From Phymorhynchus buccinoides (taxonomy: Eukaryota; Mollusca; Gastropoda; Neogastropoda; Raphitomidae), in the NCBI GenBank assembly GCA_017654935.2, contig CM065691.1:33575925-33639924 (forward strand): DNA of 64,000 nt, written 5' to 3'. This document shows, one piece after another, positions 1-64,000 of this stretch. The first letter of the stretch is position 1. Every line of letters begins with the position of its first letter. The position numbers and the translations under genes are program-made. The notes under the pieces are model-generated. The model saw only the letters and a list, made by a program, of their open reading frames with translations. It did not search any database and was not told the origin of the DNA.

Positions 1-744
1 TTTTGTACTTAGTAGCATGTACTAAATCTTTTTCAAGTCTCTGTACAAGTTTACCTAACATTTTTTAAGACATGTTTAAAATGCCAGCAGTAATTTTGTA
101 GTTGAAAGAATAGAAATGTGCATTACATTAATGATGGTTGATGAAGTGTTGGAATACGAATATGACGTTTTGAACAAAGTTTGAAAAAATGGTTTGGGGT
201 TGAGTAGTTTGCTCAAATGATGGTTGCATAGGACTTATTGAGACAGTCAACATATAGAACAAAATTCCATTCCAGGAAATAAAATGAATTATTTTGTACA
301 CGATAGCCCTAATGCAATCAAAATGTTTTGAGAACTGAGAAATTGAGAACCAAAACAAATCATTTATCTAAATCATAATCCAGATTAACTCAAATACCAA
401 ATGGAATGTTCTTCATGCAATATTGTAGCCCTCCATAAAGTTATGAAAATGGGTTGTTGCAGAAATATGAAACATACCAAAATATGTAAAAACAAGTAAC
501 TCTGCAGTAATTTTAAATGCGTACTATGAACTGAATTCTGAAAAAAATACTTGTCTCCCTTTTCAACTTTGGATTACTTTTAGATTATAGTTGCATTGTT
601 CAATGAATGCTCCATGTCATATTAGGAACCATTGACAATGCAATCTTTGCCCATACTTAGTTTTCATTAATCTGAATCCCAAAGCAAGGGACAAAACGGG
701 AAGTAAATCATGCCGAGTTAATTGCCATTCATTACCAAAACTTG
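1..744. other. AT-rich intergenic DNA
   Basis: I see no gene, exon with good splice signals or recognisable repeat here. Short open frames carry no family motif. Confidence 0.5.
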
Positions 745-819
745 TTGCAGATGGGATTTGAACCCTTGCTGAGAGAATGGATTAGCAATCCATCACCTTA
801 ATTTCTTGACCACCTCGCC
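745..819 (-). pseudogene. tRNA-Ser(GCT)-like pseudogene or SINE head
   Basis: Read on the minus strand, a perfect 5-bp anticodon stem (ATGGA/TCCAT) encloses the loop TTGCTAA, which carries anticodon GCT. It is followed by a serine-like variable region and a T arm with GGGTTCAAATCCC. The expected acceptor stem does not pair (AGGCGAG against TCTGCAA), so this is not a working tRNA. It may be a decayed gene copy or the head of a tRNA-derived SINE. Confidence 0.6.
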
Positions 820-1069
820 TAAAAAAAATCCTCAAATATATGAAATTGTAATCAAGTTAGGAGTACCAACAAAACCAGATTGCCAAGTGGCTGCTCTGAA
901 TAAATTGGTAGGGCAAGCTCTAAATATAGCAAAATAACAATAAAAACACACCAGTATGATGTATGTGAAAGACTGCAGCTATTTCCAAAATTGAAAGATA
1001 ACTCTTGAGTCATACCCAATGCCAATCAAATCTGATTGTCAAAATTCAATTTTGTTTTACCTTGCCCCC

Positions 1070-1397
1070 ACCTCCACCCCCCACTACCAGGGGATTTTTG
1101 TTCAGTACAAGGAAATCTCCACATTCTGTGCTACTGCTAGCGACTTCCTCTGATCTATCACTTTCTTTGACCCTGCCTTTTCCCTTTCTTACTGTGGTCT
1201 ACTCATTTTTCTGCCTTATTGGCCAATTCTCCTGCCTTTTATTCAAAACTTCTTTCAAATAATGTTCTTTTTTAGCTCCTCCGAAATCGGAATATGTTGG
1301 CTGAATCACCAGCGAAGAGACCAGTGAAACACCGAACACATACGATTTTAACCTATTGTAGTATTATGGCCATATGGCCTGGGAACCCAGAAGAATG
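1070..1397 (+). repeat. Diverged copy of the AAG-tailed retroposon family
   Basis: It shares the family landmarks: acttcctctgatct, CTCCGAAATCGGAATATGTTGGCTG and the terminal GGCCATATGGCCTGGGAACCCAGAAG. Other copies lie at about 10441-10733, 36751-37076, 37280-37622, 50202-50519 and 60180-60355. Target duplications flank two of those copies but are not obvious here. Confidence 0.7.
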
Positions 1398-1399
1398 AC

Positions 1400-2912
1400 C
1401 TTTGCTGTTAAGAGACAGGCTGACCAACTGACAAAAACATAACGACCTTGACGAAGACAACACTCACTGAACACAAATAGTTCCATCATCACTGTGAACA
1501 AATCAACGCAAGCACCAAACGCAAAAAGGTCAATTTTATTTTGTAAACAAAACTGTAAAAAAGCACCAAACCATGGTAACTTGAAGATAATATCATAAAT
1601 CATAAAATCATATTGATCATTGTGCCTCCAGTCTTAAAAACACTTAAGTTTGGAAAATAACAGCTAAACATATACAGCTAAAAAATGTAGGGGACATGAG
1701 GATTTCTTTCTAAATTTTTCAACCACTTACAGCTGGTCCAATATTTTTATAACAATGTTAGGAATGGATGAGTCTGTTAACGTTTCACACAAATGATAAT
1801 GCTTCAGTTACACTTACAGACCTGTGCTACGTGCATACTGGTTACAAGGCTCATTCTTAAAATGTTCTTAGGACCTTGTTTGGTGTGAATGAAACTTGCA
1901 CAGCATGCATTAATGGCATCGAATAGACTTGAGCGAGTTAAGAAAAACACTAGTTAGTCTGAATTCTCTCTGTAGTCATGCATTATCTGTAGTGTTAGAG
2001 CATGAAAGATGGCAGGCAATGGGAGAGCTGAAGACTGAAAATACAGGCGGAACTGGCCCAAACTGTCCATGTTTCAGTCTGTGGTCAGCCCACTATGGAC
2101 AGGTAATGGTCAGTCCTGTCAAGTCAATGACCTGCCTCGTAGCAACCGTCCAAGATCAACTACAGCTCGTGAAAACAGACTATTGGTGAACATAAACAAA
2201 AAATTATTGCAATTCGCACTTCAGGTGATTTGGAGACTAACAAGATAGAGTAAAAAAAAAGTGAAAAAAGTTTGTTCATCAACCTACAGTAGTCAACTAA
2301 AGTGTATTTTTTCGCTGAGAGCCGATTTGAAACGATCTTTCAGGCAAAAGAGCCTGGTCCCACCCTTTAAGGGAAAAACAACAACCTGTACTGGTTATTT
2401 ACAACATTCAGAATGCAAAGTTTGGCTACGGTGACACACTCAGATGACACTGAGAAAAATAAAAGACAAACTGAGAAAAATAAAAGAAACTATTTCTAAA
2501 AGCCACCACTTTTGAAAACTGGGATGACCAAATTGCTTCCCCAAACAGGAAAAGGCATAAGCTGAGGGCAACATTTATTTTTGCAGATAGTGAAAAGACA
2601 CCGGGTTTACTTTTTCTTATCGACGGTTGGAATAAATCTACCATGGCGTGATGGAAATATTTCATTAATGAAGAACCTGAGAATTATAGTTGGGAAACAA
2701 AGAAAGACTAATGTGTTTCCTTTTACAAGTTCCAAAATCAAATGTTATGCTTGAAGATGCCAGGCATTTAAAAAAAAAATCTTTTTTTGGGGGGGGGGTT
2801 TGCAACATTCTGATCAATAATCAGAATCTTAATTTATATGAATGGCAGTAATGCAGCAAATCATCATACACTGCTTCTTAGAGTTAGTTTTTAAATGTGC
2901 GCAACACTATGT
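1400..2912. other. Intergenic stretch without recognisable gene
   Basis: Open frames such as 1929-2189 have no family motif and no splice support. A 9-base G run near 2790 and short A runs are the only simple features. Confidence 0.45.
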
Positions 2913-2913
2913 A

Positions 2914-3160
2914 TTAACCCTTTCACCGCCAAAGTCGCATTTTAGCACCACAGTGATTTAACACCTGTGTCACTAAAAGGCATCGAATTGGGGTCTATTA
3001 TCCAAAGACCCTATTGTCTTATTTTTTGGGGAAGTAAGAATAGATCTTATTTTTATATCTCATAGAACAATCCCCAATACTGCAGATGGATATTGTTCTC
3101 TACGCAAGTAAATTTCATGGAAATGTTTGGCTGAAATATGGCTGGCGGTGAAAGGGTTAA
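2914..3160. mobile_element. piggyBac-like MITE flanked by TTAA
   Basis: TTAA at 2914-2917 and 3157-3160 brackets a 239-bp element with perfect 14-bp terminal inverted repeats (CCCTTTCACCGCCA). TTAA target duplication with CCYT-type ends is typical of piggyBac elements. It has no transposase ORF, so it is non-autonomous. Related TTAA elements are at 41895-42195 and 17727-19251. Confidence 0.85.
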
Positions 3161-3730
3161 AAAGAAATCAACAGATACTTTTATTCTTAGCACCGGTCAT
3201 CAGTCATTGACTGATAACATTTTGAAATGACCTATTGTTTTTGCAGGCAAGGTCATATGATTTATTATGTTTACTTCGTGTCTGTTAGCAACTTTAAGGA
3301 TTTTGATGTGTGCTGCAACTGATTCAATAGTGATCAGATTGACTTAGGTGAAACAATAGACAATAATTGCCCTATTTAGTAACGTCTGTATTATTACTTT
3401 ACATTGCATAGTACTGTACTAGCTTTTCTCATGCAAAAAACATTTATATAGAAAAATAAAATGAATATAAAAAAATAAAACAAAACTTTTCTTGTCATTC
3501 TTTGAACATGCAGTCTGTGAAACTGTGATTGATGCAACAGTGTCCTAGAAAACAGTTTTTGTTGCGCTGAATTTGTATAACCTATTACATTATGACATCG
3601 TTTTATGAAAATTACCTATTATTATTTTCTTTGAACTGGTCAAATGACCTATGATGTTCGGTGACAAGATTGATCCCTGTAAAAGGAACCGGTTTACAAA
3701 AGAAAAAAGAAGGCACACCAATGAGAGACT
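3161..3730. other. AT-rich intergenic DNA
   Basis: No gene, exon or repeat is recognisable here. Confidence 0.45.
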
Positions 3731-3734
3731 TAGT

Positions 3735-3930
3735 GCGATTTTTTTCACGCCAGAGGGCATGACGCTCGTGTGGGGCTAATCCTCTCTATATTATTAGTTG
3801 GGGATAAAGAAAGAGAGAGAGACAGTGAGTGGTCCTACCATCACTCTCTCTCTCTCACTACGCCCAAGTAAGAAAATCGCGTGATAAGCCCCTAGTGCAT
3901 TGACTGCCCTCTGGCGTGAAAAATATCGCC
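3735..3930. mobile_element. Inverted-repeat MITE, class unknown
   Basis: TTTTTCACGCCAGAGGGCA near 3741 is matched in inverse by TGCCCTCTGGCGTGAAAAA near 3907. The interior holds short (GA)n and (CT)n runs that can also pair with each other. It has no coding capacity. Confidence 0.65.
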
Positions 3931-4305
3931 ATAGGTTGACCATTGGTAGATGCCAAATTATTATGCATTGTACATATATCAACAGTATATTGGCAAAATG
4001 AAAAGAAACAGGAAAATGAACCGACACAATCAATGACAGGAGACACCCTTGGTCTGAAACCAAATGACCAGCGACTTTTCCTGAGATACTCAAACGACCA
4101 TAGTATTATTTGTAAAAAACACACCAAGGCTTGTAACAACAAAAATACAGTTCACAATGCACTCTCTGACTAGCGTGTGATATAAATCTGCAAGACAAAT
4201 GTTGAGGCAAATATCGAGTCTTGACACCAAGAATTTTACAAACATACAAAAAATTCTAATGAGCATTTTGCCATTAAAAAGAAAAAGAAAGGGCAAGAAA
4301 ACAAG

Positions 4306-4776
4306 CAGGGCTCCCCATTTTGTTTGACCATAGAGGGTATTTTCACCCCCAGGAAGCAGCTATAGAGGGTCTATTCACCCCCAGGGTGAACTTATAGAGG
4401 GTGAAAAATCAAAACAAAATAAGCATAAAATTCCTCAGATCCCTAATTTGTAAAGTGACAAAACAGTCAACGCAGTCACCCAAAGGAAGGAAGAAAGAAA
4501 GGAAGGAAGTTGAGGGCTCCATTGGACTTATAGAGTAGAGGGGTGGAAGAGGAAGGGTCTTTATCTTCTAACCTAAACAGACAGCAGTGGTACCAGACTC
4601 GTAAACTTTGGGCTGACATGCCTAATTGGTCTCATGGGTCTGCAGTAGACCGACTTTTCGCGCTGGGTGTGCGTCTCATAACCCTCAAGTAGTAATTATA
4701 GTGCGTCGTTTCACGCCCAGTACGAAGTTTTAATGCGTCTGTCACGCACATTTGACGCACAGAATGGGGAGCCCTG
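4306..4776. mobile_element. hAT-like non-autonomous element
   Basis: The ends are inverted repeats: CAGGGCTCCCCATTTTG at 4306 against the inverse of CAGAATGGGGAGCCCTG ending at 4776, with one mismatch in 17. CAGGG termini are typical of hAT elements. The flanking 8-mers match only partly (aaaacaag/aaaagtaa), so the class call is moderate. The 471-bp interior has no transposase. Confidence 0.65.
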
Positions 4777-5730
4777 AAAAGTAACGAAAAACTTCAGGGC
4801 AAGTAGTAATAGCAGTAGAATAGGTTACATGAACTTGGACATTTTTAGACACACATTTTTAATGAGCATATTGCCATTTGTTTTAGGAGCACTAGCAGTA
4901 AGTTTCAAAGAAAACGACAGGGAATGGATTTCTACCACATGTTGTTGTTGTCTTACCCTGGCTTAAAGACTCCAGGGATCATCCCAACAGCCGAAGCACT
5001 TAAACACTATGGCACAACAAATGCACCAGCTAGGGATGAAAACATTACATGTGTGACCGTTTTTTATTACCCCACCACATGGGCAGCCACACTCCGACTT
5101 TGGAGGATTGTTACCACATGAACTTGGACAATTTCCCCCCCACATTTATAGTAAGCATTTGGACATTAAAAAAAAAAGAAGAAGAAAAAAAGCACCAAAC
5201 ATGGGTTTCATGAACAAAAAACAAAACAAAAAAAAGAAAATATTTTTGCACAACCAGGATGAGGTATATTTGAAAGAAAGATGGTTTACCCATCACCTGA
5301 GCAGGACATTTTGGACAGTTCATCTGTTAATATTCATGTTATAAACGACACAGGCAGTGACATGATGCACAACATAGTTTAGAAAAAAAGGTATAATATC
5401 ACAAACACTGCTCCGCACGGTTTTTAAGTGACGTCCCAAGGACCCGTGTCCGCATTGTGTTCTCCACTGTCAGGACAAATGTCTGATTAAAGTTTTAACA
5501 CTGGCACGCTTTGTCTGATTGATTTCTACAAGAGCCAGGACATTGTTCTATTGATTTCTCTCGTTCAGGACAGTTTGTTCTTTCACTTTTAAATCGTCAG
5601 TGCATCACTGCTTTTTCTTTTTTTTCATTCTAAAATGATCACTTTGAAAACAATTTAATAATTTCAGCTAAGACAGGCCAGCAGGAATTTTACTAATGCA
5701 GTGACAATCAACTTTTTAGATTCCTTCTGT
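4777..5730. other. Intergenic stretch without recognisable gene
   Basis: Open frames at 4924-5121 and 5108-5344 lack family motifs and splice support. A-rich runs occur around 5168-5240. Confidence 0.4.
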
Positions 5731-5734
5731 GGAA

Positions 5735-6410
5735 ACAGTGCTACGTAACACTATATAGTTTGCAAAAAAAAAGAGTTTAATTCAAACGGTGCCACTAAAC
5801 ACTGCATAGTTTGTTACGTTCCTTTCATTTAAACAGTGCCCCTAATCACTGCATAGTTTAAGTTTCTTTTGTTGAAACAGTGCCACTAAACACTACATAG
5901 TTTGTTAAGTTCTTTTCATTGAAACTGTGCCACTAAACACTACATAGCTTGTTAAGTTCTTTTCATTGAACAGTGCCCCTAAACACTGCTTAGTTTGTTA
6001 AGTTCTTTTCATTGAAACTGTGCCACTAAACACTGCATAGTTTGCTACGTTCCTTTCATTGAACAGTGCCCCTAAACACTGCTTAGTTTGTTAAGTTCTT
6101 TTCATTTAAACAGTGCCCCTAATCACTGCATAGTTTAAATTTCTTTTGTTGAAACAGTGCCACTAAACACTACATAACTTGTTAAGTTCTTTTCATTTAA
6201 ACAGTGCCACTAAACACTGCTTAGTTTGTTAAGTTCTTTTCATTGAAACAGTGCCACTAAACACTGCTTAGAAACACTGCTTAGTTTGTTAAGTTCCTTT
6301 CATTGAACAGTGCCACTAAATACTGCACAGTTAAATTCCTTTCATTTAAACAGTGCTACTAAAGTTTATTTAATTGAATCAGTTCCACAAAACACTGCAT
6401 AGTTTTCCAG
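5735..6410. repeat. Minisatellite, about 47-bp unit, roughly 14 copies
   Basis: Degenerate tandem units contain the phrases CAGTGCCACTAAACACTGC, ATAGTTTGTTAAG and TTCTTTTCATTGAA. Unit length varies slightly through indels. An internal duplication of AAACACTGCTTAG occurs near 6260. Confidence 0.9.
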
Positions 6411-6450
6411 GCTGAACTATTTTTTTTAAAAAGGTAAATATTTGCAGCTA

Positions 6451-7518
6451 CAGTCGACCCCCTCACGAACAGCCCTCTGAATTACGACCTCCCCTCTTTT
6501 ACGACTGAAATATGAATGAAGGATCGTTTTTCTTCTAAACTTGCCTCCTCATTTACGACTCCCCCTCTAACACGTCTTGCGACCGTAAATCTTGTTGATT
6601 TTACGACCGATGCAACACATTCTGACAATTATCAGTCACAAAAACGATGATATCTATCCTTCTCGGCCTCAGTTCGAGCCGACGCACAGCTGGGGTACCA
6701 CTGTTGTTAGGTCAATCTCGGTAAAAACGAACCGTTCTCATGCCGAAATTGAAGAATTTAATCAGCGATATCACGATCTGACCACTAAATGTCACCACTT
6801 TTATGCACATGTGTTATCACTGAGCAGTTTATGATCAAAGTTTGAACTGAAACGGTCGCGATCGTGTCGATCTTTACGAACTCTGTGCACACGTAGGCCT
6901 AAATGCGAAGTCAACTCCCAAGTTGAAACTAGGTGATCGGTCACACTCCATAAGTTGGAACTCAGTGAATGGTCTCACTTTACAAAAAATAAGTTGAAAA
7001 GCAGCTCCTTTCCGTTATCAAACTGATAAATCGGCGTTAGTGCGTGCACTGAAACACTCACTGAATGCAAACAACACACAAAATCCGATAAATGAAAGCA
7101 GCTGGCGCATTAGCGTTTGCCGTGATTTCGTATTTGCGGCGCCATTTTGTCAGCCGAGTTGTATGCGCGGTAAAAGTTCTGTGTGTGCAAACTGTGATTG
7201 AAAATGAACTGCCAGAGCGTAAAATGGCGAAAATTAGGTCTGTACTGTTGTTATGTGTAGTTTGTGTGTGAGTGCAACACGGACCGCGAGCACACTTTCT
7301 GTTTTAGCCCGTTTTCGTATATTAGCTAGACCGCGATGTTTCATTCAAGAATGACAGAGAAAGCATGTTTTAGTTCTAGTGTATGCATGCGCTGTGCGTC
7401 ATATACGGTGTAGTGAGTCACTGAGTGCATTGTTTTGGTCGCCCCTGATTTAAGACCCCCCTCTTTTACGACCGATTTTGCGCGATTTTTTGAAGGTCTT
7501 AAAAGAGGGGGTCGACTG
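6451..7518. mobile_element. Pogo/Tigger-like non-autonomous element
   Basis: A TA dinucleotide flanks both ends (6449-6450 and 7519-7520). The termini are inverted repeats starting CAGTCGACCCCCTC, and TTTTACGACC motifs recur just inside both ends. CAGTCGA-type termini with TA duplication are characteristic of the pogo/Tigger branch of Tc1/mariner. The 1,068-bp interior has no transposase or CENP-B-like frame. Confidence 0.8.
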
Positions 7519-7908
7519 TAACTAGAACCAGATTCATTAAAATTGCTGAACATCTCACACATTTTCAATATCCTTTCACCACAAGCAGGATTGAAAAACA
7601 GCATCTGTCTACATCCAAACAAACCAGTCTGGTTTTTGCTTACGACATTGTACAGCTTAAAAAAACCCAAACATTTCAAATCTCTGTGGTATGTGGGACA
7701 CTCATCTCGTAGATCAACAACTGTTTCTAGCACCGTAGCCCATGGATTGCATTAAGTACAAAATAAAAATGTTATCCCAGAAACCTCTTTCAACACAAGA
7801 TATCACACCCAAAAATAAAAACAACAGTAAAGAAACAAATAAAAATCGAAGCAGTACTCTGTAATAATCGCGCTACATAACAGACGCAGGTTTGCCGATT
7901 ATTTTTTG
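7519..7908 (-). other. Probable 3' UTR and flank of the zinc-ribbon gene
   Basis: This lies directly downstream of the stop codon at 7909-7911 on the minus strand. I see no clear AATAAA for that strand. No other gene is visible. Confidence 0.4.
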
Positions 7909-12994
<5,086 letters not shown>

Positions 12995-14010
12995 TTTAGA
13001 CTAACCTTCTTTGATAAAATAAAGATATATCTGAAACTAAAGACTTGCAACTTCACACCAACGAATCTGTCTCGCATGTGAGTGTTCGTGCGTCTGCTTT
13101 CGATCTTGAGAGTCACGTGATACTTTTCCCGCGTTTCCCAAGAAGTAAAACGGTGTAAGATGAAAACACTTACCCCTCCTTTGAGAATTTTGCTTACCAC
13201 AGAGTAAAAATAATAAATCGTTCAAGCATTTTGTTTCTAAAACAAGAACACTACAACCATGACTGGTTCTTTATGTCTGTCTCTTTATGAGATCATGGTC
13301 AAAACGAGGGAGCAGATAGGCCTAGAAAATGCAACGATGCTACTTTGCAAGGAAGGAACAAGATGGCATAGCCATTATAAATTGTACTCCCACTTCAAGG
13401 AAAGGATACAAACAAAAGTAACAATCAAAACAGATGTTCATAATTTAGAAAGGAAATAAAATGGAAAAATAAATTGTACATTACTCCTGGTTGTAATTTT
13501 CGATCTATAAGTATAGCTCCCTTAAATCAAAATAAGACCTACTGGTCAAATTCAGGGGAGTTCACGTGTGTTTGCAATTGTGTGCCACAAGAAATTGTTA
13601 CTATATGGATCAGAGGGGGGTTATGGAACCCACCTCTCCCCTAAAAAAAAAAAAATATATATATATATGATTACGAAAGAAAGAAAGTGTGCGACAGACC
13701 GAGACAAGAGTATATTCATGACATTGTTATTCTATGCCATTTGCTTATTATCCCAGGAAGGGCTTTCATTGCACCCTTTAAACAGTTCAAATTATGGTCA
13801 GCTTCCCCCCACCTCCCCTGACCCCCCACTTCTTAACTAACTGATCCGCGCCCCTGTGGATGCATGTGTAATGTAAGCGTATGAGTGTTTTCATATGAAA
13901 TGTGCAATTCTCCAGAAGTAATGTCCCTTCAGCGTAGTGTACTTTGTTTTGCTGTTATAGCCATTTAAAAAAAAAAGATATAGATACTAATTAGTTTTCT
14001 GTCAAGGGAC
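12995..14010. other. Upstream flank of the zinc-ribbon gene
   Basis: This likely contains the promoter of the minus-strand gene, but I cannot place a transcription start. An AT dinucleotide run lies at 13653-13668. No other gene is recognised. Confidence 0.4.
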
Positions 14011-14012
14011 CC

Positions 14013-14570
14013 TATTGTTTTTCTTATTTTCTTTTGTTAGTCCCCGAGCTGAAGGTTCGGGGAGCTATTGTTTTTGTCTGGTCCGTCTGTCCGGTGTCCG
14101 TCCGTTCGGCTATTCGTCCGTTTTTCTCAAAAACTATTCAGTCTATCATCATCAAATTTGGTATACTAGTTTGCCAAGATGCAAGCTATCCACTGATATA
14201 TTTAGTTTTACTCAACATTAAGGTCAAGGTCGCGCCAGTTCAAACCCCGAAACACATAATCGCTAATATCTCGGGAAGTTTTGCATGTATTTTAATGCAT
14301 TTTTTTCCCCACAACATTTCTTGATGAATGGTCTATAACACAGTTGTCATGAATTTTTCTGTGCGCGCGTGTGCGCATGATCGCGCGCGCTCAAATCACG
14401 GGTCCGAACACCAAAGCTATATATAGAAAAACTATTCATTTGCGTGCTGTTTTGATGCGTTTTTATGTAGTTACGTGCTGTTTTGATGCGTTTTTATGTA
14501 TGTGTACAGCCGACACATTCTGATTTCGGAGTCCCTCGGCGATGCTGCGAGGGGACTTTGCAGCCGCTCG
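14013..14570. repeat. Dispersed repeat with GTCCGTCTGTCCG tract
   Basis: CCGAGCTGAAGGTTCGGGGAGC is followed by a GTCCGTCYG tract and then CTCAAAAACTATT-type sequence. The arrangement resembles another repeat at 29490-30115 (paired motif, GTCTG tract, ATCTTAAAAATTACT). The class is unknown; a rolling-circle element is possible but unproven. Confidence 0.45.
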
Positions 14571-14712
14571 GCGTTGTACTTGTTGTTGCTTTTTGCTTGA
14601 TAATGATTGTTCTTCTATTTGTGCAATAGGAGTTTGATCTTGAAGTTTATAATTTGTTTGGAACTCTATCTCCTTCTCTGTGCGTGTACGTGGTACATGT
14701 GCATGTGTGAAG

Positions 14713-14718
<6 letters not shown>

Positions 14719-14783
<65 letters not shown>
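14719..14783. repeat. (GA)n microsatellite with adjacent poly-G
   Basis: About 32 AG repeats are followed by interrupted GACAGACAG sequence and a G run at 14809-14824. The overlapping long open frames are products of the repeat. Confidence 0.95.
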
Positions 14784-14787
<4 letters not shown>

Positions 14788-15189
14788 CAGACAGACAGAG
14801 AGAGACAGGGGGGGGGGGGGGGGGACAGGCAGACAGACAACAGACAAATAGACAGACACACAAGTACGCATGCAAGTGGGCAAACACACATTCACACACA
14901 GTAATGGGGTAACTGAAAAAAAAGCACACATCAATAACAAAAACATTGCGGCTGCTTTAGAAATGGGGACTTTATTTTCAGTCTAAAACAAAAAGTGTGT
15001 GTATGTGTGCGCGCGCGCGCATGTCTGTGTGTTTCATATAATAAAAACAAATAAATATGTTATGGATTAAAATTGTAGATTGTAGATATTACTTATACTT
15101 GATATGCTAAACTGATATCACAGCAAAACGAAAAGAAAAATAACGATTTTGTTTTGAAGTCAACAAGTTACCTCTGAAATTCTTTTCAT

Positions 15190-15430
15190 ATAAAAACTAG
15201 AGCGTTAAGACGCTAAATCACCAACCGCGCGGCAGCGTTTTCGGCTCCAGTGACCTTGACCTTTGACCCATAACCTTCATTATCGAACTTGGCCTAGATC
15301 TTCTTACTACCTACCCGCATGCAAAATTTGAGCACCCTAAGTCCATCCGTTCAAACGCTAGAGAGGATACATACAAACAAACATACAAACACCACCTCAG
15401 ACACGAGTGAAAACATTACCAATCCGCTCT
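15190..15430. repeat. Dispersed repeat, class unknown
   Basis: It begins with the hairpin GAGCGTTAAGACGCT, then TGACCTTGACCTTTGACCC, and ends near TCCGCTCTCTACG. The composition (TGACCTTGACCTTTGACC) is typical of marine-invertebrate transposon remnants. No coding capacity. Confidence 0.4.
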
Positions 15431-15797
15431 CTACGATCACGGTTGGTAAAAACAAACCAACTAAAAACAAGTAACTTGTCATCTACATTAAAAAAATACA
15501 GGAAAGAAAACGTCTTATCCATAAGCAAACAAACAAGCCAAAAAAAAAAGGCTTTCATTCATAGAAAACCAGTATTTTTTATTCATAAGAAAACCAAGAA
15601 AACAAAACATTCCAATCATACTCAATCTGAGAAAACATGTTTCCATTTTAGCGAAAACCAACAAAAACATAAACACAACGACTTTCATTCATATAAAAAA
15701 TGAAAACAATTCGATACATAAGAAGAAAAGAAATCATTCATAAGGAGGGAAAATATATAGATATGAAAAAAAGAACTTTTCATTCATTATCTTTGTT

Positions 15798-16031
15798 CCA
15801 CACAAACAAATACACAAGTGCAGAGTGACGTTATTTTATTGACGAGACAAAACAGAACATGCAATATTTCACTGGTCTTTTGGAGACTGCTCGACTGTGA
15901 AGAGGGGAAGTATTTATTGTTGTGTTATCTATGTTGCTTGAAAAAGACATTTTTGTTGAAATATTACATGTTCTGTTTTGTCTCGTCAATAAACTAACGT
16001 CACTCATGCACTTGTGTGTTTGTTTGTGTGG
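15798..16031. mobile_element. Fold-back MITE with about 75-bp arms
   Basis: Left arm (CCACACAAACAAATACACAAG ... GACGAGACAAAACAGAACATG) is repeated in inverse at 15955-16031 with few mismatches. The unpaired centre is about 80 bp. Both arms include the AATAAA/TTTATT overlap near GACGAGAC. Confidence 0.75.
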
Positions 16032-16039
16032 TACTTTGG

Positions 16040-16455
16040 TCAGTAACGTTGCAGTCTGTTTCAGTTTCTTCACTATCTTTGTTATTGAAAAAAGAAGAGG
16101 AAGAAAATGCTTTTTATATGAAAACCAAATCAACAGCTTGTTATTAAAAAACAAAACAAAAACAAATAACCAACCAAACAACAAAATCACCAATATTTTT
16201 TCCCCATTTACATGAAGCCAACCAAAACAGCACTTTTTATTCACGCGAAAAGCGGATATGGGAGGATATTCTCACCTTCAACGATATATTCGTGCGTGCC
16301 AATCCTTCACCCTCCCTCCAAATGATCTTTTTATCCCTATAATTCAAAATAAAAAGAAAAGAAATACAGATTGCAATGGGGTAAGAGTTCTCTCTCACCT
16401 TCTCTCGAAAAATAAATAAATAAACCCGCCTCTCTGTCTGTGTAAATATGACCGT
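16040..16455. other. AT-rich DNA left of the Gypsy element
   Basis: Short A/T-rich frames only; no gene recognised. Confidence 0.4.
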
Positions 16456-16626
16456 TGTTTGGGAATTGTTGTGGTATTAAGATTTTAGTTAAGCGCGCGA
16501 AGCGCGAGGGTCACGTGATGGCTGGGCAGACGAAGATCCGCCATGTTGACAACATGTACATCATGATCTAAATAAAGAGGTAAACACGACTATTCGGTAT
16601 CATTGTGTATATTGAGTGCATGAACT
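16456..16626 (+). repeat. 5' LTR of Gypsy element
   Basis: It begins TGTTTGGGAATTG and includes the palindrome GCGCGCGAAGCGCG and an AATAAA at 16571-16576, usable as polyadenylation signal. It has a short extra segment (TGTATAT near 16605) absent from the 3' LTR. TGGGGTCAGAAGTGG just after it (16627-16641) sits where the primer-binding site belongs. Confidence 0.9.
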
Positions 16627-16665
16627 TGGGGTCAGAAGTGGTGCTACAAGTACCCGGACGTATCT

Positions 16666-17656
16666 ATGGCAGGAATCAAGCCTACCAAGGCGTTTTCGTT
16701 TAGGCCAGAGGAATGGGCCACATGGATCAACGAATTTTGTCGCTACAGGAATGCCTCCAAATTATCCAAAGAAGAAGGGGAGGTACAGAGGGACACCTTG
16801 CTCTACATTATGGGCAGGGATGCCAAGAAAATATTCCAGACGTTCAACTTTGTTGAGAGAACTGTAGGAGAAGGTGAACAGGCGAGGCAAGTGCAGGAAA
16901 AAGATACTGACTTTGAGACGTTGATACAGAAGTTTGACTCCTACTTCATCGTCAAAAGGAACACCATACACGAACGTACGAAGTTTCAAGAACGAAAACA
17001 GAAGGAAGGAGAATCAGTAGAAGAATTCTACAAGGAGTTGCGAGATCTGGCTGTGCATTGTGAGTACAAAGACACGGAAAACAGAAGGAAGGAGAAACAG
17101 TAGAAGAATTCTACAGGGAGTTGCGAGATCTGGCTGTGCATTGTGAGTACAAAGACACGGAAAACAGAAGGAAGGAGAAACAGTAGAAGAATTCTACAGG
17201 GAGTTGCGAGATCTGGCTGTGCATTGTGAGTACAAAGACACGGAAGACCAGGTGAGGGACCGATTTGTAGTTGGCCTGTCGGACATTAAACTAAAAGAAA
17301 GACTGCAGTTGAACTATGATTTGACGTTGTCCAAAGCTCTTGAAATTGCACGTCAGCACGAACAGATAAAGAGACAAATGAGAGAACAGCAAAGTGAAGC
17401 TCAAGTAGATGAAGCAAGAAGGGAGGAAACAGCTTACGGTGCTGGACCTGCTCAGGGGAGAGATTTAGAACGAGGCGCCTTCAGTCGCAGAAGTAGAGGA
17501 CAGACATCGTCTTACCGGGTTTCATATCGCCAAGAACAGTGTGGAAAGTGCGGTTACAGCCATGGCAGTGGAAGATGCCCAGCACAGGGTCAGACTTGCA
17601 GAAAATGCCTGAAAAAGAACCACTTCAAAAAAGATGTGTCGCACACAAGTGCGTGA
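16666..17656 (+). pseudogene. Gypsy gag pseudogene with zinc-knuckle region
   Basis: The frame from ATG 16666 has Gag-like features, including the segments FRPEEWATWINEF, DTLLYIMGRDAKKIF and FQERKQKEGESVEEFY. At 16995-17243 an 83-bp segment is present three times in tandem; the two extra copies add 166 bp, shift the frame by one and create a stop at 17101-17103. The distal part reads on in a second frame at 17204-17656. It ends in two cysteine clusters: C-x2-C-x3-H-x4-C near 17537, and a second one whose last Cys position is Val. Confidence 0.9.
16995..17243 (+). repeat. Tandem triplication, 83-bp unit, inside gag
   Basis: Copies begin at 16995, 17078 and 17161 (AAAACAGAAGGAAGGAG). They are nearly identical, so the duplication is recent. 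Because 83 is not a multiple of 3 it breaks the frame. Confidence 0.95.
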
Positions 17657-17726
17657 AGTTCAAGAAGATGAAGAGATTCTGTCATAGACAAGGACAAACA
17701 AGAGGCACCGTGGACAGTGGATTTAA

Positions 17727-19251
17727 CTCTTTCATTCCTGGTTTTACACTAACTGTTACTTCCCCTTATTCCTATGTTTCCATTATCTATCTATTCCCTT
17801 CATTCCTGGATTTACAGAGGGTTAAAAATGTAATAATGGGGTACTTATTTTAGAGACTTACGGCAGTAACCCACATTACACGAACCTAAGCATGTCATAT
17901 ACCGTTGTGTAGGGATTTGATGTGAGAAGCTGTTTGTGACCATGTTGACACATTATGGTGACATGACAGATGACACACAGGTGTAAAACAGGTAAGTTTA
18001 CAATTTAACATAAAACATACCATCATGCCATACATGCAGGTCAGTGTTTTTCAAGCAAATTGTATATTTCATGCACGCACTCACCAAGCGATGCCTCCTG
18101 TACATCCCCATGCATTGTGCTTGTCATTACTCCACAGATAAGTGTCACCATTCTCACCATAATTGTCCCCAACACATCAACAGTTTATTGTCTGTTTTGA
18201 CGATTATGTATGGATACAACACAAATATATAGAGGACAAGCAACACACTATTTTGCACACTTTGTTTTACACAGATAATATTTTCAGTTCCCTATCTACG
18301 CATGTATGTACCCCTGTCACAGTCATCACATCACATGTCACACATAGGTGACACGTGTGTGACACACCTTGAAGCAGTCACTGTGATGCTGTTTGCAGCA
18401 CAGATACCACACTTTTCACACATCGTAGTTTGACACGTTTTGAAGGGGTGTCGGTATAGCTGACACCAGTGTGTGCATGCTTGTGCTTGGGGTGTCGTGC
18501 CGTGCACAACACACAGGTGTGCTTGTCACCTACACCTTTGTTTTTCTCTGGCTCCTCGGTGCGTTTTTTAGGTGTTATTGTTGGTATATTCTAGCAGAGA
18601 ACTGAGCATTTCATCAGAGTAATATAACTGAAGATAATCTTGCGCTTTCATTGATGTGTCTAACACACACACAGGCCCTGATCGATGTTTGAATTCCGTC
18701 CTAGTTTCGGTTTTGGTGTGACATAATTCCCCCTAATCCACTCAAAACTCGGTCGAGTGTAGAACAAAGGTAAGTTTTGATAATCTAACTCCTCACCACT
18801 AGCATCATCACCACCTATGTGCGCTTCAATAGCTGCCACGAACTAAACTCACTCTTCTTCTGTCAAATTGGTCAGAATCAGAATTTTCTCCACCTTCTAT
18901 TTTTATTACCAACAAAAACTGCCACGTGCACAGTACACACCTACTACACGCATTCACTCAAAACGACCCCTTTCCCACAGAGCTGGAAGGAGGAGGGGGT
19001 GGGGGAAAGGGAAGGGTAAACGGCTGGGGGGTCTGGCATCACATTCCATTCATAAACAGTCCCGTTAGGGCTGGGTCAAGGGTAAATGACGTACTTTGAT
19101 GGCGCGAATTGCGGTAAGTCCAAAGTACGATCCCGGAATACCGGTCTCTCGGATTGAAAGGAGTTATTTCTTCCAGAACGGTTTTCCGTTCTCCAGGATT
19201 GAAAGGTATTAAGCCTTGAAACCGGAAAACCGGTCTGCAGGATTGAAAGAG
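17727..19251. mobile_element. TTAA-flanked piggyBac-like element nested in Gypsy
   Basis: TTAA occurs at 17723-17726 and 19252-19255. The ends are inverted repeats: CTCTTTCATTCCTG against the inverse of CAGGATTGAAAGAG, one mismatch in 14. Near the right end GGATTGAAAG recurs three times, each after a CCGGTCT/CCGTTCT-like phrase (subterminal repeats). It separates Gag from protease. No transposase is visible in 1,525 bp, so it is non-autonomous. Confidence 0.85.
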
Positions 19252-19255
19252 TTAA

Positions 19256-20984
19256 AAATTAGAAACACCAACGCTAGGTTCAAGATTGACTCAGGGGCAG
19301 ATGTTTCCATCATGTCCTACCACACGATCAAAAACCTGAAAAGTAAGCCTCGACTCAGAAAGTTACCTGCCATACTGACTTCACCAGGAGGGAAGTTGAC
19401 AGTTTGTGGATAGTTCCATGCACAGACTTTGTACAAAGATGCACTGTACAAGTTTCGTGTGGTGGTAGCTACATCTGGGAGTAACCTACTCAGCAGGAGT
19501 GCTTCAGTGAAGATGGGACTCATCCAGCGAGTAGAAGAGGTTCACAGAAATGTGTTTCGAGCATCAGGACTCCTTCAGACGGAACCAGAGGCGATAGAAC
19601 TCAAAGAAGGTGCTACACCATACTGCGTCACCACGCCACGTAGGGTGCCGTTTCCTCTTCAAAAGAAAGTAGAGGTAGAACTCCGACGCATGGAGGACGC
19701 CGGGATCATCGAGGAGATAAAAGAACCAACCTCATGGTGCCGACCGTAGACTTCAAATAACTCAACAAAGCTGTCATGAGGCCGCATTGTTTCATCCCGA
19801 ACTTGGATGATATTGCTCCAAAGCTGGCTGGAAGCAAAGTCTATTCAACACTAGACGCATCAAGTGGATTTTTTCAGATCCCTCTTAAAGAAGAAAGCAA
19901 GAAGTTGACCACTTTCATAACCCCATTCGGATGCTTCGTCTTCAAACGTGTGCCCATGGGAATCTCTCTGGGTCCGGAGTGTTTTCAAGCCAAGATGAAA
20001 GAAACACTTGAGGGTCTGCCAGGGTGTGAGACCATCATGGATGACACCATCGTCTACAGGAAGACAGAAGAGGAGCACGACGCCAGGCTGGAAGCAGTTC
20101 TCAACAGAATTGAAGAAAAGGGACTGAAGTTGAACAAAAAAAAGTGTAACTTTAAACAGTCTGCGGTGAAGTATTTTGGCCACATTATTAGTGAGAAAGG
20201 AGTGAGCCCAGACCCGGACAAAGTGAAGGCGATTGTTGAAATGCCTCCACCGACATCAGTTTCTGAACTCAGGACAGTGTGTGGAATGCTCAATTACTTG
20301 AGCAAGTTTGTACCCGGGATGGCCACCACAATGAAGCCAATGACCGACTTGCTCCACAAGAACACAGCATGGTGTTGGGGTCCTGCACAGCAACAGGCGT
20401 TTGAAAAGGTGAAGAAGCAATTTTCATCATCAGGCACATTAGGATTCTACGATGCTGAAAGAAAGACAGTAGTGAGTGCGGACAGTTCCAGTTATGGACT
20501 GGGATGTACCATCCTGCAGTGGAACGGAGATAAGCTCATTCCCATAGCTTTCGCCTCCAGAACCCTGACAGAAGCTGAGCGCAAATATCCTCAAATTGAG
20601 AAAGAATGTCTTGCGTCAGTATTTGCGTGTGAAAAATTCGCTAAATATTTAGTTGGACTTGACACCTTTGAGCTGCTGACCGACCACAAACCACTTGTGC
20701 CACTGATGAGTTCAAAAGACATCGACAAAGCACCGCTTCGTTGCCAGTGACTCCTCATCCGACTCGTGAGGTTCAATTTCCAAGTACGCCATGTGCCTGG
20801 AAAAGAAATGGTCATCGCTGATGCGCTATCTAGAAACCCTGTACCCGACACCGGTGATGACCTGTCAGAAATTGTGTCAGTCTACGTGTCATGTCCAGCT
20901 GTGATATATCACCTACTTGTCTTGAGAAGATCCGTGCACAAACAGTCCATGATGCCGAACTTCAGCAAGTCATTGACTATATAA
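19256..20984 (+). pseudogene. Gypsy pol pseudogene: protease, reverse transcriptase, RNase H
   Basis: Protease is seen as FKIDSGADVSIMS (active-site DSGA) near 19280. An in-frame TAG at 19411-19413 interrupts it. The frame runs on to 19749, then a short deletion and frameshift fall just before the RT core, removing the N-terminal RT motif. The frame 19776-20750 carries RT motifs: [26 protein letters not shown] and the catalytic IMDDTIVY. RNase H follows ([20 protein letters not shown]). TGA at 20748-20750 sits where an Arg is expected (CGA to TGA), after which the same frame continues with VPGKEMVIADALSRNP to 20984. Confidence 0.95.
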
Positions 20985-20999
20985 ACAGTCAACAAATTC

Positions 21000-21750
21000 T
21001 GGCTTATTTTCTCTACGCACGGCATCCCAGAGACCATTATATCTGATAGTGGGCCTCAGTTCCAGTGCCGTGAATTCCAGAAGTTCGCCCAGGAGTACGA
21101 GTTTCTACACCGAACCAGCAGCCCAGGCTTCCCGCAGGCAAAGCGCCGTGAAGATTGCCAAGAAGATACTTCAGCAAGCAGAACCAGACCTGGCATTGCT
21201 GAACTACAGGGCAACGCTTCATTCTTCAACTGGGGTTAGTCCTGCTGTCGCCTTGATGGGGAGACGTCTGCGGACAAAACTCCCAATTCTCCCTGACAAC
21301 CTGCTGCCAAACCGTCCGGACGATGACCAGATCCGGAGAAAGGACAGCGACGTGAAGGAGGCATACAGACAGCGGTACAACCAAGCCAAAGGTGCTATGC
21401 CCCTGTCATCACTATGCCCTGGAGATGCAGTTCTGCTTCAGCCCAGTCCAGGTGAGAAGACCTGGAAGACGGACGGCACGGTGGTTGCTGCAGACGGCAG
21501 CAACAGAACCTACCTAATCAACACTCCTCATGGCGTTTTTCGTCGCAACAGGCAGCACATCCAGGCGCTGCCAACACCTGTGAAGACACCGCCTCCTGTC
21601 CAACCGTTGCCTCAAAACGATGCTGAACCGGACATGTCGCAGCTTGGGGAGACGCTCCTCCACAAACAACATCACGACCAGCTACCCGTGCTTCGAAAGG
21701 CTACTTTGCTCAAAAGCCAGTCAGATACCGTGAAGATTGAGAGCAGTTGA
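21000..21750 (+). pseudogene. Gypsy integrase, C-terminal remnant
   Basis: The part of the integrase core after its second catalytic Asp is present (HGIPETIISDSGPQF near 21015), followed after a frameshift by LALLNYRATLHSSTGVSPA and LMGRRLRTKLP at 21200-21290. The HHCC zinc-binding domain and the first part of the core are missing between about 20984 and 21000, so a large internal deletion occurred. A chromodomain is not evident. The frame ends at a TGA at 21748-21750. Confidence 0.9.
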
Positions 21751-22519
21751 CTCTGTTGGTGGTGTAATTTAGGGCATATTTGAATACCATAGCTCTGTAG
21801 TGTAGGTGGCTGTTATGCCTCGCAGAGCTTAGTCAGGTTGTGAGGGCAGTTTTGCTCTATAGTGATAGTGTAGGTGATCATCATTTATTTTCATAGCTCT
21901 GTCGTGTAGCTTTGCAGAGCTTAGTCTTAAGATTTTGCTCAGCTCTACAGTGTAGTGGCGGATATGCCTTTGTAGAGCTTAGATTATTTTCTTTGGAGTT
22001 TCATTCATGAGGAGTGGATTACCAGCAACGTTCAGACTCCTCCATTTATTTGTATTTGCTGTGTATGCAATGTGCATGATATTGATGTTGTGTTATGTTA
22101 AAAAAAAAAAAAAATGTGTTTCCTGTCTTACTATTATAATACTTTTAAGGGGTTATGTTGTTCTGAGAAGATAAGAGAAGAAGAAGAAGACGAGAAAAGG
22201 AAGAGTTTTTAATTGAGTTACTTTTATGTTAGTTTGTTTATTATTTGTTTAATAAAGCTTGTTTTAAAACAAGGATGTTAAAAAAAACCATTTTTATTTT
22301 TGAAACAAGAGTAAACATTGAACAAAGACTGTTCAGAGAAGCATGGACATTAATAGGAATGAAAACAAAATATATTATTTAGTTATTTAATAGTAATAAA
22401 TGACAGTTCAAGAAATAATGTGAAAAAGAATAATAATAATAATAATGCATATTTTAAAAGGAATCTAATGATTTTTGTTATTATTATTTTTTTTTCTTTC
22501 TTTAAAAAGAAAGGGGAGA
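21751..22519 (+). other. Gypsy 3' untranslated region and polypurine tract
   Basis: AGCTCTGTAGTGTAG / GCAGAGCTTAG phrases recur three to four times at 21790-21985. A 13-base A run lies near 22100 and an AATAAT run at 22430. The tract AAAAAGAAAGGGGAGA directly before the 3' LTR is a good polypurine tract. Confidence 0.8.
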
Positions 22520-22681
22520 TGTTTGGGAATTGCTGTGGTATTAAGATTTTAGTTAAGCGCGCGAAGCGCGAGGGTCACGTGATGGCTGTGCAGACGAAGA
22601 TCCGCCATGTTGACAACATGTACATCATGATCTAAATAAAGAGGTAAACACGACTATTCGGTATCATTGAGTGCATGAACT
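22520..22681 (+). repeat. 3' LTR of Gypsy element
   Basis: It matches the 5' LTR over its whole length apart from point changes and the absence of a short segment. AATAAA is at 22635-22640. Confidence 0.9.
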
Positions 22682-22779
22682 ACCATGTGTATCTCAGTGT
22701 GTATATGATAATTATGACTGTGTGTAGCTTTTGATTACTACAATACATGTACATTGATGAGTGATTTTGTGAGCACAAA

Positions 22780-23679
22780 ATGTTATGCATGAGATTACTG
22801 TCTCAATACATCAGCAAATTCACCCAGCAGGCGATTTCCCACCTCACCCAATTCCTACCTTATGAAGTCCTTGATACGAAGGAATTCCTACAAAAGTTCG
22901 ATATAATAAATGAACATTATGCCCCCTTGCCGGAAACAGCCACATGGCTTGTTTGCGATGTGATCAAACTGTTCACTAACGTCAACGGCAAAAGAGCAGC
23001 ATCAGCCACCATGAAAGCCCTCAAGCAGACTCCTAACGAACTGGAGGCCAGCGACAACTGTATTAAAGAAGCCCTCAATAATAACTGTTGCTAGTACACG
23101 GATGGATCTGGACACACCATTTTTGCACGTCCCAACCATGGCACGACAATGGGGCCCTGCGAATCGTGCGATCTAGTTGATGTGTACATGGGCAAGGTGA
23201 AAGACTGAAACAGGGATGCCCAGTCTCCCTGTTGTCTACAGAGAGGAAAAAGGATCTCAAACCCTTGGACTGGAGTAGGTATAGGGATGATGGGATTACC
23301 CTCATCCCAACAGGAAGGATGTCCATCGGTTTGCGGAGCACTTGCAGCAAATTAAATCCACCCAACATCAGATGGATCGTGAGAGAAGGAAAAAGAGGTG
23401 GAATATCTGGACCTCAAGCTCGGCATAATGGATGGGAAAGTAGAGACGGATGTGAATTCAAAACACAATTACTGCTATCTTCCTAGGTCAAATTGCCACC
23501 CACCTCAGGTATTCAAGGGACTATTGATTGGTGTAGGCACTCGCCTGAAAAATGCTAAGTCCTTAACTGTCTCTTTTCCAAAACTTGAAAAGCTATGCAA
23601 CGGAAATACGAATGCACATGTGCCTGAGCGAAAGCAGACAACTGAAATGAAGAGTGCTGATCGCATGAAAGCACCATGA
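22780..23679 (+). pseudogene. Penelope-like reverse transcriptase remnant
   Basis: Pieces of one RT lie in order in shifting frames: LVCDVIKLFTNV near 22950, HGTTMGPCESCDLVDVYMG near 23140, the catalytic RYRDDG near 23274, and DLKLGIMDGKVETDVNSK with CHPPQVFKGLLIGVGTRL at 23400-23550. The order and the HGTxMGP and CHPPxVFKGL motifs fit Penelope-like elements or related RTs rather than Gypsy or L2. At least three frameshifts or stops make it inactive. No GIY-YIG domain was seen. Confidence 0.8.
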
Positions 23680-25830
23680 TCTCTTCGTCATTTTTTCAAT
23701 TTTAAGTTTGTAAACAATCCAGCCCCTAAATGTTTTCTACCTTACTCATATTTTATATATATATGACTACAAGTTCGGCCCGTGATAGATTTTCAAGAGG
23801 TTTTCAAGGGGTTATTAAAATTTCGCTCATTTTAAAGGGTTTTCAGGCACTTTTTGGACCAAGTTCAAATTAGAAGGCGGTTCAAGGGTTCTCTAGGGGC
23901 GTATGAACCCCGCTTGATGCCCTCTTCAAGAATTACAAATCTTTCTGAGACATTTGAATAGATTTTCCAACAGATTTCTGCATGACAACTGCGAAAAGCA
24001 GAGCATCTGGATTGTCAGCAATGATGCAAAGATGTTCAACTTAGTTTGCAGAGCTTTTCAATTTTCTTTGATAGGAAACTGATCACCCAACCTTTGGTGC
24101 CACAGAGCAATTATCGAAAGCCTTGCAAATCAACCATTACAGAAAGTACAGAAGAGGAACGTGAAATATACCTAGAATTTTCTTAAAATAATGTGTGTTC
24201 AAATGAAGCTTCTTTAGATTTGTCAGGATTGTAGAGAAGATGACCAACTTGGACAAAGGAAAAGTGCTGCCTGTCTCACTACATGAGCACTTCAAGATGA
24301 GGGGCCAGAACCCTACATATGTTTCTTTTTTTTAAGTCCTGAGAATTTACCAATGACATTTTGCTGGTCATTGTTAAGAAAATACGATCATTGCAGCGAG
24401 CAAAGGCTGGGCCAGACCATCATCCATGTTTGCTCCAAGACACACATGGCGCTGACATCGATGAATCACGATTATGCAAACAGCTCACGGTGCCAAACCA
24501 AACCAAAAGGTATACAAAGCAAAATAATCTTAAATTAAATAAAAATGCAGTCGTGACTAAACAAGATTATCTACACAATTAATACACATATATATTGCTG
24601 TGCAACATAGCTAATGATGATCAGCTGTTTAGAGCATTCCAATTCTGTTACTGTTTTTAGTATAAGGAAGGACCAAACAGAACTGTTAAATGAAACCACG
24701 AAATATGGGAATTCATATTGCCAAGTCCAGTCAACCATACAGGATTGCAGTTTTTTTTTTGGCCCTCCACCGTGAATGTATTATGCATAATTATGTACGC
24801 ATGCATGCATACAGGGCAGTACTGAAGTTGCAAATCAGATACAAGTCAAATGGAAGCGAATATCACACACAAACACAAAGAGGCTTTCCTAAAAAAATGT
24901 TTAATAAACATTTGTTGTTAATAAAGCCTTTCCCAATTAAACAGAGATTTGCAAGCTAAAAAATAACGCGTGATGGAACATTCAAGAACAAGATGTTTCG
25001 AGTCTATGGTGTAGTGTTCATAACTCTCATGATGAAAATCAAACACTTATTGTAGGATCATGTTTCAAAGTGAGTGGTTCAAATGAAATGAAATCATGTT
25101 GCTAATAGTCACACTGACGATAAAAAGCCTTCTCAGGACCGTGTGAAGTGACTGAGGTGTTTCTTTTAAAAGCAAATATCACCAAGGCCATGCTTAAACT
25201 CTGAGGCTCTACAGCTGAACAGTGAGCTTTAAGTACTGTCTCAGAAGAACTAGGCATGCAAGTCAATTCATGTCGTTTATCGCCCAGCCTGCAACTAAGG
25301 TCATGTCAGGGCTTTCATCGCATTAAAATCTGGCCATGTGATGTTAACAAGACATGCAAAAATGCTTCAAATATCTTAATGGTTTAATAAAGGAAGGGAA
25401 TGTATATAGACCAAGCGAAAGCAACAGTAGTTATCGAAGCATGCAGCGCTATAAAAGAGTGTATCACTCACCAAAAAGAATGTGCATAGAGCAGCTGCTA
25501 GTGTAACTAACTGTTACACAAGCAAGCATAATTCTGCCCAACTACCTAACAGCATGGACTGTATAGTTAGCAACAATTATTACGCAAACATGCATATCTC
25601 TCCACATTTATCTGTCATTACAGAGCAGTTACTGGGCAGTTACTCACACGAATCTAAAACAAGCCACTCTGGAAGATTTTCTACTGAGATCTCCAAGAGA
25701 TCATAATAAAGCCCAGGCTTCCAAAGGATAGTCAGCCAGACTCATGGGGTATGAAAACCCCACTGCTTTCGTACCTCACGAAGCTGGCCACAGCCTCTTG
25801 GCCATTTCAGCAAGAAGTGTGCTGTAAAAA
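23680..25830. other. Intergenic stretch, no gene recognised
   Basis: AT-rich, with short unremarkable open frames. A motif at about 25265-25340 (GTCATGTCAGGGCTTTCATC, then CGCATTAAAATCTGGCC) has diverged relatives near 29210 and 32715. Confidence 0.4.
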
Positions 25831-26105
25831 AGAAAGAAAGAAGCATTTTCAACAACTAGAGATGTTGCAGAGGTCATCCCTGTTGCCAGAACACATCAGC
25901 AAAGTGGTACCTGTATTTCTCTAGAGAAAGCTTTAAATAAAAGGATGTGGGAGACAACACATAAGTTTCCCCCTAGAAAAGATGTTGCAGAAAGTAAATT
26001 GACTACTATCATGTCTTTGTGTTCAAACTGAAGTACTCATTAAAAGAATGTGAAGACAATGCTAGAGACAAAGAACCTTTTGTCTCCAACGCTACGACCA
26101 GGAAA

Positions 26106-26171
26106 ATGTGGTTCTGTCTGCTACTAGTGGTTGCGCTTCTGGCAGTCTGTCTTTTGGAAAGTCAGGAATAG
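26106..26171 (+). other. Leader-like ORF, array unit 1
   Basis: ATG to TAG, 21 codons, starting MWFCLLLVVALLAVCLLE: a hydrophobic core with a short acidic end, as in a secretory signal peptide. The stop coincides with the place where other units read into GTACATC. No downstream exon is visible. Whether it is transcribed is unknown. Confidence 0.4.
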
Positions 26172-27175
26172 TGTACATCACCTTCTTTAAGTTTTGGCAG
26201 CAGTGACAGGAAAAGTGAAATAAAACTTAAATGACACTTTTATGCACATCTCGCCCTTTTCAGACTTCCATGTCAAAATGTGGTTACTTTTCACATCAAA
26301 ATACATGAAAGAACACACTAAAAGAATGTGAAGATAACGCTTGGGACACAGAATCTCGTGTCTCTAACGCTATAACCAGCAGCAGAATGCAAATCTATTG
26401 CTCTTTCGGACTCTTGCGCTAATGGCATTCTGTCTTTTAGACAATGGGGAACAGTGTGCAACACCTGTGTTTAAGCTTTTGTTGAACTGACCCAAATTTT
26501 TAAAAAATTGCACCTTTTTTTCCTTGTCAGAACTATGTCAAACTATACATTTAAAAAATCCAAGAAAGAACACAAAAGAATGCGAAGACACCGTTTGAGA
26601 TACAGAACCTCGTGTTTCAACGCTAGGACCAGCATAATGCAGTTCTAATGACATTTCTGATGGTTACTATTCTGCCATTTCTGTCCGTTGGACAGTGTGG
26701 AATCAACATCACTGCACAAGTGGAATGATAAAGGCAAGAGATTTACTGGCACTAACAGTAACAGTTGTAAAGACAGCATCTGGTACTCAACATAAAAACT
26801 TTTGTTTTTGTAACTGTGAAGATGAATTTTAGGATCTGAAGATAAGTGTGCTCCACAGAACAGAAAAAATACTTACCGGCCAACCTACAGAAATTATCAT
26901 TGGTGGTTAAATGAGTTTGATTATGACATATACTTTGTTTCATTTCATCATTGTATTTGACATTTTTGCTTTTACATGCGCTCTTATTCTTGTGAAATAA
27001 GTTGACAGTTGCAAATTGGTGCGGTCATTCAAAAACCTCGTAACTGACATATTAGCGAGTTTGAGATCTTTGCACATTTATGTCCCTTATTGTTCTGTCT
27101 ACCAATCTTCAAAAGGTACATCAAGCAGGCTCTCTCCAAGAATACAATGAAAACCATTATTTTGTTTCCTGATGG

Positions 27176-27388
27176 GTGCAGTTACTAGATTCACAGTGCA
27201 GTTCTGTCCAACTGCCTGCTCCGCCTTGTCATGCAGCACAAAACAACATCACCTTTGTCCAGAAGTTCCTGAAGAAAGTTCATACATGGATGGAAGTAGA
27301 TTCTGTCCACTCCACAATTGAGAGATACATTAGGCATCACCAAATTTATCGGCCACCTGATTATGTGGAAGCTCATAAGCGCATATGA
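27176..27388 (+). pseudogene. Possible transposase fragment
   Basis: The frame includes NNITFVQKFLKKVHTWMEVD and SVHSTIERYIRHHQIY, then PPDYVEAHK. The HTWMEVDSVHSTIE pattern resembles, from memory, a recurrent segment in uncharacterised invertebrate transposase-like proteins. It lies in a gap of the leader array. Too short and isolated for a firm family call. Confidence 0.35.
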
Positions 27389-27649
27389 GCTCAGCAAGAC
27401 AGAAACCAGGACAGGATATGGTACTGCCACTGGATCAACACTTCTTTTGGGACCTTTCCCAGGTCTGGTTTTACAGAAGTAAGGCCTATTCGACCAGGAA
27501 CCAGCGCTTGAGATCCATAAGTGACAGATACCCGAGCTCTTCTGTACTCCCCACAAAGCGTGATTCAGTACAAGCTTCATCAGTCATACACATGGGCAAT
27601 TCTGGCCCAAAGAGCCACCTCAGTCCAGCCCCGTAGCATCCGGCCAACC

Positions 27650-28782
27650 CAAAGCAGCTGGCAGTCTGAAGAGAAGAAGACAGAAAACTCCAGGATTGTA
27701 AGATATACCCGAAAAAGCAAAACTTGTGACAAATAAACAAAAGAAAGACCTGCAAAAAAATCAACCATCCCATCCAAAAGATGTTTATTCAATAAAACTT
27801 TTTCTGAATCTTTTGCCCTTTTCCGTTTATGCCAAGGAATGGTTATCTTTCACATAAACATGTATGAAAGAATGTGAAGACAACGCTTTGGACACAGAAC
27901 CTTGTGAGTCTAGTCTAACGCTACAACCAATAGCTACTGACCAGGATACAGTTCTATCTGCTTCTGGCGGCTGCTCTGCTGGAATTCTGTCCTTTGGACA
28001 GTAGGGAACAGTGTATATCACCTTCTTTAGGTTATGTTGGAGTGACCCAAAAGGTGAATGAAATGAGTTTCTGCCATTTTCAGAATTTAGCTAAACAATG
28101 GCTACCTTTCAAACTGAAGTACATGTACATGAAAGTACATATTAAAAGAATGTGAAGTCAATGCTAGTGACAGAGCCTTGTCTCTAACACTGTGGCCATC
28201 AGTATGTAGTTTTGTCTGATGATTCTTTCCGTTTTCCTATTCCGCCTTTCTTGATGAAGTGGAATTGTGTTGAACTGACCCAAAAGGTGAAATAACACTT
28301 CAACCACATTTTGCACTGTCAAAGTATGGTTACCTTTCACATAAATCTACATGAAAGTATGCATTAAAAGGATCTGAGGACAACGCTTGGGACTCGATTC
28401 TTGTGTCTCTAATGATACGACCAACAGAATGCAGTTTTATCTGCTTCTGGTGGTTGCTCTGCTTCCATTCAGTCAGATGGATAGTGTGGAACAAGGTACA
28501 TCACATTAACGTTCTGTTGAAGTGACACAAAATGTGAATTAAATAACACTTTTAGCACATTTCACACTATGTCAAAGCATAGTTACCTTCCACATAAAAT
28601 ACACAAAAAGCACATCTAAAGAATGTTAGGACAACTTTTGAGACAAAGAGTCTTATGTCTCTAATGCTAGAATGACCAGCAGAATACAGCTCTACAACTG
28701 CTTATGGTGGCTGTGCTTCTGGCATTCTGTCTTTGGGACAGTGTGGAACAGTGTACATCGTCTTCTTTAAGTTTGCGTTGAA
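27650..28782 (+). repeat. Duplicated block, copy A
   Basis: Closely similar to 30774-31906 over about 1.13 kb at an offset of about 3.12 kb, including four leader-array units. Both begin AACCCAAAGCAGCTGGCAG. Confidence 0.9.
28429..28495 (+). other. Intact leader-like ORF with candidate donor, array unit 6
   Basis: ATG starts MQFYLLLVVALLPFSQ, then MDSVEQ, and reaches CAAG|GTACAT, a plausible phase-1 splice donor at 28496. The layout (5' sequence, ATG, hydrophobic leader, donor) is that of the first coding exon of a small secreted protein. No partner exon was found, and GTACAT is a weak donor. Confidence 0.45.
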
Positions 28783-29489
28783 GTGACCCGAAAAATGAAT
28801 AAAATGTTCTACGCCTTTCATCCTTTTTCAAACTATGTTAAGGTATGTTTACCTTTCACATAAAAATACATAAAAGTGTACATCTTAAGAATGTGAAGAC
28901 AACACTTGAGACATAGAGTCTTGTACCTCTAACGTTACGACCGACAGAATACAGATCTATCTGCTTCTGACAGTTCTTACCCTTGTATTTGTCTTTTGGA
29001 CAGTGTGGAACAGCATAAGTTTCTGTTCAAGTGACCTGAACAGTGAATTTAATGACATTTTCACAACCTGCTGCCTTTTAGACTAAGCCAAAGTATAAAA
29101 GTATCACTCGAATGAAAATGTATGAAGTAAATAAACGACATATTCTGCACTTTTCGGTCTCTGTCAAAGCATGATAACCTTTAACATAAATTCAAGTCAT
29201 ATTATTTATAGACCTGCCAACAAAAAGGCCACATCAGGTCTATAACCGCGTTAAAATCTAGCCAAACTTTCACATAAAAAACACATGAAAGCATACACAA
29301 GAAGACATGTGAAGACAACGTTTAAGACAAAGAGCCTCATGTCTCTAACGCTACAACCAGCAGAATGCAGTTCTACTACTGCTGGTGGCTGTGATTATGG
29401 CATTCTGTCTTTGGACAGTGTGGAACAATGGACAACAGGTTCTTTAAGTCTCTGTTGAAGTGACCCGAACAGTGAATTAAATGACATAT

Positions 29490-30115
29490 TTACCCGGCCA
29501 GAGGCCGAGGTATTGCGATCGGTTTGTGTGTCTGTGTGTGTGTCTGTCTGTGTATCGATTATCTTAAAAATTACTGTTTGGATTTGTATTAAAATTGGCA
29601 GAGGTAGACAGCTTGAAAAGGAAGCTTCCTTTCGTTAATCAACACCGTGCTGACCTTGTCCTTGAAGTTTGACCTTGAAAATCGAAATTTCCTTCTTTGG
29701 GCTATGTAATTTCCCCCCAGCTTTATTTCGTGAACTAGTGAACAGAATCGCTTCAAATTTTGTGTGGTGGTGTACCATGGTGCAAGGAAGTTTGCATAAA
29801 AGTTCATCTGTATCTCGTGAACTACTGAACAGAATCGCTTCAAATTTTGGGCTATGTATTTTATGCGTTCTGTAAGGGTGGAAAGTGGTGTGTTTATTGG
29901 GGGGGGGGGGGGGGAGAGGACATCACTCGGTGCAAGGAAGTTTGTATAAAAGTTCAGCTGTATCTCATGAACTACTGAACAGAATCGCTTAAAATTTTGG
30001 GCTATGTATTTTATGCGTTCTGTAAGGGTGGAAAGTGGTGTGTTTATTGGGGGGGATAGGGGGGGGGGGGGACAGGACATAACTCTGTCGGCGTTGCTGC
30101 CGCACGGCGATTCCC
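29490..30115. repeat. Dispersed repeat interrupting the leader array
   Basis: It begins near CCGGCCAGAGGCCGAGG, followed by a GTGTGTCTG tract and ATCTTAAAAATTACTG. It has an internal approximate duplication (GTGCAAGGAAGTTTG...GCTATGTATTTTATGCG, with poly-G runs at 29900 and 30050) and ends near GCCGCACGGCGATTCCCTTG. It splits the array between units 9 and 10. The class is unknown. Confidence 0.6.
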
Positions 30116-30257
30116 TTGTTTTCACCTTTTGCCCCTTCAGATTAAGCCAAAGTAAGGTTATAATTCACATAAAGATACACAAAAGTATGCGTTAGAAGAA
30201 TATGAAGACTATGCTTGAGATACAGAGCCTTGTGTCTCTAACGCTATGACCAGCAGA

Positions 30258-30329
30258 ATGTCGTTCTATCTGCTTCTGATGGCTGTGCTTCTCGCATTGT
30301 ATCTTTTGGACAGCATAAAATTTATATAA
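30258..30329 (+). other. Intact leader-like ORF, array unit 10
   Basis: 23 codons, MSFYLLLMAVLLALYLLDS then IKFI and TAA. It has substitutions relative to units 1 and 6 but stays hydrophobic throughout. The downstream sequence is not like the other units. Confidence 0.4.
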
Positions 30330-30773
30330 CTGCAAACGTGGGATGATCCCATGAAGGCAGAAAGATAATGGCACCAATAGTATTTGCTGAGAATAAGAGA
30401 GTTCACGTAACTACGGGCAAAGGTGTAGTCAGACACTAGTCTATAGCACAACCGTCCATGGCAAATGCCCTATTGCATCGAGCAATATTCTGGTAAGATA
30501 TTCCAGAAGACACATTAAACAGTTCCAGAGGACAATGTTGACAACAATCCAGAGTCAACCATGGGTATCCAGCCTGACTCTTATTCATCAGAATGAGACT
30601 ACAGCACAGATGCGCAAAGTCAGCAATGCGAGACTGACAAAACGGTTGGAAAGGAGAATAATGAAAGTCAGTTAGCAACAATTGTCGGACAAAAGTGAGC
30701 ATACTAAAGTCGCAAAACCCACTGAGCTACCACTAGGTCCATGCACCCATGAAAGCATACGCCCTCACTTTTA

Positions 30774-31906
30774 AACCCAAAGCAGCTGGCAGTCTGAAGA
30801 GAAGAAGACAGAAAACTCCAGGATTGTAAGATATACCCGGAAAAGCAGAACTTGTGACAAATAAACAAAAGAAAGACCTGCACAAAAATCAAACATCCCA
30901 TCCAAAAGACATTTATTCAATAAGACCTTTTCCGAATCTTTCGCCCTTTTCCGTTTACCTTTCACATAAAAATATATGAAAGAATGTGAAGACAACGCTT
31001 TGGACACAGAATCTTGTGAGTCTAGTCTAACGCTACAACCAATAGCTACTGACCAGGATACAGTTCTATCTGCTTCTGGCGGCTGCTCTGCTGGAATTCT
31101 GTCCTTTGGACAGTAGGGAACAGTGTATATCACCTTCTTTAGGTTATGTTGGAGTGACACAAAAGGTGAATTAAATGAGTTTCTGCCATTTTCAGAATTT
31201 AGCCAAACAATGGCTACCTTTCAAACTGAAGTACATGTACATGAAAGTACATATTAAAAGAATGTGAAGTCAATGTTAGTGACAGAGCCTTGTGTCTCTA
31301 ACACTGTGACCATCAGTATGTAGTTCTGTCTGATGATTCTTTCCGTTTTCCTATTCCGCCTTTCTTGATGAAGTGGAATTGTGTTGAACTGACCCAAAAG
31401 ATGAAATAACACTTTAACCACATTTTGCCTTTTCACACTGTCAAAGTATGGTTACCTTTCACATAAAACTACATGAAAGTATGCATTAAAAGGATCTGAG
31501 GACAACGCTAGGGACTCGAGTCTTGTGTGTCTAATGATACGACCAACAGAATGCAGTTTTATCTGCTTCTGGCGGTTGCTCTGCTACCATTCAGTCAGAT
31601 GGATAGTGTGGAACAAGGTACATCACTTAAACGTTCTGTTGAATTGACACAAAATGTGAATTAAATACCACTTTTAGCACATTTCACACTATGTCAAAGC
31701 ATAGTTACCTTCCACATAAAATACACAAAAAGCACATCTAAAGAATGTTAGGACAACTTTTGAGACAAAGAGTCTTATGTCTCTAATGCTAGAATGACTA
31801 GCAGAATACAGCTCTACAACTGCTTATGGTGGCTGTGTTTCTGGCATTCTGTCTTTGGGACAGTGTGGAGCAGTGCACATCGTCTTCTTTAAGTTTGCGT
31901 TGAAGT
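30774..31906 (+). repeat. Duplicated block, copy B
   Basis: Copy of 27650-28782. At its right end it switches abruptly to sequence matching 29094-29132 and then to sequence matching 30444-30535, so it is a mosaic junction. Confidence 0.85.
31551..31617 (+). other. Intact leader-like ORF with candidate donor, array unit 13
   Basis: Duplicate of unit 6: MQFYLLLAVALLPFSQ then MDSVEQ, with CAAG|GTACAT at 31618. The differences from unit 6 in the leader are one conservative replacement and one silent change. Confidence 0.45.
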
Positions 31907-32050
31907 ATAAAAGTATCACTCCAATGAAAATGTATGAAGTACGACCGTCCATGGCAAATGCCCTATTGCATTGAGCAATATTCTGGTAAGATATTCCAGA
32001 AGACACATTGAACAATTCCAGAGGACACAGCACACAGAGCCTTATGTCTC

Positions 32051-33355
32051 TAATGCTAGAATGGCCAGCAGAATACAGCTCAGGAGGACACACTCTTCAG
32101 TTCTTCCTGCGGAATTGTGTTACACAAAATCCAGCAACGGATCATCCTCCACCCTCAAACTGTCCAGGTTTACCAGAAGAGCTGGTGATATATACTGATG
32201 GATCCTTCTGCTTCCTGAAATTATTAAGGTATACCAGTAGAGCAGGTAGCACAAACTCAAACTGGCAATACCAAAAACTGGTATAAAAGGTGTATTTGCT
32301 GATGAGCGAGGCAGAGATAAATTAAACTACACCCCTACCATCTCTAGAGAGCAAAGCCGATTGATGAGTGATCCAGAGATCACCCTCCTCCAGAGACAGA
32401 AATTATGTTTATGGGTACCATATTTTTTTGACTATAAAGCGATACTTTCCCCCCAGGCTGAGATCCCTGCGCCTTATAATATAACCCAGGAAAATATAAA
32501 CCCTTAGCTAAGCCAGATGTACACTGAACAAAGACTGTAGATTCTCCAATTCATTTCTACAGCTAATGGACCAACATATTATTGATGCAAATGCAGCCCC
32601 ATTAGAAACCACCAATATCCTTCCACCAGATGTAAATATTATTCCTGGGCTTCAGTGGCTCCTGGTGTATGTTGAATCAGTTGGTGAAAATCAACAATCT
32701 GACTGCTATTCAATGCAGTTCAATTCATGTTGCTTATATTGCCCTGCCAACCATAACAAGCCACATATCAGGGCATCAGCAGCATAAAAACCGTCAGATC
32801 TTGATGCCATCACTGTATTATGTACTTACAAAGTATTCATCAGAATATCACAAAGCATGGATCGAGAGCGATCAACATAATGCAACATTTCAACAGACGA
32901 ACTAACAGTTCTTGCCTATTATAGCCCTGACCGAAAGGCCAGGATCGCAGCTGATAATTCTGTAAGGCAAAAAATTAAATGTCATGTTAGTGGTACATAT
33001 ATTGAATGTAATATGAGTTGTAAAATTGAAAAAAATTAAATAAATTTAAAAAAGAATGTAATATGTAAAAGCAAAACCTCTGTGGGAAGGCACTTTTTCC
33101 AGCTCCGTTGAGTGCAGTACTTGGGTGAGACAGAATGAAACTATTTTTACCACTTTTGTTTCAGTTTTTATTTGTCTGAATGACAAGATAATAAGAGTAT
33201 TGATAGTAAAACAAGCAAATAAGAATTTCTTAAAGCCATTGGTATACATGCCAATTGCGAGTAGTTTGATGTAAATCCCTTCTTAAGCTTTATTTTGATA
33301 TAATTCCTGCATTATGTGTATATGGCAGTGAATTAAAAAGCTATTGAACTTAATC
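32051..33355. other. Intergenic DNA with small transposon traces
   Basis: At 32130-32205 a short frame reads PPPSNCPGLPEELVIYTDGS, resembling the start of an RNase H domain of a retroelement; it is too short to class. At 32420-32500 a fragment (GACTATAAAGCGATACTTTC...GCGCCTTATAATAT) matches the MITE at 41673-41851. No host gene is seen. Confidence 0.4.
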
Positions 33356-33360
33356 TCCAG

Positions 33361-33511
33361 GGCCTGTATTCACGTTGAGATAGCATGAGACTTAGCATGA
33401 TGCTAACTTAGAAGCTCTTCCAATGTCCTATAGGATTTAATAGGACTTTTGGAAGAGCTTCTAAGTTAGCATCATGCTAAGTCTCATGCTATCTCAACGT
33501 GAATACAGGCC
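33361..33511. mobile_element. Perfect 63-bp-arm palindrome, MITE-like
   Basis: GGCCTGTATTCACGTTGAG and 44 further bases recur in perfect inverse orientation at 33449-33511, with a 25-bp centre. CAG flanks both sides (33358-33360 and 33512-33514), a possible 3-bp target duplication. The perfect arms suggest recent insertion or gene conversion. Confidence 0.85.
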
Positions 33512-33567
33512 CAGGTCTTTTTCTTTGGTTTTCGCTAAATGCTATGTATGTATATTTACTATTGAAA

Positions 33568-33595
33568 CCCCCCCCCCCCCCCCCCCCCCCCCCCA
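33568..33595. repeat. Poly-C run
   Basis: About 27 consecutive C bases. Confidence 0.95.
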
Positions 33596-33599
33596 TCTG

Positions 33600-34960
33600 A
33601 AATGAATAATTGTTTTTAAAAAAAGGGGTGAGGGGACCAATGGTTAAAAGGGAGGAGGTGGGTGGATGGCTTGCGGTGGGAGAAGCTGGAAGAGAGTGGA
33701 CAAATGTTGCTTGTATTTTGCTAGGTGACTTGGTACCTAAAATAACTTTGGTGAAGGGAGTTAATTAGAGAGAGTTACCTTTCTTTACTATTATATTCTC
33801 TCCTTGCCTCACTATTTCTATCTTTGCTTAACAAAAAATACATTTTAAACCGACATACCGTGAAGTAGGGCCTAAGCAACGTGAACAACAGTTTTGCCAA
33901 CTACCAAGTAACAGTGCACTTTGCCAGTAAAGTATTGTCTACTCTATTGGTGGAAAACTTCTGCTTAAGAATGCCAACTTTGCAATCATACATTATGAGG
34001 TTAGAAAGAAAAAATAGTATGTACCTATACATTTAGTATACAATCATTTACTGTATTGTTAAAAATTCAGGGACTTTCCTGGTGTTGCACTGCCTCCGGG
34101 CATTGCCTCCAGGATTGTTCCCACCATCTTTATTATCTACTAATGTCCCATATGTGTCTGTTCCAGACCAGAGGACGTTAAAAAGATTTTGATTCATTCC
34201 TTAAAACAAAAAAGTGACAATAAAATTAAAGGTGTTATGCTGTTTGAATTAAATTCACAAAAAATGTTGACATAAACACATAAAATGAGGGACAGTAATA
34301 TAATTAGTAACCAACTATTATGAATGCATTTCAGTAAATCCTTGGCAATGACAATATGATAAGGACTACGTTTTGATTCCGCATAACACAAGTTCCTGAG
34401 ACTAGGCAAAGGCTGACTGTGGAAAATCATTATGCCCTGATCTTGAAAACATGATAGATGTTGAAATAATCAATTGACCATAATGCACATTCATGATGAA
34501 CAGCCAAAATATATAATTAAGTTTCTTTGAGAACAAATTGAAACAAAAGCTCTCGATGTTTGATGTTTGGAAAAACAATCAAGCTTATTTCATTTCCACC
34601 TACACATATATTATATGCACATGCTTTTATACACTTCCCAAGACCATTTTTCTTTTTCTTCTGTAAGCTAACAATACATCCATGCCCTTCACTTAATTTC
34701 AATAGCATGAATATTTTTGGTCTTGCCCTTCAGCTCAGGATGATTTTATTTCTGGCGGATTGTCAGCCTGACTGGAATTTGTGGAGCCCATAGAATAAAA
34801 ACTAAAATTTATAATTAATCAATTTTTTTCCACCAGCACATTTGGTTGTCAAGCAAATAATGGAACCCCTTGCACAAGTTTTTTTTGGTGGTCAACAGTA
34901 CCTACTGCACAAAGAACCACTGCAAAGTAGCCAATATCAACAACAATACTGGATACTTCT
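33600..34960. other. Intergenic DNA with one dispersed repeat
   Basis: 34070-34195 (CTGCCTCCGGGCATTGCCTC...CATATGTGTCTG...AGAGGACG) is a repeat with a second copy at 46930-47060. 33720-33780 resembles sequence at 59825-59885 and 63680-63745. No gene recognised. Confidence 0.5.
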
Positions 34961-34967
34961 TTTTCAT

Positions 34968-35050
34968 AATAATAGGGGATACTTATATAGCGCGATACCC
35001 CACAATGGGCTCATCGCGCTTTACAACAATATAAATGCGTTACAAATCAT
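34968..35050 (-). mobile_element. L2/CR1-like LINE 3' tail
   Basis: On the minus strand it reads GTTGTAAAGCGCGATGAGCC ... CGCGCTATATAAGTATCCCC then TATTATTATG. AAAGCGC...GCGCTATATAA followed by a short-unit tail is the usual end of L2/CR1 LINEs. It lies downstream of the RT remnant at 35600-36420 in the same orientation. Confidence 0.7.
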
Positions 35051-35280
35051 TTAAAAACAAAAAACAAAACAAAAAAACATATAGTTAACAGCATCATATT
35101 AAAGTGTCATACATAAAATCACAAATTGAATAAAAACATTTATCAATTAAGACAATTAATATAAAACAGCAAAACTATGGGAAATATACAACTTTTAAAA
35201 TATGACTGCACAGAAACAACAATACAATAATAACATACAGTACACTTACACGCCAACATCGCACCCACAGGCGCACATGA

Positions 35281-35418
35281 ATGCCCCCCCCCCCACACGC
35301 GCGCACCCCCCCCCCCCCCCCAGATGGACACTGTTGATTGACCGCAAGACCAAAACACGGGCAAGTCAACGGCAGAGAGAGGGGGGGGGGGGGGGGGGGG
35401 GGGATGAGAAAAGGGGAT

Positions 35419-35457
<39 letters not shown>

Positions 35458-35493
35458 GGAGACAAACACAGAGAGTGTGTGAATGTGACAGAA

Positions 35494-35540
<47 letters not shown>
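35281..35540. repeat. Microsatellite cluster: poly-C, poly-G, (GA)n
   Basis: C runs at 35283-35320, a G run at 35381-35403 and (GA)n at 35422-35452 and 35502-35534. Long open frames here reflect the repeats only. Confidence 0.95.
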
Positions 35541-35599
35541 GGGACAGAGAGAGACAAGACAGAAGGGTGTGGCATAGACCTTTAGTTGGGAAAATACAA

Positions 35600-36420
35600 C
35601 CGGAAGAGGTGAGTTTTCAATGCTCTTTTGAAAGAAGACTGATGGGATTTCGTGGACAGGTTTAGGAAGAGAATTCTACTGAGTTGGAGCAGAGAAGGAG
35701 AAAGCTCTTTCTCCAAAGGACTTGGTTCGGACTTTTGGAATGCAGAGGGTGAAGTGGTCAGTTGAAGAACGAAGAGATCGAGCAGGAGAGTAAACAGATA
35801 GAAGGTTTGAAATGTAAGCTGGGGAAGATCCTGAGAAGAATTTGTGGCAAAGTATTGACAGTTTATATTTGATGCGCGCCTCAATAGGAAGCCAATGTTG
35901 GGACTGCAGTAAAGGAGTGATATGATCTCGTTTTTTCGCCTTGAACACAAGCCTCGCGGCCAAATTTTGGACTCTTTGAAGTTTATCTATGCAACGTTTT
36001 GGACACCCAGCCAGGAGAGCATTGCCATAGTCCAACCTAGACAGAACCAGAGAACAGATCAAGATTTTTGTTGCTGAGACTGTAAGGTAATGACGGATAG
36101 AACTTATCTGACGGAGAGCTACATATGCAGATCTACAGACATGAGAAGTGTACTTGTCAAAAGACATGTAATCAGAGAATAATTATGCATCCTAGATTGC
36201 GTGCAGAAGAGGAGAACTCAATGTCGTAGTTTCCTACACGGACAGTGGCTGGTTTGGGACAGCTAGAGAAGGATCTTTCTGTGTGCATGAGAAGGGCTTC
36301 GGTTTTATCATCATTTAACTTTAATTTATGCTGAGTCATCCAAGACTTAACCTGGGTCATACCTACATTAATATCAAAGACTGTATAGGGGAAGACAAGC
36401 ATCCGGTCTCTTTTCCCTAT
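35600..36420 (-). pseudogene. 5'-truncated LINE reverse transcriptase (L2/CR1/Jockey-like)
   Basis: Minus-strand frames at 36172-36402 and 35676-36167 give the C-terminal RT region: WMTQHKLKLNDDKTEALLM, ARNLGCI, then LVLSRLDYGNALLAGCP, KLQRVQNLAARLVF, TPLLQSQHWLPIEARIKYKL and FGERAFSFSAPTQ. The next codon is TAG (35676-35678) where the conserved Trp of WNSLP is expected. A frameshift near 36170 splits the two frames and another precedes the end FKRALKTHLF. The catalytic core is missing, so it is truncated. Confidence 0.9.
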
Positions 36421-36750
36421 ATTAGTGAGGACAGAAACACTGGTTATGTCCCTTTTAAATGTGACACATTTACACGTCGATAGGCCAGTAGAATTCTCCG
36501 TTCAAATTCCAGTCTGAGTTTTTTGATAGCCCCCGCTGTGAATGGTGTATAACTACCCCACTAACGATAACTCTATCAGCCCGGCTCGCTGTAACTCTTA
36601 AGTAGTCCATCTTACCCTTTTAGAATCTTTGTTAAATATACAGCGAGTGATAACACATATATGAATAGAAAAAATACCATAAAAATATACCGTACACAAT
36701 AATATGCACCAGCAAATAAACAAAAATACAACCTAAACATTATGAAAACC

Positions 36751-37076
36751 TCCCCATGGGGATACCGGGGGTCTTTCATAAAAATAGTTCCCGAACCTTC
36801 TGGAAGTTCTGTGCTTGTAACTTCCTCTAATCTGCCACTCTCTTTGACTCTGCCTTTTTCTTTTGCTTTCTGTCATCTACTATCTTTCTGACTTAGTTAT
36901 TGGCCCATTCTCCTGCCTTTAAAAAAAACAAACTTCGAAATAATTTTTCTCCTTTGAGCTCCTCCGAAATCGGAATGTGTGGGCTGTACGCAGCGGGGAG
37001 ACTGTGAAAACTGAAAACCGGACATATGATGTACCTTACCCATTATGGCCATATGGTCTGGGAACGCAGAAGAAGA
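36751..37076 (+). repeat. AAG-tailed retroposon copy
   Basis: Begins TCCCCATGGGGATACCGGGG and ends GGGAACGCAGAAGAAG. It is inverted relative to the next copy at 37280-37622, so the two could form a long hairpin. Confidence 0.85.
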
Positions 37077-37279
37077 TTATCTAAACCAAAACCAAAACCA
37101 ACAACCAGTTAGTAATTATTGTTGTAGTGGTTGGTTGATGGCTCGTCCCACATGTGCTCTGTGTAGCCGAGCGGACGTCAAACCTAACTTTCTTTCATTC
37201 TGACGAAGAGGTGAAATAAAATCTCTAAAGCTTGAGACCATTGGTGTTTTGTGGTAATTTTGAAGTCATTTCATTCATT

Positions 37280-37622
37280 CTTCTTCTCTTAGAACTTCTT
37301 CTGCAATCCCAGGCCATATGGCCGTAATGGGTAAGGTACATATGTGTCCTGTTTTCAGTTTTTACTGGTCTCCCCGCTGCATACAGCCAACACATTCCGA
37401 TTTCGGAGGAGCTCAAATGAGAAAAATTATTTGGAAGCTTTAAAAAAAAAAAGTCAGGAGAATGGGCCAATAAGTCAGAAAGATAGTACTGGTAGATGAT
37501 GGAAAACAAAGGGAAAAGGCAGAGTCAAAGAGAGTGGCAGATTTGAGGAAGTTACAAGCACAGAACTTCCAGAAGGTGAGGGAACTATTTTTACGACACC
37601 CTCCTGGTATCCCCATAGGGAA
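37280..37622 (-). mobile_element. AAG-tailed retroposon with 12-bp target duplication
   Basis: ATTTCATTCATT lies on both sides (37268-37279 and 37623-37634). The element's 3' tail is the interrupted TTC run at the left. This shows insertion by retroposition. No Pol III promoter boxes were identified. Confidence 0.85.
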
Positions 37623-37635
37623 ATTTCATTCATTC

Positions 37636-38470
37636 AAAACAAACAACAATCACTATTTTACCTGACTTGCATTTGGATATTGTATATATACATAATTATT
37701 GAAACAATAATGCTGTTATTAGTCAGTTCAAATCCTACATTCACCATGCCACCCATTCACTTACACACAATAAAAATACACTGTTTGAATACATCAAAAC
37801 ACCACACATAAACAAATAAAGCTATAAAAAAAGAAAAGAATCATCTTGCATAAAATTTAAAATGAGCAGGTATTTGTCAACAAACACACCTCTAACACTA
37901 AGAGAAATTGCATAGAGAGAAATTCATAAGGCGATAATTTTAATTTTTTTAATTTTTACATTGCTTATAGTCCCGTCAACAGCAATGGTTTTCTCAGGAC
38001 TGTCACCACAGTAAACATCCAACATTCCAATAACATCCTACATGCATAAGGCGAGAAAATAAAAGTTTAAAAATAATGAGAGCATAAATCCTCATTATAA
38101 CAATATCACCAGAGCTTTGATATAGACCACTGCAACTAGGGTTATTAACGCCCTTGACAGTGAGAGTTAAGCCCTTGTTAGCCAGTATCCAAAAGGGCAT
38201 TCACTCTTGCAAAAGGCAGCCATTTAGTGGCCCCAAATAAAAAAGGGTTATTGGTGAGTTATTCCCCTGTTTGGTCAGTACTCAAGCATCTACCAAGGGC
38301 ATTCACTCTTGCAAAAGGTGGTTGTTGCAGTGGCCAATAGGCAAAAGGTGGTGCAACCAATTGCACCACAATGTCCACTATTTACCCATTTGTTTTCCTC
38401 ATCAAAAACATACATGATAAACACTTCATTTAGCACAGTTTTGAAATAGGTGCACAATGAATATTTGACT
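37636..38470. other. Intergenic DNA, no gene recognised
   Basis: TTGCAAAAGG and GGGCATTCACTC phrases recur around 38195-38350, an approximate local duplication. Otherwise unremarkable. Confidence 0.4.
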
Positions 38471-38477
38471 GAACAAG

Positions 38478-38545
38478 CACAAATAATAATATATGGACAC
38501 TTATATAGCGCTTTTTATCGAGCACAAAGTGCTTTACAATCAGCA
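38478..38545 (-). mobile_element. Orphan L2/CR1-like LINE 3' tail
   Basis: Minus strand: GTAAAGCACTTTGTGCTCG ... AAAAAGCGCTATATAAGTGT then ATATATTATTATT. It is followed at its left by (CA)-rich microsatellite on the plus strand up to 38765. No RT is attached. Confidence 0.65.
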
Positions 38546-38799
38546 TTGAAACACTCACAGACATCACACACAGACACACACGCACTTACGTGCATGCACG
38601 CGTTCTTGCACACAGACATACACACACATTTCATCAAACACACAGAAAACACATTCTCACTGAAACGCACACACACACTTACACAAACATACACTTGTAC
38701 AAAACATGCACACACACACGAGCGGCTGTGGGCGCATGCACACTCACACTCGCGCACACGCACATAAATTACATACACAGGGAAATAACATTACTGTTG

Positions 38800-39719
38800 T
38801 AGTTTTCATAGCCATCTTGCCAATCAGACATCCGGGTCGTTGTTCCAGTGCGAACCAAACACGATAATCTTCGGACCTGGAAGGCAAAGAAAGCAAAAAA
38901 CATGTACCGGTAAGAGTAAGGAATAATTACGTCACATTTATTTTCAGGGGAATTTTTGTTTCTTTTAACACTCCCACTCTTTCTGAATAAAGGAATCACA
39001 TAATCATAATTATTAATACGTGTGTTGGTTTAAAAAAAAATCTTCTGGAGAGGGGTCTCAAGAGACGTTACTGGGTAATAATTAATACGTGATGGTTTCA
39101 AGAAAAAAATACTCAATAGGGTCTTGATTAAATTCTTTTGAATATACATTGTATGCTAGACTTTAAAAAAACCCAACCATGCTCAGGAAGTGTTAACTTT
39201 TGCTAAAGAAAAATTACAATATACACATGTTGGTTTAAAGAGGGGGGGGGGGGGGGGGGGGAGGAGGAGTCTGCTTAAGTTTACACTATTCTTAAGTTTA
39301 GTCCAACTGTGATACTCAGTCATAGTGATTAATGGGGATTTTTTATTTTGGATTGACTTGAACTGATGTACTAATTATAGATGTGCATGCGTGTGTGTGC
39401 GTGTGTGTGTGTGCTCCAGTCTGTTCCTAATTTTCCTTAATTCACCCATTTAACTTTCCTTGAAAATACTGAATTGTAAAGATTGACAGATTATGTGCAT
39501 GTGTATGTGCGAATGGCTATTTATATCATGAATGCTAATTAATGCAACTTATCATGCAATGCTATCAAACATTGTGAATCTTATAATGAAACAGTGATAC
39601 TTTTAAACAACTTAACAAGTGTTTTGATGGAGGTCACAATGATTGAACGAACGATTACGTCAGAGACAACTAAAGTGTAGTAGTAGTACAGTAATGATTT
39701 ACAACACAGTCAGACCATT
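38800..39719. other. 3' flank of the F-box gene
   Basis: A G run is at 39242-39261. TTTATT at 39342-39347 is AATAAA on the minus strand, about 375 bp past the F-box stop codon, and is a candidate polyadenylation signal. No coding sequence recognised. Confidence 0.5.
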
Positions 39720-41183
39720 TCAGGCTGAAGACGGTTTCCAGCTGTAGCCAATCCTGTGGGACACCTCAGCCTTCAGAGCACTCAGGAGTTCTTCTCTCTC
39801 TTCGTCACTCTGCTGCCCATGAAACCGCAGGAGACTGACCAGCACCAGATCGCCCTCGGCACCTCGACCGACCACAGTATCATCGTCAAATTCTTCGCCC
39901 GCAGATTCTGTCACGATGTTCTTTTCGATGACCTCAAACTGCTCCCAGCTTGTACACTGCCTCACAATGCTCATGAGCTTGCTGTAGCGTATCTCTCCGT
40001 GAAAAACCAGGCTGTGCAGCTGGGTGCAGGTCTCCACGAGTTTCAGCAGTTCGCCATCACATTGTGTTGGGTCATGGTAGCAGACGAAAGACTGGAGGGT
40101 TTTCTTGAACCTATCTCTCAAGGCAAATATCAACGTTTCTGAACAGCGCGCAAACTTGAGGATCTGAAAGACAGTGAGAGGAACTTCAGGTTTGAGGAGG
40201 GCTCCCATGTCCACATCGGGCACGCGGGACATGATGGTCATCTCCACAGCCAGTCCTGGACTCCTCTTTACCAGGGACGTCCACGAGGCTGAAGCGATTT
40301 CCGGCAGACAGTGCTTGGGATCATGGGCGACAAACGACACAAGGATTCTCAGAGTCACAAGCCTCGCTCTTGACGAAGACGCAAGCTCTTGGACAAGTTC
40401 ATCGCTGAGCATAGGAGATCTAATAGCCAAATGTTGCAAAGAACGAAAATGTGATATAAGAGAGACGGTGTAGGAGGCAGACAGAAGCAGAGGCATCCTT
40501 TCTGACCACTGTTTGTTCTTCATCCAAAACAGACTGAGGTTCTCCAGACTCTCCAACTTGGGGTTTTTCTTCATCACCTCAAACACATTGATCTCAGCAT
40601 CATTCAGAATTTCGGGGTACATAGGCCATGACACAATTTCAATGCTTTTGAGTCGGAAGGCTGTGGCGACAAGCGTTAAAATGCTTTGCAGATCTTTTTG
40701 CAGTGGTCGAAACCCTACCAGATGGAAATCGGATGTCATCAGCCCGACTTCAAGCACCAGGTGCTGTAGTCGGCAAACCTGAGACATGTGTATGAGCATC
40801 TCTCTAAAATCATCCTGCATCCTGATCAAGTGGCCCTTGAAAGACACCGTAAGGCGTTGGAAGAAATGGCCAAACTTATCCACAATGATTCTGAACTTGT
40901 CACTCAGGAATGAGTACGTCAAACTGAAGTTGTGGTCCCCACCGACTGCGTGCAATTGAGCCGACTTCCAGTTGGAGGGGTGGTTGAATATGTTGTAGAG
41001 GTTGTGGCAGGTGGTGGACGCATGGTACTGATCCACCAGGGAGAGGTGTTCGAACACCTTCACCCACACCGTCTCAGGGAGGCAGCTGAAATCGTACTGT
41101 GCATCAAGGTCCTGCTCCTGCAAGCTGGCTGCAGCTGACATTGTTGTCCTTTGGGCAGACATTCCTGCCGTTGAATCAGCCAT
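39720..41183 (-). CDS. F-box protein, FBXO39/FBXO33-like, with leucine-rich C-terminus
   Basis: A 487-codon uninterrupted frame. After a low-complexity N-terminus, residues about 32-76 form an F-box: FSCLPETVWVKVFEHLSLVD, then CHNLYNIFNHPSNWKS. The rest is leucine-rich with irregular repeats (LQHLVLEVG, LESLENLSLFWM, LQHLAIRSPMLSDELVQEL, LHSLVFHG). Family F-box proteins bridge substrates to SKP1-CUL1 ubiquitin ligases; the repeats would bind substrate. The HDPKHCLPEIASASWTSL segment resembles the HDP...WxxL segment of FBXO39. The start has A at -3 and G at +4, and an in-frame TGA sits nine bases upstream. Substrate unknown. Intronless coding region; the 5' UTR is spliced. Confidence 0.92.
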   Translation of the reverse strand: MADSTAGMSAQRTTMSAAASLQEQDLDAQYDFSCLPETVWVKVFEHLSLVDQYHASTTCHNLYNIFNHPSNWKSAQLHAVGGDHNFSLTYSFLSDKFRIIVDKFGHFFQRLTVSFKGHLIRMQDDFREMLIHMSQVCRLQHLVLEVGLMTSDFHLVGFRPLQKDLQSILTLVATAFRLKSIEIVSWPMYPEILNDAEINVFEVMKKNPKLESLENLSLFWMKNKQWSERMPLLLSASYTVSLISHFRSLQHLAIRSPMLSDELVQELASSSRARLVTLRILVSFVAHDPKHCLPEIASASWTSLVKRSPGLAVEMTIMSRVPDVDMGALLKPEVPLTVFQILKFARCSETLIFALRDRFKKTLQSFVCYHDPTQCDGELLKLVETCTQLHSLVFHGEIRYSKLMSIVRQCTSWEQFEVIEKNIVTESAGEEFDDDTVVGRGAEGDLVLVSLLRFHGQQSDEEREELLSALKAEVSHRIGYSWKPSSA

Positions 41184-41227
41184 ATTATTTCAGGACTGGC
41201 ACAGACTACCAGCAATAGGTGTATCCA
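41184..41227 (-). other. F-box gene 5' UTR portion of the coding exon
   Basis: TTCTATTTTCCAG|TGGATACACC gives a good splice acceptor with the exon starting at 41227. The leader has a stop in frame before the ATG. A noncoding upstream exon is therefore expected; 45955-46071 is a candidate. Confidence 0.65.
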
Positions 41228-41336
41228 CTGGAAAATAGAAAACAAAACTTGAATAATATTGAGAAAATTCCATTTAATTTTTTTTAACTTATCGCTAGAG
41301 CAGAAACAAAACAAACATTTTCTTTTCTGTGATTCA

Positions 41337-41359
41337 CCCCCCCCCCCCCCCCCCCCCCC
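41337..41359. repeat. Poly-C run
   Basis: About 23 C bases in the likely 5' UTR intron of the F-box gene. Confidence 0.95.
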
Positions 41360-41672
41360 TCATTCCACAGGAATAATTGATAATTGCTTGCTATATTGAC
41401 ATTGCATAATTCTTTTCAACCATGTTGATTGTAGCCATAGCGATATGTAGAATTAGTAAGAATTGTTGTTTGAAGAACAATTATTGTACATATTTTCAAT
41501 CCCTTCATTATCATCTCCCCGTTTTAATCCCAAACCTTAAAACCAAAACTCTCTACTCCCCTTTATTCAACAGTTTGCAGAAAACTTGCTTGCAGCAAGA
41601 CCCTTGGCATCTCTTTGCTTTGTGTAATTAAGATCTCAGGCTTCTTCAATAATGATGGTAGATATACATGTA

Positions 41673-41851
41673 GTACCATATTTGGCGGACTATAAGGCGA
41701 TACTTTTCCACCAGACTGAGGCTCCTGAGCCTTTTAGTATGACTGGTAATATAGCAAGAAAGTATACAAGCAATATCTGAATTTTGTGTAAAATTTGGGG
41801 GTTGCTCCTTATAATCAAGTGCGCCTTATAGTCCTAAAACTACAGTATATA
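41673..41851. mobile_element. Tc1/mariner-type MITE (GGACTATAAGGCG family)
   Basis: The left end GTACCATATTTGGCGGACTA and the inverse right end share GGACTATAAGGCG. The outermost bases are TA on each side. MITEs with GGACTATAAGGCGC termini are widespread in aquatic animals. A fragment of the same family is at 32420-32500. Confidence 0.65.
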
Positions 41852-41890
41852 AAATATAATTCTTCCACTTAATAACCAAAAATCTAAACA

Positions 41891-42199
41891 TTAACCCTTA
41901 CACTGCCCCGTCACGGATATTTCCGTCAACTTCCGGTAACCTATAAACTGCCCCGTCACGGAAATATCCGTCATAGGGTTATTCTAAGAGTTTCCCTTTT
42001 CTTATCCATACGCTTTACGCAGTATGTTCAAATGCATGTGAGCGTGTTCTCAAAGGATTGTGTATTCAATCCCCATTCAGAAAAGCATAGGTTATATGCA
42101 CTTTTATTCAGAAAGTTTTGCGATAGACTCGGCAACCTAAAACGGCTTGGCAAATAGTTGCCCCGGAACCGGAACCGGGCTCGGCAGTGAAGGGGTTAA
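41891..42199. mobile_element. piggyBac-like MITE flanked by TTAA
   Basis: TTAA at 41891-41894 and 42196-42199 flanks a 301-bp element. The ends CCCTTACACTGCC and the inverse of GGCAGTGAAGGGG are related. Inside, CCCCGTCACGGATATTTCCG and a second CCCCGTCACGGAAATATCCG form local palindromes. Confidence 0.8.
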
Positions 42200-43090
42200 T
42201 GTACAGGCATCAGAATAGTTTTGAGTCCAATCATCTAGAAACCGCGGTAAATAGGCCACCATGGCCCCAGACTGTTGAGGGACAACACTGAAATCAGTTC
42301 CCAACATAACTGAAAAGGCTCAGTACAGTGATAAATCACTATACAATGATATTTAACAAAAAATAAACCTGAATAAAAAAGGCAACACCTCTGACAGTAG
42401 AGGCCAATCCTCTGTCAGAAATTCTTAATCCTCTGACAATTCTGATGCCTGAATGTACATGAGAGGTCCACAGAGTCACCCCTTCTTCTCCCATTGAGCA
42501 TCCACAATCAACAGTTTGAATTTTTTAATACTTTATACAGTCGAGGTCTGAAGTCGGGCAAGAAAAACAAAATGAAAAGCAAACACCTTAACATACTGCC
42601 AGTTGTCTTTTCTCGCTTTCACTTTATTATTGGCCCTTTCAAAGACAAGCCTTATTTGAGTAGCAGGGAGTACAGCAATTAATAATATATGATTAAAAAA
42701 ATGATTATGTTTACAATCAAACCACTTTAAAACAATTTGTAAACATCATTTTTGTAAGGCATGGGTTAAACCAAATTTAAATTCATTTCTTTTTTAAAGA
42801 ATAAAGTGAGAAAGGAAGAAAACGAATTTAAAAAAAGAGTAAACCACTTAAATTGAGGCAATGAAGACATGTGTTATTGCTTAATGTTTTATGTGCATCC
42901 AGAGCAATGGTTTTCTTTGTAATTCAAAGACTAATGAATAAACTTGTGAACTAGTGAACTTGCTCACACCATCATTATAGAACTGGGAGTACAAGTACAA
43001 CAAAACAAAAACTTCTGTCTAAGATGACCCAGCCAGCCAGGTCTCGCTGCTCGAGCCTCCTATTTACACAGCAACAAGGAGTCTGAGGAG
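42200..43090. other. Intergenic or intronic DNA
   Basis: No gene, exon or repeat recognised. Confidence 0.4.
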
Positions 43091-43099
43091 ACGGGTGGT

Positions 43100-44580
43100 C
43101 AGATTCCAAGGTGTGTGTGTGTTTGTGTGTGTGTGCGTGTATGTGTGTGTGCGTGCAAGTAATTTATAAAAAAAAATAATGTTACTGGATGGCCTGGAAA
43201 TTTGGACAGTCCCGCAACCTCCCAGTACTTTTGGAATTTTTTTCCCCACATACAACACTAATGTAACAAACATACATGATGTATACATGTATATGTTGCA
43301 AAAAGAACAGCATTTTACCATATTTTGTTTTTCTAATTCAAGGCATACACAGAGTGACAGACTCGGTACAGATTCCTATTCCTAATCTAAATAATCGAAT
43401 CCTGGGTCCGAATCGTTTTAGATTGAGGCATTTCAGAGAAGAGCGGCTCGCTTTGTATTAAACTGTTATCACAACATTTCCAGCGTAAGTGACATGTTCA
43501 GGGATCACGTTAATGCACATTTTAAAAATATTTGCACGCGTTATGAGCACTCATGCGTTAGACGCACGCAAAACAACTTCTTTCCGCAACCATAGGCCCA
43601 GCACTTGGCTATCTCTCTGTTTCTACCTGATATGTGCTCACCTTTCCCACTTACGGTACTTACCACAACACCCTCCCTTCCCTCCTCACCCTTGCCTTGG
43701 CCTTATCCCTTTTAGTACCAAGTCTTCACCTTGCCTGCCTGTCACCCGCCAGTAATCGCGCTAGGAATTTTGAAAACCAGTCCCATCAGTGACAATGCTC
43801 CCCAACAACAGGTGTCAAAACCAGTCCCAGGGATACAAAAAACAGTGAAAGCCACAATACCAAAGCCTCTGTTAAACAATTGATCAGTCCTAGCAAAAAT
43901 CTATCAGTCCCTGGGACTGACAGGTCACATTTTGTTCAGTATTTTGGTTTTGCAACCGGTATTTTACTGATAATTACCAGTAAATGCGATCACTGACCCG
44001 CTAAAGAAGAGCAAAAGTTTGAAAGCTCCCCAATATCAACTCCATCAGGTCAGAATCAGATCTACCTCTTCTTTATTTTCTTCCTCCACCTTGCCTCAAG
44101 ACCTGACCTGGCAGTCAGCCTTTTCATTTTCAACCCCTACCATAACAATCAAAAGATTACAATGCCGCACTAAATACTGATCCAACACATTGTTCCTAAG
44201 GACCATGATCTGCAGCAGGACGACCTCTGCTCATTCACTGCTGTCAGTGTCACCCCCAGTGTGTCAGCGGTGTAGGGGAATCATCAAGAAACCCATCAGC
44301 CTTTCCCCCCCCCCCCACTCCCTCAACACCCTGTTTCCAGGACGCAGCATCACACTCAGACACGATCAGCGGGCGCGAGCTGACTGTGTCACTAAAACTT
44401 AAGCACCCCTATCTAGTCATGTTCATATTTTTAATAGTTTTGACGTATCGATCCATGCATGGCGTCAGCCACTGTGTGGTTCGTCAATAGACCTACTGCG
44501 TAAATCAAATCAGGCAGAGTGATCCGCGTGGGTAAGAGTGATCTCCCTTGAAGTTCATAACACTTTCCTTCATATATTTA
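43100..44580. other. Intergenic or intronic DNA with (TG)n
   Basis: A (TG)n stretch is at 43109-43152 and a C run near 44307. The CCAGTCCC phrases around 43775-43925 recur locally. No gene recognised. Confidence 0.4.
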
Positions 44581-44611
44581 CTTGCACACACAGACACTTC
44601 TTACTTGCAGT

Positions 44612-44619
44612 GTGTGTGT

Positions 44620-44667
<48 letters not shown>

Positions 44668-44674
44668 GTGTGTG

Positions 44675-44709
<35 letters not shown>

Positions 44710-45180
44710 CTTGAATAAGATTAAGAGGAAGATTGAATAAGAGGTTTGTGCTGTGTTTTGTGGTGTGTGTGTGTGTTGTGTGTGTCTTTCTCTCTCTCTG
44801 TCTCTCTCTCTCTAGTCTCTCTCTCTGTCTCTCTCTCTCTCTCAATCTTGAATAACTTGAATAAGAGGAAGATTGAATAAGAGGTTTGTGTTATGTTTTG
44901 TGGTGTGTGTGTGTGTGTGTGCGCGTGCATGCGTGCGTGTGTGCATGCGTGCATGCACACACACACCACACAAGTCTGTGTGTGCAACGCATAATTTTGT
45001 CTACATTCACGCACACACACGCGCGATTGCGCACGCACAGACGCGCGCTCGTGCGCAGGCACGCACGCAGGCACACACACATGCGTGCACACACAACCAG
45101 CAAAACCAAATGTCTCTCTCTCTAGAGAGCTGTCTCTGTCTCAAGGTCAGACACACACAACACACACACACACTCACCAC
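44612..45180. repeat. Compound (TG)n/(TC)n/(CA)n microsatellite with 130-bp duplication
   Basis: Runs of TG, TC and CA alternate. A block CTCTCAATCTTGAATAAGA...GAGGTTTGTGTTGTGTTTTGTGGTG at about 44690-44770 is repeated at 44830-44905. Several long frames here are artefacts. Confidence 0.9.
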
Positions 45181-45387
45181 AAAACACAGCACAAACACCT
45201 GCTGTTTTCCCCTAGTTTAAATAGCCTAAACTTAGTTTAGGTTTATTTTTTACTTACAAGTAGGTAACAACTACAAGTACAACTCTAACTAACTCTAACA
45301 GGGAGTGGAACGACCTGCGGCAGGCCACCCTCGACACCTGTGTGTCAGTAGTGCAGGACCAACAATAATCCATCAAGCGCCCCTTCG

Positions 45388-45410
45388 TGCCCCCCCCCCC
45401 CCCCCCCCCC
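45388..45410. repeat. Poly-C run
   Basis: About 22 consecutive C bases. Confidence 0.9.
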
Positions 45411-45954
45411 CTTCAACTTCCCCTCCACCACCTGTCCCTTCAATATTAGTTAAGCAGGCATGTCCACAGTAAAGAACAGACCGACCGGCCCCCATTTTTC
45501 AGTCTTTAATTTTCTTCCAAAGGTGCCATAATGGTCAACATACTGACCGTGGGCCCTGAAGAGAAGAAGAAGAACTCTAAGTCTAACTCAATTTCCGACC
45601 CATCTCCCGGATTGGGCTGTTTATACATGAATCGCGCCGTGGCTGACGCCCTGCACTGGCTGCAGTCTGCACGGATCCATACGACACGTATTACAGACTA
45701 TTACACGGTAGACAATAGACACTAGTTACGTAACTAGGCCTAGTACTAGGTAGACAGTACTTTTACTTAGTTTTGAGATGTTCAATGATGGTGGTGTAGA
45801 TTAACTTGAACTTCAGGTGTTAGATTTCAAAATCGTATCTTATTTTTCAAGTAATGGAAAGGAGTAACCGTTATGAAAATTATTGAAAGCAGATAAAATC
45901 AAGTAAGAAATATTAGGTAACGTATATCGAAGTAATAGGCATACTGATACTTAC

Positions 45955-46071
45955 CGCAGTTTGCAAGCTGCTGCACAGTCGACGTGCCACACCTGTCTGA
46001 AAAAATGCGCCTTCTCCAGAGTAGACTCCCTTGGACTAGGCCCAAACAACAGTGGATCATGAGTCACACGC
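45955..46071 (-). other. Candidate spliced exon, possibly upstream exon of the F-box gene
   Basis: On the minus strand TCTATTTTAG|GCGTGTGACTC begins and AACTGCG|GTAAGTAT ends a 117-bp segment; both splice sites are strong. One frame is open throughout (VTHDPLLFGPSPRESTLEKA, then HFFRQVWHVDCAAACKL) and looks coding, but I recognise no family. If joined to 41227 it would be 5' UTR, as the F-box frame has a stop before its ATG. It might instead belong to an unseen gene. Confidence 0.45.
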
Positions 46072-46074
46072 CTA

Positions 46075-46700
46075 AAATAGAAACACTACTAATCGCTTAG
46101 AACTGAAACGTGTTTTATTTATAACCTTTTGACATCAGTATACGCTCAAAGACCATGACATGATTTTAAAAGATACTTTCGTCTATGTGCACATATACGC
46201 GCAACTTCCGTATGGTAACCCTTCAGCAATCCGAATTTTTAAAATATTTTTTAAATCTAGCTGAATCTGGAAGAAAGAATTATGAAGAAGCGTGCACATA
46301 CGCACGGAAACCCATCCGCATATTTCTTGCTTTCATTTACTTTATTCACGGATTGCGGATGGAGTATGCGCATGGGTTTCCGTGTATAATTGTGCACAAG
46401 CCACAAGCTTTCGTTGTTTGTCTGATATGGTTTTGAATTTTTTTTTAATGAACATTTTTGTTTTGTTTTGAGAAACCTCCATCCCTTCCTACAGAGCAGA
46501 TAGATAGATACAGATCGACACATGTTATGAAAATAAATAATATAAAATAGTATGTGCCTAATGTAACAAGTGCTATTATAATATCTATATATTACGAATG
46601 AGATAATAGGACTCGTGACATTGATTGGCATATTATACTCAGTTGTGGCGGTGCCATAGCCGATGAGGTTTAACCGAGGCGTGGTCACCGCCAAAGCTAT
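46075..46700. other. Intergenic DNA, no gene recognised
   Basis: 46285-46395 has an approximate inverted repeat (CGCACGGAAACCCATCCGCA against TGCGCATGGGTTTCCGTGTA). Otherwise unremarkable. Confidence 0.4.
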
Positions 46701-46705
46701 CTGTA

Positions 46706-46919
46706 GGGGAAGACGGGGTAAAAAGCGCATGGGCGGGTAAGAAGCCCACCCCAATTATCTCATGAATTGAAGCAAATTTTAGTCTCATTTTGCTCATGAG
46801 ACGAGCGTTAATGTCTAGCATTCGTCTCATGGGCAAATTTGACTGAAATTTTCTTTATTTCATGAGATAATTGGGGTGGGCTTCTTACCCGCCCATGCGC
46901 TTTTTACCCCGTCTTCCCC
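46706..46919. mobile_element. Palindromic TA-flanked MITE, copy A (214 bp)
   Basis: GGGGAAGACGGGGTAAAAAG ... CTTTTTACCCCGTCTTCCCC, flanked by TA. Almost the whole element is one inverted repeat with arms of about 100 bp around a short centre (GTTAATGTCTAGCATT). Confidence 0.9.
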
Positions 46920-46924
46920 TATTA

Positions 46925-48255
46925 ATAAAAAATCGGGACTTTACTGGTTTCGTACTGCCTCCGGGCATTGCTTCCAGTATTGTTCCCACCATATTTGTAT
47001 TCACAAATGTCCCATATGTGTCTGATTCAGACCAAGAGGACGTAAAACACCATTTTCGCCAATAGGGACATTGAAATTGTGAACGGTTTTTTTCTCCATT
47101 TGAACAGGGATATTTCTGAAAAGTGGTTGCTATGGACACTGTTATATATTAGAGCTCTCGAAGGCATAGGCCTATATGGGAAAATAAATAGTCGTCATCT
47201 TTCAAGCATTGAAAAACTTGGGAAAGCAGCATGATAGTATCAATAGGCCTATATTAAAAGTTCTGTTTGCAATTTACTGGTGTGCATAATTTTAATGGGC
47301 CACCATGTCATTTATCCAATAATGATTCTAATCAGAATAATTTATCAACGATTTAAGAGTAGGGCCTATGAAAAACAAAGAGTTTCCATGCAAATTAACA
47401 AAGCACTTAAACAATATCACATGCAAGCACGTACGTGCATTGATAAGCTGTCAGCTACATCACCGATGTGTCAATGATATTGCATGAATTAAATTCCATG
47501 CTGAATTTTGTTTAGAATTTGTTGTACACGATACCGTTATGCTTTTACATTTTTTTAAACACATCACTGTTTTTCTTTCTTTTAAACCCACAGAATTTTG
47601 TTTAGAATTTGTTGTAGAATACACGATACCGTTATGTTTTTACATTTTTCAAAACACATCACTGTTTTTCTATCTTTGAAACCCAGAGAAAGTTTGCAGA
47701 AGTGCTTTCTCGAGATCCAACTAAAAACCACTGTTTTAATATTCTGTGTTTAAAATTTGTTTTGTTTGGATTTCCCCCTTATTTCAACACGTGTGTTTGA
47801 AAAACGTGTGTGTAGCTTTTCAGAAGTTAAATGTGTAACTATACAGCAGTTTCATTAAAGGTGTAAGTTTCCCCGCAGTTATTGTATAATAAACAATAAC
47901 ATTATATTATTAGGCTTACGTTCTTTAAAAACAATCATGTCCATTTTTGTTCCTTTATTCATCCTCAGATATTTGGTACAAATGTGTTCTCCAGTTCTTC
48001 AGATCCGCCTTAAAACCCAATGTGCTAATATTCTGTTTGGGTTTCTTGAAGAAATTTGATATTCCCTGGCTGGTTTCAACACATGTGGGTGAAATATGTG
48101 TGTAACTTTTGAGAAGTTTATTGATGTGTAATTTGGATAAAAGTATAACTAAAATATCATTAGCCTAAATGTGCTAAATTCACCCCTAACGGGAAATGAT
48201 ATAAATATCATACATCATAGCCCAGTGTTTAGCGACAAAGCACACAACAGGATAA
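46925..48255. other. Intergenic DNA with local duplications
   Basis: 46930-47060 is a repeat related to 34070-34195. A tandem pair lies at about 47503-47690 (GAATTTTGTTTAGAATTTGT...ACACATCACTGTTTTTCT twice). Weaker similarity links 47725-47840 with 48005-48130. No gene recognised. Confidence 0.5.
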
Positions 48256-48263
48256 TGAATGTA

Positions 48264-48397
48264 GGGGAAGACGGGGTAAAAAGCCCATGGGCGGGTAAGA
48301 AGCCCATGTGACTGATATTTATTTTATTTCAAGAGATAATTGGCATGGGTTTCTTACCCACTTATGTTCCCCCCCCCCCCCCCCCCCCGTCTTCCCC
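48264..48397. mobile_element. Palindromic TA-flanked MITE, copy B, internally deleted
   Basis: Same ends and TA flanks as copy A but 134 bp long, with the central part lost and a C run of about 20 bases where the right arm should read GCTTTTTACCCC. Confidence 0.85.
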
Positions 48398-48671
48398 TAT
48401 TGTGCGCATAGCATGTTTCTCATCATCCAACACTGTAAAAGAACACACTCAGATCAGATCAAATCAAATCAAATCAAATCGCGTTGCTTAGGCCAGTTAA
48501 AGCCCCGCTAACCATGAAAGGCAATCTTGGGGATACCACATAAAATTTAAAAAACCCCACAAAGGTGCCAGACCGCCCATAAGGGTCTCTGACCGATTGG
48601 ACGCTAATCTCATCACCATGAAAGGTGCCAGTTAGATTCAAATTTATAAGCTGGTCAATAGGAAAATGCTA

Positions 48672-48945
<274 letters not shown>

Positions 48946-48949
48946 CCTA

Positions 48950-49430
48950 TATAATTATGCAGGCCTACGCTCATACGCAAACAAAAGGACAATACTAATA
49001 CCAATGCAGTACAAAGATTTATTCTTCGAAAGCATACAAGAAACCATTAGTAATTTCCAGTTCCATAAAACAGCCCTAAATCACATGTTTACATTGAAGC
49101 AAAATACAATAAATGCGTGCACAAAATTGTTGCAATATTAAACGCCATATGCATTTCAAGTGACCCGCTTCTCATCTTTCTGTATATTTCAACGAAAACC
49201 TTCATAGTTCCTTCAGCTTTTCGGTCAGCGCGCAAACAGTTACACCCAGAAGATAAAGAGAATAATAAGCACTATATGATATTGCTATTTACACATTATT
49301 CAAACACAATCTTAACGAAAAGTGCGGTAAATATATTTTTTTTTCAAAAGTTTTCCACAAGGAGAAAACAGTCCAGATACTCTCTACTCGTGCTGTAGCT
49401 CGTATTTTCACGTTTTTGGTTTCGATACAA
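48950..49430. other. Intergenic DNA, no gene recognised
   Basis: Short open frames only. Confidence 0.4.
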
Positions 49431-49435
49431 CTTAT

Positions 49436-49675
49436 CGATGGCTTGGAGTCAAAACGGACTATCTTTAGATAGTCCTTTGAAATTTTATTGAACTTCAAGT
49501 ATTACGCGAACACTAATAACTTGTATAAAAATAGACTGCTGAAATATAAAAAGCAAAACCACCTTTTTTATATTTCTGCAGTCATTGTTTGATACAAGTT
49601 ATTAGTTTTTGCAATAAATCCAATAATACGTCAATGGACTATCTAAAGATTGTCCGTTTTGACTCCAAGCCATCG
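49436..49675. mobile_element. Fold-back MITE with TTAT flanks
   Basis: CGATGGCTTGGAGTCAAAAC at the left is matched in inverse by GTTTTGACTCCAAGCCATCG at the right; GGACTATCTTTAGATAGTCC is itself a small palindrome. TTAT occurs at 49432-49435 and 49676-49679. Length 240 bp, noncoding. Confidence 0.75.
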
Positions 49676-49689
49676 TTATGATTCTGCAT

Positions 49690-50190
49690 TCTTTGACTTG
49701 AGCTCTACTTAAAGTTGGATATTATTACTGTGACGTTTATGCCAAACGTGAATCGTAAGGCACAAAAGGTTAACCGAGCACTAAGTACTGGCCTTAATTA
49801 AACAAAGATTAAGCAATAAACTCAACAACACCAGCCTTGAATCGTGCGTTGAATAACACGTTTGAAAGAGTTATGCACGCACGAACACACACACACACAT
49901 TAACATTCGTAACGCATTCAAACAAAACCGCTATATATACACAGATGAAACACGCATACCCCCCCCCCCCCCATCACCCCCCCCCCCATCACCCCCCCCC
50001 CCCCCCCACACACACACACAGAGTAAAAATACAACCCAAGGCATTGTTACTATAAAGCGAGGCGCTTCCTGCAGCATAACTATACATATATTAAAGCAAC
50101 TTATTCTGGGTTCTTAACGAGCAACCTTATTTGCGACATAAAATCAAATCAGCCCACTATCTTTTTTAAATAACGATCATGTTTAAAGGT
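49690..50190. other. Intergenic DNA with poly-C runs
   Basis: C runs interrupted by ATCA at 49961-50008 run into (CA)n. No gene recognised. Confidence 0.5.
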
Positions 50191-50201
50191 TACGCTAAAT
50201 T

Positions 50202-50519
50202 CTTCTTCTTCTTCTTCTTCTGCGTTCCCAGGCCATATGGCCATAATGGGTAAGGTACGTATGTGTCCGGTTTTCAGTTTTCACTGGTCGGCCCTCTGCG
50301 TACAGCCGACACATTCCGGTTTCGGAGGAGCTCAAAGGAGAAAAATTGGGAAGATTAAAAAAAAAAAAAGGCAGCAGAATGGGCCAATAAGGCAGAAAGA
50401 TAGTAAAGGGAAAAGGCAGGGTCTAAGAGAATGAAAGATTAGTGGAAGTTACAAGCACAGAACTTCTAGAAGGTGGGGAAACTATTTGTACAAAAGACCC
50501 CCCCGGTATCCCCACGGAG
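50202..50519 (-). mobile_element. AAG-tailed retroposon with 10-bp target duplication
   Basis: ACGCTAAATT flanks both sides (50192-50201 and 50520-50529). The minus-strand 3' tail is (GAA)n. The body carries the family landmarks GGCCATATGGCC, TTTCGGAGGAGCTC and GGAAGTTACAAGCACAGAAC. Confidence 0.9.
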
Positions 50520-50731
50520 ACGCTAAATTAAGAGATTAGGCTTTTGCTAGCATGTTTTTTTTTAGTCTACCCATCAACAGTTTTCAGCTTGTTGTATTAT
50601 TGCGGAAGAGAAGGGTGGGTTTGGAGAGAGGGGGTAGATGGTGGGAGAGGGTGAGGGAGGGACGGGGGCAGGGGATGGAGAGAGAAGAGGAGAGGGGAGG
50701 GAGGAGGGAGGGACAAGAGAAGGGAGAGAGG

Positions 50732-50732
<1 letters not shown>

Positions 50733-50816
<84 letters not shown>
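50733..50816. repeat. (GA)n microsatellite
   Basis: About 42 AG units inside a broader purine-rich stretch from 50610. Confidence 0.95.
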
Positions 50817-50818
<2 letters not shown>

Positions 50819-50869
50819 GTTTTGGTTTGATTGTTCAAATAGGGTCTATAATGTTTTATTGCCAAAGTC

Positions 50870-51845
50870 CTGAGATTTGATGTTGGTGGGATGCTGGTGG
50901 GAAGGGTGGAGGGTTGTATGAAAGTGAGCGCGCAAGCGGGCGTGCAGTTGTTAAAGTGAGCGGGGCGTGTGAAGTGTGAAAGAAACTTTTAAAGCATGTA
51001 ATTACTACAATTTATTTTGTTCTTTTATAAATTGTTTGGTTTCTTGTGTGTATATTTGACGTGTCCGCAAGAAAATTATCCTTGTTTTTATGAGGACAAA
51101 ATAAAAGTTGAGTTGAGTTGAGTTGAGTTGAGCAGTCTTTCTTTTCGCCTATTCTTTCAGAAAAAAGCTACACAAGTTTGGAATTAATGTTGATACAGTT
51201 CAGACACAAAAAAGTTTGTTGTTTCCTAAATACTCTGATATAATTAGCACAGGTTTTCACAGGTTCTCTTCGCTGGAAGACTGAAAGCCTGTAGCATGTG
51301 GTAATGTCAATTTATTTGTTTCCGTGACTACTGTCTAATCTGTTGACAGAGAACTGTAAAAGCCCTGGTTGTGGGCTTGTCTGCCTCTCTCTCTCGTTTC
51401 CGTCTATGACAGCCAGATAGCTGAGGGGGCATTTGGTATTTTCAGTCAGTTGTTTCCGAAAATGACTGCCAGATAGCAGAGGGGGCAGACGCTATTCTGG
51501 CGGGCTGGCCTAGGAGAAGACCCCAAAGGCCAACTCATCCCTTTGGCTGCAGCACCAGAGTCTTTGCAAAGGCCCCCTCGTTTGAGAGTCATAGTCTTCC
51601 AAAACAGACTAAACTGTACTATGATTCTCCAATACTGTAGAACATTATGTATTGTACAGCTCTCATGTTACTTTTGGCCCCATACTACGGGCTAATGTCA
51701 ACTAATGCTAAAAGCCATTTTAGAGATGCCAGCGTCAGTACAACTATGATAAAGACTCTGATTTTCGTACGTGCATCCTTAAAAGTTTTAATTTTCTCAT
51801 ACAGATTGTCTACTTTTGCAATATATATGGCGTTATTTAAGACCC
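50870..51845 (-). other. Probable 3' UTR end and downstream flank of the SLC6 gene
   Basis: 51100-51134 holds (TTGAG)n. 51415-51680 is a repeat related to 63150-63540 (GACTGCCAGATAGCAGAGGG; ATCCCTTTGGCTGC). TTTATT at 51311-51316 would be AATAAA on the minus strand, about 880 bp past the SLC6 stop; this is only a candidate. Confidence 0.45.
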
Positions 51846-52165
51846 GAACTACTAAGACTCTTCGATTCAAATTTTCATCTTGAATTGCGTGGCAGCAGAA
51901 GACTTTGATGAACTACTAAGACTCTTCTATTCAAATTTTCATCTTGAATTGCGTGGCAGCAGAAGACTTTGATGAACTACTAAGACTCTTCTATTCAAAT
52001 TTTCATCTTGAATTGCGTGGCAGCAGAAGACTTTGATGAACTACTAAGACTCTTCTATTCAAATTTTCATCTTGAATTGCGTGGCAGCAGAAGACTTTGA
52101 TGAACTACTAAGACTCTTCGATTCAAATTTTCATCTTGAATTGCGTGGCAGCAGAAGACTTTGAT
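51846..52165. repeat. 64-bp minisatellite, 5 copies, in the SLC6 3' UTR
   Basis: Units start at 51846, 51910, 51974, 52038 and 52102 (GAACTACTAAGACTCTTC...) and are nearly identical. The array begins 28 bp past the SLC6 stop codon on the minus strand and is therefore likely transcribed as 3' UTR. Confidence 0.95.
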
Positions 52166-52193
52166 GGTCATCTGAGGAATGTCCTCGTGGTGA

Positions 52194-52382
52194 TTACAAA
52201 CGTACGGACTCCTGGATCTTCTCGAAGGCCGTGTTGTCGTAGGCGGCGCCGTGTTCAGGACCATTCACGGGACCCCCCTTCTCCCCCTGCACGGTGAAGG
52301 GGAGGGTGGCGGGGGCGTAGCGGCCCGTTCGGTTCTCCGGTTCAGCAGGGCCCCAGTCGGGCTGAGGCTTGAAACATCCAGG
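52194..52382 (-). CDS. SLC6 terminal exon: cytosolic tail and stop
   Basis: After acceptor GATCTGTTCCAG, 62 codons and TAA. Starts PGCFKPQPDWGPAEPENRTG, ends AAYDNTAFEKIQESVRL. GC-rich codon use contrasts with the AT-rich surroundings. The last four residues (SVRL) could fit a PDZ ligand; this is speculative. Confidence 0.92.
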   Translation of the reverse strand, partial: PGCFKPQPDWGPAEPENRTGRYAPATLPFTVQGEKGGPVNGPEHGAAYDNTAFEKIQESVRL

Positions 52383-55300
52383 CTGGAACAGATCATTATT
52401 ATATGTGACCTAGCATTAAGTTGCTGGCTAGTTTCTCACAACAGGCTTGCAAAGTCAAAAATCTCATTTTTTGTCAATTTTGAGTTATGGGTAGTACTAT
52501 TTTTGTGTTCTATAACATCTTATCTTTCATACTAAATAAAGGATAATCTTTACTATGGTCTCTAAATGGTCTTATGAGTGTTTTGAAACGAGTAGGTCAA
52601 TGCATTTACTAGGCCTAAAGCTAGGCTAGACATTAGACTGTGTTTTCTCAAAATGGCCGACGCTCACCCTACTAAATTTAATTAAATGCTAATAACTCGG
52701 GAACGGAAAAAGATACAAGAATGGTTCTTGTATAATTGGAAAGAGAATTGTCTGAAGTTGTCAATTGTGTAATTTTCTCAGAATAGTCAGTTTGACACTT
52801 AATGTCCCTTTCGTGGTGCTGAGTCACATACTATTTCTTTTCGATTGGAAATCGAATAATATTTAGGAAAATTTTCACTTTTTGAAGGCAGTTTATTTTA
52901 GGCATACACTACAGATCAACGGTATCACAATCTTGAACTTAATTAACATAAGCCTATTTCCCAATTTGAAAAATAAAATAACATTAATTAACGAACTGCA
53001 AAATCTCCTCTACCTCTTTTTTTTTGCAATTCGGAAAAACAGCCTACGGGAGGACAACGGTGTGATGAGAAATATTGACCCCCTAGAAAACTGAGACCAT
53101 GGTCAATAGTCTCCAGTGAAAGTAGACCCAGGTCATTATTTATATAGTTGTATAGTACACGTTTCTATGGAAAAAAGTGTAGAAATCTGATCCGGGTCTA
53201 TTTTCTCCTGGAGACTATTGATCAAGGTGTCACCATTCTACGGGGGAAGTAGGGGAGAGTTGGGGGGAGGGTGTCACTATTTTTCGCAACACCAAATCTG
53301 AAATGAACGAAAGGCGGCTACCGCGTGAATTATGGCGACTTCGCACGTACAGGCCTGTTAGTTTGTCGGACACATTACCAAGCTGACCCCTCGTTCTTTT
53401 TGACTTACCACGCAGTGTCTGGACGATGTCTATGATGACGATGATGAGGAAAATGGTTACTTACCACGCCGAATCGGACCATCTGGACGATGTCAACGAT
53501 GACGATGATGATGGAAATGGTTACTTACCACGCCGAATAGAACCATCTGGAGGATGTCAACGATGACGATGATGATGGAAATGGTTACTTACCACGCCGA
53601 ATCGGACCACCTGGACGATGTCAACGATGACGATGATGAGATGGAAAAATGGTGGTTACTTACCACGCCGAATCGGAACATCTGGACGATGTCAACGTGA
53701 ACGATGAGGATAATGAGGGAAATGGTGACTTACCACGCCGAATAGGACCATCTGGACGATGTCAACGATGACGATGATGATGGAAATGGTTACTTACCAC
53801 GCCGAATCGGAACATCTGGACGATGTCAACGTGAACGATGAGGATAATGAGGGAAATGGTGACTTACCACGCCGAATCGAACCATCTGGAGGATGTCAAC
53901 GATGACGATGATGATGTAAATGGTTACTTACCACGCCGAATCGAACCATCTGGAGGATGTCAACGATGACGATGATGATGGAAATGGTTACTTACCACGC
54001 CGAATCGGACCATCTGGACGATGTCAACGATGACGATGATGAGGGAAATGGTTACTTACCACGCCGAATCGGACCATCTGGAGGATGTCAACGATGACCA
54101 TCAACGATCGATGATGATGGAAATGGTGACTTACCACGCCGAATCGGACCATCTGGACGATGTCAACGATGACGATGATGATGAGGAAATGGTTACTTAC
54201 CACGCCGAATCGAACCATCTGGAGGATGTCAACGATGACGATGATGAAGGAAAAATGGTGACTTACCACGCCGAATCGAACCATCTGGACGATGTCAACG
54301 ATGACGATGATGATGAGGGAAATGGTGACTTACCACGCCGAATCGAACCATCTGGAGGATGTCAACGATGACGATGATGATGGAAATGGTGACTTACCAC
54401 GCCGAATCGAACCATCTGGAGGATGTCAACGATGACGATGATGATGGGGAAATGGTGACTTACCACGCCGAATCGAACCATCTGGAGGATGTCAACGATG
54501 ACGATGATGATGAGGGAAACGGTGACTTACCACGCCGAATCGAACCATATGGACGATGTCAACGATGACGATGATGATGAGGGAAATGGTGACTTACCAC
54601 GCCGAATCGTGGATGTCAACGATGAGGGAAATGGTGACGTACCACGCCGAATCGGACCATATGGACGATGTCAACGATCTGGACGATGTCAACGTGAGGA
54701 TGTCACGATGAGGATAATGAGGGAAATGGTTACTTACCACGCCGAATCGAACCATCTGGAGGATGTCAACGATGACGATGGAGGATGTCACCACGATGAC
54801 GATGGATGATGTCAACGGACGAAATGAGTGGTGACTTACCACGCCGAATCGGACCATCTGGAGGATGTCAACGATGACGATGATGATGGGAAACGCCGTG
54901 ACTTACCACGCCGAATCGAACCATCTGGAGGATGTCAACGATGACGATGATGATGAGGGAAATGGGAGGATGTCAACGATGACGATGATGACCACGCCGT
55001 ATCGGACCATCTGGAGGATGTCAACGATGACGATGATGATGGAAATGGTGACTTACCACGCCGAATCGGACCATCTGGACGATGTCAACGATGACGATGA
55101 TGATGAGGGAAATGGTGACTTACCACGCCGAATCGGACCATCTGGAGGATGTCAACGATGACGATGATGAGGGAAATGGTGACTTACCACGCCGAATCGG
55201 ACCATCTGGAGGATGTCAACGATGACGATGATGAGGGAAATGGTGACTTACCACGCCGAATCGAACCATCTGGAGGATGTCAACGATGACGATGATGATG

Positions 55301-58300
55301 AGGGAAACGGTGACTTACCACGCCATATCGGACCATATGGACGATGTCAATGTGAACGATGGCAATGATATGGCTACTTACCACGCCGAATCGGAACATC
55401 TGGACGATGTCAACGTGAACGATGAGGATAATGAGGGAAATGGTTACTTACCACGCCGAATTGGACCATCTGGAGGATGTCAACGATGACGATGATGATG
55501 AGGGAAACGGTGACTTACCACGCCGAATCGGACCATCTGGAGGATGTCAACGATGACGATGATGAGGGAAATAGTGACTTACCACGCCGAATCGAACCAT
55601 CTGGACGATGTCAACGATGACGATGATGATGAGGGAAATGGTGACTTACCACGCCGTATCGGACCATCTGGAGGATGTCAACGATGACGATGATGATGGA
55701 AATGGTGACTTACCACGCCGAATCGGACCATCTGGACGATGTCAACGATGACGATGATGCTGAGGGAAATGGTGACTTACCACGCCGAATCGGACCATCT
55801 GGAGGATGTCAACGATGACGATGATGATGGGAAATGGTGACTTACCACGCCGAATCGGACCATCTGGAGGATGTCAACGATGACGATGATGAGGGAAACG
55901 GTGACTTACCACGCCGAATCGGACCATCTGGAGGATGTCAACGATGACGATGATGAGGGAAATGGTGACTTACCACGCCGAATCGAACCATCTGGACGAT
56001 GTCAACGATGACGATGATGAGGGAAACGGTGACTTACCACGCCGAATCGAACCATCTGGAGGATGTCAACGATGACGATGATGATGGAAATGGTTACTTA
56101 CCACGCCGAATCGAACCATCTGGACGATGTCAACGATGACGATGATGAGGGAAACGGTGACTTACCACGCCGAATTGAACCATATGGAGGATGTCAACGA
56201 TGACGATGATGAGGGAAACGGTGACTTACCACGCCGAATCGGACCATCTGGAGGATGTCAACGATGACGATGATGAAGGAAACGGTGACTTACCACGCCG
56301 AATCGGACCATCTGGACGATGTCAACGATGACGATGATGATGGAAATGGTTACTTACCACGCCGAATCGAACCATCTGGAGGATGTCAACGATGACGATG
56401 ATGATGGAAATGGTTACTTACCACGCCGAATCGGACCATCTGGACGATGTCAACGATGACGATGATGAGGGAAATGGTTACTTACCACGCCGAATCGGAA
56501 CATCTGGACGATGTCAACGTGAACGATGAGGATAATGAGGGAAATGGTGACTTACCACGCCGAATAGGACCATCTGGACGATGTCAACGATGACGATGAT
56601 GATGGAAATGGTTACTTACCACGCCGAATCGGAACATCTGGACGATGTCAACGTGAACGATGAGGATAATGAGGGAAATGGTGACTTACCACGCCGAATC
56701 GAACCATCTGGAGGATGTCAACGATGACGATGATGATGTAAATGGTTACTTACCACGCCGAATCGAACCATCTGGAGGATGTCAACGATGACGATGATGA
56801 TGGAAATGGTTACTTACCACGCCGAATCGGACCATCTGGACGATGTCAACGATGACGATGATGATGGAAATGGTTACTTACCACGCCGAATCGGACCACC
56901 TGGACGATGTCAACGATGACGATGATGATGGAAATGGTTACTTACCACGCCGAATCGGACCATCTGGACGATGTCAACGATGACGATGATGATGGAAATG
57001 GTTACTTACCACGCCGAATCGAACCATCTGGAGGATGTCAACGATGACGATGATGAAGGAAACGGTGACTTACCACGCCGAATCGAACCATCTGGACGAT
57101 GTCAACGATGACGATGATGCTGAGGGAAATGGTGACTTACCACGCCGAATCGAACCATCTGGAGGATGTCAACGATGACGATGATGAGGGAAATGGTGAC
57201 TTACCACGCCGAATCGGACCATCTGGAGGATGTCAACGATGACGATGATGAGGGAAATGGTGACTTACCACGCCGAATCGAACCATCTGGAGGATGTCAA
57301 CGATGACGATGATGATGAGGGAAACGGTGACTTACCACGCCATATCGGACCATATGGACGATGTCAATGTGAACGATGGCAATGATATGGCTACTTACCA
57401 CGCCGAATCGGAACATCTGGACGATGTCAACGTGAACGATGAGGATAATGAGGGAAATGGTTACTTACCACGCCGAATTGGACCATCTGGAGGATGTCAA
57501 CGATGACGATGATGATGAGGGAAACGGTGACGTACCACGCCGTATCGGACCATCTGGAGGATGTCAACGATGACGATGATGAGGGAAATAGTGACTTACC
57601 ACGCCGAATCGAACCATCTGGACGATGTCAACGATGACGATGATGATGAGGGAAATGGTGACTTACCACGCCGTATCGGACCATCTGGAGGATGTCAACG
57701 ATGACGATGATGATGGAAATGGTGACTTACCACGCCGTATCGGACCATCTGGACGATGTCAACGATGACGATGATGCTGAGGGAAATGGTAACTTACCAC
57801 GCCGAATCGGACCATCTGGAGGATGTCAACGATGACGATGATGAGGGAAATGGTGACTTACCACGCCGAATCGGACCATCTGGAGGATGTCAACGATGAC
57901 GATGATGAGGGAAATGGTGACTTACCACGCCGAATCGAACCATCTGGAGGATGTCAACGATGACGATGATGATGAGGGAAACGGTGACTTACCACGCCAT
58001 ATCGGACCATATGGACGATGTCAATGTGAACGATGGCAATGATATGGCTACTTACCACGCCGAATCGGAACATCTGGACGATGTCAACGTGAACGATGAG
58101 GATAATGAGGGAAATGGTTACTTACCACGCCGAATTGGACCATCTGGAGGATGTCAACGATGACGATGATGATGAGGGAAACGGTGACGTACCACGCCAT
58201 ATCGGACCATCTGGAGGATGTCAACGATGACGATGATGAGGGAAATAGTGACTTACCACGCCGAATCGAACCATCTGGACGATGTCAACGATGACGATGA

Positions 58301-60487
58301 TGATGAGGGAAATGGTGACTTACCACGCCGTATGATGATGGAAATGGTGACGCCGACCATCTGGAGGATGTCAACGATGACGATGATGATGGAAATGGTG
58401 ACTTACCACGCCGAATCGGACCATCTGGAGGATGTCAACGATGACGATGATGAGAGGGAAATGGTGACTTACCACGCCGAATCGGACCATCTGGAGGATG
58501 TCAACGATGACGATGATGAGGGAAATGGTGACTTACCACGCCGAATCGGACCATCTGGAGGATGTCAACGATGACGATGATGAGGGAAACGGTGACTTAC
58601 CACGCCGAATCGGACCATCTGGAGGATGTCAACGATGACGATGATGAGGGAAATGGTGACTTACCACGCCGAATCGAACCATCTGGACGATGTCAACGAT
58701 GACGATGATGAGGGAAACGGTGACTTACCACGCCGAATCGAACCATCTGGAGGATGTCAACGATGACGATGATGATGGAAATGGTTACTTACCACGCCGA
58801 ATCGAACCATCTGGACGATGTCAACGATGACGATGATGAGGGAAACGGTGACTTACCACGCCGAATTGAACCATATGGAGGATGTCAACGATGACGATGA
58901 TGAGGGAAACGGTGACTTACCACGCCGAATCGGACCATCTGGAGGATGTCAACGATGACGATGATGAAGGAAACGGTGACTTACCACGCCGAATCGGACC
59001 ATCTGGACGATGTCAACGATGACGATGATGATGGAAATGGTTACTTACCACGCCGAATCGAACCATCTGGAGGATGTCAACGATGACGATGATGATGGAA
59101 ATGGTTACTTACCACGCCGAATCGGACCATCTGGAGGATGTCAACGATGACGATGATGATGAGGGAAATGGTGACTTACCACGCCAAATCGGACCATCTG
59201 GACGATGTCAACGTGAACGATGACAATTATATGATGAGGGACATGGTTACTTACCACGCCGAATCGGACCATCTGGACGATGTCAACGTGAACGATGAAG
59301 ATGCTGAGGGAAACGGTGACGTACCACTCCGCATCGGACCATATGGACGATGTCAACGAAGACGGTGATGCTGAGGGAAACGGTGACTTACCACGCCGAA
59401 TCGGACCACCTGGACGATGTCAACGTGAACAATGAGGATGATGAGGGAAATGGTGACTTACCACGCCGAATCGGAACATCTGGACGATGCCCACGATGAC
59501 GATGAGGGCGATGGGCACGGATACCATGACCCAGCCCAGCCCCTGCACCCAGTCCTCGAACACGTAGCCCGCGTAGCTGGCCTTGGTGTACTGCACAGCC
59601 CCGATGATGATGATGAACTGAAACAGCACACACAGCAGCACATACAATTCACAAATAAAGAATGTGCCATGTTCGCCTTCATGACCCTACACTCACACAG
59701 TACACATCAACAATGGTGGAGAGGACGACATACAAACAAATCAACATTTAATCAAGAGTGGCATAGCCTTCTAACCTTGAATGATGCTTTGCTTGTTTCC
59801 CTTTGGCTCTGATCCACTCATTGCTAGGTGATTGGCATCGTAATCAACTTTGGTGGAGGGGAGCTAATAAAAAAAAAGAGAGTTCTCCCCCTTTGTTCAA
59901 TTTCGTTATGTAAGACTTGCTTTCCTTTTACTTGAATAATAGAACCCTTCTTTATTTAGTGGCTTTGTTACCCAGCACGTTGGTTGTATGAAAGAGAAAA
60001 GAAGGTAGATGGCTGTACAGGGGAAATAGTGCGAAACCTTCTCCTTCTTCTTCAGTCGCTCAGACAATTTCCTGTCACTTATCAGCCCAGATGCGTCATG
60101 CTGCCTGTTCTGCGCCTAACTAAGAAATAGTTAGGCACAGCAAGTCCGGCTGGAGGAAATCTTTTTGAAAGTGTTTCTTGAAAAATAAAAGGCAGGAGAA
60201 TGGACCGGTAAGGCAGAAAGATAGTAGATGACAGTAAGCAAAGCGAAAAGGCAGAGTCAAAGAGAGTGACAGATTAGAGGAAGTTACAAGCACACAGCTT
60301 CCAGAAGGTGGTGGAACTAGTTATACAAAAGACCCCCCCACCCGGTATCCCCACGGGGGTCCTGGTGTGAAAGAGAAGGTACTCACAGCCACAGTAATGG
60401 GCGTGACGACCAGCCAGGTGACCAGCCAGTAGATGTTGGGCTTGTGTCCGACCATCATCTCCACGTCAGCGCAGAAATTTCTGAATC
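52194..60487 (-). CDS. SLC6 sodium:neurotransmitter symporter, last three exons (partial)
   Basis: Join of 60387-60487, 59462-59617 and 52194-52382 on the minus strand. Together they give about 147 C-terminal residues of a Na+/Cl- dependent plasma-membrane transporter. The first exon opens FRNFCADVEMMVGHKPNIYW (family pattern RF..DI..M.G..P..YW); then come the last two membrane segments (TM11-12) with the GYVFEDWVQGLGW motif, and a cytosolic tail with KPQPDWGPAEPENRTGRY, typical of SLC6 tails. Phases agree (1, 0, 0). The subfamily (glycine, proline or another amino-acid type) cannot be fixed from the C-terminus. Upstream exons lie beyond 64,000. The last intron is 7.1 kb and mostly a minisatellite copied from the exon-donor junction. 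Confidence 0.93.
52383..53420 (-). other. SLC6 last intron, acceptor-proximal part
   Basis: Unique AT-rich sequence plus a fold-back MITE at 53079-53246. No additional exon recognised. Confidence 0.6.
53079..53246. mobile_element. Fold-back MITE in SLC6 intron
   Basis: CCCCCTAGAA ... CAATAGTCTCCAG at the left is matched in inverse by CTGGAGACTATTGATC ... TTCTACGGGGG at the right. Length 168 bp, noncoding. Confidence 0.65.
53420..59461 (-). repeat. Exon-donor minisatellite, about 64-bp unit, roughly 90-95 copies
   Basis: On the minus strand each unit reads CATCGTCATCGTTGACATC, then CTCCAGATGGTCCGATTCG, GCGTG|GTAAGTCACCATTTCC. The first 48 bases align in frame with the last 16 codons of the exon at 59462-59617 (IVIVGIVQMFRFGV in the exon, IVIVDILQMVRFGV in the units) and the rest is the start of its intron with donor GTAAGT. 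GTAACC replaces GTGACC after GTAA in many units. Units vary in steps of 3 bp in the CATCAT run. Several multi-unit blocks are repeated almost exactly. Confidence 0.93.
59462..59617 (-). CDS. SLC6 penultimate exon (TM11-12 region), source of the minisatellite
   Basis: 156 bp, exactly 52 codons, phase 0 at both ends. Acceptor TGTGTGCTGTTTCAG|TTC, donor GGCGTG|GTAAGT. It encodes FIIIIGAVQYTKASYAGYVF, then EDWVQGLGWVMVSVPIALIV and IVGIVQMFRFGV. Confidence 0.93.
59640..60180 (-). other. SLC6 intron with dispersed repeat
   Basis: 59665-59900 is a repeat in inverse relation to part of 63560-63760 (ATGTTCGCCTTCATGACCCT; TTTGGCTCTGATCCAC; AATCAACTTTGGTGGAGG). A fragment also occurs near 33720-33780. 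No exon recognised. Confidence 0.6.
60180..60355 (-). repeat. Truncated AAG-tailed retroposon copy
   Basis: Only the half from AAAGGCAGGAGAATGGACCG to GTATCCCCACGGGGG is present; the tail half is missing. Confidence 0.75.
60387..60487 (-). CDS. SLC6 antepenultimate exon
   Basis: 101 bp: two bases of a split Gly codon, then 33 codons ending VVTPITVA. Acceptor CTGTTTGCAG, donor GTGAGT. The phase-1 start before FRNFC agrees with the usual SLC6 intron position just after the YG of TM9-10. Confidence 0.92.
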
Positions 60488-60790
60488 CTGCAAACAGATT
60501 GTTTTTTTAAAAATACTGTCGCCGTGGGATTGTGTCGCAGCGATAGCATTTCCCGTGATATACTGTCGCAGCAACATTATTATCTGACAAAAGTGGTCGC
60601 GCGAGAACCTTTTCACGAAAATTGTCCTATAAAGTAAGGTTGCTGTCCATAAAAGCATATTCTGCGACACTATTTTGTGACAGGACACTGTGAAATATTG
60701 TAATAATTGAATGTGGTCATTTGCGACAAGTTTCTACGTGAAATGTTGCTGTCAGAGTTGTTATTGTCTGCCATGCTCTGCCTTCGGGGA
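60488..60790 (-). other. SLC6 intron, GTCGC-rich segment
   Basis: Phrases ACTGTCGC, TGTCGCAGCGA and GCGACA recur in both orientations, akin to the units at 61500-62330. No exon recognised. Confidence 0.5.
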
Positions 60791-61445
60791 GAGTAAGGGT
60801 TAGGGTAAATTGTTAGGGTCTGGGTTAGGGTTCTACAGACCTGTGTAACACTATGTGTAAGGGTAAGGGTTAGGGTTAGGGAAGTTTTTTGTACAGACCC
60901 GTATCACACTATGAGTAAGGGTAAGGGTTAGGGTTAGTCAAGTTTGTACAGACCCGTATCACACTATGAGTAAAGGTTAGGGTTAGATTTTTACAGACCT
61001 TTACCACACCATGTGTAAGGGTTAGGGGTTAGGGTTTGGGTTAGGGTTTTTACAGATCTTAATCACATTGTGTAAGGTTAAGGATTAGTGTTAGGATTAG
61101 GTTTTAACAAACCTGTATCACACTATATGTAAGACTGAGGGTTAGGGTTTTTACATACTCTGTATCACATCGTGTAAGGGTAAGGGTTAGGGTATGGACT
61201 GAGTTTTTACAGACCTGTATCCCATTATGTGTAAAGATAAGGGTTAGGGTTAGGGGTTTTACATAACCCCTGTTAGTCTATGTTTAAGGGTTAGACGTTA
61301 GGGTTTTGGTATGTTTTTTTTAACAGACCTGTTGCACGCAACATGTAAAGGTAAGCGTTAGGGTTAGGGCTAAGGTTTTTACAGACATGTGTCATACTTA
61401 GTAGCTATGTTAGGGTAAGGGTTTGGGTTAAGGATTAGGGTTAGA
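60790..61445. repeat. Telomere-motif minisatellite, 45-60 bp unit
   Basis: About 11 degenerate units contain TTTTTACAGACCTGTATCAC, ACTATGTGTAAGGG and one to three TTAGGG motifs. ACAGAC-type starts fall at 60835, 60893, 60948, 60993, 61052, 61108, 61155 and 61209. It is interstitial and lies within an SLC6 intron if the gene continues to the right. Confidence 0.85.
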
Positions 61446-61499
61446 GCTTTACCAACGTCATCCCAAAACTGCTGCGACGGAATTTCCAAAATGTATGGA

Positions 61500-62170
61500 C
61501 ATTTCTCGTTAAATCACAGAAAATACTGTCGCATGACCAGCTGCAGTGTTTCACAGGGAAATACTGTCGCATGACCAGCTGCAGTGTTTCACAGGGAAAT
61601 ACTGTCGCATGACTAGGGGAAGACGGGGTAAAAAGCGCATGGGCGGGTAAGGAGCCCACCCCAATTATCTCATGAAATAAAGAAAATTTCAGTCAAATTT
61701 GCCCATGAGACGAATGCTAGACATTAACGCTCGTCTCATGGGCAAAATGAAACTGAAATTTGCTTCATTTCATGAGATAATTGGGGTGGGCTTCTTACCC
61801 GCCCATGCGCTTTTTACCCCGTCTTCCCCTAGCTGCAGTGTTTCACAGGGAAATACTGTCGCATGACAAGCTGCAGTGTTTCACAGGGAAATACTGTCGC
61901 ATGACAAGCTGCAGTGTTTCACAGGGAAATACTGTCGCATGACTAGCTGCAGTGTTTCACAGGGAAATACTGTCGCATGACTAGCTGCAGTGTTTCACAG
62001 GGAAATACTGTCGCATGACTAGCTGCAGTGTTTCTCAGGGAAATACTGTCGCATGACTAGCTGCAGTGTTTCACAGGGAAATACTGTCGCATGACTAGCT
62101 GCAGTGTTTCACAGGGAAATACTGTCACATGACTAGCTGCGGTGTTTCACAGGGAAATACTGTCGCTGCG
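61500..62170. repeat. 38-bp minisatellite split by a MITE
   Basis: Unit AAATACTGTCGCATGACTAG, then CTGCAGTGTTTCACAGGG. About 3 units lie left of the MITE at 61616-61829 and 9 to its right. Looser copies continue to about 62330. Confidence 0.95.
61616..61829. mobile_element. Palindromic TA-flanked MITE, copy C (214 bp)
   Basis: Inserted in a 38-bp unit: the unit's GACTAGCTGCAG became GACTA-[element]-TAGCTGCAG. This fixes the target duplication as TA. Confidence 0.95.
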
Positions 62171-62529
62171 ACACGATTTTACGGACGTTTCTCACTAAGC
62201 CCTGTCGCACTTCAGTATTTCACGGGACCGGGAAATTCTGTCGCACGGCACTATGTTTCCACGAACCAGCTGCAGTGTTTCACTGGAAATATTGTCGCTG
62301 CGACACGATTTTATGGGCGACGTGATTATATACGACAGCGGCGGGCTATGCAAACATTTGTTTATAGTGGATATGCCTTGCCCAGGGTACACCTCCAATC
62401 CAGGCCCTTTACTCAAAATGGCTTTTATCACTGGTTGACATTAGCCTGTAGAAAGGGCCAATAGTAAATGAGAGCTGTACTATACATGATATTCTACAGT
62501 ATTAGAATATCATCTTTCGTGGAAGACTA

Positions 62530-62743
62530 GGGGAAGACGGGGTAAAAAGCGCATGGGCGGGTAAGAAGCCCACCGCAATTATCTCATGAAATGAAGCAAA
62601 TTTCAGTCTCATTTTGCCCATGAGACGAGCGTTAATGTCTAGCATTCGTCTCATGGGCAAATTTGACTGAAATGTTCTTTATTTCATGAGATAATTGGGG
62701 TGGGCTTCTTACCCGCCCATGCGCTTTTTACCCCGTCTTCCCC
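62530..62743. mobile_element. Palindromic TA-flanked MITE, copy D (214 bp)
   Basis: Nearly identical to copies A and C; TA at 62528-62529 and 62744-62745. Confidence 0.9.
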
Positions 62744-62938
62744 TATGACTCTCGAACGCGGGGGAGCCCTTGCACCGGCTCCTGTGCTGCATGCACAGAG
62801 GGATTGGTTGGCCTTTGGGGACCTTCCCCCTACGCCAACTCCCGTCCTCAAATCCCTTTGGCCGAGAGAGTGGGGATGTACCCTGGGCAAGACATATCCA
62901 CGATAAACTAATTCTCGCCCAAGCCCGCCAGAATAGTA
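62744..62938. repeat. Spacer between MITE copies, GC-rich repeat
   Basis: GACTCTCGAACGCGGGGGAG ... GGGATTGGTTGGCCTTTGGG ... CCCTTTGGCCGAG. It resembles 51490-51590 and 63360-63470 in part, so it is a dispersed repeat, not a gene. Confidence 0.6.
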
Positions 62939-63152
62939 GGTGAAGACGGGGTAAAAAGCCCATTGGCGGGTGAGAAGCCCATGTTAATTATCTCATGAAA
63001 TAAAGCAAATTTCAGTCACATTTGCCCATGAGACGAATGCTAAGCATTAACACTCGTCTCATGGGCAAAATGTGACTGAAATTTGCTTTATTTCATGAGA
63101 TAATTGGCATGGGCTTCTTACCCGCTCATGGGCTTTTTACCCCGTCTTCCCC
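62939..63152. mobile_element. Palindromic TA-flanked MITE, copy E (214 bp)
   Basis: Same length and flanks; more diverged at the left end (GGTGAAGACGG) and in the arms (CCCATGTTAATTATC). Confidence 0.9.
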
Positions 63153-63154
63153 TA

Positions 63155-63780
63155 TCTGCCTCCCTCTGCTATCTGGCAGTCATTGTCGGAAACGACAGAC
63201 AGGCAACAACACCCCCAATCTCTATTGACAACTTTCCTAACCTTTCACCTGTATGCTTGAAACTTCCGGAAGTGGGAAGCATATTCTTGATTTTAGTAAC
63301 ACTAATGGCAGCCACCATACGGCGTCCCAGGAAATCCGTGAATACTAAAGGGATTTGAGGACAGCTGGCGATGGGGAGGGGCCCCCAAGGCCCACCAATC
63401 CCTTTGGCTGCCCAGGCCGGGCTGCACGTGGGTCAGTGCTAAAATGCCCCTTAGTTCCAGAGCCATAGCCTTCCACAAAAGACGAAGCTGTGTCATGATT
63501 TTCCTTCACTGCAGAACATTATTCATTCTACATGATTCATGTTGATGTGTCTGTATGTCGTCCTCTCCACCATTGTTGACCGTGTACTGTGTGGGCGAAG
63601 GGTCATGAAGGCGAACTTGGCACATTCTTTTTGTTGTTGAGAATGATGCTTTGTTTGCCTCCCTTTGGCTCTGATCCACGCATTGATGTATGATGAGTAT
63701 CATAATCAACTTTGGTGGAGGTGAGTGAATTAGAAAGAGAGTTCCCCCCTTTGCTCAATTTCGTATTCATTACACAGCTC
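63155..63780. repeat. Dispersed repeats related to 51415-51680 and 59665-59900
   Basis: 63160-63190 and 63360-63540 match parts of 51415-51680; 63560-63760 matches the repeat near the SLC6 penultimate exon. No exon recognised. Confidence 0.6.
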
Positions 63781-63913
63781 TCACTTTTCTAATGACCCCT
63801 ACTACGCGTTAATGTCAACCAATGATAAAAGCCTTTTTTTTAATAGTAAAAAGGCCCATAAAAATATTTAGTTTAAAAGCATAGTGTGTGTGTATGTGTG
63901 AGAGAGAGATATT

Positions 63914-63930
63914 TATAGATATATAAATAG

Positions 63931-64000
<70 letters not shown>
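63914..64000. repeat. (GATA)n then (GA)n microsatellite at window edge
   Basis: Six to seven GATA units are followed by (GA)n running off the end of the window. Confidence 0.95.

Follow-up and report, generated by a model that had tools for sequence, protein, structure and literature searches.

The window analysed here, a 64,000-nt stretch of Phymorhynchus buccinoides contig CM065691.1 (assembly GCA_017654935.2), carries on its minus strand a gastropod glycine-transporter-like SLC6 gene with a minisatellite (53418..59461) directly downstream of its penultimate exon. That exon (59462..59617; acceptor TGTTTCAG, donor GTG|GTAAGT, phase-0 end ...GIVQMFRFGV) codes for the last SLC6 membrane segments and matches a transporter from Babylonia areolata with 92% identity across 52 residues (tblastn, P0001). 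Upstream lies another SLC6 exon (60387..60487, donor GCT|GTGAGT), and downstream the final coding exon, which encodes the C-terminal tail PGCFKP...ESVRL and was placed at 52197..52382 by tblastn and the joined frame. The homology and the placement of the final exon bear out the initial annotation, which had taken 59462-59617 as an SLC6 exon. The penultimate and final exons join in frame without array residues, and no additional residues occur at this junction in the three homologous proteins that were found. The last intron is 7,079 nt long: the array accounts for 6.0 of its 7.1 kb, and in the remaining ~1 kb (52383..53402) TRF detected no tandem repeat.

TRF reported a single array (53418-59505) with a period of 64 and 92.4 copies; true exon makes up the final 44 nt of this span. 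Each unit consists of ~48 nt of exon end followed by 16 nt of intron start, so that, as had been proposed, it comprises the exon end, an intact donor and the first intron bases. With CGTGGTAAGT (up to two substitutions) as the donor anchor, 90 units were counted on the minus strand, starting at 59461 and proceeding to lower coordinates. Three lengths prevail, 64 nt in 45 units, 67 nt in 19 and 70 nt in nine; donors lost through larger changes or indels escape this count. The proposed size of 90-95 units is corrected accordingly to 90 units with an in-register donor inside the array. On the gene strand these donors comprise 86 GTAAGT and four GTACGT, all in register, the first being the real 5′ splice site (59456..59461), which agrees with the suggestion that the genuine site is trailed by dozens of consensus donors. 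The opposite strand of the array holds no GTAAGT or GTACGT donor, and GTAAGT occurred on average 0.4 times (maximum 3) in 500 first-order Markov versions of the array. At the far edge, a last partial copy runs out of the array at CTGCGTG|GTAAGTCAAAAAG (donor at 53403..53408, minus strand), bringing the total to 91 sites (87 GTAAGT and four GTACGT), every one with GT; this outermost donor is possibly a remnant of the original intron start. The exon part of the units differs from the real exon end by a median of four edits over the last 42 nt, and eight of the 90 full units are irregular in length (45-150 nt), some containing broken pieces.

Blocks of 6 to 13 units recur at offsets of 10, 31 or 41 units, one block of 10 units with a single difference across 640 nt. 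In this one assembly, such internal block duplications suggest that the array has grown recently. Near-identical multi-unit blocks are also a typical place for assembler errors, and one amphioxus array of comparable type was seemingly misassembled in a draft genome, according to the part of the report that deals with it (PMC3087553). Thus the array could be genuine but its length an assembly expansion, a reading that we consider quite unlikely: i) the 82 regular units comprise 42 distinct sequences; ii) their order is non-periodic; iii) the edges are unduplicated, none of the five block runs found including any of the first five units or of the last four, and all three observations fit biological growth; iv) smaller arrays of the same kind were found on many contigs.

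The unit itself is confined to this locus as far as it was searched. Two unit motifs (up to four substitutions) had no match in the 64-kb window outside the array region, and all 25 array-type matches of a genome search fell on this locus, the other seven of 32 being SLC6 exons, mostly ending at the donor; the search scored best candidates only, so these matches are a lower bound. An RNA family search of the window returned nothing at the gathering threshold. A coding role of the array was rejected: read-through meets a stop after 13 codons, and unit length is 1 mod 3 in 73 of 90 units. A donor hairpin (GUGGU/ACCAU around AAGUC) was likewise rejected, as none of four folded stretches rose above shuffles (z -1.73, -0.34, 0.51 and 1.03).

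A microexon reading of the units, in which each would be spliced as an 18-nt exon (CCAG|ATGGTNCGATTCGGCGTG|GTAAGT) adding in-frame MVRFGV-like repeats, draws on the regularity of the CCAG-to-donor interval, which is 18 nt in 79 of 90 units and preceded by 46 nt in 43, with eight units lacking CCAG. Among the 82 aligned units CCA is invariant, the following G is kept in 75, and the GTTGACATC block is invariant. But CAG here is plain exon sequence, and the three homologous proteins contain no MVRFGV-like insert. The arrangement would demand an unusually short branch-to-AG distance and intron length. We regard it as extremely improbable.

The initial annotation had called this an unusual way to make a minisatellite, a view that finds no support in comparison with other genes and genomes. 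Within the host gene, a second donor-side array (118 nt x 4.7) holds five in-register CTCAA|GTACGT donors including the real one. A paralogue, L014, has an acceptor array (50 nt x 16.5) with 17 acceptor-like sites including the real one. Structures of this kind recur, with unrelated sequences, at the donors and acceptors of housekeeping genes, and amphioxus is described as having "mirages", minisatellite-like tandem duplications of exon/intron boundaries in Adh3, the globins BflGb6 and BflGb9, PGBD5 and TnC (PMC3087553, PMC3902484). In the portions of these reports that cover the arrays, copies lie beside the genuine boundary, 5′ and 3′ boundaries are both affected, AG/GT are often kept and array edges are left out of homogenization, all as in the snail. 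The SLC6 array shares the minisatellite-size units, the derivation of the unit from the adjoining boundary and the copied splice signals, and 5′- and 3′-boundary cases occur in several genes of the snail genome. Several features are new relative to amphioxus: the size of the array (about 90 units, against BflGb6 haplotypes of 3 and 6 units in the account available), the mollusc rather than cephalochordate host, the commonness of arrays, which affect 20 of 58 housekeeping exons, and the concentration of array edges inside exon ends.

We therefore favour, with a probability of roughly 0.7, the reading that the array is such a mirage, produced by tandem duplication across the exon/donor junction and tolerated because the exon-attached copy is intact. 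On this reading, the initial event was a tandem duplication spanning the boundary between the penultimate SLC6 exon and its donor, and the array then expanded as single units and whole multi-unit blocks were copied. A duplication over a splice junction always keeps one complete junction on the exon and places the remainder in the intron; it is therefore almost silent provided that splicing relies on the exon-attached site. By exon definition, splicing would mainly use the first donor, with downstream copies contributing at most a minor fraction; their use would add a stop after 13 codons and remove the C-terminal tail. The amphioxus authors, in the sections concerned, state that regular splicing seems undisturbed (PMC3087553, PMC3902484). 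Since copy numbers there are far lower by that account, neutrality at the size of 90 donors is an extrapolation.

The human IFI6 minisatellite, said to have been described by Turri and colleagues in 1995, reportedly supplies multiple splice donors from a unit and copy number smaller than those of the snail array. A 2015 paper on IFI6 (G1P3, 6-16) describes, in its relevant part, two downstream repeat units acting as donors and three resulting mRNAs (PMC4526556). The silence of downstream copies is thus not guaranteed. In the snail, too, repeat units supply donors, and the array could act as in IFI6, several downstream donors being used to yield truncated or altered C-termini. The competing donors are identical, the next ones lengthening the exon by 70, 137, 207, 282, 349 nt and so on. 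However, every extension begins with an identical unit and runs into the stop at one and the same place, after 13 codons, and would therefore give one truncated protein or decay targets instead of a range of isoforms. A source of transcript variants, as had been suggested, is thus possible, yet a multi-donor isoform system appears unlikely.

A dedicated role as a U1 decoy or splicing regulator had also been put forward. In such a role, many U1 sites might slow or adjust excision of the last intron, or protect the transcript against early polyadenylation. Predicted U1 pairing equals that of the real donor at 87 of 91 sites (-8.6 kcal/mol; -4.4 at the four GTACGT sites), and GT is kept at all 91 counted sites, those wrecked by larger changes being uncounted. 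On the other hand, other blocks of the unit are as invariant as the donor, which therefore enjoys no special preservation. Furthermore, structures of this type are also present at acceptors and in further genes, and seven paralogues manage without the array, their homologous intron (about 1.0-2.5 kb) lacking a donor-derived minisatellite. Genome-wide, TGGTAAGT triples at the array spacing of 48-70 nt are not enriched (1,797 vs 3,127 for the reversed motif), and regular splicing in amphioxus reportedly seems undisturbed. A dedicated role thus finds no support in the sequence comparisons, and we judge it very unlikely; junction arrays are probably by-products of repeat growth rather than a regulatory device.

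How common such arrays are was gauged in the same genome on a sample of 58 exons from chaperonin, proteasome and DEAD-box genes. Junction-crossing repeats were present at 20 of these exons and 24 of 116 junctions (12 donors and 12 acceptors), against 26 of 315 points of a non-random background set; one exon (L058) is flanked by arrays on both sides. Array edges fell 19 times in the terminal 12-120 nt of the exon, against 5, 6 and 3 times in the three 108-nt bins that follow in the intron. At 19 junctions the copied signals were largely intact, GT in 34 of 37 and AG in 23 of 23 copies, where 31.7 and 21.1 were expected from flank identity. A fully junction-blind origin, entertained on initial counts (18/76 junctions vs 34/152 intron points), was dropped because of the background DNA (26/315) and the clustering of edges in exon ends. 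Junction repeats were no more frequent (24/116) than repeats lying 200-350 nt inside those introns (44/232); the argument that exon ends are seeds therefore depends on the boundary counts and the non-random background. The exon-attached copy would not be losable and would keep re-seeding the array; therefore exon ends might serve as permanent seeds and array edges would concentrate inside exons. That exon ends are permanent minisatellite seeds in this genome, about a third of conserved exons (20/58) bearing largely intact junction copies, is offered tentatively, at somewhat below even odds.

Mirages, which are reported for amphioxus, are thus frequent in a mollusc. Since junction copies with largely intact signals lie beside exons, the spliceosome would routinely select the exon-attached site, at the extreme from among 90 near-identical ones. 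The array is a natural experiment in how splice sites are chosen: a single transcript offers identical donors distinguished only by position and exon context, and therefore cDNA counts should reveal the rule by which the first one is selected. Such arrays also bear on gene annotation (false exons, false isoforms), on assembly, and on models that trace the growth of introns, or the origin of new ones, to tandemly copied splice junctions. Intron gain by tandem duplication was reportedly treated by Zhuo in 2007 and by Gao and Lynch in 2009. The potato RdRp is an example of gain through tandem genomic duplication, with splice signals copied, in the part of the account concerned (PMC4974935). In such cases duplications are regarded as the origin of new introns, whereas here an existing intron was enlarged with the coding sequence unchanged. 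Among other invertebrate accounts, a paper on abalone intron minisatellites, in the part available, is not about splice junctions, and one on earthworm metallothionein describes, in the corresponding part, exon-4 duplications missing from the transcript together with intron minisatellites.

The 3' portion of an SLC6 transporter gene lies on the minus strand of the window, which is itself part of a 60.6-Mb contig of the 2.12-Gb genome. Using tblastn with P0001, a Babylonia areolata protein annotated as "sodium- and chloride-dependent glycine transporter 1-like" (one of three homologues found, another being from Littorina), we placed an exon at 60488-60387, the penultimate exon at 59617-59462 and the last exon, which encodes the C-terminal tail, at 52382-52197, all on the minus strand. 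Further upstream exons were found in L016 and L017, two other stretches of the genome. No match to homologue residues 356-511 was found in this gene; positions 926-5925 of L016, where they would be expected, are exactly 5,000 consecutive N, a possible gap.

The penultimate and last exons are separated by an intron of 7,079 nt, in which the initial annotation had described a minisatellite built from an exon end and its splice donor. That array is real: it spans 53418-59461 on the minus strand (TRF: period 64, 92.4 copies, 82% matches) and contains 90 donor-anchored units (with the far-edge copy included, 91 anchors and 90 full units), mostly of 64 nt (45 units), 67 nt (19) and 70 nt (9). Its donors read GTAAGT in 86 cases and GTACGT in four; in first-order Markov versions of the array 0.4 GTAAGT were expected on average. 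Alignment of the 82 units of 60-72 nt (eight irregular ones omitted) yielded 42 distinct sequences with a mean pairwise identity of 0.89. No variation was seen in five of the six donor columns, nor in many others such as GTTGACATC, and thus donor conservation in the array is not special.

The array was enlarged block-wise, many units at once: i) ten units are repeated 41 units further on with one difference over 640 nt; ii) 13 units recur at an offset of 31 with nine differences over 852 nt; iii) eight units recur at an offset of 10 with two differences. Five duplicated runs were found, and units 0-4 and 86-89 lie outside all of them. At the far edge, the final donor copy continues beyond the array as GTAAGTCAAAAAGAACG and plausibly marks where the intron originally began.

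With the first donor joined to the last exon, the protein reads ...FRFGV-PGCFKP..., in agreement with the homologues and with no insert, while use of any downstream array donor is predicted to add VSHHFPHHPHCSR followed by a stop. In simple duplex energy, U1 pairing of the GTAAGT copies equals that of the real donor (-8.6 kcal/mol). Exon definition may pick the exon-attached site among the copies.

Precedents come from amphioxus, in which minisatellite-like copies of intron-exon boundaries, termed mirages, are described for Adh3, globin and other genes; according to these reports, both 5' and 3' boundaries can be affected, splicing seems regular, unit number varies between haplotypes and cluster edges escape homogenization (PMC3087553, PMC3902484). 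A minisatellite with multiple splice donors is also described in human IFI6, where downstream units are reported to be used (PMC4526556). A search of open-licence papers, hence weak evidence of absence, found no mollusc mirage. The SLC6 array is a mirage, striking in size, and its best-supported origin is tandem duplication across the junction followed by turnover. Such a duplication would keep a single intact junction attached to the exon, with the other copies coming to lie in the intron; since the exon-joined junction stays intact, selection would see little of the event. Later turnover would enlarge the array, the exon copy serving as a seed that could not be lost.

A second junction array is present in the same gene (118 nt x 4.7, minus strand, L017:1810-2365; L017 is C12:33648901-33658800). 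Here the next intron holds repeats of the exon end ...SPASDFL together with its donor, CTCAA|GTACGT, giving five in-register donors including the real one (a sixth match is more distant), with TTTTCAG ahead of every exon-like copy, so that three cassettes of 64 nt and one of 65 nt are possible. Seven SLC6 paralogue loci have the homologous exon, with donors GTAGGT, GTCAGT (three), GTGCGT (two) and GTACGT, and a donor-derived minisatellite was absent from all seven; GA-rich and GT-rich simple repeats stand just within the intron in L012 and L013. Upstream of the last exon of L014 (C12:33877000-33886900), also one of the seven, an acceptor-like array (50 nt x 16.5, minus strand, L014:7772-8593) fills most of the last intron and stops at the real acceptor; its units, often CTGAC ... 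TTTTATTTCAG, amount to 17 sites when the real one and another that ends in CGG are counted. A Pfam SNF search, confirmed in sequence, revealed that other SLC6 exons, too, have pieces of their ends repeated downstream, for example at C12:6.496 Mb (period 105) and C23:48.924 Mb (period 93); because many of the 30 Pfam SNF loci have uncertain exon edges, no SLC6 rate is given. Separately, in another SLC6 paralogue, an 81-nt x 4.7 array (L011:6706-7089) begins at most ~20 nt past the stop codon.

Frequency was estimated at housekeeping exons taken in table order: chaperonin (18 of 54 rows; two long matches without introns and two near-duplicates left out, and the stretch L067 taken out of order), proteasome (20 of 32; two near-duplicates skipped) and DEAD-box (20 of 54; rows containing internal stops, a row longer than 400 nt, near-duplicates and a row at the end of a contig skipped). 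Splice sites were set by a crude hand-set matrix, and a junction counted as crossed when 12 nt on both sides of it were covered by a self-match with a minimum of 35 nt and 75% identity and an offset of 20-600. Repeats crossed 5/18, 5/20 and 2/20 donors and 7/18, 1/20 and 4/20 acceptors respectively, so that rates varied by family and were highest in chaperonins; overall 24/116 junctions were crossed and 20/58 exons affected. This exceeded the background of 26/315 (Fisher p 0.0006, although points are not independent and several exons share a gene). For this background, the window without the array region and nine SLC6 stretches were cut into 1.1-kb pieces and sampled at evenly spaced points; the resulting set is not a random genome sample. 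There was no excess over positions lying 200 or 350 nt deep in the adjoining introns (44/232 crossed; p 0.77). Exon midpoints were crossed in 5/58 cases.

The least expected result, from a small sample of 58 exons, was a bias of arrays toward starting in the exon. Nineteen exon-side edges of repeat clusters lay within the exon at a depth of 12 to 120 nt, compared with 5, 6 and 3 in the next three 108-nt intron bins (19 vs 5 for the first bin, binomial p 0.007); three further edges fell at the exon edge itself and six deeper into or through the exon. An earlier count (chaperonin, proteasome and added SLC6 exons) pointed in the same direction. Therefore the start of repeats near exons tends to lie within the exon and not at some arbitrary place in the intron.

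The fate of copies was followed at 19 junctions, 17 from the 38 chaperonin and proteasome exons and two from the SLC6 stretches L048 and L049, with DEAD-box omitted. GT was kept in 34/37 donor copies (31.7 predicted from flank identity), the three exceptions being GC copies in L048, and AG in 23/23 acceptor copies (21.1 predicted); there was no sign of removal of decoy splice sites among the copies at these junctions. Across the genome, 1,797 instances of three TGGTAAGT spaced by gaps of 48-70 nt were counted, against 3,127 of the reversed motif: tandem arrays are abundant in the genome, yet not specially those of this donor motif. The importance lies in the class of junction arrays more than in any special function of one array: in P. 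buccinoides tandem copies of splice junctions are frequent, and splicing presumably tolerates them.

Other features were noted in and near the window. The intron(s) preceding the exon at 60387-60487 contain repeats (60822-61254 and 61514-62166), namely a degenerate TTAGGG-like-rich array and a satellite of 38 nt (up to 97% matches), the latter interrupted by a MITE-like element. A short element that looks like a MITE, with inverted ends like GGGGAAGACGGGGTAAAAAG, occurs at 46706-46919, 48264, 61616-61829, 62530-62743 and 62939-63152 (nine end motifs in the window) and is present also in L013 and L017. By eye, plus-strand open frames at 16624-21750 are gag- and reverse transcriptase/RNase H-like, as in an LTR retroelement, with an 83-nt x 3 tandem repeat within the stretch, and a 489-residue open frame at 39720-41189, which like the SLC6 gene is on the minus strand and lies downstream of it, is F-box protein-like.
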